Below are positions 1 to 64,000 of a stretch of 64,000 nucleotides of DNA, piece after piece. Within the stretch, counting starts at the first letter, position 1. Every line of letters begins with the position of its first letter. Location of the stretch: contig JAUJNJ010000022.1 of assembly GCA_030448225.1 (NCBI GenBank), positions 3,799-67,798 on the forward strand, in the 5' to 3' direction. The notes below the pieces were generated by a model. The model ran no database searches. It saw only the letters and a list, made by a program, of their open reading frames with translations, and was not told the DNA's origin. Made by a program: the position numbers and the translations under genes. This DNA comes from Phycisphaerae bacterium. GTDB taxonomy: Bacteria > Planctomycetota > Phycisphaerae > Tepidisphaerales > Tepidisphaeraceae.

Positions 1-47
1 CCGGCGAGGTGACGCTCGGGTCGCTCGAACGGGTCAAGCTCGCGTAA
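1..47 (+). CDS. C-terminal end of an unidentified protein
   Basis: The window opens inside a plus-strand reading frame (frame 3) that ends with a TAA at 45-47. Only 14 codons are visible, reading GEVTLGSLERVKLA. Codon choice is GC-ending as in neighbouring genes. Too little remains to name a family, and a chance open frame cannot be excluded. Confidence 0.35.
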   Translation, partial: GEVTLGSLERVKLA

Positions 48-157
48 GTCTTCCGCGCGGCGCACTGAACGTTGACCGTTTAGCCTCGCTGTTTACCGGG
101 CGAACTCGCGAGCCGGCCGGAGCGGTTCTTGGCCGACAGCCGCATCCTCGAGCGAAT

Positions 158-259
158 GTCATCCCCGAGGAGAGCGGTAGCCACCCGACGCATCTCGGGA
201 TGGTGGAACGCGCCGCCTCCGTCCCGAGATGGGTCGTCGCTGTCGCTCCTCGGGATGAC
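158..259. repeat. Long imperfect inverted repeat (GTCATCC word family)
   Basis: A left arm beginning GTCATCCCCGAGGAG (from 158) is complementary to a right arm ending CTCCTCGGGATGAC (to 259). A second inner pair, CATCTCGGGATGG and CCGTCCCGAGATG, nests inside. The same type of element, with the word GTCATCCTGAGCG, occurs at 50185-50303. No coding function is apparent. Confidence 0.7.
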
Positions 260-383
260 GCTGCTCTGTCGCGACGACTGTTACACCCTGTCCGCCCGCG
301 CACGCGATTGGAACGAAGGCTCCTCGACAACGACATGCCTTCGCTCCGGACGCGGCGATTAGAAGTACTCAAACGCAGAAACA

Positions 384-421
384 CCGACGCCCGGCGCGAT
401 TGCGCCGGGCGTCGGGGTTTT
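384..421 (+). terminator. Rho-independent terminator
   Basis: A perfect 14-bp stem (384-397 with 402-415) with a GATT loop is followed by GGTTTTAGTT on the plus strand. This is a classic intrinsic terminator. It lies 340 bp beyond the only upstream plus-strand gene end. It could also protect the 3' end of the minus-strand gspE-like gene, which ends at 454. Confidence 0.8.
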
Positions 422-453
422 AGTTAGATCGACAAACCCTCGATGGGTTATTA

Positions 454-2703
454 TTACATGATAGTCTGGCCGACCACCTCATCCAAGCTCGTGATTCCGT
501 CGTTAATAGCCTACAGGCCGCTCTGGCGGCGCGTGCGCCTGGCGCGCGTGCGGGCCACGGCGCGGTGCACCTGCGTGCTGGCATGCTTCACGATCATGTC
601 GCGCATCTCGTCGTCGAGCAGCATGATCTCGTAGATGCCCTGCCGGCCGCGGTAGCCGGTGTTGTTGCAGTTGTCGCACCCCTTGCCGAAGAAGAACGTC
701 TGCTTGCCGGCGACCTCTCGGAGCGGAGGTCGAGCTCCATGAGCTGTTCCTCGGTCGGCACGTACGGCTCCTTGCACTTCTGGCACAGCCGCCGCACGAG
801 CGGCTGGGCGACGATCCCTCGAGCACGGCCGTCACGAGGAACGGCTCGAGGCCGAGGTCGAGCAGTCGGGCGATCGCCGACGGCGCGTCGTTCGTGTGGA
901 GCGTGCTGAACACCAGGTGGCCGGTGAGACGCCTCTGCACGGGAGATCTCGGCCGTCTCCTTGTCGCGGATCTCGCCGACGAGGATCGTGTCCGGGTCCT
1001 GTCGCAGCATCGCGCGCAGGATGCGGCCGAACGTCAGCTCGATCTCGGGCTTGATCTGGCACTCGATGATGCCGTCGATGTCGTACTCGACCGGGTCCTC
1101 GGCGGTGATCAGCTTCGCTGGGGTCGTTCGCTCGGCGCAGGGCCGAGTAGAGCGTGGTCGTCTTGCCCGAGCCGGTCGGGCCGGTGACGATCACGATGCC
1201 GTTGGGCTTGTGGATCAGCTGGCGGATCGTGTTCAGGTCGTCGTCGCGCATGCCGAGGCGGTCGAGGTCGAGGCTGACGTTGCCCTGGTCGAGCACCTGC
1301 ATGACGACCGCCTCGCCGAACATCGTCGGCAGCACGTTGACGCGCAGGTCGATCGGCTGGTTGTTCACGTTCAGCTCGATGCGACCGTCCTGCGGCATGC
1401 GCCGCTCGGCGATGTCGAGGTTCGCCATGACCTTCACGCGCGAGCTGATGGCGGCGGCGATGTGCGAGGGCGGCGGCATCATCTCGTAGAGGACGCCGTC
1501 GATGCAAGCGCATCTTGAACTCGTCCTCGAACGGCTCGAAGTGGATGTCCGACGCCTTGTCCTTGATCGCCTGGAGCAGCACGAGGTTGATCAGCTTGCG
1601 GACCGGGTTGGAGTCGGCCGCGTCCTTGAGCGTGTCGAGGTCGATCGACTCGCCCCGGTTCTTCAGGTCCTTGAGGGTCGAGTCGGTGTTCAACTCGCTG
1701 AGGATGTCGCCGAGGCTGTCCGCCGCGGTGTTGTACAGCTTGTTGATCATCTTCTCGAGCTGCTCGGGGTCGGCGAGCATCGGCTTGACGTCGTAGCCGT
1801 AGTGGGCCCGCAGATCGTCGAGCGCGCGGTAGTTGTCGTGGCTCGCCATGGCGACCACGAGCTTGCCGGCCGGGTCGAACTCGATCGGCAGGACCTTCTG
1901 CGTCGTGGCGATCTGGCGCGGGGACGGCGGCGACGACGTTCGGCGGATCGTGCGGCCCTCGAGGTTGACGTACTCGTACCCGAGCTTGTGCGGCCGAGCG
2001 CGAAGTTCAGGTCGGCGTCCTTCACGTAGCCGAGGTCGACGAGGATGCGGCCCAGCCGCGCCGCCCTTGCTCTTCTGGAACGTCGCCAGGCCTCGACGAC
2101 CTGCTCGCGGTTGACCTTCCCATCTTCGTCAGCACGCGGCCGATCGGGCGGCCCTTGAGCTCGGCGATCGGCGGCGGGCCGCCTGCGGGGGCGGCGGCCG
2201 GCGGGGGGCGGGGGCCGCGCCCGCGGGACGCGCGGGGGCGGCGGCGGACGCGCCCGGCGGGACGCGCGGGGCGGGCGCGCCCGGCTGGACGCCGGCGCCG
2301 GTCGCGGCGCGCCGGGCGGGCGCGCCCGGGCCGGGGCGCGCCGGCGGCGCGCGTCGGGACGGGCGCGTTCGACGGGCGGCCGGCCGGGCACGCCGCTCGC
2401 GGGGCGCGGCGCGCCGGGGACGATCGCGGGGTTCGGACGGGCCGTGGCCGGGCGCGCGGCAGCGCCGGCGGGCTTCGTGCCGGCGCGTCGGACAGGGCGT
2501 ACGGGTCGTCCTTGGCGGACGGCACGACCTTGTTCGCCGGCATCCCCGCCGGGGTCGGCGGCGCGCTGGCGCCGATCTCCAGCGCCCTTGGGGGTCGTGT
2601 TCGGGTTCGGCGGCCGGCATGCCGGCGGGCGCGGTTCGTGCGGTTGGGGTCCTGCGGGGGCGCCGGACGGCGACGGGGCGGCGGGCGGGGTGGCTCGGGA
2701 CAT
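454..2703 (-). CDS. gspE: GspE/PilB-type secretion ATPase, frame-disrupted
   Basis: This is a hexameric ATPase powering type II secretion or type IV pilus assembly at the inner membrane. Pieces in different frames join in the right order: an Ala/Pro-rich linker of about 150 residues, an MshEN-type N-domain (REQVVEAW, then [20 protein letters not shown]), ASDIHFEPF, Walker [11 protein letters not shown], the [12 protein letters not shown]alker B region, [16 protein letters not shown], and the zinc cysteines CQKC and CDNC. The start is the ATG at 2703, with AGGAAGAGG just upstream. At least five frameshifts are needed. Near the C-terminus an in-frame TAG (about 511) interrupts the frame, but the same frame continues as [18 protein letters not shown] to a TAA at 454, the normal family ending. 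The long acidic-poor A/P/R-rich N-terminal linker is unusual. It is paralogous to the intact copy at 4182-5960. Confidence 0.8.
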
Positions 2704-2725
2704 AATCTACCTCTTCCTATTTTGA

Positions 2726-2815
2726 TTTTGGGTTGCGGATTTTGGATTGAACAGGCACGACTCCGGGGGCGCGGTTCGTCCCACGATCCGAAATCGCAAA
2801 TCCAAAATCCAAAAT
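2726..2815. repeat. Imperfect palindrome of ATTTTGGATT words
   Basis: The left part (2726-2751) carries ATTTTGGG...GGATTTTGGATT and the right part (2784-2815) carries its complement AATCCAAAATCCAAAAT. AT-rich for this genome, it sits between pilT and the broken gspE, both on the minus strand. It belongs to the intergenic palindrome class seen throughout the window. Confidence 0.65.
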
Positions 2816-2822
2816 ACGCGGT

Positions 2823-4057
2823 TCACTTCTTCTGCTGCATCTTCAACATGCGCTCGCGGTTGGCCTGGATCAGCGCGCTTCTCGGCCTCGCCGTTGGCCT
2901 TGGCCTTGGCCCCGTCGCCGCCGGCCGCCGCCGGGCCGCCGCCCTCCTCGACCTCGGCGAGCAGCGCGTCGTCGGCCTTGGTGACCATCAGGCCGCTGCT
3001 GCATCTTGTCGACCATCTGGCCGGGGTTCTTGCTCTTGTCGATCGCCTCTTCCATGCTGATCTTGCCGCTGGTGAACAGGGCCCACAAGTGGTCGTCGAG
3101 CAGCTGCATGCCGAAGCGCTTGCCGGTCTGGATCTCGGAGTCGATGCGGAAGCTCTTGTTCTCGCGGATCAGGTTCTGGATGCCCGGCGTCACGTACATG
3201 AACTCGTACGCCGCGACCATGCCGTCGGTGTCGACGCGCGGGCACAGCGCCTGGCTCAGCACGGCGATCAGGTTGCCGGCCAACTGCACGCGGACCTGCT
3301 CCTGCTGGTCGGTCGGGAACGCGTCGATCAGGCGGTTGATCGTCGACGCGGCGCCCGACGTGTGGAGCGTGCCGAAGACGAGGTGCCCGGTCTCGGCGGC
3401 GGTGATGGCGGAGCTGATCGTCACGAGGTCGCGCATCTCGCCGACGAGCATCACGTCCGGGTCCTGCCGCAGCGCGCGGCGCAGCGCCTCGGAGAAGCTC
3501 GGGCAGTCGGTGCCGATCTCGCGCTGCACGACCACCGACTTCTTGTGCGGGTGGTAGTACTCGATCGGCTCCTCCATCGTGATGATGTGCTTGTCGTAGT
3601 TGATGTTGATGTAGTTGATCATCGCCGCCAGCGTCGTGGTCTTGCCCGAGCCGGTCGGCCCGGTGACCAGGAACATCCCGCGGGGGCGGCGGCAGATCTG
3701 CTCGGCCATCTTCGGCAGGCCGATCTGCTCGAACGTCAGCAGCGTGTTGGGGATCCGCCGCAGCACCATGCTGGCGTACCCCTTCTGCTTGAAGATCGCG
3801 ACGCGGAAGCGCGCCTCGGTGCCGTAGGCGAAGCCGAAGTCGCCGCTGCCGGTCTCCTCGAACTCCTGCTGGATGCGCTCGGGCGTGATCGACTTCATCA
3901 GCGCCATCGTGTCCTCGGCCTCGAGGACCTTCGTCTGCAGCTCGCGCATCCCGCCGTGCAGGCGCAGCACCGGCGGCTTGCCGACGGCCAGGTGCAGGTC
4001 GCTGGCCTTCTTCTTCACGACGGTCTCGAGCAATCGGTCAATCTGAATCGTTGCCAT
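2823..4057 (-). CDS. pilT: PilT twitching-motility ATPase
   Basis: PilT is the hexameric ATPase that retracts type IV pili from the cytoplasmic side of the inner membrane. Residues 1-354 are unbroken: the N-domain with ASDLHLAVGKPP (18-29), Walker A GPTGSGKT (133-140), acidic Asp box ITMEEPIEY (159-167), Walker B region LVGEMRD (204-210), His box HLVFGTLHT (225-233), and a GIQNLIRE motif (292-299) matching the retraction-specific AIRNLIRE. After KMQQ the frame slips twice. The restored tail reads MVTKADDALLAEVEEGGG and then LIQANRERMLKMQQKK, ending with TGA at 2823. The start is the ATG at 4057. It lies between two assembly ATPases, consistent with a pilus or secretion cluster. Confidence 0.93.
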
Positions 4058-4085
4058 GGCGTACTCAGTTGCTAATGGCCAGGAG

Positions 4086-4175
4086 AAGTTGCTAGTTGCT
4101 CGTCGTCAGTTGCCGGTCAATGCCCGCCGCGTCGTCGCGTCCTTCGCTAGCAACCAGCGACTGACAACTTCCCGA
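4086..4175. repeat. Imperfect inverted repeat of GTTGCTAGTTGC words
   Basis: Words such as GAAGTTGCTAGTTGC and GTCAGTTGC (from 4086) recur in inverted form as GCTAGCAACCAGCGACTGACAACTT towards 4175 (shown in pieces: GCTAGCAACC and GACTGACAACTT). It fills nearly the whole gap between pilT and pilB on the minus strand. Confidence 0.55.
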
Positions 4176-4181
4176 TCATCC

Positions 4182-5960
4182 TCACCCGGTGACGATGCCC
4201 TCGACCTGCGCGACCTTCACGATTTCCTCGGCCGTCGTGGTGCCGTTGAGCACCTTGGCGCGGCCGTCGTGGAGCAGGCTTCGCATGCCGCCGGAGAGGG
4301 CGGCCTTGCGGATCTTGTTGGTCGGGGCGCGCTCGAAGGCCATGTTCCGGATCTCGGTGTTCATCTGCATCATCTCGAAGATGCCGACGCGCCCGCGGAA
4401 CCCGATGCCGCCGCAGTACTCGCACCCGCGCGGCTTGTAGATCGTCTTCTCCTTCAGGTCGCCCTCGCCGATGCCGGCGAGCTTCAGCCACATCGGGTCC
4501 GGCTCGCGGTCGGGCTGCTTGCACTTGGGGCACAGCACCCGGATCAGCCGCTGCGCCAGCACCGCCTGGATCGAGCTGGCGACGAGGAACGGCTTGACGC
4601 CCATGTCGATCAGGCGGGTGATCGCGCCGGGCGCGTCGTTCGTGTGCAGCGTACTGAACACCAGGTGGCCGGTGAGCGCGGCCTGGATGGCGACCTCGGC
4701 CACCTCCATGTCGCGAATTTCGCCGACGAGGATGATGTTCGGCGCCTGGCGGAGCATCGCGCGGAGGATCTTGCTGAACGACAGCCCGATCGCCTCGCGG
4801 ACCTGGCACTGGTTGATGCCGACGAAGTTGTACTCGACCGGGTCCTCGGCGGTGATGATCTTGCGGTCGGGGCGGTTCAGCTCGTTGAGCGCGCCGTAGA
4901 GCGTGGTCGTCTTGCCCGAGCCGGTCGGCCCGGTCACGAGGAAGATGCCGTTGGGCCGCTTGATGATCTTCTGGAACGCCTTGTAGTCCTCGTCCTCGAA
5001 GCCGAGGTTCTGGATGCCGATTCGGACGCTGTCGGGGCGCAGGATACGCAGCACGACCGACTCGCCGTGGTACGCCGGCAGCGTGCTGACGCGGAAGTCG
5101 ATGTTCGCCTTGTCGACCGTCAGCTTGATGCGGCCGTCCTGCGGGAGGCGCTTCTCGGCGATGTCGATGCCGGCCATGATCTTCAGGCGGCTGATCAGCG
5201 GGCCCCTCATGCGGAGCGGGATGCGGTCGCGCTCGACGCACTCGCCGTCGATGCGGTAGCGGACGCGCACGCGGTCCTTCATCGGCTCGATGTGGATGTC
5301 GCTCGCGCGGCTGCGGACGGCCTCGGCGATCATCGCCTGCACGAGCTTGATGATCGGCGCCTGCGTCGGGTCGTTGTCGCTCGCGGTCTCGCCCACGCCG
5401 AGGTCGATCGACTTGTCGATCGAGCGGTCGACCGACTTGTCCATCGAGCGGTCCAGCGTCTTGTCGACCGAGTCCTTCAGCCGGTCGATCGTCCGGTCCA
5501 TCGTCTTGTCGATCGTGTTCGCCGCGGTCGTGTTCATCATCTCGTCGATGATCGACTTGATGCGCCCGCGCGGCGCGAGACTCGTGCGGATCTCCTTGTG
5601 CAGGCGGAACCGCAGGATGTCGAGCATCTCCAGGTCGAGCGGGTCGTGCACGACGACCTTCAGCCGACCGTTCTCGCTGCCCAGCGGCAGGATCAGGTAC
5701 TTGCGCATCAGGTCTTCGGGCATCAGCGCGACGGCGTTGGACGGGACGGTGTTGCGGTCGAGCTCGACGTACTCCATGTTGTGCTGCGACGCCAACGCCT
5801 TGTAGACGTTGCTCTCGGAGCACAGCTTCAGGTCCACCAGCGCCTCGCCGATCCGCAGGCCCTTGGCCTTGGCGTGGTCCAGCGCCTTGGTCACCTCCTT
5901 CATGGAGATGATGCCCCACTCGACCAGCGCCTCGCCTAGCTTCTTTTGCGTCTTGGACAT
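4182..5960 (-). CDS. pilB: PilB/GspE-type pilus or secretion ATPase
   Basis: This intact 592-residue ATPase drives pilus extension or type II secretion. Domains in order: MshEN N-domain (1-130), a linker, DIHIEPMKDRVRVRYRIDGE (221-240), Walker A GPTGSGKT (344-351), AEDPVEYNFVGINQCQV (371-387), LVGEIRDMEVAE (411-422), the His box [10 protein letters not shown] (433-442), and zinc cysteines C477, C480, C513 and C516. The ATG at 5960 opens an MSKTQKKLGEALVEW N-terminus that matches family starts. The oddity is the linker at residues about 149-186. It is a run of nine or so tetrapeptides of the type (I/M/L/V)-D-(K/R)-(T/S), encoded by 12-bp tandem units. A helical spacer is likely, but its role is unknown. 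Confidence 0.95.
   Translation of the reverse strand: MSKTQKKLGEALVEWGIISMKEVTKALDHAKAKGLRIGEALVDLKLCSESNVYKALASQHNMEYVELDRNTVPSNAVALMPEDLMRKYLILPLGSENGRLKVVVHDPLDLEMLDILRFRLHKEIRTSLAPRGRIKSIIDEMMNTTAANTIDKTMDRTIDRLKDSVDKTLDRSMDKSVDRSIDKSIDLGVGETASDNDPTQAPIIKLVQAMIAEAVRSRASDIHIEPMKDRVRVRYRIDGECVERDRIPLRMRGPLISRLKIMAGIDIAEKRLPQDGRIKLTVDKANIDFRVSTLPAYHGESVVLRILRPDSVRIGIQNLGFEDEDYKAFQKIIKRPNGIFLVTGPTGSGKTTTLYGALNELNRPDRKIITAEDPVEYNFVGINQCQVREAIGLSFSKILRAMLRQAPNIILVGEIRDMEVAEVAIQAALTGHLVFSTLHTNDAPGAITRLIDMGVKPFLVASSIQAVLAQRLIRVLCPKCKQPDREPDPMWLKLAGIGEGDLKEKTIYKPRGCEYCGGIGFRGRVGIFEMMQMNTEIRNMAFERAPTNKIRKAALSGGMRSLLHDGRAKVLNGTTTAEEIVKVAQVEGIVTG
5405..5522. repeat. 12-bp tandem repeat inside pilB
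   Basis: Units such as TTGTCGATCGAG and CGGTCGACCGAC alternate with a 12-bp period on the plus strand. They encode the alternating IDKS/VDRS tetrapeptides of the PilB linker. The reading frame is kept, so copy number could vary without breaking the protein. Confidence 0.8.
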
Positions 5961-6696
5961 GCGGCACGACTCCTGGTGATGCGTGACTCTCGCGGTGCGG
6001 CGGCGGCGGCGACGGCAGCGGCGTGCTGGACGCGCGGGCGTTCGGCGGGCGGGCCGACGATGCTCGGCGCCGATCCTTCCGGCCGGCCCGACCGACGGCG
6101 GGAGGAAGGGCCGATGATATCAGAGGGGGACGAGCGCCGGCGGGATCGCGATCCGATCGGGCGGCACCCGAACCGTGACCCTCGAACTCCGGTGACGACC
6201 GCCTCGCCTGTCCGCGCCGCCGGCGGGCCCGCCTCCGCCACCAACGCACCGCCCGGCCGGACCACGCGCCGCCGGGCGGCGACACACTTCAGTTTAATCC
6301 CGCGTTGCGATAAAAGGCACAACGACGCCGCGCCGGCCCAACAATCGCGGCGGGTAAAACAGATCGCCGGTGAAGGTGCCGAATGCCGCCCGTCGGCACG
6401 GCCGGGGCACGCGGCGGGGGCCACGGCGGGCGACGCCGTCAATTGTACGACAGTCGCGATCGCCCCGCCCATCCGGACGACCGATTTTATCGGCCCGAGT
6501 TGATGTTTCTCCAGCGAGTTCAGCGGCGGACGGATCGACCACGCTCGGTATGATGCCGCCGCCGCGGCGCGCGACCCTTCGCGGCTTGAACGGTGCGGAC
6601 GGGCGCGGTGGGAATCGACAACAGCAACGCACAGCGGCGGGGGAAGCCCAGCCGTCCGTGGTTGAGCCTATCCAACGGCCAAACGATGCCCCGTCC
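5961..6696. other. Intergenic region between divergent pilB and comEC
   Basis: About 740 bp lie between the pilB start (minus) and the comEC start (plus). Reading frames are low-complexity Arg/Pro/Ala shadows with no recognisable domain. Promoters for both neighbours should lie here, but no convincing -35/-10 pair was found. Confidence 0.4.
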
Positions 6697-9207
6697 ATGA
6701 CGGACCCCACCGCCTCACCTCCGTCACGACTCAGCACCATCGCCCGGCGGCCGGCGCCGCCGGCGGCGGGCTGCTTCATCGTCGGCATCGTCGTACACGC
6801 GGTGCCGCCGGGCGCTGCTGCTGCTGTGGCTCGCGTCGCTGGCCGGAAGCGCCGCGGTGGCCCGCCGCTCGTCGCCGCGAAGCTTCCTGCCGCGCTGGGG
6901 TTGGCCGTGGCCGGCGCCGCGGCGCGCAGCTCGAGGGCTACTTCTACCCGCGGAGCCACGTCGGCCTGTTCGCCGCCGACGGCCGCGCCTCGCGCAGCTC
7001 GAGCGCGCGTCGACGACCCGCCGCGCGTGCTGACCAACCGCTTCGAGACCGACCGCCCGCTGCCGCCGAAGCAGGTGACGCGCGCGACCGTGACCCGCGT
7101 CCGCACGCCGGTTGGGAGCCGGCGAGCGGGGCCGTCCTCGTGCAGGTCGCCCAGCCCCACCCGCAGCTCGAGGCCGGGCAGACGATCCGCGTGCTGGGCA
7201 TGCTCCAGCGTCCCGCGCGCCGGCGATGAACCTGGGGCAGTTCGACTACCCGCTACTACCGCGACCAGCGGGTCCTGGCGTCGGTCCAGATCCCGCAGGC
7301 CGGCAACATCCGGATCCTCGACGCGCCCCCGCCCGGCCTCGCCGCGGCGGGGCGAACAGGTCCGCTGACTGCTCGCCGCCGGCTTCCCGGCCGAGCGGTC
7401 GCTCGACCACGCTGCCGCTGCGCGCTGCTCCTCGGCGACGGCGACCCGGAGCTTCGCGACGTGCAGGAGCAGTTCCGCCGCACCGGCACCAGCCACCACC
7501 TCGCGATCAGCGGCCTGCACGTCGCGGTGCTGGGCGGCCTCGTGTGGTGGACGTGCCGCCTGCTCCGCGTGCGCCCGCGCGGGCGCGGGCGGTGGGGATG
7601 ACGGCGTTCGTCGTCCTCTACGGCGTGGTGACGCGCTGCCGTCGCCGCCGGTCGTTCGGTCGGTGCTGCTCTGCCTCGCCTTCGGCGTCGCTTCGCCGGC
7701 CGCCGCGCGATCGACCCGGTGCAACTGCTGGCGATGAGCGTCCTGGCGATGCTGATCTACCAGCCGCTCGACCTGTACAACGCCGGCTTCCAGCTCAGCT
7801 TCGGCACCGTGCTGGGGCTGATGCTCTTCACGAAGCCGATGCTCGCGTTCTTCACGCCCGACGACGCCGACGCCCGCGTGCTGGCCGCCCTGCACCAGCA
7901 CGTCGGCCAGGCCGAGTACGCCAGCTGCTGGCTCGACCGCTGGGCCTGACCAACGCGCTGGCGGCGGGCCTCGTGGCGTGGGGCGGTGTCGATGCCGCTG
8001 ATCATGTACCACTTCGGGCAGCTCAACCCGTGGGCGATCTTCGCCGGCATCCTGCCAGCGCCGCTCGTGTTCGCGTCGCTGATCGGCGGGCTGCTGGAAG
8101 GTCCGCTCACGCTGCTGTGGCCCGGGCTCGCGGAAACGTGGGCGACGCTGGCGTGGCCGGTGGAGGGGATGCGGCGGGCGGTCGACGCGCTGACGCACCT
8201 GCCCTGGGGCGACGTGCCGACCGCCCTCGCCGGGGACGACGTGCTGTTCTACCTCCTGCTCCTGACCGCCCTGCTCCCCTGCCCGCGGCCGGGCCTGCGC
8301 TGGTGGCCGCGGGCGCGGGCCAGCGCTGCCGCTGCTGATCTTCCTCCCGTTCCGCGGCGACGTGGCGCGGCAGGTTCTCTCGCCCGGCGAAGTGCGTGAC
8401 GCCTCGCCGTCAGCGCCGGCCAGTGCGCCGTGATCGAGCCGCCGTCGGGGCGGACCGTCCTCGTCGACGCCGGCTCCACGAGCCTGAGCGACCTGCTCGC
8501 CAAGTGCTCCGGCCCGTTCCTGCGCCGCCGGCAGTACACCGGCGTCGACACGGTCCTCGTCAGCCACGCCAACACGGACCACTTCAACGCCGTCGCCGAC
8601 GTCGTGGGCGGCTGCGCGAGGTGCTCGTCGGCGAATCGTTCGCCTTCGCCGCCGCCGGCAACCCCGCCGCCGCCGGCCTGCCGCGCGACCTCGACCGCCT
8701 CGAGCGCCCGCGCGCACGATCCTGCCTGGCGACGACCCGCCGCTCAGCGCGACACGCGGCTCGAAGTGCTCTGGCCGCCGAAGGGGTCGTTGCTGTCGCC
8801 GAACGACACGTCCCTCGTCGTCCGCCTGTCGCACGCCGGCCGGTCGGTCCTCTTCACCGGCGACATTCAGGACGACGCGATGGCCAACTCCTGAAGTCGC
8901 CGGACGCGCTGAGGGCCGACGTCCTCGTCGCCCCCCACCACGGCAGCGGCGAGGACGCGACCGCCGACTTCATCGCGGCCGTGAATCCCGCGACGATCGT
9001 CAGTTCCAACGACCGAACCCCTCACCGGGCAGCTGCCGTTTCGACGACATCGCCGCCGGCCGAACGCTGCTCCGCACGCACCGCCGCGGGTCGATCACGA
9101 TCAGCATCACACGCGAAGGGGAACTGCGGGTGGAAACGTTTCCTGGACGAGAAGGGACGGCCGGCGGAGGGAGGAAGGTAGGGGAGGGGCTGTGGCTCGT
9201 TTCCTAA
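6697..9207 (+). CDS. comEC: ComEC/Rec2 DNA-uptake channel, frame-disrupted
   Basis: ComEC carries single-stranded DNA across the inner membrane during natural transformation. Pieces in several frames follow the family order: an N-terminal membrane and DUF4131-like part (about 6760-7330), the Competence domain with HHLAISGLHVAVLGG (about 7495) and then LLAMSVLAMLIYQPLDLYNAGFQLSFG (7720-7805, in pieces), further membrane helices to about 8290, then a metallo-beta-lactamase-like domain with VIEPPSGRTVLVDAGS (8428), VLVSHANTDHFNA (8555) and VLVAPHHGSG (8930). The start ATG at 6697 (MTDPTASPPSRL) is the best candidate but uncertain. The frame ending LWLVS with TAA at 9205-9207 fits the C-terminus. 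At least eight frameshifts are needed. Nearby pilus ATPases fit a competence role. Confidence 0.82.
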
Positions 9208-9943
9208 TGCGCGCGTGCGTGAGTGTGCACGTTGCGAAGGGGCGGGAATAGCGTCCCATGATCCAACTGCCCCCTAGGGACCGATTCGGCAGGGAGCAGG
9301 ACTAACGCGTGCCTCGTCAGCCCCGCGACTGCTCTAATCGCGGCCGAATTGTGGTCGGGAACATTCAGGTGACGTAGGCGGAAAAGACGCGGACTGACTG
9401 CGAGCGGCGATCCGGTGACTATACGCCGATCTCCGCGGAGAACAAAGGAAGTATTACTGGCGTGGGTTCAGCCGGATGTACGGGGATGACCGCGGAGATG
9501 GCCCCGCTTGTCACGATTGACTGCGAGTACAAGGAAATCGAAAAGGGGAATCGGCTGGAGGTACTCCGAAGCCGAAATTCCTGTCTACCCGTTGATTCCG
9601 CGAGAGATCGGTGGCGGTCCCACTGGCACCTGATGTGGTGTTGGATGAAAACGAAGTTTTCGCGGGCCGCACGCACACGATGTTATGCCCAGCCCCGCCA
9701 AGAACAGTCTTTGCGCACTTACCGGCGCGGTGGTGCAAAATGTCAGTGCAAGACCGAATACGGACCCTGGGCTGACCGGGTCTTTTCTCCAGCGCCGCGC
9801 AATCCGGCTGCCATCGCCGAAGAAATCGCGGCAGCGGACTGGGACGCGGCAGGCAGAACGAGCACGTTGCCGCAATGCCCGGCGTCACGAGTCTTCTCAC
9901 CCCACCACTCCACCCGCCCCCAACCACCCCACCACCTCTACGC
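9208..9943. other. Unassigned stretch, lower GC than neighbours
   Basis: No protein family is recognisable on either strand. The segment 9280-9880 is visibly less GC-rich than its surroundings. A plus-strand frame (9462-9986) contains MAPLVTIDCEYKEIEKGN, which looks protein-like for about 25 residues before degrading. This may be a decayed gene or foreign DNA. The end (9890-9945) is a C-rich pyrimidine tract. Confidence 0.3.
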
Positions 9944-10379
9944 CTACCCGCGCGCCCGCGCTTGGCGAACAGCGCGTCGAGGCTGAAGCGGCCATGCCGG
10001 TGAGCAGGAAGCAGGCGGAGATCGCGAGGTAGAGTAAGCCGCCATCTCCTTCTTGGCGAACGGGTCGTTCCTGCGCGAGGAACGCGGCGGTGAACATCGT
10101 GGAGGCGACGAGGAACGCGGCCGCCGCGTGGCCGCGCCCGTGCTGCCAGCAGGATGCCGCCGCCGAACTCCGACAGGGCCGCCATCCACCCGAAGAACGT
10201 CGGGGCGGGGAAGCCGAGGTGGCCGGGGCGCCGGAGATGACCTGGCTCGGGTCCTGCACCTTGGACAGGCCGTGGGCGAAGGCCATCGCCAGGCCGGCGA
10301 AGAGCGCAGGACGAGCAGGCCGGCGTCCGCGATTGGCGAGCCGCCGCCGGGCGCCGCCGAGGAGGAGGGTCTTGATCAT
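9944..10379 (-). CDS. DoxX-family membrane protein, frame-disrupted
   Basis: DoxX/YphA-type proteins are small four-helix inner-membrane proteins linked to redox or thiol stress. Pieces join as LFAGLAMAFAHGLSKVQDP, MAALSEFGGGILLA, AAFLVASTMFTAAFLA, and LLYLAISACFLLTG ending FSLDALFAKR, the usual DoxX layout (about 140 residues). The start ATG at 10379 has GGAG six bases upstream. Three or so frameshifts are needed, and the exact stop is uncertain. Confidence 0.75.
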
Positions 10380-10496
10380 CGTTGATCTCCGGGTGAGGGA
10401 ACGAGGTTCCGCGCGGGTCGCACGCGCGGGATGATGTCGCCGTCGACCGTCGTCAAGGTAGAGACGCGCAAACGAAGATGACTCACCGTGGAGCCC

Positions 10497-10514
10497 CGCG
10501 TCTCCGCGGTTGAT
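10497..10514. repeat. Isolated copy of a palindrome word
   Basis: The word CGCGTCTCCGCGGTTGA sits here without a partner arm. It matches the right arm of the palindrome at 15955-16174 and the word at 43242-43259, so it looks like a degenerate member of the same dispersed family. The surrounding 10380-10600 gap has no recognisable gene. Confidence 0.45.
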
Positions 10515-10600
10515 CGGTTCATTCTATCGGACGCTCTATTAGTGTAGCCCCCCACCGTCGTCGCTCGTCGTCCCGCGGGGTGCCGCTCTTCGAGCGGCGG

Positions 10601-12536
10601 CTAAACGGGGGAGCGACGCGCACGCGCGCCTCGTCGGATTCGCGCAGAGCGCGTCGGGCTTGACGCGGTGACGAAACCGCAGGTGGTCGCGCCGCGTGCG
10701 GGCGACCGGGTGCGGCCGCGCGACGGCTCACGCGCGGGGACGATCGGGGCCGTCGCGAGGATCACCGGCTCGTTGCGCGACTCCTGCGCCACACGCGCGC
10801 AGGGCCTCGAACACCACGAGCCCGCCGAGCAGGAACAGCACGGCGGCGATGCACATGTTCGTGAGCGTCATCGGGGCGTGGTCGACCGCGTACTTGTTCC
10901 AGAACACGCGGAAGTTCAGCACGAGGCCGTGCCGGTGCTGAGGATCATGAACGCCGCCGGGCGCCAGCGCGAACCAGACGGGCCGGCGCGCCAGCCACAC
11001 GCGGACGCCGACGAGCGTCAGCGACGCGAGGAGCTGGTTGCTCGTGCCGAAGATCGTCCAGAACGTCTGGAACGAGTTGGCCGGCATCTTCCACAGGTAC
11101 AGCCGCCGGCCCGGCGAGCGTGATGATCGTCGCCACGGCCCCTGCCGGCCCGGCCCGACAGGCCGGTCATCTCCTGCAGCACGTATCGGCCGAGGCGGGT
11201 GCAGACGTCCAGCGTGTCGAAGACGAAGCTGCTGAACGCGAGCAGCCCGAAGCTGACGGCGAACGCCATCGGCACGCCGACCAGGTGCATGAAGTTGCCG
11301 ATCCCGCGGGCGTAGATCGCGTCGGGCTTGCCGGTGGTGTCAGCGCCATCACCATCACGCACGAGAGCCGCGAAGACGGCGACCATCGCCTCGAGCAGCA
11401 TCGCGCCGTAGCCGATCGGCTTCACGTCGCGCTCGGAGCGCACCTGTTTGCTCGTCGTGCCGCTGGAGACGATCGAGTGGAACCCGCTGCACGCGCGCAC
11501 GCGATCGTGATGAACAGGAACGGGAAGACCCACGCCCCCGCCAGCCCCGGCGCGTGCGGCCGTCGCCGAAGAACCCGCTGAACGCCGGCCACGTCACCCG
11601 CACCGACTCGTCGCCCCCGACCCCGCCGATGATCGCGCCGGCGACGCCGAACACGAGCGTGGCGTAGAGGAACGTCGCCGATCACGCGCGCGCGGCTGGA
11701 GCAGCACCCACATCGGCGTGATGCTGGCGACGAAGCAGTAGACGAGCAGCGCCAGGTCCCACCGCTTGGTCATCTCGCCCGCGGCGGCCTTGTACTCGGG
11801 CTGGCCAGCCACCCCCGCGGCCGGCGCGGTGCTCATGAACGACATGCCGGCGGCGCGCCAGCCAGTCCGCCATGGCCGGGCGCCTTCCAGATCGTGAGCG
11901 AGAGCACGACGACCGCGGCGACGAGGGCCGACCACCACGGGATCTTCGTGAAGCAAGCGCCAGTCCCATCACGACGCTCAGCAGGAGGTAGGCCGTCGCG
12001 CCGATCGCGACCGCGCCGCCGTTGAGGCTGAACGTCGCTGCTGGCCGTCGACGGTCATGTCGAACTGCTGGAAGAACCCGAAGCTGCTGGCCGTGACGTC
12101 GGCGAAGGCGATGATCACGTAGACGAGGCTGATCCAGACGAACAGCAGGAACGTCACGTAGGCCGGGCGGCTCATGTGCTCTGACGACCTGCGTGATGCT
12201 GGGCGCGGTGGCGCATCGAGGCGAACAGCGAGCCGGCGTCGTGGACGCCGCCGATGAAGATCGACCCGATCATGATCCACAGCGCCGGCAGCCACCGAAC
12301 GCCAGGCCCGCGAGGATCGGCCCGACGACCGGCCCCGCCGCCGCGATGGCGGTGAAGTGCCCGCCGAGCACGACGCCCGGCGGCGCGGGGACGAAGTCGC
12401 CGCCGTCCTCGGCCGCGACGGCCGGCGTCGTCCGCGACGGGTCGACCCCGAGCCAGCGGACGACGAGCCGCCCGTACGTCAGGTAGGCGATCACGAGGAT
12501 GGCGGCGCAGGCGGCGATGATCGGCAGGATGGTCAT
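10601..12536 (-). CDS. cstA: CstA carbon-starvation peptide transporter, frame-disrupted
   Basis: CstA proteins are multi-pass inner-membrane transporters for peptides or pyruvate, induced on carbon starvation. The start ATG at 12536 opens MTILPIIAACAAILVIAYLTYG, followed by VVLGGHFTAIAAAGPVVGPILAG (in pieces), the IMIGSIFIGGVHDAGSLFAS hallmark (about 12255), LFVWISLVYVIIAFADVTA (12110), WDLALLVYCFVASITPMW (11720), CSGFHSIVSSGTTSKQV (11465), IGNFMHLVGVPMAFAVSFG (11270), and FQTFWTIFGTSNQLLASLTL (11040) near the end. At least eight frameshifts separate these pieces. The last piece could end at 10728 or run to 10601, depending on a final slip. Confidence 0.85.
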
Positions 12537-12705
12537 GCGTCCTCGGCTCCGGATCGGGTGCGGCGCGCCGGAAATCTTATCAGCGCCGTGGGGCGCCCAC
12601 GGTAGCGATCATCCCCGCGCGCGGCGGCCCGCCGCGAGGAATACCGACCACCGGCATTGAACGTTTCACGTCGCCCAGCGCTTATCAGAAGTGCCGCCAG
12701 AGCGT

Positions 12706-12817
12706 CGAACCACGCAGTCACGGAGGCGCGCGGAGACCGACGGAGGAAAAGGCAAGTGGGGGTGAAAGACGGTCGCATCGCCTCGTGGCCCCTCCGTGTC
12801 ACCGTAATTGTGTGGTC
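12706..12817. repeat. Imperfect palindrome (CACGGAGG words)
   Basis: A left arm with CGAACCACGCAGTCACGGAGG (in pieces: CGAACCACGC, GTCACGGAGG) at 12706-12726 faces a right arm with CCCTCCGTGTCACCG...GTGTGGTCG near 12788-12817. It sits in the 405-bp divergent gap (12537-12941) between cstA and the DUF4349 gene. Nothing else is recognised there. Confidence 0.55.
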
Positions 12818-12941
12818 GACTTTCTTTGTTTCGAAGGCACTCGGGCTTCGTCCCGATCCCCCGCCACCCCTTTAGCCGCAACCCCGAAGGGGTCGCTTTC
12901 CGTGGATCGCAGAAACACCTCACAGGTGGAGACCCTCGACG

Positions 12942-14155
12942 ATGCGAAACGCCCTCCGATCCCTGCTCATCCTCGTCGTCCCGCTCACCGGGCTCGCCTG
13001 TAGCACCGGATCACGGATGGACCCGAACGAGCTCGCGGGCGGCGGCCGATCCGCGCGGACGGCAGCGCCGGCGCCGCGGTTGCGCGGGAACGGTCACCCG
13101 CCGCCAGCGCCGCCGCCCCGCCGGCTCCCGAGGCCTCGTCGCGATCCCCGAATCCGCCCCCGCGCACCGCCAGCGCCACCCGACCCGCCGACGCCCGTCA
13201 GGTCATCTACTGCTGCGCGTTCCGCCTCGTCGTCGCCGACGTCGCCGGCACGCTCCGGTCGCTCCTGGAGACGGCCGCCCGGCTCGGCGGGCACATGCAG
13301 TCGGTGGCGGGCGGGTCGATCACGTTCCGCGTCCCCGCCGCCCGGTGCGACGAGCCCGTCGGCGTCGTCGCGCGCGGCGGCGAGGAGGTCGACCGCCAGC
13401 TCACGGCGCAGGACGTGACCGAGGAGCTGCGCGACTTGCACATCCGCCTCGACAACGCCGAGCGGCTGCGCCAGCGCCTGCTGGAAATCCTGAACAGGAC
13501 GACGAAGGTCGAGGACGCGCTGAAGGTCGAGGCCGAACTCGCGCGCGTGTCGGAGCAGATCGACGCGGCCAAGGGGCGCATCCGCCACTACGAGTCGCTC
13601 ATCGCGATGTCGACGATCCGCGTCGACCTCGACGCCGCCGTCGCGCAGAACGCCGGGCCCCACCCCGGCCCGCGCCTGCCGTTCGCGTGGGTCGACGACC
13701 TCGGCGAAGGCCTCGTCGCCGGCAAGGTGCGGCAGACCGTACGGAGGGTCGGCCTGTTCGGCCGCGGCCCGCGGGTCGCCGCGCCGGCCGGGTTCGTGAA
13801 GTACTTCGAGGACCGCCGTCACGCCGAGGCGATGGACGCCGGCGGCCTGCTCGCCCGCGCCGAGCGCCACGCGAACGTGGACCGCGCGCCGCTGTCGTTC
13901 TGGTCGCAACTCGTCCGCCGCGCGCTCGTCGAGGGCCGCGCGCTCGCGGTCGACGACGAGCAGACGACGAGCGGCGGCAACGTGTACCTCCTCCGCGGCC
14001 GCCGCGACGTCGGCGGCAAGCCGACCGGCTACCTGCTGTCGCTCGAGCGCAGCGACAAGGGCGTGATCGTCTTCGAGGCGTGGGGGCCGCTGGAACAGTT
14101 CGAGCAGAAGGAGGGCGTCCTGCGCGACGCGGCCCTGTCGATCGAGCCGGGTTAA
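12942..14155 (+). CDS. DUF4349-domain lipoprotein, one frameshift
   Basis: This is a predicted periplasmic lipoprotein. The ATG at 12942 begins MRNALRSLLILVVPLTGLACSTG, a signal peptide with lipobox LTGLAC. After a Pro/Ala-rich linker the frame slips (about 13100-13200) and the DUF4349 core follows: CCAFRLVVADV, ELRDLHIRLDNAERLRQRLLEI, then VEDALKVEAELARVSEQI and RIRHYESLIAMSTIRVDL, a coiled-coil followed by a beta segment. The C-terminal 120 residues carry a novel-looking region ending SLSIEPG-like at 14155. The family lacks a settled function. Its coiled-coil suggests a scaffold at the membrane. Confidence 0.8.
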
Positions 14156-14191
14156 CCAGCGGGGACGGACCGTACGACGGCGGGTGACCGG

Positions 14192-14599
14192 TCACAGGAT
14201 CGTCACGCCCTCGGCGCTTGCCGCCTTGACGAGGTCCTTGTCGAGCGACGCGAGGGGCAGGTTCAAACGGAGTGCGAGTTCGAGGTACGTCGCGTCGTAG
14301 ACGGTGAGAGCATGCTTGTCGGCGAGGGCGACGATACGCACCACGATCGTCGGGGGCGGGATGGATTCGACGCCTATCGGGAGATGTAACACCCAATCCA
14401 GCAGCTCATCACGTTTGGGCCCGCTCATCCGGCCGCGGCGAACCGCCATCACGAGCACGTTCGCCACTTCAACCATCAACAGTGACGGAGCCGTTGCCGC
14501 GTCGCTCCGCTGCCGGTCCAACAGGAGTTCGGTCGCGGGCGTGGCCTCGTCCTCCAGACACCACGCGAGGACGACCGAGGCGTCGACGATCCACGCCAT
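14192..14599 (-). CDS. vapC: VapC-type PIN-domain toxin
   Basis: VapC toxins are PIN-domain ribonucleases that cleave tRNA or rRNA when not bound by their antitoxin. The 135-residue protein has the four acidic positions expected of the fold: D6 (IVDASV), E44 (MVEVANV), D102 (VYDATYLELA) and D120 (LASLDKDL). Length is typical. It overlaps the antitoxin gene by one base (TGATG-type junction), so translation is coupled. The pair is on the minus strand, opposite to the flanking DUF4349 and oxidoreductase genes. Confidence 0.92.
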   Translation of the reverse strand: MAWIVDASVVLAWCLEDEATPATELLLDRQRSDAATAPSLLMVEVANVLVMAVRRGRMSGPKRDELLDWVLHLPIGVESIPPPTIVVRIVALADKHALTVYDATYLELALRLNLPLASLDKDLVKAASAEGVTIL

Positions 14600-14829
14600 C
14601 AGCGTCGCCCCTCGTTGATGAGGTCGCGGACCGACAGGCCGCCGAGGGTGACGCCTTTTCGTGCCGCGCGCAGGCCGTCAATGACCTCGTCTACGGTCGG
14701 AGCCGGCGGCGGGACGAGGCGGGCGACCTCGCGCCCCTGGCGGGTGATCACGACCGTCTCCCCGCCGGCGACCTGCTCCAGCAGTTCCGCCATCCGAACC
14801 CCCGCTTCCACGTCGGCGATCGTTTTCAT
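14599..14829 (-). CDS. vapB: Phd/YefM-type antitoxin of VapC
   Basis: A 76-residue antitoxin expected to bind and neutralise the downstream PIN toxin and repress its own promoter. The N-terminus MKTIADVEAGVRMAELLEQV followed by GETVVITRQGREVARLVP is the Phd/YefM DNA-binding fold. The C-terminal half (LRAARKGVTLGGLSVRDLI) is the likely toxin-binding helix. Its start is 85 bp from the divergent oxidoreductase start, so autoregulation could also affect that gene. Confidence 0.9.
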   Translation of the reverse strand: MKTIADVEAGVRMAELLEQVAGGETVVITRQGREVARLVPPPAPTVDEVIDGLRAARKGVTLGGLSVRDLINEGRR

Positions 14830-14914
14830 GTGCGTACCTCGCGGCTGGCCGTGCGACGATTTACACTATCCGGCGCGACGTCGATTCACGTCAAGCGATC
14901 GAAAGGCTTCCGGC

Positions 14915-15940
14915 ATGCTTCGCATCGGCATCATCGGCATGGGCTTCATGGGCAGGACGCACTACCTCACGTACCAGAAGGTGCCCGGCGTGGCCGTCGT
15001 CGCGATCGCCGACGCCGACCCGCGCCGCGCGGCGGGCGACCTGTCCGGCGGGTGGGGGAACGTGAACACCGGCGAGATCAGCCAACTCCCGATGGACCGC
15101 ATCCGTGGCACCACGCACGTCGCCGAACTGCTGGCGATGACCGACGTCGACGCGGTCGACATCTGCCTGCCCACGCCGACGCACGCCGGCCTCGTCCCGC
15201 AGGCGCTGGCGGCGGGGAAGCACGTGCTGTGCGAGAAGCCGCTGGCGCGCACCAGCGCCGACGCCCGCGCGATCGCCGACGCCGCCGCCCGCCACCCGCA
15301 CCTCGTGTTCATGCCCGCGATGTGCATGCGGTTCTGGCCCGAGTGGGAGTGGCTGAAGGCCGCGGCGACCGACGGCCGCTACGGGCGCGTGCGGTCGGCG
15401 ACGTTCCGCCGGGTCGGCTCGATCCCGGCCGGGTGGTTCCGCGACGGCGCGCTCTCCGGCGGCGCGCTGCTCGACCTGCACATCCACGACACCGACTTCG
15501 TCTACCACCTCTTCGGCCGGCCCGCGGGCGTCTTCAGCCGCGGCTACGTCGGCCCCAGCGGCGAGGTCGACCACGTCGCGACGCAGTACCTCTACGACGG
15601 CGAGCACGCCCCAGCGCTCGTGACGGCCGAGGGGTCGTGGACGCAGGCCGAGGGGTTCGGCTTCTCGATGCGCTACACGGTGAACTTCGAGCGCGCCACC
15701 GCCGACTTCGACCTCGCCCGCACCGCCGCCCCGCTGATGGTCGCCGCCGACGGCAAGAACCAGCCCGTGGCGCCGCCGACCAAGGGCGACGGCTACGTCG
15801 GCGAGATGACCTACTTCGCCGACTGCGTCCGCGCCAAGCGCCAGCCGAGGCGCGTGACGGCCGACGACGCCGTGGTAGGCCTCCAGATCGCCGAAGCCGA
15901 ACGCCGCAGCGTCTTCTCCGGGCGCGTGGAGACGATTTGA
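14915..15940 (+). CDS. Gfo/Idh/MocA-family oxidoreductase
   Basis: An NAD(P)-dependent sugar or inositol-type dehydrogenase of 341 residues, probably cytoplasmic. The start ATG at 14915 is preceded by AAAGG. It opens MLRIGIIGMGFMGRTHY with the Rossmann GxGxxG-like stretch (6-13). The family motif CEKPLA follows at 106-111. The C-terminal alpha/beta domain contains SGGALLDLHIHDTDFVYHLF, with the histidine pair typical of the catalytic region. Gfo/Idh/MocA genes are heavily expanded in planctomycetes. The neighbouring DUF1080 gene downstream suggests a shared role in unusual sugar breakdown, but the substrate is not readable. Confidence 0.95.
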   Translation: MLRIGIIGMGFMGRTHYLTYQKVPGVAVVAIADADPRRAAGDLSGGWGNVNTGEISQLPMDRIRGTTHVAELLAMTDVDAVDICLPTPTHAGLVPQALAAGKHVLCEKPLARTSADARAIADAAARHPHLVFMPAMCMRFWPEWEWLKAAATDGRYGRVRSATFRRVGSIPAGWFRDGALSGGALLDLHIHDTDFVYHLFGRPAGVFSRGYVGPSGEVDHVATQYLYDGEHAPALVTAEGSWTQAEGFGFSMRYTVNFERATADFDLARTAAPLMVAADGKNQPVAPPTKGDGYVGEMTYFADCVRAKRQPRRVTADDAVVGLQIAEAERRSVFSGRVETI

Positions 15941-15954
15941 ATTGAGGGACGGAT

Positions 15955-16174
15955 GAACCGCAGAGGGGCAGAGGACGCGGAGACAAGAATTCTGATTCAG
16001 CCACAGATGGGGCACAGATGAACACAGATAAGAAGAGCTGGGGAAGATCTCTCGGCGAACAATAGACGTGACGGCACGTTTCCGGCATCTTCATCTGTGC
16101 GAATCTGTGCCCCATCTGTGGCTACATCAGATTTTCTTGTCTCCGCGCTCTCCGCGTCTCCGCGGTTCAATCTC
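15955..16174. repeat. 220-bp imperfect palindrome between genes
   Basis: The left half (GAACCGCAGAGG...GCGGAGACAAGAA...GCCACAGATGGGGCACAGATG) matches the reverse complement of the right half almost throughout, ending CTCCGCGTCTCCGCGGTTC near 16168. It fills most of the 344-bp gap between two plus-strand genes. Its words recur at 10497, 43242 and 48574, so it is one member of a dispersed family and not a simple terminator. Confidence 0.85.
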
Positions 16175-16284
16175 CTGGTCTTGAAGCGCGGGCGTTGTCG
16201 CAACGTCCCCGCCGCCGCGAGGTAGATGATTCCGGCGGCCGGTTCCGGTCGCGAACCACCATCACCCTCGGAGAAATGCACACC

Positions 16285-17055
16285 ATGCCCCGCACCCGCA
16301 CTCTCGCCGCCGTCGCGCTCGCGGCGCTGCTCGCCGTGCCGGCCGTCGCCACGTTCCCGCTGCTGTCGTCGCCCGCCTTCGCCGCCGCCGCCGACGGCGC
16401 CGGCGCGGCCGCCTCGATCGCCGCCGCCGAGGCGAACGTGCTGACCGACCAGGCGGAGGCGCAGGGCTTCAAGCTGCTGTTCGACGGCAAGACCGCCGGG
16501 GGCTGGCGGAACTACAAGAAGGACGCGATCAACCCCGCCTGGAAGGTGCAGGACGGCGCGCTCGTCCTGGCCGCCAAGGGCGGCGGCGACATCATCACCG
16601 CCGAGCAGTACGACGCGTTCGAACTGCTCATCGACTACAAGATCGCGCCCGGCGGCAACAGCGGCATCATGTTCCACGTCCAGGAGACCGACGGCCCGCC
16701 CTACGCGACCGGCCCCGAGATCCAGGTGCAGGACAACGAGGCGGGCAAGGACCCGCAGAAGGCCGGCTGGCTCTACCAGCTCTACCCCGCCACGATCGAC
16801 GCCACCAAGCCCGCGGGCCAGTGGAACACGATGCGCGTCGTCATCAACAAGGCGCCGGCCAAGAGCGAGATCCACATGAACGGCCAGCGGTACAGCGAGT
16901 TCGTCGTCGGCGGCGACGAGTGGAAGCAGAAGATCGCCAAGAGCAAGTTCGCCAAGATCCCCGGCTTCGGCATGGCCGGCAAAGGCTTCATCTGCCTCCA
17001 GGACCACGGCGACGAGGTCGCCTACCGCAACATCAAGATCCGCCCGATCAAGTGA
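16285..17055 (+). CDS. Secreted DUF1080 (3-keto-disaccharide hydrolase-type) protein
   Basis: A predicted exported protein of about 256 residues with the DUF1080 jelly-roll fold, a family including 3-keto-glycoside hydrolases. ATG 16285 is chosen because GGAG lies 11 bases upstream. An ATG at 16276 is only two bases from that site. A signal peptide (MPRTRTLAAVALAALLAVPA... to AFA) precedes the domain: FKLLFDGKTAGGWRNY, then WKVQDGALVL, GGNSGIMFHV, TGPEIQVQDN, WNTMRVV, and GFICLQDHGDEVAYRNIKIRPIK at the end. The complete domain and intact frame suggest a working gene. It is followed by a terminator. Confidence 0.93.
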   Translation: MPRTRTLAAVALAALLAVPAVATFPLLSSPAFAAAADGAGAAASIAAAEANVLTDQAEAQGFKLLFDGKTAGGWRNYKKDAINPAWKVQDGALVLAAKGGGDIITAEQYDAFELLIDYKIAPGGNSGIMFHVQETDGPPYATGPEIQVQDNEAGKDPQKAGWLYQLYPATIDATKPAGQWNTMRVVINKAPAKSEIHMNGQRYSEFVVGGDEWKQKIAKSKFAKIPGFGMAGKGFICLQDHGDEVAYRNIKIRPIK

Positions 17056-17092
17056 GCGGCCGGCGCGGTCAGACGCGATGATCGAAACGCGC

Positions 17093-17123
17093 AAGGGCCG
17101 CCCGGCATCGGGCGGCCCTTTCC
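17093..17123 (+). terminator. Terminator hairpin after DUF1080 gene
   Basis: A perfect 12-bp stem (17093-17104 with 17109-17120, AAGGGCCGCCCG) with loop GCAT ends in a short T run (CTTTCCGTT). It lies 38 bp past the stop codon. The weak T tract lowers certainty slightly. Confidence 0.75.
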
Positions 17124-17281
17124 GTTGACGGCCACGGCGTCCGAATTTCGTGCCCCGCCGCACCGGCCCGCCGCACGTCCGCGATACGCGTGCGACGTCT
17201 TCCCATACGGCGCCGTCGCGCCCGCCGCGGTCGCAAGAAAGGGAAACGGGGGCCCGCGCACTTCTGGTACCATTCGCGCCG

Positions 17282-17891
17282 ATGCGCCGCCTCGCCCGCC
17301 ACCTGTTCACGATCTGCGCGGCTGTGGCGCTGCTCCTGTGCGTCGCGGTGTGCGTGCTGTGGGTCCGGGGGCGAAGCGGCGCGGACGAGGCGGAGTGGAG
17401 GTACAACCGTCGGCTCGCCGACGGCGGCGCCGCCAGCACAGCGGTCCACCTGAGTTCCGGCAGCCGGCTCCGCGTCGTCGCCGGATGGGCCCAGGCGCCC
17501 CCGCGCTTCGCGGAAATCTTCTATCACATCACCGCCGACCAGAGCGGCGGCCGGCCGCGCCTCATATTCCGCCACCGGCGCTACGCGTGGGGGCCGAACA
17601 ACGACGCGTTCACCCCCACCGACTACAGTGACCCCGTCTACTCCGGCTGGGGCCCCGTGCGGTGGTATGACGACGACCAAGCCCGGCCACACGGCTACCG
17701 CACCCTTTACGTCGGCGTCTCCCACTGGCTGGTCGCGCTGCTGCTCCTCGTGCCGCCCGCACTGTGGCTGAGGCGTGCGCGCGTGCCGTCGCGCGCCGGC
17801 GCGGCCTCTGCCCCACTTGCGGCTACGACCTCCGCGCCAGCCCGGACCGCTGCCCGGAATGCGCGCGGCCGCCACCGGGGCGACGGCGTGA
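17282..17891 (+). CDS. Membrane protein with C-terminal zinc ribbon (copy A)
   Basis: Not a named family. The ATG at 17282 begins MRRLARHLFTICAAVALLLC, a first membrane helix. An extracytoplasmic region follows with repeated aromatic motifs (YAWGPNN, YSGWGPVRWYDDD). A second helix, SHWLVALLLLVPPALWL, precedes one frameshift, and the cytoplasmic end is a zinc ribbon CPTCGYDLRAS...CPEC. The topology (two helices around a small outer domain, ribbon inside) recurs in copy B directly downstream. The stop TGA overlaps a GTG start for copy B. Such CxxCGYDLR tails are widespread in planctomycetes, with unknown role. Confidence 0.6.
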
Positions 17892-18471
17892 GGCCGGGAC
17901 GGCTCACGCTCGCCGCGGCGGCGCGTCGCTGTTGCTCTGGCGCGGCCGCGCTCGCCGCCGGGGCCGACTCGCACCGGCGCGCGCTGGTCGGGCGCGCGGG
18001 GCGTCGTGGTCGCTCTACGTGCGATCGAGTACGGCCGGCTGTTCGTCCACGCCGGCGCGATCGACGCCGGCGACGCGCGCGCTGGCTCTCCGACACCTGG
18101 CCGCTCGCCCCCGGCTGGTCCGCGCCGGGCCGGGTCGGCTGGTGGGATCGCGGCGGGTTCGGCTACGCGATTGGCGGCACGCCCGGCGGCAACGCGATCC
18201 GCCAACTCGCGATCCCGTACTGGTCGCTCGCCCTGCTCGCCGCCCTGCCCCCGACTACCCTGGCCCTCCGCCGGCGTCGCCGCCAATCCGCCGCCGGCCT
18301 TGCCCCGCCTGCGGCTACGACCTCCGCGCCTCGCCAGGGCGCTGCCCGCGGGACGGCCCGCGTCGCCGACGCGGCTGCGGGCGGCGGCGGTGGCGGCGGC
18401 GCGGCGCTGTCGGCCGGGACGGATCTCGTTCGGACGGCGGGCGACGCGCCGCCACCGGGGAAAACAGATGA
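17888..18471 (+). CDS. Membrane protein with C-terminal zinc ribbon (copy B)
   Basis: A probable paralogue of the gene just upstream, split by several frameshifts. Joined pieces read VRPGRLTLAAAA (N-terminal helix), SLYVRSSTAGC-like and WPLAPGWSAPGRVGWWDRGGFGYAIGG (outer domain, in pieces), AIPYWSLALLAALPPTTLAL (second helix), then zinc ribbon CPACGYDLRAS-P-GRCP. A GTG start at 17888 overlaps the previous stop. The TGA ending at 18471 overlaps the next ATG (18468). The three genes are thus likely translated together. Confidence 0.5.
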
Positions 18472-19019
18472 AGTGCGACACCTGCGGCGGCGAGGCGACG
18501 GTTCACGTGACAGAGGTCGTCGGGGGACGTCCGGTGGTGACGCACCGATGTGCGGAGCACGCCGCGGCGGGGCCCGACGGGGCCCGCGGGGTTCGCCGGC
18601 ACGACCGGATACGATGCGTTCCGGGCGCGACCCGGACCTGGCCGCCGCGCTTGAAGGACCCGGCGGCCCGCGCGCGCTCGACGCCCACCTGCTGCCGGCG
18701 GCGCGCCCGCGGCTGCTCGACGCATCCGCCACGGTCCGCATCCGGGCCGTCTACGCCCTGATGCACCGCGAGGGGGCGGGCCCCGCGCTCGACGTGCTGC
18801 GGGACGCCTTGGCGAACCCGGACGAGCGCGTGCGGCCGGGCGGCGGACATTGCCCGGCAGGTCCTCGAGGGGCGAGCGGAAGCGGTGGCCGTGGTAGTGA
18901 GCGGCCGCAGCGCGTTCGCCGCCCCATCACCGGCCCGACGCGGGACGCGGCGGCCGCGGGTCGCCCGAGCCGCGTGCGTTCAGCGTGGTCGACGCTCGGC
19001 GTCGGCGGCTACGCGTTGA
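18468..19019 (+). CDS. Zinc-finger plus HEAT-like repeat protein, frame-disrupted
   Basis: The ATG at 18468 opens MKCDTCGGEATVHVTEV followed by HRCAEHA, a CxxC...CxxH zinc finger like the N-terminus of McsA-type proteins. After two slips comes LLPAARPRLLDASATVRIRAVYALMHREG and ALDVLRDALANPDERVR, helical repeats resembling HEAT or PBS-lyase repeats, then ADIARQVLEG. It is probably a small cytoplasmic adaptor, and no function can be assigned. Confidence 0.5.
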
Positions 19020-19178
19020 CGACGGGGCGAGGTCGATCCGTGTCGCGATCGCCGCACGGCCGCGGGCGTGGGTGTGGTATAAGCACCGGCGCGGGGACCG
19101 GCCGGCGCGGGCGGACTCGCGTCGTGGCCGTCTCGATTGATCGAGTCTCGGGTCATCTTCACCACATCGGAGCGAATC

Positions 19179-19561
19179 ATGCACATCGCAAAGTCGGAGG
19201 TCCCGGTCAGGCTGAGCGTGCCCAGGGCGACCGCGCGGCAGACCGCGGATTTCGGCGACGCCACCGGGTTCGGGAAGATGGCCGGCGAGTACTTCCGCTC
19301 GCGGCGGGCACGGACATCGCGCGCTGCTTCAGGGACTTCAGGGCGACCTGTGCCAGTGCCCGCACTGGGGCTACGTGCTCAGGGACGCGTCACCGTCACC
19401 TACACCGGCGGCGACACCGAAACGGTGGCCGGCGGCGATTTGTTCTACTGGCCGCCCGGGCACTCGGTGCGCGTGGACGAGGACGCGGAGATCGTCCTGT
19501 TCAGCCCGCGGCACAGCACGCGCACGTGATCGACCACATGCGCGGCAAGCTCGGCGTGTGA
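19179..19561 (+). CDS. Cupin-domain protein, frame-disrupted
   Basis: A small beta-barrel protein of about 125 residues. The ATG at 19179 gives MHIAKSEVPVRLSVPRATAR. Two slips later it reads CQCPHWGYVLRGRVTVTYTGGD, then ETVAGGDLFYWPPGHSVRV and AEIVLFSPRH, ending HVIDHMRGKLGV at 19561. The PHWGYVLRG and DLFYWPPGHS elements are the two cupin motifs, with the metal histidines recognisable. Substrate is unknown. Quercetinase-like or regulatory roles are equally possible. Confidence 0.65.
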
Positions 19562-19723
19562 CGCGGGCGGGCGACGCTGTGTGCGCCCCCGCGGGCCGGT
19601 CACGCATCGCCCGGCGGCGCGCTCGCGCCGCCGCGGGTTGCTGACGTGACCGCCGACGTGGGGGAGGCTGGGGGCGGACAGAGATCGTTCGTTCGCGGCC
19701 GCCGCTCGGGATGACGGGGGAAC

Positions 19724-20519
19724 ATGCAGCGACCGGCACCCGCCACGTTCGTATCGATCGCACGCCTGCTGCCGCTGCTGCTGCTCGCGTGCGCGACAGG
19801 TTGCCGTTCACCGGCCCGATGTGGGAGGCGGCGAACGCGCGGGCGGTCGTCGGGCCGCGGGCGATCGGCGTGATCGACCCGGCCGCGGACGGCGGCGGCG
19901 GCGCGGCGGCGCGGCTACGGAGGGCCGGCGTCTGCTCGTAGTAGAGTATGGCGACTACGGCGAATACCTGTACGCGACGATACCGCTCACGGCAGAGGGT
20001 GTCCGATCGATTCGTTCGGCTACACGGGTGGCGAGCGCGCCCCGAGCGAATCGTCGCCGACCTGCTTGCGCGCAGCGGCGGCAAGTACGCGACGCGTCGA
20101 CTGACGTTGCGACGAGCGGTGGGCGGCGGACCTCGAGAACGACCCGCACTTCCGCCGGCTAGACTGGACGACCGACGGCCGGTCCGGGCCGCACGACGCG
20201 ACCATCGACGGCGCGGGCCGCGGGCTGGACGGGTGCGGGTGCCGCGCCCGACGTGCGCGTCCGCGCGCTTGTGGCTCGGCCGCCCGTGGACCGACGCGGA
20301 GGACGCGTTGATGCCGCTGCCGGCCGGGAGCCCGGAAGTCTACCCACGCGACGCGTGCGTGCTCGTGCTGCCCTACGCCCAACCGCGGCCGGCGCGCTCC
20401 GCCGCGGCACGCAGTGGCGCGCGGCGGCTCCTCTCACGCCCCTGACGCTCGTCGGCGACGCGCTGTTCATCCCGTACGTGTTCGTCACGTGTTACCTATT
20501 CCTAGGTGAGTGTCCATGA
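19724..20519 (+). CDS. Unidentified lipoprotein, frame-disrupted
   Basis: The ATG at 19724 opens a signal peptide (MQRPAPATFVSIARLLPLLLLACATGC) with two possible lipobox cysteines. Later pieces in other frames include LPFTGPMWEAANARAVVGPRA, VEYGDYGEYLYATIPLT, PRDACVLVLPYAQP, and a C-terminal hydrophobic segment TLVGDALFIPYVFVTCYLF. The C-terminal segment faintly resembles YceK/YidQ lipoproteins, but this is not enough to name it. The exact frame path is uncertain. Confidence 0.4.
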
Positions 20520-20940
20520 CGAGATGACCCGCGCGCGTTCCGCCGGCGCGCCCAGCGGATTCAAGAAAGATCCGGTACGCCGTCTGCGCGGACGCGGGCC
20601 GCGACGCGGCGCGTGCCTTCCGTGCGACCGGGCTTATCCGGGATGCTCTCGGACGGCGTCCTGCGGAACGTGACGTGCGGCCCGGAGCGGTGCCCGTTCG
20701 TTCGCGGCGACTCCGCCCGGCGGCGCGCTCCCGGCGGCGGGGCGGTCGAGCCGTTGCTGCGCATCGAAAGTAGTTTGACGGCGTTCCTAGAACATGCAAT
20801 CAGCGAGATGCTTCACGGAGCCAGTTCGACCGGGCGGAGGAGCAGGCGGATCTTCCGGGGAAAGGCGGCGCGCCCGCATTCCGTGCGGCGGGATCGCGTG
20901 CGCTCGCATCGGTGGCGGGCCGTGTTCGTGCCCAGGCCGC
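20520..20940. other. Unassigned gap before gatA end
   Basis: No recognisable coding region, RNA or palindrome was seen here on either strand. Confidence 0.35.
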
Positions 20941-22396
20941 CTACAGCGCCGGCCGGCGGGTGTGCCAGTCGGTGGCGGCCTCGTACATGCGGGCGGCGGC
21001 CGGAGGGCGTGGGCTCGCCGAAGGTGGGGCCGAGCAGTTGCAGGCCGATCGGCAGCGGCTTGTCGCCGGCGGTGAAGCCGCAGGGGAGGCTCAGGCCGGG
21101 GATGCCGGCGATGTTGCAGGTGACGGTGAACACGTCACTCAGGTACATCGCCAGCGGGTCGCCGCTCTTGGCCGATCTGGAACGCGGGCGAGGGGGACGT
21201 GGGGGTGAGGATCACGTCGCACTTCGTGAACGCCTCGTCGAAGTCCCGCGCGATGAGCGCGCGGATCTTCAGGGCCGTGACGTAGAACTGCGAGCCGTAC
21301 CCTTCGGACAGCGCGTAGGTGCCGATCATGATGCGGTTGCACCTCCTCGCCGAAGCCTCCGCGCGGCTCTTGCTGAACAGTTCGAGGATGTCCCGCACCG
21401 GCTCCTTCGTGCGGTGGCCGAAGTGGACGCCGTCGTAGCGGGCGAGGTTGCTGCTGGCCTCACTGGGCGCGATGACGTAGTAGGCGGCGATGCCGTACTC
21501 GGTGTGCGGGAGCGAGACGTCGACGATCTCGCGCCCGAGCGCGCCGGTACTGCGCGATCGCCGCGTCGACCGCCGCCCGCACCTGCAGGTCGACGCCGGC
21601 GGCGTGGTCGTAATCTTGGCGATGCCGACGCGGAGGCGGTCGAGCGGGCGGTCGAGGTCGTGGAGGTAATCGGGGACGGGTTGCGGGGCGCTGGTGGCGT
21701 CGCGCGGGTCGTGGCCGGCGATGACGTTCAGCATCAGGGCGGCGTCGGCGACGGTGCGGCCGAAGGGGCCGACCTGGTCGAGCGAACTGGCGAAGGCGAC
21801 CAGGCCGTAGCGGCTGACGCGGCCGTAGGTGGGCTTGAGGCCGACGAGCCCGCGCACAGCCCGGCGGGCTGGCGGATCGAGCCGCCGGTGTCGGAGCCGA
21901 GCGCGCGCAGCACATCCCCCGCCGCCAGCGCGCCGCGGCTCCGCCGCTGGACCCGCCGGGGACGCGGGCGTCGTCCCACGGGTTGCGGGTGGTGTGAAAC
22001 GCGGCTGTTCTCGGTCGAGCTGCCCATGGCGAACTCGTCGAGGTTCGTCTTGCCGACGAGGACGGCGCCCCGGCCGCCTCGAGCCGGCGGACGACGGTGG
22101 CGTCGTACGGCGAGCGGAAGTCGGCGAGCATCCGCGACGAGCAGGTCGTGGTGCCGAACGACGTGCAGAGGTTGTCCTTGATCGCGACCGGCACGCCGGC
22201 CAGGGCGGTGCGCGTGCCGGCGTCGGCGGCCTTGGCATGCTCGATCGCGCCGGTCCGGGTACGTGCTGACGAACGCGCTGAGGCGCGAATCGAGCCGCTC
22301 GATCCGGTCGAGGACGTGGCGGGTCAACTCCACCGCGGAGACCCGTTTCGAGCGGACGGCGTCGCGGGCGGCCAGCAGCGTGTCGGGCGTATTCAT
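20941..22396 (-). CDS. gatA: GatA, amidotransferase subunit A, frame-disrupted
   Basis: GatA is the amidase subunit that releases ammonia from glutamine so that GatCAB can convert Glu-tRNA(Gln) or Asp-tRNA(Asn). The ATG at 22396 gives [20 protein letters not shown]. Signature pieces follow in order: [16 protein letters not shown] with the catalytic lysine, [26 protein letters not shown] (catalytic serine pair), [63 protein letters not shown] (in pieces), [17 protein letters not shown], and [13 protein letters not shown]. It ends DWHTRRPAL with TAG at 20941. At least seven frameshifts occur in a gene that should be essential, which argues for sequence errors. Confidence 0.9.
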
Positions 22397-22821
22397 GCGG
22401 CGACAGCCTAAAGCGCGGGATGAAAGTCAAAACCGCCCGGACGGGCCGGCGGCAGAGCCGGACCGCGGAGGCGCACCGCCGCACCGTGTAGCGCGCGTTC
22501 CCGAACCCTTCGACGGCTCGGTGCCACCGTCGCCGTTGATCCGCGCGACGGCGGCGGCGGCCGCGAGGAGGGGACGGGATCAACGGACTTTCCGCGGCGA
22601 GAGGCGCCGGCACGACCATGTCATTTAACTGGGATGTGCACGCGCCCGGACGTTGGGGGGCGAGCGATCGTCCGGTCCGTCGGACGCGCGTCGGCGGTCA
22701 GGAGATCGGGCTGGGGCCGCGCGAACCGTATAGCGATCGGATGCCGGGGGAACCGTGGGAGCGAGTTCCCCATCGTTCGGGGACGCTACTGTCGACCCGC
22801 GTACTGAGGATTTTGCTCGCC
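22397..22821. other. Gap between gatC and gatA
   Basis: These 425 bp separate gatC from gatA on the minus strand. No gene is recognisable. A gap this wide means the two subunits may have separate promoters, unlike the tight gatCAB operons of many bacteria. Confidence 0.4.
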
Positions 22822-23134
22822 TCACCCGGCCGAGTCTTCGCCGCCGCCGAGAATCTTGGGGACCTTAAAGAACGGGCCGTCGGTCTCGGGGGCGTTGCGG
22901 AGCACGTCCTCGACCGGGAGGCTCGGCTCGACCACGTCCTCGCGCAGGACGTTGCTCAGCGGGACGGCGTGCGCCATCGGTGCGACGCCGGCGACGCCGG
23001 CCTCGTTGATCTTCGCGACGTAGTGGAGGATCTGCTCGAGTTGCGCGTGTACTTCCGGAGGTGCGCTCGTCGAGCGCGCGGCGCGAGAGTCTGGCGACGT
23101 GGCGGACGGTGTCCTGCGTGATCGGATCGGCCAT
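22822..23134 (-). CDS. gatC: GatC, amidotransferase subunit C, frame-disrupted
   Basis: GatC is the small belt subunit that stabilises GatA-GatB. The ATG at 23134 opens MADPITQDTVRHVARLSR. After two slips it continues as LRKYTR...ILHYVAKINEAGVAGVAPMAHAVPL (in pieces) and VEPSLPVEDVLRNAPETDGPFFKVPKIL (in pieces), ending GGGEDSAG with TGA at 22822. The DGPFFKVPKIL end is diagnostic. About 104 residues is normal. No gatB is present in the window. Confidence 0.85.
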
Positions 23135-23202
23135 GGGCGGCGGTTCTACTGCGGCGGCGGCGGCGGCTCAAGGACGTGCGTCGCGCGAGCACGTCGCGCA
23201 AA

Positions 23203-23241
23203 GCCACACAGGCGCGCCGGGGGCCGGCGCGCCTGTGTAGC
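23203..23241 (-). terminator. Terminator hairpin after rpmB
   Basis: A perfect 15-bp stem (23206-23220 with 23224-23238, ACACAGGCGCGCCGG) with a 3-nt loop lies between the rpmB stop and the gatC start. On the minus strand it is followed by GGCTTTGC, a weak T tract. It probably ends rpmB transcription. Confidence 0.6.
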
Positions 23242-23280
23242 TCGTGTTGATTCGCAAGCGCGGGCGGACGCGCGAGGGGT

Positions 23281-23553
23281 TCAGGCCGCCGCGTTGGTGT
23301 CGGCGGGCTTGGTGTAGGTGCGGCGCGGGGGCTTGGTGACCATGCCGTTGCGGAGGGCCTTGGCGCTGACCTTGATGCGGACGACCTGCCCGTCGATCAG
23401 GGCGCGGACCTTCTGGATGTTCGGCCGGAACTTGCGGGCCGTGATCCCGGTGATCTTCGTGCCAACGCCGCCGAGGTACTTCGCCTTGCCGCGGTGGGTG
23501 ATCTGGTTGCCGAAGCTCGTCTTCTTGCCGGTGAAATAGCAAACCCGTGGCAT
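23281..23553 (-). CDS. rpmB: 50S ribosomal protein L28
   Basis: Ribosomal protein L28 of 90 residues. It starts at the ATG at 23553 (MPRVCYFTGKKTSFGNQITH), with GAGAGG seven bases upstream, instead of the longer in-frame ATG at 23664. The core continues RGKAKYLGGVGTKITGITARKFRPNIQ and the basic KPPRRTYTK tail. The CYFTGK start matches L28 although it lacks the usual second CxxC pair. The gene is intact and conserved, sitting between a terminator and a large palindrome. Confidence 0.95.
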   Translation of the reverse strand: MPRVCYFTGKKTSFGNQITHRGKAKYLGGVGTKITGITARKFRPNIQKVRALIDGQVVRIKVSAKALRNGMVTKPPRRTYTKPADTNAAA

Positions 23554-23654
23554 TACTAACCTCTCGGTCTCAATTCGCTTGCGTTCAACTCTAGGAAAAT
23601 CGAGCCCGGGAGTATAGGGCGGGGAGGGAGGGTTTGCAAGGCTCGGGATCGCGT

Positions 23655-23892
23655 GAATGACCAATGACTAAGCCCCAATGACCAACAAATGACCCAAGTC
23701 CCAATGACCAATGATCGCGCAGGTCGTGCCGGTGCAACGCTCGTGTAAAGCCGCCGATGGCATCGGCGGTCCACCCGGCGCGTGCCATCCGCAGCTTTAC
23801 GCGGTGATCGCCCGCACGGCGGAGACGCGTCTCTTCTTGGTCATAAGGACTTGGTCATTTGTTGGTCATTGGGGCTTGGCCATTGGTCATTC
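23655..23892. repeat. 238-bp palindrome of CCAATGACCAATGA words
   Basis: The left arm (23655-23714) contains GAATGACCAATGACTAAGCC, CCAATGACCAACAAATGACC and CCAATGACCAATGA. The right arm (23837-23892) is its near-exact reverse complement, ending TTGGCCATTGGTCATTC. The loop contains another inner repeat (GCCGATGGCATCGGC at 23753-23767). AT-rich arms stand out in this genome. It lies between the secretin and rpmB, both minus strand. Confidence 0.88.
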
Positions 23893-23984
23893 CCCCACTC
23901 CCCCCGCGCGCCTCCGCCCCCGAAAACGCCCCCGGGCGGTTCGCACCCGGGGGCGTTTCGCGTTTGTCTACGGCCGTGCGGCGA

Positions 23985-26900
23985 TCACTGGCCGAGCTTC
24001 GTGCTGAGCAGCGGGAACTGCTTCTGCTCGACCTCGCGCTGGATGATGATCGTCGGGCGGACGAGGATCAGCAGGACGAACTCGTCCTTGGCGACCGAGT
24101 GGTTGGTGAACAGCCGCTTGAGGAACGGGATCTTGGACAGCACCGGCACGCCGGCCTCGACCTCGATCTCGCCGGCGATCGTCTGGCCGCCGAGCAGCAG
24201 CGTGCCGCCGTCGGGGACGCTGACGGTCGTGCGGATGTCGGTCAGCTGGATTTCCGGCTGCTGGATGATGCCGCTCGGCGCGTCGTTGGAGATCACGTCG
24301 ATCACGTCGTCATCGTCGTCGTTGGTCGTGTCGTTGTTCGTGCCGGTCTGGAACGTGAACTGCGCGAGCTGCACGAGCGTCGACAGCTGCGGGCGGAGCG
24401 TGAGCGTCACGTACTTGCGGTCCGAGCTGACGGTCGCCGCGACGTCCAGGACCACGCCGCTCTCGACCACGTCGATCGTCGGGTCGAACAGGGCGACGCC
24501 GGTGCCGACCTGCGGCGCGAGGTCGCTGACGTACGCCCGCTGGTTGGCGACGAGCACGTACGCCCGCTGGCCGTTGAACAGCGTGACGCGCGGGGCGGTG
24601 ACGAGGGTCGAGGTGCGGCTGGCCTGGGTGGCCCGCAGCAGCATGTTGACCTGGAAGTCGTCGAGGAACGTCGCCGCCGCCGTCAGGCCCTGCGCGGTCG
24701 CGCCGATGCTGCCGGGCACCGAGGTGGCCGGGCCGGTGGTGAACGTCGAGCTGTCGTTGTCGACGGTGATCTCGGAGAAGTTCGCGTCGTTGCCGGCGTC
24801 GGTGTTGAACACGAAGTCGACGTCGACGCCCACGTCCTCGAGGAAGTTGCGCTGGACCGTGAGGAAGCGGGCCTCGACGGTGACCTGGATCGCCCGGGTC
24901 TCGCGGAGCTGCTCGAGCAGGTTGACGAGCTGGCGCTGGTTCTCCGGCGTCTGGGTGACGATGAGCTGGCCGGAGAGCTCGCGGACCGCGCCGACCGAGC
25001 CGCCGTTGTCGCGCCAGCTGTCGGGGTCGACCGTCTCCTGGATGAGCTTGGTGATCTCCTCGACGAGTTCCTCGCGGGTCTTGAGGCCCTCCTCGTCCTC
25101 CTCGCTCTCGCTCTCGCCGCCGAACAGGCCCTGCCCGCCGCCGCCCCCGCCGCCGCCGCCGCCCCCGCCGCCGCCGCCGCTGCCGGAGGCGCTCTGGAGG
25201 CTGAAGTTCGGGGCGTCGGTGAAGTCGGGGACCTGCAGGATCAGGTCGCGGATGTCGTAGACGCGGGTCAGCGTGTTGCCGCTGAGGTCCTCGGCGGTCG
25301 AGATCGTGATAACGCCCTCGTCGACCGTGTAGCCGAGCTTGTTCGTCTCGTCGCCGACGCTGTCGAGGATGATCCGCAGCGCCTTGCTGAACTTCACGTT
25401 CCGCAGGCGGGCCGTCACCGGCGCGTTGCGGTCGATGCCGGCGGCCTCGAGGGCGCGCCAGTTCACGAAGATGTTGGCGCTGCTGACGTCGCGGAGGAAG
25501 TCGACGACGTCGCTGAAGCCGACGCCCTCGAAGCTCAGCTCGGGCAGGGCCCGGTCGAGCTGGGCGATGACCGCCCGGTCCTCGGCCCGCTCGCCGCGCT
25601 CGGCCGAGGTCGTCTGCTCGCGGACCTGGCTGATGTCCGGCCAGTCGCTCGGGAACCGCAGGATGTCGTCGTACGGGATCTGCGCCTCGAGCGCGTTGTT
25701 GAGCTGGTTGGTCATCTCCCGGTCGAGGCGCTCCTCGAGCCGGGCCTGCTCGCTGAACTGGAGCTTGTCCAGCAGCAGCGGGCGGACGCCGACGGCGTAG
25801 TCGTTCGTCGGGTCGATGCTGACGATCTGCTCGACCACGCCCAGGGCCTGCTCGTAGCGCCCCTGGTCGCTCAACTCGCGGGCCTGGCGGACGAGCTGCG
25901 CGACGGTGCGCTGGCGGTCCTCCTCGGCCTGCTGGCGCGCTCGGCGACGCGGCGGGCCGACTCCTCGTTCTGGTTGTTGATGTCGATCTCGCGGCGGCGG
26001 CTCCAACGCCTGGTCGTACTCCAGGCGGGCGTTGGCGAGCGTCGTGTCGAAGCCGTCGAGCTCGTCGGCCGTGAAGATCGCCGGGTTCTGGCGGCGGACG
26101 AGGTCGGCCTGGTTCGGCGCGGTGCGGCCGCGCGGAGTTCGGCCTCGTCGATCGGGCGGTTGGTGTTCTCCACCGCGGCGGTCACGCGCGCGCTCGGAGA
26201 TGGCGGCGTCGAACCGGTACTGGATCTCCTGCCGCTGGGCCTCGATCTCCTCGGCGGCGCGGGTGAGGCGGTCGCCGGCGGCGGGACGCTCGGAGCGGAG
26301 CGTGAGCGTCTGCTCGAGGCCGGCCGACGCCTGCGCGTTGGTCGGGTCAAGCACCGTCGCCCGCTGGTACAGGTCGCGGGCCGTCACGGTGTCGCCGGCG
26401 GCCTGGGCGGTGCGGGCCTCGCGGACGAGGCGGGCGGCCTCGGCGACGTTCTGCGTGCGCTGGATCTCGTCGGGCGGGCGGCGCGTTCGAGTTCGGCCTG
26501 CGCGTCGGGGTCGGCCCCCTCGGGCACGACGACCGTCGGCTGGGCCTCGACCTGCGCCGAGACGTCCGCGTCGGCCGGGGCCGGGTCGGCGGGCGCGACC
26601 TCCACGGCGACGTCCGCCGGGGCGGGATCGGCGGGCGCCGGGTCGGCCGGCATCACCTCGACGGACGCGTCGGCGGGCGGCGCGTCGGCGGGGCGCGGGC
26701 TCGGTCGGCGCGACCTCCACCGTCGCGTCGGCCGGGGCCGGCTCGACGGGCTTCGGCGTCGGTCGCCGGCGGCGCGTCCTGGGCGATCTGGGCGGCCAGT
26801 TCGTCCTGCCGCCGCTGCTCTTCGGCGATCCGGGCGTTCTCCGCTTCCTGGCGGGCGAGGCGGCTGCTCCGTCTTGCGACGGTCGGCGGCCTCCTTCTTG

Positions 26901-28070
26901 TCCATCCGGGCGAGGTAGGTCTTGGGGCTGTCCTGGAACAGGCCGCGCGGACGGTAACCGGCCTGCTGGGCGGCGAGGAAGTACTCGCGGGCCGCGATCC
27001 AGTCGCCCTTGTCGTACGCCCGCCTTCCGGCGTCGTAGGCGGCGCGGCCGCTCATCTTGGGCGCTCGGCCTCGGCGGCGGCGTCGGCCGCGGCGGCGCGC
27101 CGCCGGCGGCGAGCGCCTCGGCGGCGGCGATCTGCTCGCGGGCCTTGGCCTTGGTGCCCTCGTCGGCGAACGCGTTGTTCGCCGCCGTGTTGTATCGGTC
27201 GGTCGCCTCGGCATAGCGGCCGGCGTCGAACGCCTCCTGGCCCATGCGGAACTGCTCGCGGGCGGCGCGGCGTTCGTCGGCGGCCTTCTTCGCGTCGCCG
27301 AGCGCGTCGGCCACGCGCATGTCGCTCGGCGTCGGGCATGCCGTCGGTCCGCACCTGCTGGAGCGTCTCCTGGGCCTCCTCGTACTGCCCCTTCTGGTAC
27401 TGCTCGAGGCCGAAGCGCGCAGGAGCTCTTCGTTCGAGAACGTCGTCTCGCCGGCCGGCGCGTCGACGGCGGCGGCCGCCGGGGCGGCGTCGGCGTCGGA
27501 CGGGGCGGCGTCGGACGGGGCCGGGTCGGCGGGCGTCACGTCGACCGCGGGCGGGTCGACTTGAGCCGGATCGACCGCGGGGTCGATCGGGCGCGGGCTC
27601 GACCGGGGCCGGCTCGACGGGCGCGGGGGCGGCGTCGGCGGGCGCGGGCTCGATCTCGGTGGGCTGGGGAGCCGCATCGGCCGGGGCGGGATCGGCGGGC
27701 GGTCCGCGCGTCAGCCGGGGCCGCGTCGGCCGGCGCGGGCGCCGGGTCGGACGGGGCGGGGGCGGGGCCGCCGCCGATGTCGGCGGGCGGCGTGCCGATC
27801 TCGTCCTCGGCCGGGGCCTGCAGGAGCGTGCCGAGCGCGGGGATGCCGTCGGCGGCGGCCGCGGGCTCGGTCGACTCCTGGGCGTACAGCCGGGACAGCC
27901 CCGCGACGAGCGGGGTCGCCATCGCGGCCGCGAGGCTCAGGGCCGCCAACTGCCGGCGGCGCCGGCGGGCGGACGGGGGCCCGTGGTGCGGGACGAGCCC
28001 GGGGTGTGGGACGAGCCCGTGGTGCGGGCGGACGAAGCGACGGAACGATCGGACACGCGCTGAAGAACAC
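23985..28070 (-). CDS. Giant secretin (GspD/PilQ-type) with repeat-rich N-terminus
   Basis: Secretins form the outer-membrane gate of type II secretion or type IV pili. The C-terminal 640 residues are intact: an STN/N-domain region (FEGVGFSDVVDFLRDVSSAN), a polyglycine tract of 14 residues (25137-25186), then the secretin core with APRVTLFNGQRAYVLVAN, an Asp run, VSVPDGGTLLLGGQT, and the signature VPVLSKIPFLKRLFTN. The N-terminal half is broken by several frameshifts and is rich in Ala/Pro/Asp repeats (APADPAPADVAVEVAPAD) and TPR-like helices. A GTG at 28070 is the best start, with AGGAGG six bases upstream. A slip then leads to an RRRRRQLAALSLAAAMATPLVAG signal region (in pieces). About 1360 codons is roughly twice normal length. 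Confidence 0.85.
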
Positions 28071-29438
28071 AGCGTTCCTCCTAAGACGGGACCCGGTGGG
28101 CTCTGGTACCCGGACCCGGCTTGGTTACCCGGACGCACGCCACTGCGGCCGGTCAAACTGGCGCGAGGCAGCGGGCCTTTTCTGGCCGACGCTCCTCCGG
28201 AAGCTACCGACGAACAGACATGACGACCAGCGCGTGGGCCGCGATCCGGCCCGGCGGCGCGACGCGGTCTCGGGAGGGGCGAGCCCTCCCGTCGACGTGG
28301 TCACGCGGCCTGAGCGGAATGCGGTTTGGGACGGATCGTCGGGGCATGCGCGGGAGAACCGGTCTGGTGCAAAATCACGAGGGATGGCCGGCGGCGAATC
28401 CGTTGCCGGGCGGCGCCCTTCTGGTGTCGAACACGGTCACGCGGGGAAGCTCGCCCGGTGGCGCCCTGCTTCCCTCGTCCGGCGGCCATGGGTCGTGGGC
28501 CGGGAGTTGAACAACTGTCGGATGTCCGAGGTCGGGGTCTCGTTTCACGCGGGCGGCAGCGGCGAACTGCGACCCGCGGGGCGAATCCTAACCCGGCCCG
28601 CGGCACGCCGGTAACTTTTGGCACCTGCGCGCCATGCGCCAGGACCGCGGGGCACGTTCTTATCCGCCGTCGCACCCGCCGTCGCGACGCGCGCCCCCGG
28701 CCGCCCCGCTTTCCGGGCGGCCCCCGGCGCGAAACACGCCGCGTCTCGTCTCGGACTGCTTGGACGTCGGTGGGCACCCGATGGCGAAGCCACGGCCGCC
28801 GCGACGGCCCGCGCCTCGTTCGACCCGAGCCCGCGGGGGGCCGGGACGAAACACGACGCGGCTGATCGCGACGGAGGACCGGTGCGAGGGAGCGAGTCGA
28901 CGCCCCGCAGAGGAGAGCAAACACGTCCCCGAACCGCCGCCCGGGTCGCCCTGATCCGACCCGCTCGAACCCGCCTGCCCGTCAGCACCTCCGGCCGTTT
29001 TGCGGCACGGCGGTCTGGCGAGCGGCGGGAAGTCTAGCAAAGCCCTACGCCGTTGCAAATAAAATCGTCCGTCCCAGCGGTGCGGGATGAATGATCAAGC
29101 CCTGTGCTGGCGCGGCCGTTTTTATCGGAAATCGCCGGTGTTTTTGGCGTCCGTCGGGGGCGACGCGCGAGGCGGTGGCTGGCGCGTGCGCGAGCGGCGC
29201 GAAAGGCCGAATCGTGACGCGCGAGGGGACGGCACCGACGACGCGCGGCGCCGACGTTCCGTCGTTCTGCGCCCGGGCCAAAGGGCCGGGGGTGAAAGAC
29301 ATGGGTCGGGGAGAGTGCCTCGGCGACGCACGCGATATGCGGTGCGGACTCGGCAAGACGGTGCCCCGGACTCGCGTCGCGGTGCCTCGGCCCTTCGGGC
29401 CGGCCGCGAAACGATGGGTGGATCGAGCGACGAACGAC
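28071..29438. other. Unassigned 1.4-kb stretch
   Basis: Reading frames on both strands are Arg/Pro/Gly-rich and none matches a known family. The region includes short inverted pairs (for example around CGGGCGGCCCCCGG at 28715) and, near its end, one copy of the GGCCCTTCGGGCC element (29386-29413). It may hold promoter DNA for the divergent secretin or degraded repeats. Confidence 0.35.
29386..29413. repeat. GGCCCTTCGGGCC dispersed element, copy 1
   Basis: A 28-base stretch with core GGCCCTTCGGGCCGGCCGCG is identical to bases 41897-41924. The core is itself a palindrome. Two diverged copies in opposite orientation occur at 51149-51180 and 61641-61671. Confidence 0.75.
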
Positions 29439-30122
29439 TCACGCGCTCGGGCCGCGCAGGTCGTCGCGGACGTACGCGGGCAGGTGGGCGACGAACGCCT
29501 CGATCGCATCGATGACGCGAGGCAGTTGCGTCGCCGGGTAGCGGCCGGCGCGGGTGCGCACGACGCGGGGGCCGCCGAGTTCCCACCGGTCCGGCTCGAG
29601 GGACAGGAGGTACTCGATCATTTGCGGGTGGATGATGTCGTACGCGCGCCGTCGGTCGTCGCTCGTGACGTGGTAGCGGGTGCTGAACGCCTCGGACTCG
29701 AAGTTCAGGTCGTCGAACCCGAGCACCGACGCGACGCGGTCTGCCACCCCCTCCGGCCGGATCACGAGGCGCGGGAACGACAGCGCCGGCAGCCGCGCCG
29801 CGACGACGCCGTAGTGGTGCGTGCGGCGGTTCTTGCCGCTGCCGGTCTCGAACCGGTAGTCGAACAGCTCCCACACGACCTCCCCCCGCCGCCCGGTCAC
29901 GTAGTTCGACGCCCGCCGGCCGCGGCCCTTGCCGAACGGCTCGAAGTCGGCCAGCGCCGCGAGCAGGTCGTCGGGGACGTGTTCGCGGAACTCCCACCCC
30001 TGGGACGCGGCCCACGCGCCCAACTCCTCGCGGCGCTTCTTCGCCGACAGGACGCTCAGGACGATGATCGCGCCCGCGGCCAGGACGAAGAACCCGACGA
30101 TCAGGAACGGGAAATATTCCAT
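29439..30122 (-). CDS. Membrane-anchored protein of unknown function
   Basis: An intact 227-residue protein. Residues 5-25 (PFLIVGFFVLAAGAIIVLSV) form a single N-terminal membrane helix, so most of the protein is soluble and anchored. The body has alternating strands with FGKGRGRRASNYVTGRR, VVWELFDYRFETGSGKNRR, and LPALSFPRLVIRPEG, a pattern found in uncharacterised bacterial proteins (DUF3137-like at best). It is third in an operon with the two membrane genes upstream (30-nt gap). Confidence 0.75.
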   Translation of the reverse strand: MEYFPFLIVGFFVLAAGAIIVLSVLSAKKRREELGAWAASQGWEFREHVPDDLLAALADFEPFGKGRGRRASNYVTGRRGEVVWELFDYRFETGSGKNRRTHHYGVVAARLPALSFPRLVIRPEGVADRVASVLGFDDLNFESEAFSTRYHVTSDDRRRAYDIIHPQMIEYLLSLEPDRWELGGPRVVRTRAGRYPATQLPRVIDAIEAFVAHLPAYVRDDLRGPSA

Positions 30123-30152
30123 GCGTGTGATCGTACCAACCCGCGTGCGGCC

Positions 30153-30797
30153 TCACGCGAGCCCGGGGACGGTCGCGCGGTCGGCTTGGCTCCACTTGCC
30201 GCGCAGTTGCCGCGCGGCCCGGTTGAATGCGACGGCGAAGCGGATCAGCAGGTAGAGGCTCCAGAGCAGGAAGAGGAACGACACGACGCTCAGCAGCAAC
30301 ATCATGGCGAGCCACACGGCCGACCGGTTCATCCAGTACGGGCTCAACCCGAGCGACGTGCCGTACGCGGCAATAAACGAGAATACGCCGCAATAGACGA
30401 ACGACAGCGCCGCGCCGACCCCGACGATCGTGCAGTGCTCGGCGAGGTGGGCGCTGCGGGCGCGCCTGGCGAGCCCGCGGAGCTGGCGGAACAGCAGCAG
30501 CGGGAGCGGCGCCGTGCCGACCGTCGCCAGCGCAGCCGCCGCGAAACCGATTGCGGACATCCCGAAGCCGGCCGTCCAGGACGGGACGGTGAAAGCGGCG
30601 ACGCTCAACTCGGCGTATGCGTGGAACAGCGCGAGGGCGACCAGCGGGACCATCGCCGCGACCCGCAGCGCCCGCCGCAGGCGGCGGTCCGCCCCGTCGG
30701 CCGGCGCGTATCCCTCCGGCGACGTCAGCATGAACGCGGCGATCAGCAACACCACCGCGGCCAGGTCGAGGAGGTCAACGGGCTCCTGAGCCATCAT
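30153..30797 (-). CDS. Multi-pass membrane protein of unknown function
   Basis: An intact 214-residue protein with about five predicted membrane helices, including LLDLAAVVLLIAAFMLTS, LRVAAMVPLVALALFHAYAE, and WLAMMLLLSVVSFLFLLWSL. It starts at the ATG at 30797, overlapping the stop of the upstream zinc-ribbon gene by an ATGA junction. No catalytic motif is visible. It is probably translated together with its neighbour. Confidence 0.75.
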   Translation of the reverse strand: MMAQEPVDLLDLAAVVLLIAAFMLTSPEGYAPADGADRRLRRALRVAAMVPLVALALFHAYAELSVAAFTVPSWTAGFGMSAIGFAAAALATVGTAPLPLLLFRQLRGLARRARSAHLAEHCTIVGVGAALSFVYCGVFSFIAAYGTSLGLSPYWMNRSAVWLAMMLLLSVVSFLFLLWSLYLLIRFAVAFNRAARQLRGKWSQADRATVPGLA

Positions 30798-31176
30798 CGA
30801 CAGTCGGACCAGTCGGTACCACGTGATCCCGGCCGGCGCGCGACGAAGCGACCGTAGACGTGCTCCGTCAACGCCATCAGCAGCGGCACCACGAACGGCG
30901 CGGACAACACGATCAGGATCGCCAGCAGCACGAGGTTCGCCCCGCGCGCGCGATGCGGGCGAGCCAACGCGGGCGGGTGTCGTGGAGTTCGTCGCTCACG
31001 CGGCGGCTGCGCTCGGCGAGCAGGCCGCACTCGGGGCAGGGCTGGTCGTCGGCGATCCCGTGCAGCACGTAGCCGCACCGGTAGCACGTCCCCTGGGCCT
31101 CGGTCACCGGCACCGCGTACTGCAGCGACGCCGGCGCGACGGGATCGACGGTGGCGACGGGCGCGCGTGTTTCCAT
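30794..31176 (-). CDS. Small zinc-ribbon membrane protein, one frameshift
   Basis: About 127 residues. The ATG at 31176 is chosen over the ATG at 31188 because GGAG lies five bases upstream. Residues 28-55 hold a zinc ribbon CYRCGYVLHGI...CPECG, the same motif family as at 17.8 and 18.3 kb. After one slip the C-terminus is a membrane helix NLVLLAILIVLSAPFVVPLL followed by ALTEHVYGRFVARRPG. It heads a three-gene minus-strand operon. Confidence 0.6.
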
Positions 31177-31420
31177 CTCGACTCCCATGAATTGGCGGCG
31201 GCGACGACGACGACGGCGGCGTCGCGCCGACGGGGCGAACCCGACCCGCGCGATCGACCCTCCGCCGCTGCCGTCAGCCGCGGGCAACACTTGATAGCCG
31301 CGGACGGCAGTCCGCCGGTCCTTCACACACCAACGCGCGCCCCTCGCAGCACCGCCGCGCGACCGGCGGCGGGCCCGCGTCATTGTCAGCACCCGCCGCG
31401 AGCGGTACAACGGTCGGCCG

Positions 31421-32856
<1,436 letters not shown>

Positions 32857-33100
32857 TCCCGCGCCCGCGGCGGCCCGCTCCACACGGCGGCGGGCGTCCT
32901 CTTCAAAACTTAGCGCGGATCGGGAGCGACGCACTCGTCGTTTCGTTCTGAGCTTCAACCGGTCAACGCGCCACCGACCGCTGCTCGATCTACCTGCAAT
33001 CGAACGGCCTGGCTCGTCCCTGTTCGCCCCACAACCCCCAGCTTTCGGGGCGGCAGGACGAACGGCGTGAAATCCCTAGGAAGTGGACGCAGTAAGCAAG

Positions 33101-33130
33101 TTGTCGGCGTCCGTACCCCGCGCGTATGCT
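33101..33130 (+). promoter_or_regulatory. Possible sigma-70-type promoter
   Basis: TTGTCG (33101-33106) and TATGCT (33125-33130) are separated by 18 bases, about 115 bases before the start of the large secreted protein. The match is partial and the region (32857-33245) holds no other recognisable feature, so this is only a candidate. Confidence 0.25.
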
Positions 33131-33245
33131 GCCGCTCCGGATTCCCACACGCATCGTAACGGCCATTTATTTGAGGCCGCCGCGACGGCCGTGCGTTACG
33201 CGCACGGGCCCGGGCCCGAGGCCACCAGGGAGGGTAGAACTCTTG

Positions 33246-35927
33246 ATGTTGATCGAACGCTTAGAAGGCCGCCGCCTGTTCGCCTCCGTCGCCGGCGCGC
33301 TCGTGCAGTGGCAGCCGATGACGGTCGACTTCGACGGCCCGCGGGCGAGCGAGTCGTCGTCGTCGCCCAACCCGTTCCTCGACTACCGCCTGCAGGTCAC
33401 GTTCCGCCACGCCGGCACGGGCCGGACGTACAACGTCCCCGGCTTCTTCGACGGCGACGGCCGCGGCGGCGGGACGGGCACCGTGTGGCGCGCCCGCTTC
33501 ACCCCCGACGCGCCGGGCGAGTGGTCGTACGCCGCCTCGTTCCGCAAGGGGGACGACGTCGCCGTCAGCACGAGCGCGACCGCCGGCACCGCCGCGAGCT
33601 TCAACGGCGAGGCCGGCACGTTCGCCGTCGCGCCCCGCGACGCCGCCGCGCCGGGGTTCATGAAGTGGGGCCGGCTCGAGTACGTCGGCGGGCACTATTA
33701 CAAGTTCCGCGACGGCTCCTACTGGACCAAGACCGGCACCGACAGCCCGGAGAACTTCCTCGGCTACGAGGGCTTCGACGGCACGCCCGACGCCACCCAC
33801 GACTACGCGCCCCACGTCCGCGACTGGGACCCCGGCGACCCGGACTGGAACGACGGCGACGGCAAGGGCATCGTCGGCGCGATCAACTACCTCTCCAGCC
33901 GCGGCGTCAACAGCCTGTACATGGTGATGATGAACGTCGGCGGCGACGGCGGCGACACCTACCCGTTCCTCCCCGTCGACGAACCCGGCGGCTCCGAGCG
34001 CAACGACAACACCCACTACGACCTGTCGAAACTCCGCCAGTGGAACACCGTGTTCGAGCACGCGCAGGAGTCCGGGCTGCTCCTGCACATGGTGCTGACC
34101 GAGACCGAGGAGGCGAACAAGCGCGAGCTCGACGACGCGTCGCTCGGCGACGAGCGCAAGCTCTACTACCGCGAGCTCGTGGCGCGCTTCGGCCACCACA
34201 ACGCGATCCAGTGGAACATCGCCGAGGAGTTCGACCACAAGCTCGACCTCGGCGCCGACAAGGTGAAGGACTTCGCCGAGTACCTGCAGGCCGTCGACCC
34301 GTACGACCACCCGATCACCGTCATGCCGCGGAACGACCCGACCGGGAAGTTCGACCCGTTCCTCGGCGACGACCGCTTCAGCGCCACCGCGTTCCAGCTC
34401 GACGAGGGGAGCGGCACCGGCGGGCACGGCAACACGATCGAGAAGTGGCGGCGCCGCACCGCCGACGCCGGCCGCCCGCTCCCGATCTTCAGCGACGAGC
34501 CGCGGCTGACGACCGAGGACAACCAGTCGGCGCAGCGCAAGGAACTGCTCTGGCCCACGCTCCTCTCGGGTGGCGGGATCGAGTTCATCACCGCCAAGTA
34601 CGAGGACGACCTCACGTTCCAGGACTTCCGCCCGTTCGACGACCTGTGGCGCTGGGGCGGCATCGCCCGCACTTTTCTGGAGGACAACCTGCCGTTCTGG
34701 GAGATGGAGCCGGACGACGATCTGCTGTCCGGCGAGACCGAGTCGGAGATGGGCTGGGGCCAGGTGATGGCGAAGGAGGGCGAGGTCTACGCCGTCTACT
34801 TCCCCGACGCCAGCGACACCGGCACGCTCGACCTGGGCGACGCCACCGGTGACCTGAGCCTCCGCTGGTTCGACCCGCGCGCCGGCGCGTTCGTCGGCGA
34901 GGCCGAGACGATCGAAGGGGGCGACGAGGTCGACCTGCCCGCCCCGCCGTCGTCGCGCTCGCAGGACTGGGTGGCGCTGATCGAGGGCGGCCCGGTCGCG
35001 CCGCCGAACGAGGCGCCGCGCGCGGACGCCGGCCCGGACCTGTCGGTCACGCTGCCGGCGGCCGCCACGCTCGACGGCACCGTGACCGACGCCGACGGCC
35101 CGCCCGCCGGCGGCGAGGCGGCGGTCCGGTGGACGACGGTCAGCGGCCCCGGCGACGTCGCGTTCGACGACGCCGCGTCGATCGACACGTCCGCCACGTT
35201 CGCCGAGCCCGGCACCTACGTGCTGCGCCTGACGGCCGACGACGGCACGCAGTCCGACTCGAGCAACGTCACCGTCACCGTCGCCCCGCCGGTGGTCGCC
35301 ACGCCCACGCCGACCCCGACGCCGACCCCGACCCCGACGCCGACGCCGACGCCCACGCCCACGCCCACGCCCACGCCCACGCCGACGCCGACGCCGCCAC
35401 CGACGCCGACGCCGACGCCGCCGACGCCGACCCCGAGTCCTACGCCGACGCCCACACCGACGCCGAGCCCGACGCCCACGCCCACCGAGCCGCCGGCGCA
35501 GGAGTTCTCCGCGCTGCCCGTGAAGCAGGGCCGGCGCGACGCGTCGGAGGTGGTCGCCGACGGCGCGGCCGACGGCGGGTCGTTCGTCCGCCTCAGTGGG
35601 CCGAAGCCGAAGGGCCAGGTCACCTACGCCCTGCGCGGCCTCGACCCCGGCACGTACAGCCTGAAGGTTCGCGTCCAGAAGGACGTCGGCGGCGGCATGC
35701 TCCAGATCTTCTCGCCGCAGGGCCGCAAGGCGATGGCGAAGCGGGGCGCGGTCTCGCTCGCGTCGGCGGCGGGGCCGGAGTTCGTCGACGTCGACCTCGG
35801 CACGTTCGAGGTCACCGGCAGCAAGAAGCGCGACCGCGCCCTGCGCCTGCGGATCGTCGGCGACCAAGCCGCCGGCGATGGCTTCACCCTCGGCCTCGAC
35901 TCGCTGAGCCTCACGCGGCTGACCTAG
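33246..35927 (+). CDS. Large secreted DUF5060/glycosidase-like surface protein
   Basis: A predicted exported protein of 893 residues. The ATG at 33246 is preferred over 33126 because it yields [17 protein letters not shown], the LExRxLF N-terminal motif of planctomycete extracellular proteins, with GGAGGG upstream. Domains: a DUF5060-like beta-sandwich ([29 protein letters not shown]; about 15-120), a TIM-barrel-like glycosidase region ([16 protein letters not shown] about 320, with possible catalytic acids), a PKD/REJ-like domain ([22 protein letters not shown]), a (PT)n linker, and a C-terminal beta domain ([31 protein letters not shown], in pieces). The DUF5060 pairing suggests polysaccharide binding or breakdown at the cell surface. 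Confidence 0.88.
35292..35493. repeat. ACGCCGACC simple repeat encoding a (PT)n linker
   Basis: About 200 bp of tandem ACGCC/ACCCCG units encode roughly 30 Pro-Thr pairs in the secreted protein. It forms a stiff, extended linker between the PKD-like domain and the C-terminal domain and is a likely O-glycosylation target. Copy number may vary. Confidence 0.85.
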
Positions 35928-36305
35928 CGCGCGTCTCGCAACCTGCCCGGCAGCGGCGATGTCCGCGTCGCCACGGGTTGCGAGACGGCCGGCGGGCCGG
36001 CCGGACGCCGATCAAAGTGCTGCGATGCTGCGGCGCCGTCCGCACGGGTTGCAAACCCGTGTCACCCGATCCGCGCGCGGGGACGGCATCGCGGGCGCGT
36101 GCGGTTTCGCCGCACCGCGGCGCGAGCCCGCGCGGGACGCGAACGGAATCCGCATGGGCACCGGGGCGACGGGAAAGGCGCGCGTCCGAAGAATCGGTGA
36201 AGCACCCGCGGGGGAAACGACGCCCGACCTCGTGATTCGCACGAAGCAGTAAGGCCCGCCGCGCGCGATCGGGTCGCTCGGGCGGACGGCGGGCGACCGC
36301 CGCCC
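35928..36305. repeat. Intergenic short inverted repeats (GGTTGCGAGAC and CACGGGTT)
   Basis: No gene is recognised. Two clean inverted repeats occur: GTCTCGCAACC (35933-35943) with GGTTGCGAGAC (35976-35986), and CACGGGTT (36043-36050) with AACCCGTG (36054-36061) around GCA. The second has the CACGGGTTTGCAACCCGTG look of a repeat common in planctomycete genomes. Either could terminate the upstream plus-strand gene or the minus-strand regulator. Confidence 0.6.
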
Positions 36306-36680
36306 TCAGGGTTTGGCGACGAGATGGCGGTCGACGCTGGCGAGCAACGCGTCGAGCTTGAACTCGCCCTTGCGGAAGACGTCGCGCACGTCGTACTTGC
36401 GGGCGCGGTCCAGCTCGTAGCCGTCGGGCAGCGCGGTGACGACGATCACGGGGATGTCCTGCCAGCGGAGGTAGCTGCGGAGCACCTGGAGGAACGTGAC
36501 GCCGTCCATCTCGGGCATGCGCACGTCGAGCAGGATGAGGTCCGGCTTCGTGCCGGCGAGGATCACAAGCGCCTCGCGGCCGTTGGGGACCGAGATCGCG
36601 CGGTGGCCGGCCTTGATCATGTAAAGCGCGATGGCGCTGCTGCCGTCGGGGTCGTCGTCGACGACGAGTATCGATGCCAT
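36306..36680 (-). CDS. Single-domain response regulator
   Basis: A stand-alone receiver domain of 124 residues without an output domain. It starts at the ATG at 36680 (MASILVVDDDPDGSSA). Acidic pocket D8/D9, phospho-acceptor D52 (LILLDVRMPEMDG), a conserved Thr in VIVVTA, and a Lys in VFRKGEFK are all present. Such CheY-like proteins act by binding partners such as motility or kinase proteins. No histidine kinase is adjacent. Confidence 0.93.
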   Translation of the reverse strand: MASILVVDDDPDGSSAIALYMIKAGHRAISVPNGREALVILAGTKPDLILLDVRMPEMDGVTFLQVLRSYLRWQDIPVIVVTALPDGYELDRARKYDVRDVFRKGEFKLDALLASVDRHLVAKP

Positions 36681-36726
36681 GGCGTCGCACGTTACGGGAT
36701 GAGGTCGCCGGCACGCTAGGGGTGTT

Positions 36727-37029
36727 TTAGGACAACGGTTTGATCCGAATGGCGCGCCACCGGCACTTCGCCCCCGCCGGCCACGCGCCCTTGCCGCCGT
36801 GGACCTGCACGGCGACGTGCCCCGCGGCCCCGAGCGCGTCGGCCACCTTCTCCTTGTCGTACTTCGGGTGCTCGCACGTCCCGGCGTCCCACGCGCAGAC
36901 GTGCAGGTCGTTGATCCACGTCTGCACGAGCGGGTAGCGCCCGCCGGTGCAGCGGACGCGGACCGCGTTCCAGTCGCCGACGTTCCACGCCTTGAGGAAC
37001 TCCTCGGGCGAGCAGGTCTTTCGGAGCAT
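36727..37029 (-). pseudogene. Truncated DUF1080 domain remnant
   Basis: Only the C-terminal half of a DUF1080 domain remains (100 residues): WNAVRVRCTGGRYPLVQTWIN, EHPKYDKEKVADALG, HVAVQVHGGKGAWPAGAKCRWRAIRIKPL (in pieces). The first ATG (37029) has no ribosome-binding site, and the upstream 170 bp hold no N-terminal half and no signal peptide. Compared with the complete gene at 16285, over 100 residues are missing. Most likely a decayed copy. Confidence 0.7.
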
Positions 37030-37196
37030 GTTCGGGCGGTGCTCGGGGGCTCGTCGGACGGTCCCCGCGGCGGCGGCACCAAGCAGCGCCCCGAGACCGG
37101 TGTCGCCTCACCACGCGGGCCAAGAGCGTACTAGCGCCGGGCCGGATCTCTCGTGTCGCGCAACTCATTCGGCCTGGCCGCGAGCGAAACCCCGCC

Positions 37197-37844
37197 CTAC
37201 ATCACCTCGTGCGCCGCCAGGAACTCGCGGATCTGCGAGACGGCGTCGTCCGCCCGGTCGACCCGCTCGGCGCGCCAGCCGACGGCGCGGGCGGCGGCGA
37301 CGTTCTCGGGCCGGTCGTCGAAGAACAGGATCTGCCGCCCGCCGAGGCCCGTCCGCGCCTCGACGCGGCGGTACGCTCGCTCGTCGGGCTTCATCGCGCG
37401 CAACTCGTGGCTGGCGAAGCGGTGGTCGAGGCGGGCGAGGGCGGCGTACGACGGGTGGCCCAGGAGCGTCCGCCAGTGGCGGTCGTTCGTGTTGGAGAGG
37501 CAGCCGACGCGCAGCCCGCGCGAGCGGAGGTCGTCGATCAGGTCCGCCGCGCCCGGGTAGAGCCCCAGCAGCCAGGCGTCGAACACGCGCACGACCGCGT
37601 CGGGCTCGACGCCCGGCACGCACCGCGGCACCTCGGCGAGGTACCCGGCCTCGTCGAGGTGGCCCGTCTCGTAGCGGACCATGAGGTCGCGGTGGAGGCG
37701 CATCTCCTCGTCCGACGGCGCGGCGATCGCGACGCCGGCCCGCGCGCAGGCGTCGGCCCAGTCGCGCGCGACGCGCACGAGCACGCCGCCGAGGTCGAAG
37801 CAGACGAAGCGGACGGCCGGGGGCGGGGAGTCGGGTGAGGTCAT
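37197..37844 (-). CDS. HAD-family phosphatase
   Basis: A haloacid-dehalogenase-like hydrolase of 215 residues, probably a small-metabolite phosphatase (YihX-like). Motif I is FDLGGVL with nucleophile D17, motif II SNT at 117-119, motif III K152 (MKPDERAY), and motif IV FFDDRPENV with D176 and D177. The helical cap lies between motifs I and II. The ATG at 37844 is four bases after the stop of the vWA-like gene, so it is the last gene of a three-gene minus-strand operon. Confidence 0.92.
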   Translation of the reverse strand: MTSPDSPPPAVRFVCFDLGGVLVRVARDWADACARAGVAIAAPSDEEMRLHRDLMVRYETGHLDEAGYLAEVPRCVPGVEPDAVVRVFDAWLLGLYPGAADLIDDLRSRGLRVGCLSNTNDRHWRTLLGHPSYAALARLDHRFASHELRAMKPDERAYRRVEARTGLGGRQILFFDDRPENVAAARAVGWRAERVDRADDAVSQIREFLAAHEVM

Positions 37845-37848
37845 CGTG

Positions 37849-38639
37849 TCATCGTTTCGTCAGGCCGGACAGATCGACCTCGCCCTCTTCCGGCACCACC
37901 CGGAAGGTGCCGCCGTGGTCGGCCGCGATCCGGCGGAGCAGCGCGGCCGACGCCTCGCGCATCTTCTTGGTCTTCGGGCTGTCGGCGCGACGGGCTCCGG
38001 CCTCGAAGACGAACGCGTGAACCGTTGCGCCCCGACCATGGCCGAACCGGCGCGTCATCGCTTCGGCAGCCGCGTCGTCCAGGCGACCTCGCTGTCGGTA
38101 ACGAAATAGATCACGTCCGGCTTGAACTTCAACGCCTCGTCAATGCCGGCGGCGGCGTTGGTCGTTCGCGTGCAAAGGCCTCCTTCACGAACCGCGCCTC
38201 GGCGCGCTGCTTGTTCTGCGGCGTCGCGGCGATCGGGTGAGGCTGGAAGGATGTGGCGTCGTCGCCGCTGAAGAACGTGACGGCAATGCTCTCATCCGCC
38301 CCGGCGAGGTCCAGTTCGCCAACTTCAGGACGAGCGTTGCGGCTCTGTCGAACACCGGCAGCATCGTGCCCGTGGCGTCGCAGAGGATCGCGGTCGTGCG
38401 GGTGCCGCGGAACGCGGCGATCTTCAGGCCCGGCGGACGGGCCGGCGCGCTCCGCGTCGGCGCGGGCGGGAAGGAGGCGGTCGGCGCGTTGCTGCGGCTC
38501 CTGCTGTTGGGCGCGCGTCCGGCGCGGCCGCGACGGGGGCGGTCGGCGCACGTTGCGGTGGCTCCTTTGCCGAAGGCGTCGCGCAGGACGTGACGAGGAA
38601 CAACGCCAGGAACGGGAACACCCGGAGCGATCGCGTCAT
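37849..38639 (-). CDS. vWA-like lipoprotein, frame-disrupted
   Basis: The ATG at 38639 (GGGAGGT upstream) opens MTRSLRVFPFLALFLVTSCATP, a lipoprotein signal with lipobox LVTSC. A Pro/Ala/Gln-rich linker leads to a von Willebrand A-like domain: TTAILCDATGTMLPVFDRA (a possible metal-site DxTxT-type loop), LVLKLANLDLAG, SIAVTFFSGDDA, and VIYFVTDSEVAW (joined frames), ending GGTFRVVPEEGEVDLSGLTKR at 37849. Three or more frameshifts are needed. Probably an extracytoplasmic adhesion or scaffold protein. Confidence 0.65.
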
Positions 38640-39244
38640 CCGACCTCCCTTGGCGGCGATCGTACCGCACGTGTCCAGCTGACTGCGGCTCGCCCGTCAT
38701 TCCACTGGCGCACCGCCGGCCCGGTCGTCGAGTCGGGCCGCGAGCGAACCGCGTCGCTCGTCGTCCACCAGATCTGCTTGTGGTGGTGCAGCGTGCACAC
38801 GACCAGCGGTGGTCCGGGAAGAGCGGGTGCGTGGTCGCTGCCGGACAGGTCGCGGAGCAGGCGGCCGACGAGCCGCGCGTGAAGGCCTCGGCGTCGGCGG
38901 GCTGGAACTCAAGTTCGACGCCCGTCGTTTCGGCGACGAGCGACTGCGCGTCGACGCCGACGTCGCGGAGCGCCGACGGCATCCACCACGCTGGCCGAAG
39001 TCCAGCTCGTACGCCCAGTGACTCTTGGGCAACACGGGGCGCCGGGCCGGGCAGGTGATCGAGCCACGCGCTGGTCGCGAGGTCGGCGAGGTTCGGCTCG
39101 TACGGCGGCGGGACGTGGCGGGCGAGCGTTCGGGCGGCGGGCCGGATCGTCGGGTCCGGCGGGCCGACCCACCCGACGCTCCGCGTCGTCACGTCCGGAC
39201 CGAAGCCGAACGGCGCTGTTGTGGTAGAGGCTCCGCAGGTCCAT
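38636..39244 (-). CDS. Unidentified protein, frame-disrupted
   Basis: Start ATG at 39244 (MDLRSLYHNSA). Joined pieces read TRSVGWVGPPDPTIRPAARTLARHVPPPYEPNLADLA (in pieces), SHWAYELDFGQRG, MPSALRDVGVDAQSLVAETTGVELEFQPADAEAF (in pieces), VVCTLHHHKQIWWTT and VRQWNDGRAAVSW. It ends with a TGA that overlaps the ATG of the vWA-like gene (ATGA at 38636-38639). No family is recognised. Coupling suggests it works with its neighbours. Confidence 0.55.
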
Positions 39245-39393
39245 CGACCGCGCGCGCTGCCGTCACCTCGGGGTAATCTACCGTTCGTATCACAGTTAAA
39301 CGCAATGGTCGGGCGGACAACTTTTTCGCTTCACAGCGGGAACCGAAATGCTTTACCATGTAAAGCTAAGTGCGTTTCTACCCAAAGGTGTGC

Positions 39394-40164
39394 ATGAACT
39401 TCATCGATGTCAACACGTCGCCGTCCCCGTCGCTCCGCGGCCACGGGCCGCTGCTGGCCGTCCTGGCTGCTGTGGCGAGCGCGGCGTCGATGGCGATGCT
39501 CGCGCTTGCGCGTCGGGTGGACCGGCTCGTCGGAGTACCTCGGGCTGGCGTGGAACCTCTTTCTCGCCTGGATCCCCTACGCCCTGACGCTCTGGCTCGT
39601 CACGCTGCCGCTCGCCACCCGGCCGCAGCGGCTGGGCGCGACGGCGGTCGGGTGCCTGTGGCTGCTGTTCTTTCCGACGCGCGTACCTCATCACCGACTT
39701 CATCCACCTCCACCCCCGCCACGCCTTGCGCGACGAGCCGATCTCCCTCCTCGCCGGCCTCGCCAGGGGCGAGGTGCCGGTCTGGTTCGACGCGTTCCTG
39801 CTCTTCGCCTTCGCGTGGAACGGCGTGCTGCTCGGGTTCGTCTCGCTCCAACTGCTCCAGAAGCGCATCACCCGCGCGCCGGCGAGCGCAAAACCTCGGC
39901 TGGGCGTTCGCGGTCGTCGTGATCGGCCTGAGCAGCTTCGGCGTGGCGGCGGGGCGGTTCCAGCGGTTCAACAGCTGGGACCTCTTTTCCAAGCCCCACG
40001 TCCTGCTCCCCGACGTCCTGGGCCGCCTGCTCGACCCGATCGCCAACGCCCGCACCACGGTCGCCACGATCGTCCTCGCCCTGTTCCTGCTGACGGGCTA
40101 CCTCACGCTCGCCGTCCTCACCCGCATCGAACGCCGCGAGGGCCAGTTGCCGCTGCGGGCGTGA
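39394..40164 (+). CDS. DUF1361-family membrane protein, frame-disrupted
   Basis: Predicted multi-pass membrane protein of about 257 residues. The ATG at 39394 gives MNFIDVNTSPSPSLRG and a first helix. Slips at about 39510 and 39680 separate EYLGLAWNLFLAWIPYALTLWLV and YLITDFIHLHPRHALRDEP. The rest reads WFDAFLLFAFAWNGVLLGFVSL and VIGLSSFGVAAGRFQRFNSWDLF, the DUF1361 signature. The function of the family is unknown. Confidence 0.8.
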   Translation: MNFIDVNTSPSPSLRGHGPLLAVLAAVASAASMAMLALARRVDRLVGVPRAGVEPLSRLDPLRPDALARHAAARHPAAAAGRDGGRVPVAAVLSDARTSSPTSSTSTPATPCATSRSPSSPASPGARCRSGSTRSCSSPSRGTACCSGSSRSNCSRSASPARRRAQNLGWAFAVVVIGLSSFGVAAGRFQRFNSWDLFSKPHVLLPDVLGRLLDPIANARTTVATIVLALFLLTGYLTLAVLTRIERREGQLPLRA

Positions 40165-40167
40165 AGA

Positions 40168-40369
40168 GAATTGAACCACGGAGACACGGAGGTCGGAAGA
40201 GAAGAAGACGATAGCGGAGGGAAGACAGAGCATGGAGGAAAACCATGGGCGGATGGATCCCCTCAAAGTCTTCCCTCATCATCATCCACCCTCCTCTTCG
40301 TCTTCCATTTCCATCTTCCATCCTCGTCTTGCTTCCTCTCCGTGCCTCCGTGTCTCCGTGGTTCAATTC
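40168..40369. repeat. 200-bp palindrome with perfect 25-bp ends
   Basis: Bases 40168-40192 (GAATTGAACCACGGAGACAC, then GGAGG) are the exact reverse complement of 40345-40369. The inside is less perfect but continues complementary purine/pyrimidine tracts (GAAGAGAAGAAGACG against CTTCGTCTTCC). It separates convergent genes and is the clearest member of the window's palindrome family. Confidence 0.92.
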
Positions 40370-40375
40370 CACGGG

Positions 40376-40415
40376 CGCAAAAACAGAAGCGGGGACCGGT
40401 GATGCCGGTCCCCGC
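40376..40415 (-). terminator. Rho-independent terminator of the PPIase gene
   Basis: A perfect 11-bp stem (40389-40399 with 40405-40415, GCGGGGACCGG) on the minus strand is followed by TTCTGTTTTTGCG. It lies 30 bp past the stop codon and has a good T tract. Confidence 0.85.
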
Positions 40416-40445
40416 TCGCCCTTGCGATTCCTGCGTCGTCCCGCC

Positions 40446-41525
40446 TTACTGCTGCGGCTGCCCGGCTGGGGCGACCCGGGCGGGGCCGGCGGGGTCGGCG
40501 GCCGTCGGGGCGGGGGGGCCGAAGTAGTCGACGTTGAGGTCGGTCTTGGCGGTCTTCTTCAGGTCCGCCACCAGCGCCTCCATCTTCTTCGGTCCCAGCT
40601 CGCGCGACACGCGTTCCTTCGCCTCGTCGAACGTGCCGGGCACGATCTCCTGCACCTGGATCACGTGGTAGCCGAACTGCGTCTTCACCGGCTCGCTCAC
40701 CTCGTCCTTCTTCAGCGAGAACGCGGCTTTCTCGAACTCCGGCACCATCTGCCCGGGGCCGAACGTGCCGAGGTCGCCGCCCTGGGCGCCCGAGCCCTTG
40801 TCGTCCGACTCCTTCTTGGCGATCGCGGCGAAGTCCTCGCCGCCGGCCACGCGCTTCTTGATGTCCTGCGCCTTGGCCTTGGCCTGCTCGTCGGTCAGCG
40901 CCGGCCCGCCGGTCGGCGGCATCTGCGAGTCGGGCGTGCGGATCAGGATGTGCCGGGCCTTGAGCTTGCCGTACTGGCCCTTGTTCTTCTCGAACTCCTC
41001 CTGCACCGCCTTGTCGTCGACGACCGACACCTCCGACGCCAGCGCGCCGGCCAGCACCTGGTCCTGGAGCATCCGCAGCTGCGTCTGCACCTTCGACGAC
41101 TGGTCGAGCTTGCGCTTGCGCGCCTCCTCGGCCAGCAGGCGGATCTTGATCATCTCGTCGCCGATCCGCCGGCGCATCTCCGGGTTCTGCGCGGCCGCCT
41201 GCTGGTACTCCGGCGGCAGCCCGCCGAGGAACTCCTCGAACTGCCCGGCGGTGATCTTCTCCTCGTTGATCGTCAGCACCACCGTGTCCGGCGGCAGCTT
41301 CTTGGGCGCGGCGGCGGCGCCGGCGCCGATCCCGCCCCCGGCCGCCGCGCCGCCCGCGCCACCCGCCGGCAGTTGCTGTTGCGGCTGGCCGGGCTGCGAC
41401 TGTTGCGGCTGCGACCCGCCCTCGTTCTGCGCCAGCGCCTGCTGTACGACCGGCACGGCCAGCCCGCCGGCGACGGCGGCGACCAGCACGTACGGCAACG
41501 TCTTCTTGCTGAGGTGGAATTTCAA
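40446..41525 (-). CDS. Exported parvulin peptidyl-prolyl isomerase
   Basis: A SurA/PpiC/PrsA-type folding helper in the periplasm, 359 residues. A TTG start at 41525 is chosen because AAGGAG lies eight bases upstream and it gives [21 protein letters not shown], a membrane or signal segment. The upstream in-frame ATG (41606) lacks a ribosome site. A Gln/Gly/Ala-rich linker follows, then a SurA-like N-helical domain ([19 protein letters not shown]) and the parvulin domain: [47 protein letters not shown], and [10 protein letters not shown]. The gene is intact, with a terminator. Confidence 0.93.
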
Positions 41526-42028
41526 AACGCGTTCTCCTTGAGTGGGACTCGGCGCGCGGGCACCGGGGCGGGTGAAACCATCGGGAAACGTTTCGCGCGT
41601 CCTCACGCCGCCGCCGCCGCACGCCGATCAGGCCAACCTTATAAGCGGGACGCCGCGGCCGGCCAACCCGGTCGCCGTTCCCGTGTGCCGACTCTGGCCG
41701 CGCGGCCGGGGCGTTCGTCGGCCCGGGCGGCAACGGGTATTCTAGGGCCGTCCCGGGTCGGAACAGCGGCAAATCCGGGGGAAAGCGGGGGTCGCGCGAG
41801 GGTCGCGTCTGGTTCGGTTCCTTGCGGAGATGCGCCGTGGACGATCGCGTTTCACGGTGGATGGGGGTCGACGTGACGCGCGGACGCGGGTTCGGACTCG
41901 GCCCTTCGGGCCGGCCGCGAAACGGGGGACGTTGGCGAGTTTACCGCGGTTTTGCATCGCTTTTTCCGATCAAACTGTTCAGTGGGAAGACGAGACGACT
42001 GCGCGTCGCGCAACAGAGGAAATTTGGG
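41526..42028. other. Divergent gap with dispersed repeat
   Basis: About 500 bp between divergent PPIase and hydrolase genes. No gene is recognised. The GGCCCTTCGGGCC element occurs at 41897-41924. Promoters for both genes should lie here. Confidence 0.45.
41897..41924. repeat. GGCCCTTCGGGCC dispersed element, copy 2
   Basis: These 28 bases are identical to 29386-29413. The 13-base palindrome core is followed by GGCCGCGAAACG. The location is about 100 bp upstream of a gene start. Confidence 0.8.
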
Positions 42029-43228
42029 ATGTCCTTCGCCATCGCAACTTGCCGCGCGTGCGGGATCGTGCTGATGACGCTCGCGCCTCTGCTCGCTGTC
42101 GCGCCGGCGTTTGGGGCGACGAAAGACGGGGAGCAGCCCGCGGCTCGGTCCGGTGGGCCGTGGGCGACGATCGCGCCCCACTTCCGGCCGCCGCCGGAGT
42201 ACGCCGGCAAGCTCGGCCGGTTTCGGTCGCCGCTGATCTTTGAGGACGGGCGGAAGGTGACGACGCCGCAGGAGTGGCCGCGCCGCCGCGCCGAGATCCG
42301 CCGGCGGTGGGACGAGATCTGCGGCCCGTGGCCGGCGCTGCTGCCGGCGCCGGCGTTCGAGCGGCTGGGGCCATCCCGGCGGGAGGACTTCACGCAGCAC
42401 AAGGTGCGCGTGGGGGTCGCCGAGCGGCAGACGCTCGACGGCTACCTCCTCGTCCCCGACGGCCCCGGCCCGTTCCCCGCCGTCCTCGCCGTCTTCTACG
42501 ACCGCGAGACGAGCGCCGGATTGGCCGCCGACGCGAAGAAGGCGCGGTTCCGCGACTTCGCGCACGGCCTGACGAAGCGCGGCTTCGTCACGCTCTCCAT
42601 CGGCTCGCCCGGCGGCGACGCCCGCAAACCCGACACCGCCGGCCACGTCCTCCAACCGCTCTCGTACCTCGCCTACGTCGCCGCCAACTGCCACACCGCG
42701 CTCGCCCGCCTGCCGGAGGTCGACCCGGCGCGCATCGGCGTCGTCGGCCACAGTTATGGCGGCAAGTGGGCGATGTTCGCCTCCTGCCTCCACGACAAGT
42801 TCGCCGCCGCCGCCTGGTCCGACGGCGGCGTGGTCTTCGATGAGTCGCGCTCGAACGTGAACTACTGGGAACCCTGGTACCTCGGCCTCGACCCGAAGCA
42901 CACCCGCAAGCCAGGCGTGATCACGGGCACGAACGGCCGCACCGGCGCCTACAAGACACTGATCGAGCGCGGCCACGACCTGCACGAACTCCACGCCCTC
43001 ATGGCCCCCCGCCCCTTCCTCGTCTCCGGCGGCTCCGAAGACCCCCCCGCCCGCTGGGAAGCCCTCAACCACGCGATCGCCGTTAACGCCCTGCTCGGCC
43101 AAGAAAACCGCGTCGCCATGACCAACCGCCCCACCCACGGCCCGACGGCGGAATCGAATGAGGTGCTGTACGCGTTCTTCGAGCACTTCCTCGGCCAGCC
43201 GTCCGCCGCGCCGCATGAGGAGCCTTGA
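42029..43228 (+). CDS. Secreted alpha/beta hydrolase
   Basis: An intact exported serine hydrolase of 399 residues. The ATG at 42029 (AGAGGA nearby) opens MSFAIATCRACGIVLMTLAPLL... with signal cleavage around AFGA. The fold follows: FPAVLAVFYDRETSAG, GFVTLSIGSPGG, the nucleophile elbow VVGHSYGGKWAMFAS (catalytic Ser), SDGGVVFDESRSNVNYWEPWYLG, PRPFLVSGGSEDPPARW (likely acid), and NRPTHGPTAE (likely His). Similar proteins act on plant-polymer esters. The exact substrate is unclear. Confidence 0.88.
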   Translation: MSFAIATCRACGIVLMTLAPLLAVAPAFGATKDGEQPAARSGGPWATIAPHFRPPPEYAGKLGRFRSPLIFEDGRKVTTPQEWPRRRAEIRRRWDEICGPWPALLPAPAFERLGPSRREDFTQHKVRVGVAERQTLDGYLLVPDGPGPFPAVLAVFYDRETSAGLAADAKKARFRDFAHGLTKRGFVTLSIGSPGGDARKPDTAGHVLQPLSYLAYVAANCHTALARLPEVDPARIGVVGHSYGGKWAMFASCLHDKFAAAAWSDGGVVFDESRSNVNYWEPWYLGLDPKHTRKPGVITGTNGRTGAYKTLIERGHDLHELHALMAPRPFLVSGGSEDPPARWEALNHAIAVNALLGQENRVAMTNRPTHGPTAESNEVLYAFFEHFLGQPSAAPHEEP

Positions 43229-43240
43229 CGAAAATGATGA

Positions 43241-43432
43241 GACCGCGGAGACGCGGAGGACGCGGGAAGCTGTGCCGTTCTGCATCAGCCTCCGCAGAAT
43301 TGAACGCCAAGACGCCAAGGCGGCAAGATAAGAAAGCAGAGAATGAGTTGAGCGCGGCGCATGCGCCGCCGCCCGTTTCATCTCTCTCTTTTCGCTTCCG
43401 AACTTGGCGTCTTGGCGTCTTGGCGTTCAATC
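43241..43432. repeat. Palindrome of GACGCCAAG words
   Basis: The left part (TGAACGCCAAGACGCCAAGG at 43301-43320) faces CTTGGCGTCTTGGCGTCTTG plus GCGTTCAATC (43401-43430). The centre holds GCGGCGCATGCGCCGC. Ahead of it is an unpaired word, ACCGCGGAGACGCGGAGG (43242-43259), the same word found in the 15955-16174 element. It separates two plus-strand genes. Confidence 0.85.
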
Positions 43433-43481
43433 TTTATGAGAGTCTTAAGTTGTCCGTCCCGCGCCCTGAGATGCACGATCA

Positions 43482-43949
43482 ATGAAAACGCGACTGCACG
43501 AGTTCCCCTACGCCGCGTTCGCTCGGCTGCGCGTCGAACAGTTCTGGCCGGCGCACTTCAAGATGTACGACGACAGCGGCATCGAGTGCCGCCTCGGCAC
43601 CGGTGACGGCCAGATGTGCAACGTGGTGTTTTTCCTGTGGCCGGTGCGACAGCCGGGGGAGGTGTCGGAGATTCGCCTCGAACGGCTGGAAGAGGTCTAC
43701 TGCCCGGCCGACTCGGTCCGGCGGTTGCTCGACACGGTCGGACTCGAAACCGTGAGCACCGGACAGCCGTTTTCCGAGGTTTGCGATCTGTTCGGCCCGC
43801 CGGTGCAATCTTCCGTCTACATGAACCGCCGGACGCCGGAGTTCGCGACGCCGGGACCGTGGCGGCACACGCTGTGGTTCGGCTTCAGCCCGGCGGACGA
43901 GTTAGATTCGATGACGATCGTTCGGACGGACCGTGTCCGGCGCGACTGA
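43482..43949 (+). CDS. Unidentified 155-residue protein
   Basis: An intact cytoplasmic-looking protein with no signal or membrane helix. It contains FWPAHFKMYDDSGIECRLG, CNVVFFLWPVRQPGEVSEIRL, and SMTIVRTDRVRRD at the end. No family is recognised. The start ATG at 43482 follows shortly after the upstream palindrome, and no clear ribosome site is seen. Confidence 0.7.
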   Translation: MKTRLHEFPYAAFARLRVEQFWPAHFKMYDDSGIECRLGTGDGQMCNVVFFLWPVRQPGEVSEIRLERLEEVYCPADSVRRLLDTVGLETVSTGQPFSEVCDLFGPPVQSSVYMNRRTPEFATPGPWRHTLWFGFSPADELDSMTIVRTDRVRRD

Positions 43950-43989
43950 CAACCCACGCCCGAACACCCGCGTGGAGCGCGCCTGACCC

Positions 43990-44382
43990 TCACCCCGCCT
44001 GCGTCGCGATCCACCACGTGTTGCCGGCGGGGTCCTTCACGCCGCCGCGGCGGTCGGTGTCGGGGCCGCCCTGCTGCTTCGGGGCCTCGACCGACGTGCC
44101 GCCGGCGGCGAGGGCGCGGCGGTACGTGTCGTCGACGTCGGGCACGTAGACGTGGAGCCAGACCGCGAACGCGGGGAACGCCGGGCCGCCGTCGGAGAGC
44201 ATCACGACCGTGTCGCCGACGCGCACCTCGGCGTGCATGATCGTGCCGTCCGGCCGGTCGTGGCGCCGCAGCGGCTCGGCGTCGAACGTCTTCACGAGAA
44301 AGTCGCCGACGCGCTGCGCGCCGTCGGCCATCACGTAGGGCGACACGCTCGAGTACCCGGCCGGCTTGTACGTGTGACTCAT
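43990..44382 (-). CDS. VOC-family (PhnB/glyoxalase-like) protein
   Basis: A 130-residue vicinal-oxygen-chelate protein of the PhnB/3-demethylubiquinone type. The ATG at 44382 (MSHTYKPAGYSSVSPYVMADG) has AAGGGG upstream, preferred to the in-frame ATG at 44430. The fold shows IMHAEVRVGDTVVMLSDGG, VWLHVYVPDVDDTYRRALAAG and GGVKDPAGNTWWIATQ, the typical end. It may bind a small molecule or antibiotic. Metal residues are incomplete. Confidence 0.9.
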   Translation of the reverse strand: MSHTYKPAGYSSVSPYVMADGAQRVGDFLVKTFDAEPLRRHDRPDGTIMHAEVRVGDTVVMLSDGGPAFPAFAVWLHVYVPDVDDTYRRALAAGGTSVEAPKQQGGPDTDRRGGVKDPAGNTWWIATQAG

Positions 44383-44402
44383 GCCAGTCCCCTTCCTTTG
44401 GT

Positions 44403-44771
44403 TCAATACGCGTAGGCCACGCCGGCCCACAGCCTACCCGCGCCGGGCCGGATCGTGCCCCGGGCTCCGGCCCGGCGCGCGTACGGGCTGGGGCCGCGGG
44501 GGGGGTGGGGGTTTGTGTTGGGGGGTGGCAGGGGCGCCGGGGGGGTGTCGCAACCCCCCGCGCGCCGACCCAAACTCCAGAGCCCCGCCGTAACGGTGGC
44601 GGCGAGGACCATCAACGCGCCTATAGCCATCACGACCAGGCCCCGCCAGCCGTGCAGCGGCAAGCCGGGTGACGACAGCAGGAAGCCCATCCCGATGATG
44701 CACCCGCCGAGGATCGGGTCGCGCCAGAACGGGCGGGCGAGGAAGGGACGGTCGGAGCGTTCATCCTGCAT
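44403..44771 (-). CDS. Small two-helix membrane protein
   Basis: A 122-residue protein with two helices, DPILGGCIIGMGFLLSSPGL and GLVVMAIGALMVLAATVTAG, and a Pro/Arg-rich C-terminus. The C-terminus is rich in G tracts at the DNA level and may be out of frame. No family is recognised. It precedes the VOC gene on the same strand. Confidence 0.5.
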   Translation of the reverse strand: MQDERSDRPFLARPFWRDPILGGCIIGMGFLLSSPGLPLHGWRGLVVMAIGALMVLAATVTAGLWSLGRRAGGCDTPPAPLPPPNTNPHPPRGPSPYARRAGARGTIRPGAGRLWAGVAYAY

Positions 44772-45014
44772 GAATGCACCGCTCGGCGCGAGATCCCGTC
44801 GACGACGGCTTCGCCCGCGGCGCGGGCGGCGGCCGGGCTCATGTTAAGGTGGCGGCGATCGCGGGCACAATCCGGGGATCGACGCCGGTGACGTCGGCCG
44901 CTGCCTCGCTAACGGTTGACGCCCCGCCGCGCGCCGCGCGTAATTCTCGCAACGTGACCGACGACATGGTAATGAGCCGGGAGCGTCCCGGCCGTCCTCC
45001 GCCGCGACCGAACC

Positions 45015-45440
45015 ATGCACCGCCCCGCCCTCCGATGGCTCGTCCTGCTCTTCACGTGCGCGTGGTTCGGCGTGCTCGTGCCGGTCCACAACCGCGGGCA
45101 GATCACCCTCGGCGGCCCGCGGGCCGCGGCAACCGCCACGGCGTGTTGCCCGGGTGAGGCGAAGGCCAGGCCCGCCGTGGCCGCGTGCCATCCGGTGAAG
45201 CCGGCCGCGGCCGAAACGCCGGCCCGCGCGAACGCGGCCGACGCCCCGCCCGACGACGCGCCCGCCGCCGGCGACTGCGCCGTCTGCCACTTCATCGCCG
45301 CGCTCGACCTGCCGGCCCCCGTGCTGCTCGACGCCCCGCCGCTGGGCGCGGCCCGGCCGCCGGCGCGGTTCGGCCTGCCCGAGCCGGCCCGCCTCGCCCT
45401 GATCCACGCCTGCCGCGAGCGCGGCCCGCCCGTCGCATGA
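45015..45440 (+). CDS. Small exported Cys-rich protein (DUF2946-like)
   Basis: A 141-residue protein starting at the ATG at 45015 (MHRPALRWLVLLFTCAWFGVL signal or anchor). An Ala-rich middle carries cysteines (ACCPG, ACHP) and then a CAVCHFIAALDLPAPVLL motif typical of small proteins next to metal-resistance genes (DUF2946-like). It may bind metal outside the cytoplasm. The His-rich gene downstream supports a metal theme. Confidence 0.6.
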   Translation: MHRPALRWLVLLFTCAWFGVLVPVHNRGQITLGGPRAAATATACCPGEAKARPAVAACHPVKPAAAETPARANAADAPPDDAPAAGDCAVCHFIAALDLPAPVLLDAPPLGAARPPARFGLPEPARLALIHACRERGPPVA

Positions 45441-45661
45441 TGAATCGTTCCGGATCGGCCTCGCGCGCGGCGGGCCGCGCGCCGGCCGCGCGCCCTCGCG
45501 CCAGATTTCATGGCGCGGGCGCTGTCGCGGCATGCGAACTTCGATCGATCATCGCGTCCCCTCTCGCCACGCGGCGGGCAAGCCCGCCGGCTTAATGGGG
45601 GAGCGGACAAGCGCGCCGGGAAGGACCTCGCTTCCCGCGGGAAGGATCAAACGGTACACCC

Positions 45662-46383
45662 ATGCGCCACCTCACGCACCACCGCGCCGCGCGCCGCACC
45701 GCCGCCCGCGCCCGGCCGCGGGGCGCGGCTTTTCGCTCGTGGAACTGCTCGTCGTCATCGGCATCATCGCGGTGCTGCTCGGCGTGCTGATGCCGGCGCT
45801 GGCTGGGCGTTCGCAGGGGCGGGCCATCGCCTGCCTGTCGAACGTGCGGCAGATCGCCGTCGCGTCGATCATGTACGCGCGGAGACGAGGCGGCTTCGTC
45901 GCCTACGTCGGCGGGCCGCGGCCGAGGACCGCAAGGAACTGCTGTACCCCTACCTCCTCCAGGGGCGGCGCAACGGCGACACCGCCGGCGACCAGGTGTG
46001 GCACTGCCCGGCGAACGGGCGGGCGGGCGAGGAGGCGAGCTACGGGTTCAACACGCGGCTCAACGGCGTGCGCATCACGCGCGTCCGCCGCGCGGCCGGA
46101 CCGTCGCGGCTGTGCGACGCGGGCCTGAAGGACGCGCGCGCTTGGCGCCCGTCGCTCGCGACGCACTGCTGGTCGCCGATGACGGCCGCGAGCCGTCGTC
46201 GTGCCGGCCGAACCACCTGCGGCACCCGGGCAGACCGTTTCCGTCGGCTTCGTCGACGGGCACGCCGAGCGGATGCCGATGGCGATGCCGTTCTACCCCG
46301 GCCCGCCCGGCGCTACGCGGCCGAACGGCGTCACCGACCCGGGCGACCCGCAATACCAGGACTCCCTGTGGGACCTCGAGTAA
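45662..46383 (+). CDS. Prepilin-type protein with VGFVDGH end, frame-disrupted
   Basis: A type II secretion or type IV pseudopilin of the planctomycete H-X9-DG class. The ATG at 45662 gives a basic leader. A slip leads to GFSLVELLVVIGIIAVLLGVLMPAL, the prepilin peptidase site plus helix. Then CLSNVRQIAVASIMYA, ELLYPYLLQGRRNGD, VWHCPANGRAGEEASYGFNTRLNGV (in pieces), VSVGFVDGHAERMPMAM and QYQDSLWDLE with TAA at 46381-46383. About 240 residues is normal. Two or three frameshifts occur. Confidence 0.82.
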
Positions 46384-46536
46384 AACCGCGTTTGAGACGT
46401 GGGGAGCGCACGACGCGTGTCTCGCCCGCTTTCCTCTCCGGCGTTGTCCTCTCTCAAGACGCGGGCGCCGGGACGACCGCGCCCCACGCTCCGCGCGTCG
46501 ACTGCCCAAATACTTTCCACACGCCGAGGCAACGAC

Positions 46537-48578
46537 ATGACGACGCGACACGACAGACCCGCCGCGGGCCGCGACGCTCGCGACCCGGACCGCATGCCGC
46601 ACGCGATCGCCGGGATCACCCTGCTCGTCGCGATCGCCGCCGCGGCGTATGTCTGGCGACAGGGCCGAGCACCGGGCGGCGAACGCGGCCTCTCACGCCG
46701 CCGACGACCACCCGTCCGGCCACGGCGGACACGCCGACGCCGACGCCGACGCCGATGCCGGTGCCGCCGACGACATGCACGATATCCAAGACGCCGCCCC
46801 CGGCGCTGACCGCTCGGACGGACGGACGGCGGCCACGGCGGTGAAGCCGGCGGACATGGCACGACAGGCGCGGCCGCCGGCGTCACGGACGATCACGCCG
46901 GGCCGGCGGGCACCTGCGGGCCGCCGCCGCCGCGCTGCGGAACCGCGGGCGGTCACTCCAGACCCGCGGGCGGCCACGGGACGCCAGCGCGCCCCGCGGA
47001 GCCGGCCAGCGCGCCCGCGGGGGCCGCCGGCACAGAACCAGGGGGCCACTGGCGCACGCGCCGGACACGCGGGCGGGCACGGCGGGCACGGCAAGGCGGC
47101 GGCCAGGAACTCGGCGTGACGAGCCTCGACGTGTACCGAGGGCGATGCGCGTCCACCTCCTGCTCGCCCGCCGCGACGCCGGCGGCGACGGCTCGCCGGC
47201 GATGGAGTACTCGCGGTCGGACGACGGCGGCCGGACGTGGTCGGCGGCGCCCCGTCGCCGTGGGCGCGGCCCAGCCCGCGGCGGGGCCGATCAAGCGCGC
47301 CGACGCCCGACGCACCGTCGTCGCGGCGGGCGATCGCGTCGTCGCGGCCTCGACGACCGCCGGCACGCTCGACCGCATGGGCCGCGGCCCGATCGCCACC
47401 GCGATCTCCGCCGGAAGAAGCGCGGACGTGGCGGCCCGGCCCCGAACACCGACGACGGCCCGGCGACCGGCCACGCGTTCGTCGACCTCGCGGCCGACGC
47501 GGGCCGCGATCCCCATCGTCTGGCTCGACGGCCGCGACCACCCGCGACGGCGGCTACGACGGCGCGCGGCTGTTCGCGAGAACGACGCCCCCGCATCCCC
47601 GGCGGCGCTACCCGAGCGCCGCCGACGCCGGCTGGGGCGTCGGGTGCATCGACTCCCGCGGCGTCTGCCGCTGCTACGCCCGCAGATGCGACACCAACGC
47701 GATGTACCCGGGTGCAATCACGGACAGCGGCTCATCGAAAATCTCGCGTTCGGCAGCGGCGGCAGTGGCACCCGCGGCAACCGTTCCGACGTCGGCGGGC
47801 ACGCCATCGGCGGGCAGGGTTGCGGTACGCGCTCGACCGACGGCGGCCGGACGTGGTCGCACGGCGTGACGCTCGTCGACAAGACGTGCAGGTGCTGCTG
47901 GAACACCTGGCCGCCGCGGCGGCCGCGTCGCGGTGATGTACCGCGGCACGCGCGCCGCGCCGACGTAGCGGTCGTCACCTCGGCCGACGGCGGCGCGACC
48001 TGGGCCGCGCTTCGTCACCGTCAGCACGCCCTTCGGGTGGGACATCAACGGCTGCCCCCACGTCGGCGGCGGCCTGGCGTTCGCGGCCGGCGGCCGGCGA
48101 TGCGACATCGTCGTCGTCGACGACGACGACGCCGACGACGACAACGAGAGCGCCCAGCGGAACGAACGACGACGCCGCCAGCCGCACCGCCACTGAACGC
48201 CGTCGTCTGGACCGCCCGCAGCGGCGGCGCGACCGGCTTCTTCCCTCCTCGCGTGACGGCGGCGCGACGTGGACCGCCCCCGCCCAGCAGCGCGGCGACC
48301 CCGCCTCCTGGCACGCGGACGTCGCCGCGGGCCGAACAGCCGCGTGCGCGCCGCGTGGGACATGTACGCGAAGAGCGGCCCCGCCGTCTTCGCCGCGGCG
48401 CTGTCGGCCGACGGCGGCCGCACGTGGGGGCCGCCGCGACAGCTCAGCCGCCCCGGCGCGACCGCCACGCGCCGCGTCGTGCCGGCCGGCGGCGTTCCGC
48501 GTCTTCTGGACCGGCAAGCCCGCCGGCCAAACCGCCGCGTGGGAGAGGCTGCCCGCGTGGCCGCCGCCGGGGAAATGA
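46537..48578 (+). CDS. His-rich membrane-anchored protein with sialidase-like propeller, frame-disrupted
   Basis: The ATG at 46537 opens MTTRHDRPAAGRDARDP and a helix (AGITLLVAIAAAAYVW). A His/Asp/Gly-rich region follows (HPSGHGGHADADADADAG, GGHGTTGAAAG, GGHSRPAGGHGTP). From about 47150, joined frames carry RVHLLLARRDAGGD and several Asp-box-like motifs: SRSDDGGRTWS, RSTDGGRTWSHGV, TSADGGATWA, SRDGGATWTAP and LSADGGRTWGPP, ending AFRVFWTGKPAG...WPPPGK at 48578. The Asp boxes define a BNR/sialidase-type beta-propeller. About seven slips are needed. The His-rich part and the propeller could instead be two genes, with a GTG start at 47116. Confidence 0.6.
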
Positions 48579-48716
48579 ACCGCAGAGGCGGGGGCCGCGG
48601 AGCAGGCAGAGGAACTTTGGAAGGCTCCTCATTCGGAGCAGCGGCGACCCGCGTTTCAGCGTCGACTCGGCGGGCGGGCGAGCCGGCGGTGGCGGAACGC
48701 GGCGGGAACAAACACG

Positions 48717-49135
48717 ATGAAGACCCGCCCGCAGACGAGATCGAACGCCGCCGCCCGGTGTGGGCGGCGTATCGAGTTCTTCTCGACACCGCGGCTCACG
48801 ACGCGGCCGACCACGAGCGCGCCTCGCGGGCGTGCTCGCGGCGTCCGGCTACGGCGAGCGGGAACTGGAAGCGATTTTGTGGGGCGAGCTGTGCCCGGTC
48901 CTGTGGTCGAACCTCGCCAGCGTCGCCGGCAGTGGGCCGGCTTCGACATGGCGAGCATCGAGCAGCAGATCCTGTCGCGGCCGGCCGGGCCGGTCCGCCG
49001 CTGGTGGTCGTACGTCAGCGGCGGCAGGCTGGCACGTGCGGATTGGGATAAGGTCCGTCAGCGACTCGCGGCCGCGACGGCGTCGACCCGAAGGTCAAGC
49101 CGTTCTACAACGTGACCTCGTTCTCTGCGGCCTGA
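48717..49135 (+). CDS. DUF7079-like small protein, frame-disrupted
   Basis: Start ATG at 48717 (MKTRPQTRSNAAARW). Joined frames give WAAYRVLLDTAAHD, GVLAASGYGERELEAILWGELCPVLWSNLASVAG, FDMASIEQQILSRPAGPVRRWWSYVSGG (in pieces), and DGVDPKVKPFYNVTSFSAA, ending with TGA at 49133-49135. The LEAILWGELCPVLWSNL stretch resembles an uncharacterised small family (DUF7079-like). The stop overlaps the next start by one base. Confidence 0.55.
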
Positions 49136-49395
49136 TGTTCTGCAGCGACTGCAAGCGGGAGGCGTCGTACGCCTCGCGCCACGTCCCACACTCCGACGGG
49201 AGATATCGAGATCAGGCTCTGGCCATGGAGTCCGAGGGCTGGATGCTGCTGCCCGCCGACTGCGAGGTGGTCTGCCCGGCGTGTGCGGCGAAGCGCGCGG
49301 TTGCGGCGGCCCGACGCGTCGTCATGATCGTGGCCGGCCGCGGCCGGCCGGGGCGACATGTCGTCCCGGACGCCCGGTCGGGTCGAATCTCACGA
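49135..49395 (+). CDS. Small CxxC zinc-binding protein
   Basis: The ATG at 49135 overlaps the preceding TGA (TGATG). The protein reads MFCSDCKREASYASRHV, then ALAMESEGWMLLPADCEVVCPACAAKRA, with two CxxC pairs that could bind zinc. The original stop is unclear because the frame runs on into the DinB gene, so a slip near 49350 is likely. The end coordinate is approximate. Confidence 0.5.
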
Positions 49396-49408
49396 GGAGA
49401 CAGCGGAT

Positions 49409-49899
49409 ATGCCCACCGCCAACGAGATGATCGCCCACGGCCTGGCCGTGTCGCAGATGTTGCTGAAGGCGTTCGTGCAGGACCTGACGCCGGCCGAGAT
49501 GCTGCACCGCCCGGCGCTGGGGCCAACTGCGCGCGTGGCTGCTCGGGCACATCAGCTGATCGATCGGCGCGTCCTCGTGCTGCTCGGCGCGCCGCACTGC
49601 CGCCGCTGCCGAACGGCTTCGAGCGGCAGTTCAGCCGCGACGCGGGGTGCCCGCAGGCCGAGGCGTTCGGCGACGTGTCGGTCATGGTGCCGGCGTTCGA
49701 CGCGCACCGCGCGCAGCGATCGAGGCGGTGCGGCGCGACGCCGGAGCAGTTGAACCGGCCGATCGAGCGCCCCACCGCGCGGTTCAAGACCGTGGGCGAG
49801 TTCGCCAACTTCGAGGCCGCCCACACGTCGATACACGCCGGGCAGATCACGATCATCCGCCGGAGTTTGGGGCGTCCCTCCGCTGATCTGAGGGGATGA
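49409..49899 (+). CDS. DinB-family protein, frame-disrupted
   Basis: DinB/YfiT-like proteins are four-helix metal-binding proteins, sometimes thiol transferases. The ATG at 49409 opens MPTANEMIAHGLAVSQMLLKAFVQDLTPAEML (in pieces). Slips then give LLGHISLIDRRVLVLLG-like and LPPLPNGFERQFSRDAG, and the end reads FANFEAAHTSIHAGQITIIRRSLG, with the C-terminal metal histidines (HTSIH) of the family. It ends with TGA at 49899. Confidence 0.7.
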
Positions 49900-50184
49900 G
49901 GCGGGTGGAACGCTCTGGTGGAGTTTCGCGGTCACGCGCGCGGCGACGGGCAAGTCCCAGAGATAACGTCACTCTCCCCGCAACCGGCAGCGGCCTTCGG
50001 GCTGCGGCGAAACGGGGATCTTGCGGTGTTCGAACGGGCTCTTGATGAGGAGAACCTCGCGGTGAAAAGCGCGCGTCTGCACAGCCGGACGACGCAGGTA
50101 CCGACCGTGGGACGTTCGTCCGGTTCGGTGCGCGCTCCGGTGCTCCGGCCTCACGCGACGCGGCTCTCTCCCTGAAAGCTTCTA

Positions 50185-50303
50185 AAAGTACCGGTCCGCG
50201 AGGATTGTCATCCTGAGCGCAAGCGAAGGACCTCCGCGGTCTAGCGGGAACCGGAGAGATCCTTCGCTTCGCTCAGGATGACAACCTGCTGACCGCGGTA
50301 CTT
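50185..50303. repeat. Palindrome with GTCATCCTGAGCG core
   Basis: The left arm (50185-50230: AAGTACCGGTCCGCG, TTGTCATCCTGAGCGCAAGC, GAAGGA) is complementary to the right arm (50259-50303: TCCTTCGCTTCGCTCAGGAT, GACAACC, CGCGGTACTT). It is the second copy of the GTCATCC type at 158-259. It lies in the 513-bp gap 49900-50412, where no gene is seen. Confidence 0.88.
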
Positions 50304-50399
50304 CTGAACGCTCTGCCGAGCTCCGCTTCAGCAACTCCCGTTTAGCCGCCGCTCGCTGGCGCCGCGTTCGACCGACCCCGCTCGCGTCTCTCCCGCCAC

Positions 50400-50960
50400 T
50401 TGCACCTGTGCCCGTGAGCGCATCGTCCTCACCGGCGGCCCCGGGGCCGGCAAGACCGTCGTCACGAGCCGGCTCGCCCGCGCGCCCACGACCGGTTCGT
50501 GCTCGTGCCCAGGCGTACAGGTCTACCGCGACCTGCAGACGCGGTGGGACCTGCTCGACCTGCTCGGCCGCCGCGAGGTGCAGCGGCGGATCTCGCCTCC
50601 AGGTGGCCCAGGAGGCGGCTGGCGGAGGCCCTTGGGCCGCGCGCTCCTGCTCGACCGCGGCACGATCGACGGGGCCTACTGGCCGACGGCGCCGACTACG
50701 GCGCGACCTCGGCACGAACCGCGCGGCCGAACTAGCGCGACGACGTCGTGGTCTGGATGGAAACGTCGGCCACGATCGGCGCTCTACGACGGCGGCTCGT
50801 CCAACCCCTGCGCTTCGAGGACCCCGCCGGCGCGTCGCCAGCGGCCGCCTGCTCGACCACGCTGTGGGCCACCCGAACAGCTGTCGCGTCGGCGCGTTCC
50901 CCGATTTCGAGGACAAGATGCGGGCAGTCGAAGAAGAGCTGGCGCAGGCGATGGGTGACG
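50400..50960 (+). CDS. AAA NTPase (AAA_28-like), frame-disrupted
   Basis: A small P-loop NTPase of about 185 residues. Joined frames read ERIVLTGGPGAGKTVVTSRLA (Walker A GGPGAGKT), DRFVLVP-E, YRDLQTRWDLLDL-GRREVQRR, ALLLDRGTIDGAYWPDGA-like, YDVVVWMETSA (Walker B region), and CRVGAFPDFEDKMRAVEEELAQAMG. This order matches single-domain AAA_28 kinase-like proteins. The start is unclear, since no good ATG or GTG fits the frame before GERIVLT. At least six slips. Confidence 0.6.
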
Positions 50961-51148
50961 CGACGCCGCCGTGTTCGGCCGGCCCGCTCGCGACCCGCGC
51001 GCATGCCGCCCTCCGACGTCGCTCGGCGGGCAAGGTACGCACGCGTGTCAGGGCGGGTTCCATCCCTGCAGCGGAAACGCCGGGGCCCGCAGCCCGACGC
51101 GGCTCGCATGCGAGCGGGCCCACGCAGCTGTCCGGACAACTCCACGTG

Positions 51149-51180
51149 CCCCGTTTCGCCGCAGGCCCAGAAGGGCCGCT
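51149..51180. repeat. GGCCC dispersed element, diverged copy 3 (inverted)
   Basis: CCCGTTTCGCCGCAGGCC followed by CAGAAGGGCCGC is the reverse-oriented, diverged form of the element at 29386 and 41897. It sits in the unassigned 51000-51974 stretch. Confidence 0.55.
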
Positions 51181-51228
51181 GCCGGTCATTCGGTGTCGCG
51201 CGCTCAACCGAATGCGCATGCCGCGAGA

Positions 51229-51454
51229 TCAGGGGTTCCACCACGTCGGAACGCGGGCCTTGCGGCGGGCGGTAGGCGCGGCCTCCACCGGCCGCGCCCG
51301 GCGGATCGGCGGGACGCGGGGGAGCGTGGGCGTCACGGGCATCAGGTTGGGCGGCATCTTCTTCGGCTGACGCGCGGCCTGCTCGGCGGCGCTCGGCCAC
51401 GTGGTTGCCGGGCTCGGGCCGGCCGTCGGGCTGCTGCTCCTGGGTGTAGGGCAT
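51229..51454 (-). CDS. Possible small protein (about 75 residues)
   Basis: The ATG at 51454 opens MPYTQEQQPDGRPEPGNHVAER. After one slip it continues AARQPKKMPPNLMPVTPTLPRVPPIRR and ends VPTWWNP with a stop at 51229. Composition is Pro/Arg-rich and no family is known. It may be a real small protein or chance, and the surrounding 51455-51974 region shows nothing else. Confidence 0.3.
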
Positions 51455-51974
51455 ACATATGGATCGTCTCCGGAAGAAGGTCGTGTTCGCGGTGCGGCTG
51501 TCTCGGACGCGGGGGAGCCGCTTGCAATCCTGACGTCGTCGGGCGAGGCACGGTCGCTGACGATCATACCCAAATGAGGCGACGCGCACCGTCGCCGTGC
51601 CGCCGGGGTCGCACTGCCGCGGTCGGTGCAGCGCGGCGTGTTCGCGGGCGGATGTCGAATGAAGGCGGTATCGCACGGTCTTTAGGACCCGGGTGGCCAT
51701 CGGCGAGGGTTCGGCCCGCTGACGCGGCGAGGCCGCAAGCCCCGCCACGCCGGTCAGGCGCGGCGAACAAACCAACTCGGGACGGACGGGAGCAGACCCG
51801 CCCAGTCGCCATCGCCGCCCCGGCCGCCCCGCGGTTGCCACCGTTCGATCCAAATTTTTCCGCTCCTGAAATAAAGCCGTCGTCGTTCCGACCACCCCAC
51901 CAGTGAGGGGCGTGCCCCGGCGTTCGGAACGATCCACCCGGCCTGATGAGGGCCCGGTCAGCAGGAGCTACGTT

Positions 51975-52834
51975 ATGATCTACAAAGCCATCAAGGTCGG
52001 TCTCCTCGGCACCGCGGCGGCGGCCGTGGCCGGGGCTGGTGTTCGGCAGCGATCTGGGGAGCTACGTGAGAAAGCTCGACGCCTTGCGTCACGTCCGCCA
52101 TGAAAGACAACGTGCCGATCGAGTTCGAGCTGCGCGCCCCGCGACCTGCTCGACGACATCCTGCCCGAGATGCAGGCGAGCATCCGCGCGATCGCCGAGC
52201 AGGAGGTCGAGTTGGCCGGGCTCAAGGCCGAGATCGCCGACGGCGAGCGGGCAGCAGCCGAGCAAGAAGGGCAAGGTGGCGAAGGTGCCGTGCCTCTCCA
52301 CCCCCGGCAGTTCTTATAGCATCGGGCAGGTCATCTACAGCCGCGACGAGCTGACCGACGACCTCGCCCGCCGCTTCGAGCGGACGAAGGAGGCCGAGAT
52401 GGCGGCGCATCCGGCGAAGCGCCCGGCTGCTGGCCAACCGCGAGAAGGCGGCAAGCGTCGCTGCAAATGTTCGACCCACCCGCGAGCAGCGCGGCGTGCT
52501 GGAGGACCAGATCGCCGCCCTGGAGAACCAGCACAAGCTCGTGCAGATGGCGTCGGTCGACAGCGGCGTGCAGGTCGATCACAGCAAGCTCGCCCAGACC
52601 GAGCGGCTCATCTCGGACATCAAGCAGCTCGACGTCGCCGAGCGCGTCACGGCCCACAAGGCGAAGTTCGTCGACGCGATCCCGATGGAAGCCGCCGTGG
52701 ACGAGAAGGAACTGACCGAGGTCGACGCCTACCTCGCCCCCGAGCCGGCCGCCCTGCCGAAAGTGGTGGACGCCGACGGCGAGTCCAAGGCGAAGGAGAA
52801 GGCCGACGAGGTGACGCAGGCCGACCGGCCCTGA
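51975..52834 (+). CDS. Membrane-anchored coiled-coil protein, frame-disrupted
   Basis: First gene of the signalling operon. The ATG at 51975 has AGGAG eight bases upstream. A single N-terminal helix (IYKAIKVGLLGTAAAAVAGG) is followed by a long coiled coil: VPIEFELRRARDLLDDILPEMQASIRAIAEQEVEL (in pieces), SYSIGQVIYSRDELTDDLARRFERTKEAEMA, LEDQIAALENQHKLVQMASVDSG, AQTERLISDIKQLDVAERV. The C-terminus is acidic. The layout resembles uncharacterised planctomycete membrane proteins with PspA-like coiled coils. Three to five slips interrupt the N-terminal half. It probably scaffolds the downstream sensor at the membrane. Confidence 0.7.
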
Positions 52835-53030
52835 CCGGGAACGGGTGGGCTCGGCACGGGCACCGTGCCCGGCCGGGCGGCGGGGCCGCTTAGAATGGCC
52901 GCGGCGCCAATGGACGCGAGCCTTGCCCTGCCGCCTGGGCGGCGGCAACTCGTCCTCCCCCGCCGCCCCACCGTCGCCTTGCGATATACTGCGTCTTCCG
53001 TCCGAACGTCTACGAGCGGAGCGAACGGCC

Positions 53031-54011
53031 GTGCTGATCCTCAGGATTCGACAGCCGAGTGTGCGGCGGCCGACGGGCGGCTCGACGGGCGTTCGGGCTG
53101 GCCGACCGGCACGACGTGCGGAGCCACCGCCGCGGCCAGCGGCTCGTGGGGCAGGTCGTGCGGGCGGCCGTGGCACGGGCGGGGCGGCACCTCGACGACC
53201 ATCGCCCCGCCGACGCCGCCGCCGACGCCGACAAGGCCCGCCGCCTCGGCGGCGATGCGAGGTGGCGGCGCTGCGGACGCGGGCCGCCGAGGCTGCTCGC
53301 CCGCCACCGCGCTGAGCGCGCGGCGCTTCCTCGTGGCCGCCGCCCGCGAACAGGTGGAGCGCGACGACCTGTCGGGCGGCGGCCGCCTGCTCGCGACGAC
53401 GCCGCCGCCGCGGCGGCCGGGCAGGAGAGCGGCGGGCGTGATCCTCCGCGACGTGGACGTGCGGCGGCGGGACCTGGCCGGCCGCCGTCGCCGGCGCCCA
53501 GGCAGCGGCTGGCTGCGACGACTTCGGGCGGCCGCCCGCCAGCTCGCCCGCGCGCCCGGCCGACGCCGCGGCCTTCGCCGCCTTCGCCCGTCGCCGCCCG
53601 CGTCGCCACGGCCGCGCGGCAGCGTCCGCCTCGACGCTGCGACGGCGACCTCCGCCTCGCCGGCGCGATGCTCGACCGGCTCGTGACGATCGACGGGCAC
53701 GGCCTGGAGACGCAGCACCTCCGACAGGCGATGGCGCAGTGCCGGCTCGCGTGGGACCACGTCGACCGCTGCCAGACCCGACAGGCCGAGGAGGTCGTCC
53801 GCCGCCTCGCGACGCTGCTGCCCGACGCCACGTGGCTGGGCGCGTCACCCGCCAACTCCGCCAGGCCGCGGAACTGACCGACGAGCTGCGCCGGCCCGCT
53901 CGGCCTGCGCGGTCGACGGCGGCGCCGATGGGCCGGCGCCGACGACCGGCCCCGCAGCATCAGGGCGTTCGTCCGGAGCTTGCGGGGTTGACGCCCCCGC
54001 CGCTCCCGTGA
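53031..54011 (+). CDS. Repeat-rich cytoplasmic protein, frame-disrupted
   Basis: A GTG at 53031 opens VLILRIRQ, then AECAAADGRLDEAFGLADR in joined frames. Ala/Arg/Leu-rich helices follow (GQRLVGQVVRA, RHLDDHRPADAAADADKARRLGG), spaced like TPR or similar helical repeats. The C-terminal part is clearer: LRLAGAMLDRLVTIDGHGLETQHLRQAM, CRLAWDHVDRCQTRQAEEVVRRLATLLPDATWLG (in pieces), and RQLRQAAELTDELR. About six slips occur. Its last stop (TGA 54009-54011) overlaps a GTG start of the FHA-like gene. Probably a scaffold for the kinase system. Confidence 0.5.
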
Positions 54012-54667
54012 GCGGCGAGCGATTGCCGGGGAAGTTCCTGCTGCAGGTCGACGGCGGCAGCTACGTGGTGCTGACGCAGCCGGTGGTGACGATCGGCCCG
54101 GCCGGCGCGCGTCGCGCCGACGTGGGGCTGATGACCGACGCCGGCGCGTCGGCGGCGCGATGAGCGGGTCGAGGAGGACTACTTCCTCCGCCCGGCCAGC
54201 CCCGCGACCGCCAACGGGCGGCCGTCGGCGGGCCGGCTTCTCGACGGCGGCGACGAGCTCGCGCTTGTCGCCGCGGCGCTGCCGGCTCACGTTCCGCCTG
54301 CCAGCGCGCCAGCACGTCGGCCGTCCTCGACCCTGACCGCGCGCGATACCCGCGGGCCGACGTGCGCCGGCTGATCCTGCTCGACCGCGAGCTCGTGATC
54401 GGCCCCGGCGGCGCGTGCGCGTCGACGACCTGGTGGAGAAGATCGTGCTGGTGCTCCGCGACGGCCGGCTGTTCGTCCAGACGGCGGCGATCCTCGTCGC
54501 CGGCCGCGACGCCGCCCCGCGGTCGGGCGTCCCGCTCGGCGCGCACGTGAAGGCGGGCGGTATCGTTCGTGGTGACGCGAACGAACGCGCGGGACGGACG
54601 TGCGACCGGCCCCGCCGCCGAGGCGGCTGGGGCGACGCGGGTCGTCGTGCGGCCCCTTCGAACGTGA
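54008..54667 (+). CDS. Protein with two FHA-like domains, frame-disrupted
   Basis: FHA domains bind phosphothreonine, often on kinase partners. A GTG at 54008 overlaps the previous stop. Joined frames read KFLLQVDGGGSYVVLTQPVVTIGPAG, IERVEEDYFLRPA, VNGRPV-GRLLDGGDELAL, then LTFRLPS: a full FHA-like order. A second similar unit follows: LILLDRELVIGPGGG, VRVDDLVEKIVLVLRDGRLFVQT, VPLGAHVKAGGIVLVV. It ends with TGA at 54665-54667, 116 bp before the kinase. About four slips. Confidence 0.55.
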
Positions 54668-54783
54668 GTGGGAAGGTTGCTGGCGGCGGTGCTGGGGTCG
54701 GGATCGCTACACGGTTCGCCGCGTCGGCGCGAGCGACGCGGGACAAGTTCGGCACGCGAAACGCTTCGGGAGGTAGGTCGCCC

Positions 54784-57700
54784 ATGTGGACATTCCAGTA
54801 CAAGCACGGGGACAAGCCGCTGGCCGGCTTCACGATTGGGCGGGCCGCCGGCCGCGGCGGGTTCGGCGAGGTGTACTACGCGCTCAGCGACGGCGGCCGC
54901 GAGGTGGCTGAAGGCCGTCACCGGCACGAGCAGATCGAGCTGCGGCATCAGCCAGTGCATGAACCTGAAGAACCCGCACCTCGTCAGCATCTTCGACGTG
55001 CGGCACAACGACCAGGGCCGCCCGTTCGTCGTAATGGAGTTCGTCGCCGGCCCGAGCCTGCGCCGACTCCTCGACGAGTCGCCGGGCGGGCTGGGCGCAG
55101 AAGTCGGCGTTCTTCCTCCGCGAGATCGGCAAGGGCACGTTTCTACGACTGCGGCATCGTGCACCGCGACCTCAAGCCGGGGAACATCTTCTACGAGAAC
55201 GGCTACGTGAAGATCGGCGACTACGGGCTGAGCAAGGCGATGGCGACACCAGCACTCGGGGCAGACGATCACCGTCGGCACCGTCCACTACATGGCCCCG
55301 GAGATCGGCGGCGGCCGCTACGACAAGAGCATCGACATCTACGCGCTGGAGCGCGGTGCTGTTCGAGCTGCTCACCGGCCAGCCGCCGTTCCTCGGCGCA
55401 ACGCCCGGCGAGATCCTGATGAAGCACGCCTCGTCGAGCCGGACTGTCCGGCGTCGACGAGCCGTTCGCGCCGTGATCCGCAAGGCGATGGCGAAGGACC
55501 CGGCCGACCGCTACCAGTCGGTGCAGGAGATGTCGAGGCGGTGTTCGGCGCCCGAGCACATCCAGCGGAGCGTCTCGTGCTTCAGCCCCGACGGCCTGAG
55601 CATGATCGCCGAGCGCGTCGCGCGCGACGTCGCCGTCGGCGGCGGCAGCGACGCCCCCGCCGATCCCGCCGCGGGCCGGGGGGCCGCGGCGGGATCGGCA
55701 GGCGAAGACGTGGCCGACGGCGACCGGATCGGCCGCGTTCGACCGCGTCGGCGACCGCATCGGCGCGTCCGGCGAGCGGATGGCCGAACTCGCGCGCGCT
55801 GCCGCAGGGCGCTGCCGGCAGGCGCCCTGGGCGAGACGACTCGTCCGGCCAGGCCAGGCGACGCGCAGGTGCGACCGTTGTCCAAACGCCAGCGCGCGTG
55901 CTGGCGCTTGATGATGCTGCTGGTGTTGTCGGCGGCGACGGCGATCCTGAGCCCCACCGGCGGGCCCGACGGGTCGATCGTCGCGTTCTGGGGCCGCCCT
56001 GCTCTGCACGAGCGCGCGCCTTGGGCACCGTGCTGGCCGGCCACCGCATCCTGCCCCAGATGAGCAGCGACAGCCGCATCCTCCGCCGCATCGCATCGGG
56101 CGGCACGGCCGGCGCGGCTCCTGCTCGTGGGCCTGCCCGTGCTCGGCGGGGCCGACGCCGCCGAGGAGGCGGCGCTGACGGCGCTTGGGCCTGCTGATCG
56201 CCCTGCTGCTCGTCCCCGCCGCCGGACCTGTCGCCCGGCCGCCGCGGCGCGTCGGCTTCGGCGCCCGTGGTCGCCGCCGCGCGCTGGGGTTCGCGGCCTG
56301 GATTTTCACGCAGGGGACTGGGCTCCTGATCGCGATCGTCGCCGGCGCACCTGCTGGCGCGGTGCTCTCGCCGTGGGACCCGGTCGCGGCGCGCGACTCG
56401 GGCTCGCCGCCGACGGTTCCGGCGGCGGCCTGGACGCGGGCGTGGGGCGGGCCGCGGCGGCACGCGGTTCATCCGGCCGACGCGCTGACGCTCACCGCGT
56501 CGGCCGCCGCGTCGCTCGGCACGTGCGCAGGCGGCACGCCGCCCGCGAACAGGCGGTCGCCCTGGGCGCAAGACGCCGGCGACGTCGCGGCGCGCAACGT
56601 GCCGCCGGGCGACGCACCGCGTCACCGGCCGGTCCCGGTGCTCGTGCGCAGGATGTGGGTCGCCGCCGCGGTCCTCCTGATCCCGGTCGGGGTCGTGATG
56701 CTCGTCTACGTCGGCGGGCATCGCGTGGGCGCCGAGGAGTTCTGATCCTCGGCGGGCCTGGCACCGCGCTGCGCTGGCGGCAGCGCTGGTGAAGATGAAG
56801 ATGTTGCAGTCGACGTACCGCTCCCTCTGGGGCCTACGCCGGGCGGTACCTGTTCGCGTGGATCTGCCTCGAGGTGGTGCTGATGGCCGCCTTCGCGCTC
56901 GGCACCCGCCTCGGCCTCGAGGACACGATCATCGCGATCTTCGTGATGATCCTCGGCGTGCTGCTGATCCCGGTGGTGCTGTTCGTGGGGTTCGCGCGCC
57001 CAGCCCGCCGGCGTTGTCGATGCCCCGCCCGGGCCGGCGGCGCGCTGCTGCCGGAGCGGCGCGCCCGGTGCCGAGTAATGCCGTGCCGGGCGTGCACGAG
57101 ACGCGCGGCGGGCGCGTCCCGACGCGAGCGGCGTTCGCGGGCCGCGTGGCACGACGCGCGCTGGCCTGGCGTTCAGGGGCCGCCGCTGTACGTGCGGCTG
57201 TTCGGGCTGATCCGCGACCTGTTCGTCGGCACGTCGCTGGCGGCGCTGCTGGCCGTCGCCGCCCGGGGCCGCCGCGTTCCTCACGCTCGACATCCCGGGC
57301 ATGCTCGCCGCCGGCATCCCCGACCCGGACCTGCCGCGCCACAGATGACGCGCGACTTCGGCTTCTCCCGCTGGCCGCAGTTCATGCGCGGCATCGCCGG
57401 CGTCGTCGCCTGGGGCGCGATGCTGACGGCCGCGGTCGTGCTGATCGTCTCCCGCCGCGGCACCTACGGGATGCACATCCTCCGCGGCGTGGCGGGCGTG
57501 GCGATGTTCGGGCTGGCAGCTGGTGTTCCTGACGCGGTCGACGAGTCGCAGCGAGTGGGCGCGCGCCCCAACGTGCTGCACATCGACCTGCCGAACCTCG
57601 TCCTCCCCGGCTTCCGGGACGTCGCTCGACCAGGCCGTGGAGAGGGACGTGGAGATCGCAGGGCGAATTGTACGCTATCCGCCGTCAGGGCGACGGCGAC

Positions 57701-57888
57701 CGCGTCGCGGCGGCGGTGGAGCGATACCTGGGCGGCGCCCAACGGCGGCTTGATCGTGGCCGCCAGCGGGCCGCGGTGCTGTCGCTCGTGCTGATCTGCT
57801 GGGCGCGCGACGGCGATCGCTTGCGCGGCAACGACCGCGCGGCCGCCGCCGCCGCCGCCACCGCGCCCGGCCCTTCAGCCGGCAATGA
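54784..57888 (+). CDS. Ser/Thr kinase with long multi-pass membrane region, frame-disrupted
   Basis: A Hanks-type kinase. The ATG at 54784 opens MWTFQYKHGDKPLAGFTIGRAAGRGGFGEVYYAL (in pieces) with the Gly loop. Key motifs follow in joined frames: the VALKAV lysine, VMEFVAGPSL, CGIVHRDLKPGNIFY, KIGDYGLSKAM (DYG instead of DFG), GTVHYMAPEI, SIDIYALGAVLFELLTGQPPF. The kinase ends near 55560. From about 55860 to 57660, hydrophobic helices recur (MLLVLSAATAILS, VVLMAAFALGTRLG, FVMILGVLLIPVVLFVGFA, FMRGIAGVVAWGAMLTAAVVLIVSRRG), ending near VLHIDLPNLVLPGFRDV and AIRRQGDGDRVAAAVERYLGG. One fused protein of about 1030 codons is assumed, though two genes are possible. Around twelve slips occur. Confidence 0.7.
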
Positions 57889-57898
57889 GGAACACTCG

Positions 57899-59004
57899 AT
57901 GAAACACCTGCTGAGCGGCATCTTCCTCTGCGGCGTCGCCTGCTGCCTCGCCCCCGTCACTCCCGCGGCCGCCACAGAAGGCGCGCCGGCGAGACGACGG
58001 CCGGGCGCGTGACGACGACGATGGTCGCCGACGATCGCGCCGCCGAGGCCGACCTGTTCGTGCCGGAAGTGTACCCGTCGCGGGCGGAGGCGGCGCGGGC
58101 GCTCGGCGGGCGGTGGGCCCGGGCCGCCTCGGCGTCACCCGAAGAAGGCGCGGCGGTGACGGTGCGGATCCGTTGCGACTCGCCCGACCTCTTCCGCGCG
58201 TTCAGCGAGGGACTGGTGCTGGCGAACCCGAATGCGCGTCCCGTGCACGCCGCGACTGCCGACCGGGAGGAGAAGCCGCGGCCGGGCGAAGTGCGGGTGT
58301 CGCTCGCGTCGGCTCCGTCGCGGAACTTTGTCGCGGGCGGCGGCGAACGGGCCGGGTTCCCGCGCGACGCCGGCGTCCTCACGCTGACGGCGGACGCCGG
58401 GGATGGCGGCGGCGACGACGCGCCGAGCTCGCCACTGTCGGCGCGGTTCGTCGAGAAGCCGTGGCTGTCGGACTTCGCCGGCTTCGTGGCCGGTCGGCCC
58501 GGCGGGCGGTGGGTCGTCGGGCGCACGCACCCGCTCCGCCCCGCCGCCACCGCCGCCGACGCGGCGCGCGACGCCCGCGCGTCGGCGGCGGAGGAGATCT
58601 TCCGCCTCGTACAGGACCGCGTGCCCGCGCAGGTCGGCCGCGACGGCCGCCGCCTCCGCGGCGCGGTCGAGGCGGTGCTCGTCGGCGGCGACCGGCTCGT
58701 CGTCGATCGCTTCCCGCAGACGTTCGAGCGCGGCTACGGCACGCTCTACCGCGAGGCGGTGCTGATCGACGCCTCGGACGCGAAGCTCGCCCCGCTCGTC
58801 GACGGGATCGTTCGGTCGGCGCGGGCGCAGCGGGAGGCGCGGCACGGCACGATCTTTTCGGCTGCCGCCGTCCTGCTCGTGACCTACGCGCTCTATTGCT
58901 TCGCCAACGCGTTCACCCGCGGGTACTTTACGTGGTCGCTGCGGACGGCGGCGGCCGTCGTGGCCGCGGGCGCGGTCACGATCCTCGCGGCGACGGCGGC
59001 GTAG
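57899..59004 (+). CDS. Exported or anchored protein of the signalling operon
   Basis: The ATG at 57899 (GAGGA seven bases upstream) opens a signal peptide, MKHLLSGIFLCGVACCLAPVTPAAAT. One slip (about 57980) leads to an intact frame: DLFVPEVYPSRAEAARALGG, VRIRCDSPDLFRAFSEGLVLANPNA, FVEKPWLSDFAGFVAGR, AEEIFRLVQDRVPAQVG, and FERGYGTLYREAVLIDAS. Two C-terminal helices (IFSAAAVLLVTYALYCFANAF, LRTAAAVVAAGAVTILAATA) anchor it. It is encoded 10 bases after the kinase stop. No family name is known. It is a good candidate sensor or signal-receiving partner. Confidence 0.75.
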
Positions 59005-59021
59005 TTCGCGGCGCACATGCC

Positions 59022-59059
59022 GCGGGGCCCGCGTGGAGGGCGGGGCACGCGGGCCCCGC
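59022..59059 (+). promoter_or_regulatory. Strong hairpin upstream of the sigma-factor gene
   Basis: A perfect 14-bp stem (59022-59035 with 59046-59059, GCGGGGCCCGCGTG) with a 10-nt loop lies between the stop at 59004 and the sigma ATG at 59088, followed by GCACCTTTCCTTTGG. It could be a partial terminator (attenuator) or an mRNA-stabilising stem that sets sigma-factor expression separately from the upstream genes. Confidence 0.65.
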
Positions 59060-59087
59060 AGCACCTTTCCTTTGGCGCCGAACTCGA

Positions 59088-59999
59088 ATGGCCGAACTCT
59101 CCGAGGGCGACCGGTACCTGCTCCGCCAGATCCGCGCCGGCGACGGCGACGGGTGGTCGGCGCTCGTGTCGCGCTACCAGGGCCGCCTGCTCGCGTTCGC
59201 CCGCGGGCGCCTGCGCCAGCCCGCCGACGCCGAGGACGTCGTGCAGGACGCGTTCGTCGACTTCCTCAAGGGGCTGGCGGCCTTCCGCGAAGACGCGAGC
59301 GTCGAGACGTACCTGTTCACCATCCTGCGGCGCAAGCTCATCGACGCCTTCCGCGGCAAGCGACTGCGCCTCTGCTCCCTCCAGGACGTGCTCGACTCCC
59401 GCGGCGGCGGCGGCGCGGGCGACGGACCCGCGATCCCGCGCCTCGCGGGCGACGACCGCACGCCGAGTTGGTACGCCGGCCGCGCCGAGCAGGCGACGCT
59501 CGATAAGGCCGCCCTCGCGGCGGCGCTGCGGGCGCTGATCGACCGGCTGAAGGTCGCGGGCAACCTCCGCGACCTGCGCGTGATCGAGATGCTGTTCTAC
59601 GGCCAGGTCCGCAACAAGGACGCGGCCCGGATCGCCGGCATCGACGAGAAGCACGTCGCCCTCATCAAGCACCGCGCGCTCAACGAGGTGCGCGACCACG
59701 TCGCCCGGTCGGCCGGCGCGGGCAGCGCCGCCGCAACGTTCACCGTGTACGGCGATTCGATGGTGACCGAGGCGTGGGAGGATCAGCGGCTGACGTGCCC
59801 GAAGCGCAGCACGATCGGCCGCCACCTGCTGCGGACGCTCGAGCCGCCGTGGCAGGACCTCGTCGACTTCCACCTCAACAGCCTCGGCTGCCGCTTCTGC
59901 CGGGCGAACCTCGACGACCTGCAAAAGAAGAGCGACGACGACGCGTCGGTCGTGCGCGACCGCATCCTTCATTCCACGATCGGGTTCTTCAAGCGGTGA
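59088..59999 (+). CDS. ECF-like sigma factor with C-terminal Cys/His module
   Basis: An intact 303-residue sigma-70-type factor. The start is the ATG at 59088 (MAELSEGDRYLLRQI). Region 2 spans about 20-90 (SRYQGRLLAFARGRLRQPADAEDVVQDAF, in pieces; FTILRRKLID), and region 4 about 140-210 (RVIEMLFYGQVRNKDAARIAG, EKHVALIKHRALNEV helix-turn-helix). The linker has a poly-Gly run. Beyond a normal ECF factor, residues 228-285 hold C237, H262, C268 and C271 (CPKRSTIGRHLLRTLEPPW; FHLNSLGCRFCRANL), like a zinc-binding anti-sigma (HxxxCxxC) module fused in cis. Position at the end of the kinase operon suggests it is the transcriptional output. Confidence 0.93.
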   Translation: MAELSEGDRYLLRQIRAGDGDGWSALVSRYQGRLLAFARGRLRQPADAEDVVQDAFVDFLKGLAAFREDASVETYLFTILRRKLIDAFRGKRLRLCSLQDVLDSRGGGGAGDGPAIPRLAGDDRTPSWYAGRAEQATLDKAALAAALRALIDRLKVAGNLRDLRVIEMLFYGQVRNKDAARIAGIDEKHVALIKHRALNEVRDHVARSAGAGSAAATFTVYGDSMVTEAWEDQRLTCPKRSTIGRHLLRTLEPPWQDLVDFHLNSLGCRFCRANLDDLQKKSDDDASVVRDRILHSTIGFFKR

Positions 60000-60117
60000 A
60001 CGTGCCGCCCTCGTGCCCCGGGCTGCTCCGTGCGACGTTGCCCGTGCGCTTCGGATGCCCTCTTTCACGGCCGCTCACGCCGCGTGCGGCGAGGCGCGAC
60101 GGGTAACGCTGGGGGTC

Positions 60118-60262
60118 GATGATGCGTCGTCCGCCGGGGTAGTGGCGACGCCCGCGTCGCGTCGACGCGCAGCGGCGAATCTCCCGGCGGGACTAACTTG
60201 CGGCTGCGCCGCAACGCGACGCAGGCGTCGCCTCTACACGTCAGACGACGCGTCACCGACTA
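60118..60262. repeat. 145-bp palindrome between convergent genes
   Basis: The left part (GATGCGTCGTC, GGCGACGCCCGCGTCGCG) faces its complement (CGCGACGCAGGCGTCGCC, GACGACGCGTCACC). The wider gap 60000-60363 between the sigma gene and the GH43 gene holds no gene. It may end both transcripts and belongs to the window's palindrome class. Confidence 0.75.
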
Positions 60263-60363
60263 GCAAACCACCCTTGCCGACCGTGAGCGGCCTCGAACGC
60301 CGCGGGCGCTTGCTCCCACGATTCGCCGGCTCGTCGGCGTCCGTGATCTTCCCGAGAGAGCGG

Positions 60364-61410
60364 CTACGGCTTCGCCTTCCGCAGCGGCCGCGGCGCGACG
60401 CCCTCGCGGGTGATGACGATCGGCTTGATCGTGCCGTCGGGGTTGAACTCCATCTTGTCGATGCACGTCACGCGCTCGTCGCGGCCGGTGCGGTCGAGCG
60501 GGCGGCGGTGGTAGACGGCGTAGTACGCGTCGTCGTCGGCGACGTGGATGACCGAGTGGTGCCCCGCGCCGGTCGCGACGGCCGGGTCCTGCTTCAGCAC
60601 GACGCCGAGGCGCCGGAACGGGCCGGCCGGCGAGTCGGCGATCGCGTAGGCGACGGAGTAGTTCGGCCCGCCCCAGCCCCCCTCGGACCACATGAAGTAG
60701 AGCCGCCCGTCGCGGCGGAACATGAACGGCCCCTCGACGTACCCGTCGGGCGTGATCTCCTTGAACGTCGTGTCGTCGTCGTGGGGGAGCAGCCCGGTGA
60801 AGTCGTCGTTGAGGCGCACGAGGTTACAGTGCCGCCACCCGCCGTAGACCATGTAGAGCCGGCCATCGACGTCCTTGAAGACGAACTGGTCGATCGGCTG
60901 GGCGCCGTTGTGGAACTTGTCGATGAGCGGCTTGCCGAGGTGGTCCTTGAACGGGCCCTCCGGACGATCGGCGACCGCGACGCCGATGCCGCCGACCTCC
61001 TGGTCGTTCTGGATGTCGTTGGCGCCGAAGAACAGGTAGTACCGCCCGCCCTTCTCGATGACCGACGGCGCCCACATCGCCCGGCGGGCCCACTTGATCG
61101 CGGTCGTGTCGACGATGCGCGGGTGCTTCGTCCAGGTCTTGAGGTCGGGCGAGGAGAACGCGTCGAGGAACACCTGCTCCTCGTAGCGGGCGGAGAACGT
61201 GGGGTAGATCCAGTAGCGGTCCCCGAAGATGACGCCCTCCGGGTCGGCGTACCAGCCGGGCAACACGGGGTTGCCCGCGCGCCCGTCGGCGCGCTCGCCG
61301 CCCGCGGCGCCCGCCCCGGTGGCGGCGAAGGCGGCGGCGACGGCAACGCCCGTCGCGAGGGTGGCCAAGAGGACGACGGCGGAACCTGGCGGGACGGCGG
61401 GAAGTCGCAT
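60364..61410 (-). CDS. Exported GH43-type glycosidase
   Basis: A five-bladed propeller glycosidase, for example an arabinofuranosidase or xylosidase, 348 residues. The ATG at 61410 has AAGGAG six bases upstream and opens a signal segment (MRLPAVPPGSAVVLLATLATG). Catalytic features: D in LPGWYADPEGVIFGDRYWIYP, D in DQFVFKDVDGRLYMVYGG, and the likely acid E in DGYVEGPFMFRRDGRLYFMWSEGG. The domain ends PDGTIKPIVITREGVAPRPL. It is intact and probably acts on plant or algal polysaccharide in the periplasm. Confidence 0.93.
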   Translation of the reverse strand: MRLPAVPPGSAVVLLATLATGVAVAAAFAATGAGAAGGERADGRAGNPVLPGWYADPEGVIFGDRYWIYPTFSARYEEQVFLDAFSSPDLKTWTKHPRIVDTTAIKWARRAMWAPSVIEKGGRYYLFFGANDIQNDQEVGGIGVAVADRPEGPFKDHLGKPLIDKFHNGAQPIDQFVFKDVDGRLYMVYGGWRHCNLVRLNDDFTGLLPHDDDTTFKEITPDGYVEGPFMFRRDGRLYFMWSEGGWGGPNYSVAYAIADSPAGPFRRLGVVLKQDPAVATGAGHHSVIHVADDDAYYAVYHRRPLDRTGRDERVTCIDKMEFNPDGTIKPIVITREGVAPRPLRKAKP

Positions 61411-61640
61411 CGAAATCTCCTTGCGGGCACGCGCGACCCCGCCACCCCCGATCGGCCGGCGGCCGGATTCGTGCCTTCGCGATGAGCAACAGTATCGCAC
61501 GGAGAGGGTCGGTGCCCGTGACGGTCGTGTCAAACGCCGCAGTGATGAGATTCCGGGGCCAAAGCGCCGCGCGCCGCCGACGGTAGTCAACGGAGCGCGG
61601 GATGAAGTGCCTTTTGGACCCGCCCTCCCCGATGCCCGCT

Positions 61641-61671
61641 CCGCCGCAGGCCCGAAGGGCCCGCTGCCCGC
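61641..61671. repeat. GGCCC dispersed element, diverged copy 4
   Basis: CCGCCGCAGGCCCGAAGGGC followed by CCGCTGCCCGC is a diverged inverted form of the element at 29386 and 41897. The rest of the gap 61411-61767 shows no gene. Confidence 0.5.
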
Positions 61672-61767
61672 TGTTTCGGAGGGTGCCACCGGAGGAGTTG
61701 CAACACAGGACGCCCGAACTTGGCAACGAGGCAACTCGGGCCCGCGCTGTCGACCCGAGGCCCGCCA

Positions 61768-61995
61768 TCAGGCGCGGCGCGCCCGCCGCCGCCGCCGCCG
61801 CCGAAGCAGCGTCACAGCCGCGGCCAAACCAGGGAGCGTAGCCGCCCCCGGCTCCGGGACCGCGCCCGTCACGTCCCAGCAGGTCGTGCCGACGCGGAAC
61901 GCGTCGAATTCGTTCGTCTCGCCGGCCGCGTTGGCGAAGTCGAGCCGGACCACCACCTTCACGTGGCCAGGCCGGCCGACCGGTACAGACGGCCC
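61768..61995 (-). pseudogene. C-terminal remnant of a PEP-CTERM protein
   Basis: The minus-strand frame ends GAVPEPGAATLPGLAAAVTL followed by an Arg run and stop at 61768: the PEP-CTERM sorting signal (VPEP, helix, basic end). Before it comes VKVVVRLDFANAAGETNEFDAFRVG, a beta-sandwich end. No start with ribosome site or signal peptide is found upstream to 62346. Only about 75 residues survive, so it is likely a broken copy or a gene interrupted by errors. Confidence 0.65.
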
Positions 61996-62346
61996 GACCG
62001 CGCGGGGAGCCGCTCCTTTCGACGGGTGCCGCCGCCGTCGAATTTGCCCATGCCACATCGGTAGTGTGGGCAAATGCTTATCGCTCCGATCCTTCCTCCC
62101 GTCCGTCGCAGCCCGCGGAGGTTTTGCTTGAACCACCCCCGTCTTGCGGTAGAGTGAGGTCGCGGGGGAAATCGGTTTCACCCTCCCAACCCATCTACTT
62201 CGCCGGCAGAACTTGCCCGCGGCGTTGCCGCCAAGACGTCACGGTCGGATCAGGACGGCGAGGTCACGCAGGGTCAGCAAACCTGGGCGGTATCGACCGC
62301 TAGTGCACGTGGTCCGCACGAGCGGGTACAGGAAGAAGTCGAACGC

Positions 62347-64000
62347 ATGTCTCGAACACCGATGCACACGGGGTCGCCGCCGCGCGACCGCCGCGCCGCC
62401 CTGCTCGCCGCCGCGGTCGCCGCGGCCGGCCTGCTCGCGCTATCCGACGTGGCACGAGCCGCTGGCGCCGCGACGCTCACCCCGCTCGGGCTCACCGATC
62501 CGGAGCACACGTCCAGCGACGGCTTCCAGTACGCCCAGTATTCGGTCCTGCACGGCGCCGGGTACGTCTCCGGTTCCTCCTACCGCATGGACGGCACCAC
62601 GTCCTACTTCGGCCGGTCGGCTTGGCTATACGAGCCGGGCGGCACGGCCACCCGCGTCGGCTACTGGGGCGACGGCTTCACGACGAACGCCGGGTTCCAG
62701 GAGAGCCAGGTCAAACTTCTGAACAAGGCGGGGCAGGCGGTCGGCATATCGGCGGAGTACGCCGGCGCGACCTTCCTCGGCTGGCGGACGTGGCTCCGTG
62801 ACCCCGACGGGACGATGACCCGCCTGGGCTACACCGGCGCCGGCTACACCCGGAGCGACGGCGTGCATCTCACCGGCGGCGACTTCTTCAACGACGCGGG
62901 ACAGGTCGCCGGGATCTCCGTCCGCTACTCGGGCATGACGTACCTCGGCCGCACGGCATGGCTGCGCGACGCCGACGGCACCATGACCCGCGTCGGCTAC
63001 ACCGACGCGGCGCACACGGCCCTCGACGGGTACCAGGACAGCGACGTCCGGTCGATGAACTTGGCCGGGCAGGTGGTCGGGCACTCGCAGCGCTACGGCT
63101 ACCCGGGCCCGGCGAGTTACTCCGCCTGGCTCCGCGACGTCGACGGCACGACGGTCCGCCTCGGCTACGCCGACGCCGCGCACACCCGGGCCGACGGGTA
63201 CCATCTCAGCGGCGTCGTCCTCCTGAACGAGGCGGGTCGGGCGGCCGGGTACTCGCAGCGATTCGCCGGCTCAACGGACCTCGGCCGCTCCGCCTGGACC
63301 CATTCGTCCGGTACCGCCGCCGCCCGCGTCGGACTCACCGACGCCGCCCACACGCGGGGCGACGGGTACCAACTCAGCGGCGTGGAACGCCTGAACGACG
63401 CCGGGCACGCCGCCGGGTTTTCCGCCCGTTACGCGGGCGCGGCCGACTCGGGGCGGTCCGCCTGGCTCCACGCGGGGGGCACGAGCACCCGGATCGGCCT
63501 CACCGGCGCGTCGCACGCGCGCGCCGACGGCTACCAGCACAGCGCGGTGGCGCACCTCAACGCCGCCGGCGTCGCGGCCGGGCACTCGCAGCGATACGCC
63601 GGTACGACGAACCACGGCCAGTCGGCCTGGCTCCACGCCGGAGAGGCGTCCGCGCGCGTAGGGATGACCGACGTGGCGCACACGCGCGCCGACGGCTACC
63701 AACAGAGCGTCGTCGGCCACCTCAACGCCGCCGGCCGGGCGGCCGGGTATTCCGACCGCTACGCCGGCGACGCGCCGATGGGCCGCACCGCCTGGGTCGC
63801 CGACGCCGCCCGCACGACGCCGCTGGTCTTCTCCACCCGCGACGACGGCTACGCCGACTCGACCGTGTCGGTCCTCGGCGACGACGGCGTCGCGCTGGGC
63901 TCGTTCCGCAAGTACGCCCACGGCGGCACGACCGACGCCGGCAACGTCGCGTTCTACTGGTCCGCCGCCGACGGCATGTTCGAGCTCGGCCATCTCGCCG
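62347..64000 (+). CDS. Exported protein of 55-residue tandem repeats (partial)
   Basis: The ATG at 62347 opens MSRTPMHTGSPPRDRRAALLAAAVAAAGLLALS, a signal peptide (in pieces). At least nine tandem units of 55-57 residues follow, each of the form RVGLTDAAHTRADGYQ..S..., LNEAGRAAGYSQRYAG..., GRSAWLHD..GT. This resembles HAF-type and related planctomycete surface repeats (short beta blades, LN-AG-xxGxS motif). The frame is open to the window end, so the C-terminus, possibly a PEP-CTERM signal, is not seen. Function is unknown; likely a surface or secreted protein. Confidence 0.85.
   Translation, partial: MSRTPMHTGSPPRDRRAALLAAAVAAAGLLALSDVARAAGAATLTPLGLTDPEHTSSDGFQYAQYSVLHGAGYVSGSSYRMDGTTSYFGRSAWLYEPGGTATRVGYWGDGFTTNAGFQESQVKLLNKAGQAVGISAEYAGATFLGWRTWLRDPDGTMTRLGYTGAGYTRSDGVHLTGGDFFNDAGQVAGISVRYSGMTYLGRTAWLRDADGTMTRVGYTDAAHTALDGYQDSDVRSMNLAGQVVGHSQRYGYPGPASYSAWLRDVDGTTVRLGYADAAHTRADGYHLSGVVLLNEAGRAAGYSQRFAGSTDLGRSAWTHSSGTAAARVGLTDAAHTRGDGYQLSGVERLNDAGHAAGFSARYAGAADSGRSAWLHAGGTSTRIGLTGASHARADGYQHSAVAHLNAAGVAAGHSQRYAGTTNHGQSAWLHAGEASARVGMTDVAHTRADGYQQSVVGHLNAAGRAAGYSDRYAGDAPMGRTAWVADAARTTPLVFSTRDDGYADSTVSVLGDDGVALGSFRKYAHGGTTDAGNVAFYWSAADGMFELGHLA

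Follow-up and report, generated by a model that had tools for sequence, protein, structure and literature searches.

Five genes on the plus strand of the 64,000-nucleotide stretch of DNA analysed here (the window), running from the ATG of a coiled-coil gene at 51975 to the stop codon of a sigma factor gene at 59999, probably form a single signalling system, hitherto undescribed, that links signals from the envelope to gene expression. We read them as one system because their order is kept in many planctomycetes and because the operon has its own conserved promoter; judging from the conserved order, the locus appears to be one copy of a signalling operon conserved in the Planctomycetota. A literature search covering titles and the openings of abstracts, mainly outside subscription journals, found no description of this gene set. 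New here are the operon promoter, a C-H-C-C extension of the sigma factor, and FHA folds that lack the phosphothreonine-binding arginine.

Table 1. Features of the five-gene operon, in window positions
Feature	Position	Strand	Remarks
Bipartite promoter TGAAATAA-N14-CGACCACC (predicted)	51867..51896	+	78 nt before first start codon
Gene A: membrane-anchored coiled-coil protein	51975..52834	+	~285 aa in relatives; frame-shifted here
Gene B: TPR-like helical repeats, then two FHA-like domains	53031..54667	+	~530 aa in relatives; frame-shifted here
Tandem FHA-like region of gene B	53987..54580	+	Approximate limits
Gene C: Hanks-type Ser/Thr kinase with multi-pass membrane region	54784..57888	+	Frame-shifted; end uncertain
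Gene D: signal peptide, extracytoplasmic domain, two C-terminal hydrophobic helices	57899..59004	+	
Gene E: ECF-type sigma factor	59088..59999	+	Intact, 303 aa
C-H-C-C extension of the sigma factor (residues 222-303; C237, H262, C268, C271)	59751..59996	+	

The complete arrangement of coiled coil, TPR/tandem-FHA protein, membrane Ser/Thr kinase, envelope protein and ECF sigma factor (A-B-C-D-E) was found in 21 of 41 loci scanned, and 8 further loci of the 41 had genes B, C and E, there too with the kinase upstream of the sigma factor. The first-pass annotation had expected kinase and FHA folds in a gene set that stays together in related genomes; both folds are present, and gene order in the relatives agrees. 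The flanks were unlike: of the 139 neighbouring ORFs that were 150 aa or longer around the 21 complete loci, only 6 recurred in at least three loci. The crude ORF caller used for this count recovered the core families in 16 to 21 of these 21 loci. Some core genes missed by the crude gene caller were later found with profiles. In the contig scan, which took in at least 80 loci, L001 and L002 alone gave a nearly whole-length match among the matches listed.

Across 248 genomes of the class, the sigma factor and TPR/FHA genes were both found in 66, the sigma factor gene alone in 3 and the TPR/FHA gene alone in 4. The two genes lay within 8 kb and in the expected order in 45 of the 66 genomes and otherwise in 21. 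At least five of these 21 (G019, G073, G162, G173 and G206) may represent contig breaks; in most of the others the genes are truly apart and are therefore inherited together without adjacency. When 20 gene-B loci were fetched, 18 of them from these 21 genomes, the gene immediately after gene B was the kinase gene in 18, and in one genome (G076) genes A and B are apart from C, D and E. A shorter version of the operon recurs elsewhere in the phylum: among 20 loci (19 genomes) chosen by hand from FHA matches, the kinase follows the FHA gene in all 20, the coiled-coil gene precedes it in 19 and a sigma factor gene follows in 14.

Placement of every part on the plus strand between 51975 and 59999 agrees with the first-pass annotation, which counted six genes by listing a helical-repeat protein and a double-FHA protein separately. 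In relatives these two are one protein, encoded by a single open frame (450 to 660 aa in 25 locus proteins; 445 to 570 aa in 120 listed proteins), and the tblastn match of one such protein, P0140, spans 53641-54409 in three frames. The GTGA at 54008, previously taken for a gene junction, therefore lies inside gene B, and the six-gene reading was rejected. The start of gene B was set by likeness to relatives and its end was read from the frame. The other junction proposed, between the end of the kinase gene at 57888 and the start of the envelope protein gene at 57899, is plausible, the spacing in relatives being −53 to +26 nt in 12 of 13 measured loci and 464 nt in one (with crude starts).

An FHA fold was found in the structure model of the gene B relative P0121 (pLDDT 91.3), whose helical repeats matched TPR proteins in Foldseek and VIA, with Pfam TPR matches below the cut-off. 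In the window, FHA-like sheets are present, and tblastn segments of the FHA region cover 53987-54139, 54180-54257 and 54308-54409. FHA domains that bind phosphothreonine carry an arginine directly after IG (the GR motif). This arginine was found in 0 of 49 gene B proteins in either domain, proline occupying the site in 42 of 49 in each; in L185 the site reads IG-Q and SRRHA is kept. The Pfam FHA model gave no match in the two Phycisphaerae-type gene B proteins tested. What stands of the double FHA protein claimed earlier is the fold, and what does not is its separate gene. Because both domains lack an arginine after IG, the relay through FHA phosphothreonine binding that had been proposed is unsupported, and we rejected the pair as a phosphothreonine reader for Phycisphaerae-type proteins. 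Kinship with type VII or type III secretion systems (T7SS/T3SS) was also rejected, the likeness being one of fold only.

For gene A, a relative from L119 matched 52070-52792 in three frames by tblastn, and the relatives could be aligned; 17 of 18 have one N-terminal hydrophobic helix. Identification of the coil as PspA was rejected after no Pfam PspA match was seen among 10 members plus L185. The kinase of L113 (Pkinase E value, 2.2e-45) covers 54793-56993 of gene C by tblastn, the catalytic motifs VALK, HRDLKP, DYG and APE are kept in 28 of 28 sequences, and the gene C relatives (n = 28) have 6 to 15 hydrophobic helices. Kinase motifs are present in the window as well, and the kinase claimed earlier is supported. 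As a test for a PknB-type PASTA kinase, the Stk1/PknB equivalog model scored the L113 relative at 190.7 bits, short of its cut-off of 450, with the match confined to the kinase domain. Gene D is, as had been said, a signal-peptide protein with two C-terminal helices; its extracytoplasmic domain has a weak likeness to LpoB/Lpp20, and no other family was among the fold-search matches listed, an absence that is not evidence.

The identity of gene E as an ECF-like sigma factor was confirmed by matches to Sigma70_r2 (E value, 2.1e-17) and, above the cut-off, to sigma70-ECF TIGR02937 (E value, 1.7e-17; residues 23-203), with 799 homologues among the candidates scored; the window protein gave no separate Pfam sigma-4 match. 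The sigma-2.2 motif is acidic, being DAED, EAED or DADD in 19 of 19 sequences (DAEDVVQ in the window), and it ends in ED in all 33 locus sequences and in all 14 of the wider set, where S or T is frequent at the first two positions. The three sets (19/19, 33/33 and 14/14) also share, without exception, a linker serine, S127.

The plain sigma factor output described earlier had missed both the shared upstream promoter and the C-terminal extension. The four putative ligands of the latter do not vary in either sequence set (19/19 and 33/33) and are spaced H-x5-C-x2-C, not H-x3-C-x2-C, which is given as the zinc signature of zf-HC2/ZAS anti-sigma domains (PMC7406223). When a profile of 24 extension rows was compared by hhalign with a zf-HC2 profile built from the 14 of 20 rows that passed a filter on motif and position, the two matched with the ligands aligned (Prob 78.1; E value, 1.8e-5; controls, 0.1 and 0.2%), and a single-protein search with Pfam zf-HC2 gave a match below the cut-off (E value, 0.008) in one of two proteins. 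These profile matches suggest a moderate relation of the extension to zf-HC2 zinc fingers. A PDB sequence search with one stand-alone zinc-type protein gave no match up to an E value of 10. In at least 16 of 392 genomes of the phylum, the extension is a separate protein, seen as a separate C-terminal match; the occurrence of fused and split forms suggests contact between the module and the sigma factor, and no more than contact.

Ahead of the first gene lies a predicted promoter, TGAAATAT-N14-CGACTACC, with a spacing of 14 in 31 of 35 upstream regions, counted after 4 near-duplicates and 5 regions with no assigned start had been set aside. Refitting 12 shuffled sets placed 6 to 9 regions at one spacing, with total scores of 292 to 313 versus 434 for the real set (60 starts per shuffle and 150 for the real set). 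Under a matrix from whose training the window was left out, the window site reached a score of 15.8, ranking sixth of 35, and was the best in the 64 kb on both strands at spacing 14, the runner-up scoring 7.9. A genome pattern search at spacing 14 gave 24 matches versus 14 in a reversed control, and an off-by-one control at spacing 15 gave 18 versus 13. Six of the 24 matches were the operon, and among the rest we found no regulon beyond a single case, L274 (G112), an intergenic match before a lipoprotein-like gene.

An envelope-to-transcription system seems to us the best reading of the locus. In the model that we favor by a little over even chances, the membrane kinase C, together with the envelope-facing protein D and the anchored coil A, would sense the state of the cell envelope, and the gene B product would hold the kinase and its partners through its TPR-like repeats and two FHA-fold domains, which would have lost the usual mode of phosphothreonine recognition. 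The ECF sigma factor E would be the output. Because the acidic sigma-2.2 motif is kept, this factor does not seem to be built inactive like EcfP; it would more likely be held off by its own C-H-C-C anti-sigma-type module, presumed to bind zinc and to inhibit. Release could follow from kinase action (phosphorylation of linker, module or partner) or from a change in metal or redox state, and the freed sigma factor would then transcribe the operon from the motif upstream of gene A in a positive feedback loop. More tentatively, the system might be a two-lock switch, used phylum-wide, in which the sigma factor drives its own operon from a dedicated promoter after both its release from a fused or split zinc anti-sigma module and action of the scaffold-held kinase, which we regard as possible rather than probable.

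Direct switching of the sigma factor through phosphorylation by the kinase, as with PknT/EcfP and PknS/EcfK, the extension being purely structural, is a rather unlikely alternative, to which several observations nonetheless point. The kinase and sigma factor genes adjoin, also in second, differently built pairs (a second sigma factor of the same family, with the extension, behind a differently built kinase, at four loci; an FGE-sulfatase domain is present in all three examined). None of 10 other ECF factors has a serine at the position of S127, which is invariant in the operon sigma factors (one of the 10 has T there), a small comparison of uncertain alignment, since 10 of 30 fetched ECF loci were usable and 20 were dropped for having no long frame, no profile match or an operon sigma factor. 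In addition, EcfK is reported to be phosphorylated in the corresponding linker (PMC13147305). Activation of the EcfP type, however, requires loss of the DAED of sigma 2.2 (PMC8103513), with uncharged residues including a Thr/Ser in its place, and the acidic motif kept here led us to reject it.

It is also conceivable, though improbable, that a different sigma factor owns the promoter and that the operon is a stress-induced envelope maintenance unit, its sigma factor gene being a passenger or serving genes located elsewhere. The lack of a regulon among the pattern matches fits this, as do strong promoters where the sigma factor gene is apart, namely, ahead of the separate A-B genes of G076 (score, 17.7) and at gene-B loci such as L167 and L170, and sigma-only loci without one. 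The presence of gene B in 66 of the 69 sigma-bearing genomes of the class is hard to explain for a passenger, although shared ancestry contributes. Finally, the window copy could be a decaying pseudogene cluster: the coil, TPR/FHA and kinase genes are each split over several reading frames by tblastn with relatives, and gene D has a single frame shift, after its signal peptide, such that four of the five genes are broken. A simple frame-tracking model, however, counted 77 same-strand frame switches across 13 of the 16 4-kb bins of the window, with 10 and 6 in the operon bins and 11 and 13 in two others. Because the breaks are not special to the locus, they look like the mark of an error-rich sequence and not of operon decay, and the intact sigma factor gene and high-ranking promoter further argue against decay, which we consider very improbable.

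Envelopes are unusual in planctomycetes, which also possess kinases and ECF factors in large numbers, and we know of few worked-out links between them. A phylum-wide gene set that combines an intact kinase and a sharp promoter with a sigma factor whose anti-sigma-like module is fused or separate is directly testable. Its study would characterize a kinase-linked ECF factor that keeps DAED, a class whose mechanism is still to be worked out according to a 2022 review (PMC8999054). The two-lock switch, if true, would give planctomycetes a counterpart of the RseA/RpoE envelope stress response that lacks the customary protease-cut membrane anti-sigma factor.

Among known systems, the operon resembles those of the ECF43 type (EcfP/PknT of Vibrio parahaemolyticus and EcfK/PknS of Xanthomonas citri) in that an ECF gene adjoins the gene of a transmembrane Hanks-type Ser/Thr kinase and differs in keeping an acidic sigma-2.2 motif and in adding the C-H-C-C extension, three further conserved genes and a conserved promoter. 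EssC of the T7SS and YscD/PscD of the T3SS are degenerate FHA scaffolds that share the FHA fold and work without a phosphothreonine site, whereas the FHA pair of the operon sits on a soluble TPR-like protein beside a kinase, with no secretion genes among the five families. As in the operon, Ser/Thr kinase genes lie beside FHA genes in the mycobacterial PknB-FhaA/FhaB and type VI secretion PpkA-Fha sets, whose FHA domains bind phosphothreonine and which, unlike the operon, include no sigma factor gene that we know of. Six kinase-linked ECF groups have been described, which, ECF43 apart, may retain a DAED-like motif and are listed as uncharacterized (PMC8999054); the operon sigma factor may belong to one of them. 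ECF48, ECF52 and ECF53 of Actinobacteria (e.g., SCO4117) likewise carry a C-terminal zinc-finger-like anti-sigma-type module (PMC8999054), whereas the operon sigma factor has no hydrophobic helix (0 of 33), has the H-x5-C-x2-C spacing and is linked to a kinase. In Rhodopirellula baltica, RB1789, a 243-aa protein with an FHA domain, is reported to be induced by heat, cold and salt, and RB1790, called an ECF sigma factor, by salt only (PMC2754498). The length of RB1789 fits the stand-alone FHA proteins of the phylum loci, whereas in the loci studied here it is a kinase gene, not a sigma factor gene, that follows the FHA gene.

Besides reading six genes at 51975..59999 as an operon linking the envelope to transcription, the first-pass annotation had proposed that gene order be compared across related genomes. 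Starting from one relative in the order Phycisphaerales (locus L001), which came from one scan of genome contigs, we searched 248 genomes of its class and found the sigma factor in 69 of them (E 1e-30 or better). Profiles of five families, namely an anchored coiled coil (gene A), a TPR-like protein with two FHA-like domains (gene B), a membrane Ser/Thr kinase (gene C), an envelope protein with a signal peptide (gene D) and the ECF sigma factor (gene E), were then compared with six-frame translations of 41 loci: L001 and 40 neighbourhoods fetched from a list of 73 sigma matches. All five genes were found together, alike in order and strand, in 21 of the 41 loci; a further eight carried gene B, the kinase and the sigma factor without the coil or a clear envelope gene. 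Two loci had only part of the set, one lying where a contig ends and the other with genes A and B elsewhere, four had a different kinase immediately upstream of the sigma gene, and six had a sigma gene without upstream partners; in one of these six (L151), gene B lay ~9 kb away on the opposite strand. The flanks were unlike, with 6 of 139 flanking ORFs shared by at least three of the 21 complete loci. The proposed operon is real and conserved, but it had been partly misread and has five genes. Three loci (L164, L165 and L138) carry two or three consecutive kinase genes after gene B.

In the window, which has a G+C content of 71.5%, the operon genes other than that for the sigma factor are spread across several reading frames. 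Two of 120 listed relatives carry an organism name, one Phycisphaerae and the other Tepidisphaeraceae, so the DNA probably comes from a phycisphaeral planctomycete. According to a simple frame-tracking model, the window contains 77 same-strand frame switches, and because these fall in 13 of its 16 4-kb bins, the breaks look like sequence errors in an error-rich contig rather than decay of the operon locus.

Features located in the window
Feature	Position	Strand	Remarks
Operon promoter	51867-51896		score 15.8 (matrix trained without the window); top spacing-14 site of the window
Sigma factor gene (gene E)	59088-59999		intact
Glycosyl hydrolase family 43 gene	60364-61734	minus	E 4.5e-53; faces the operon
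Gene with DUF5060 and PKD domains	33126-35927		
tRNA-His(GTG)	17969-18062		94 nt; sole tRNA detected in the window

Gene B was present in 70 of the 248 class genomes (E 1e-15) and occurred together with the sigma factor in 66 (Fisher p 3e-51, uncorrected for shared ancestry). The two genes lay <8 kb apart in the expected order in 45 of these 66 genomes and did not in 21, at least five of which (G019, G073, G162, G173 and G206) may, to judge from contig ends, reflect contig breaks. In two more of the 21 (G079 and G235), the genes shared a contig in opposite orientation, ~10 and ~21 kb apart. Among 20 further gene B loci, 18 from the nonadjacent genomes and 2 from genomes without a sigma match, the kinase was directly downstream of gene B in 18. 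That the genes are inherited jointly even where separated speaks for a functional tie between them.

Across 392 genomes of the phylum, gene B was matched in 51, often by its FHA half only, and the sigma factor in 85 (E 1e-20). In 20 loci (19 genomes) hand-chosen among the FHA matches, the kinase was downstream in all 20 and the coil upstream in 19, and profiles detected the envelope gene in 9 and the sigma factor in 14; in five of the loci lacking an envelope gene match, reading by eye revealed an ORF with hydrophobic ends, placed after the kinase and before the sigma gene. The arrangement is therefore coil, tandem FHA, kinase, envelope protein and sigma, the TPR half being present in some lineages only.

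A two-block motif was found upstream of the coil gene in 35 nonredundant regions (34 relatives and the window), and a de novo fit permitting spacings of 12 to 18 placed it at exactly 14 in 31. Its total score was 434, versus 292 to 313 in 12 refitted shuffles, which place 6 to 9 regions at one spacing. Of the 21 complete loci, 18 had it as the top plus-strand site of the entire fetched locus, the exceptions being L118, L124 and L134. Among the coil-less loci, 6 of 16 (L155 to L170) had a site scoring at least 9.8 where gene B begins, and none of 8 others did; in the six sigma-only loci, the top three sites included nothing above control level near the sigma start. Genome searches with the promoter pattern found no further recurrent targets. 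One of 18 nonoperon matches (L274, G112:C101), the sole one outside any longer open frame, is intergenic and lies 59 nt upstream of a 276-amino-acid lipoprotein-like gene. A strong operon promoter (16.4) also occurs at L172, in a possibly incomplete genome (G165) in which no sigma factor was matched at E 1e-30.

The sigma factor extends ~80 residues beyond its sigma-4 region, and C237, H262, C268 and C271 of this extension are invariant in 33 of 33 locus sequences and in all 19 rows of an alignment (A1) picked among 120 listed relatives (799 matched). Stand-alone proteins matching the extension alone occur in at least 16 of the 392 phylum genomes, and in the 20 phylum loci it is fused in five and encoded within ~1 kb 3' of a shorter sigma gene in another five. 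When its profile was compared with that of 14 zf-HC2 domains taken from six phylum genomes, the result was Prob 78.1 and E 1.8e-5 with the four ligands aligned (controls, 0.1 and 0.2%); because these rows were preselected by a motif and the ligands have an atypical spacing, H-x5-C-x2-C, we term the extension only zf-HC2-like. It is predicted to bind zinc. At L185, an AIM24-like gene (12736-13419; TIGR00266 E 7.9e-9, 35.4 bits versus a cutoff of 96.6, L185 only searched) lies between genes for the sigma factor and a separate zinc-type protein, and ORFs resembling it by eye occupy the same position in L192, L194 and L195.

Catalytic motifs are intact in 28 of 28 kinases, which have 6 to 15 predicted hydrophobic helices and, in 12 cases, a TM2-like motif; the TM2 model scored above its cutoff in the L118 kinase and gave no match in that of L113. 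The modeled envelope protein (pLDDT 80.7) weakly resembles LpoB and Lpp20, and the coil has a single N-terminal helix in 17 of 18 cases. The coil C terminus (L113 residues 209 to 257; alignment A4) is acyl-carrier-protein-like, perhaps by chance, with the attachment serine missing by eye; 4 of 10 members matched TIGR00517 (best E 1.6e-5, below the cutoff), and 38 PDB sequences, mostly ACPs, matched at E 0.014 to 0.73.

A second sigma factor of the same family follows a differently built kinase in four loci (L140, L141, L142 and L152); this kinase has ~1,100 amino acids and, in the three examined (L140, L142 and L152), a sulfatase-modifying-factor domain. Such pairs support a tie between kinase and sigma factor. 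We found no prior description of the gene set in searches of an open-access library, and one may exist elsewhere. ECF factors usually become active on release from an anti-sigma factor, often with activation of their own operon (PMC8103513), and in some a neighbouring kinase acts as a switch by restoring a missing negative charge (PMC8103513, PMC13147305). The operon is a novel version of such kinase-linked ECF signalling: unlike in the kinase-switched factors, the negative charge is already present in its sigma factor, and, because it is retained, the kinase would have to act by a route other than charge restoration, possibly on the zinc-finger-like module, on a partner or on linker S127, which is invariant in the sigma family and absent from 10 of 10 other ECF factors.
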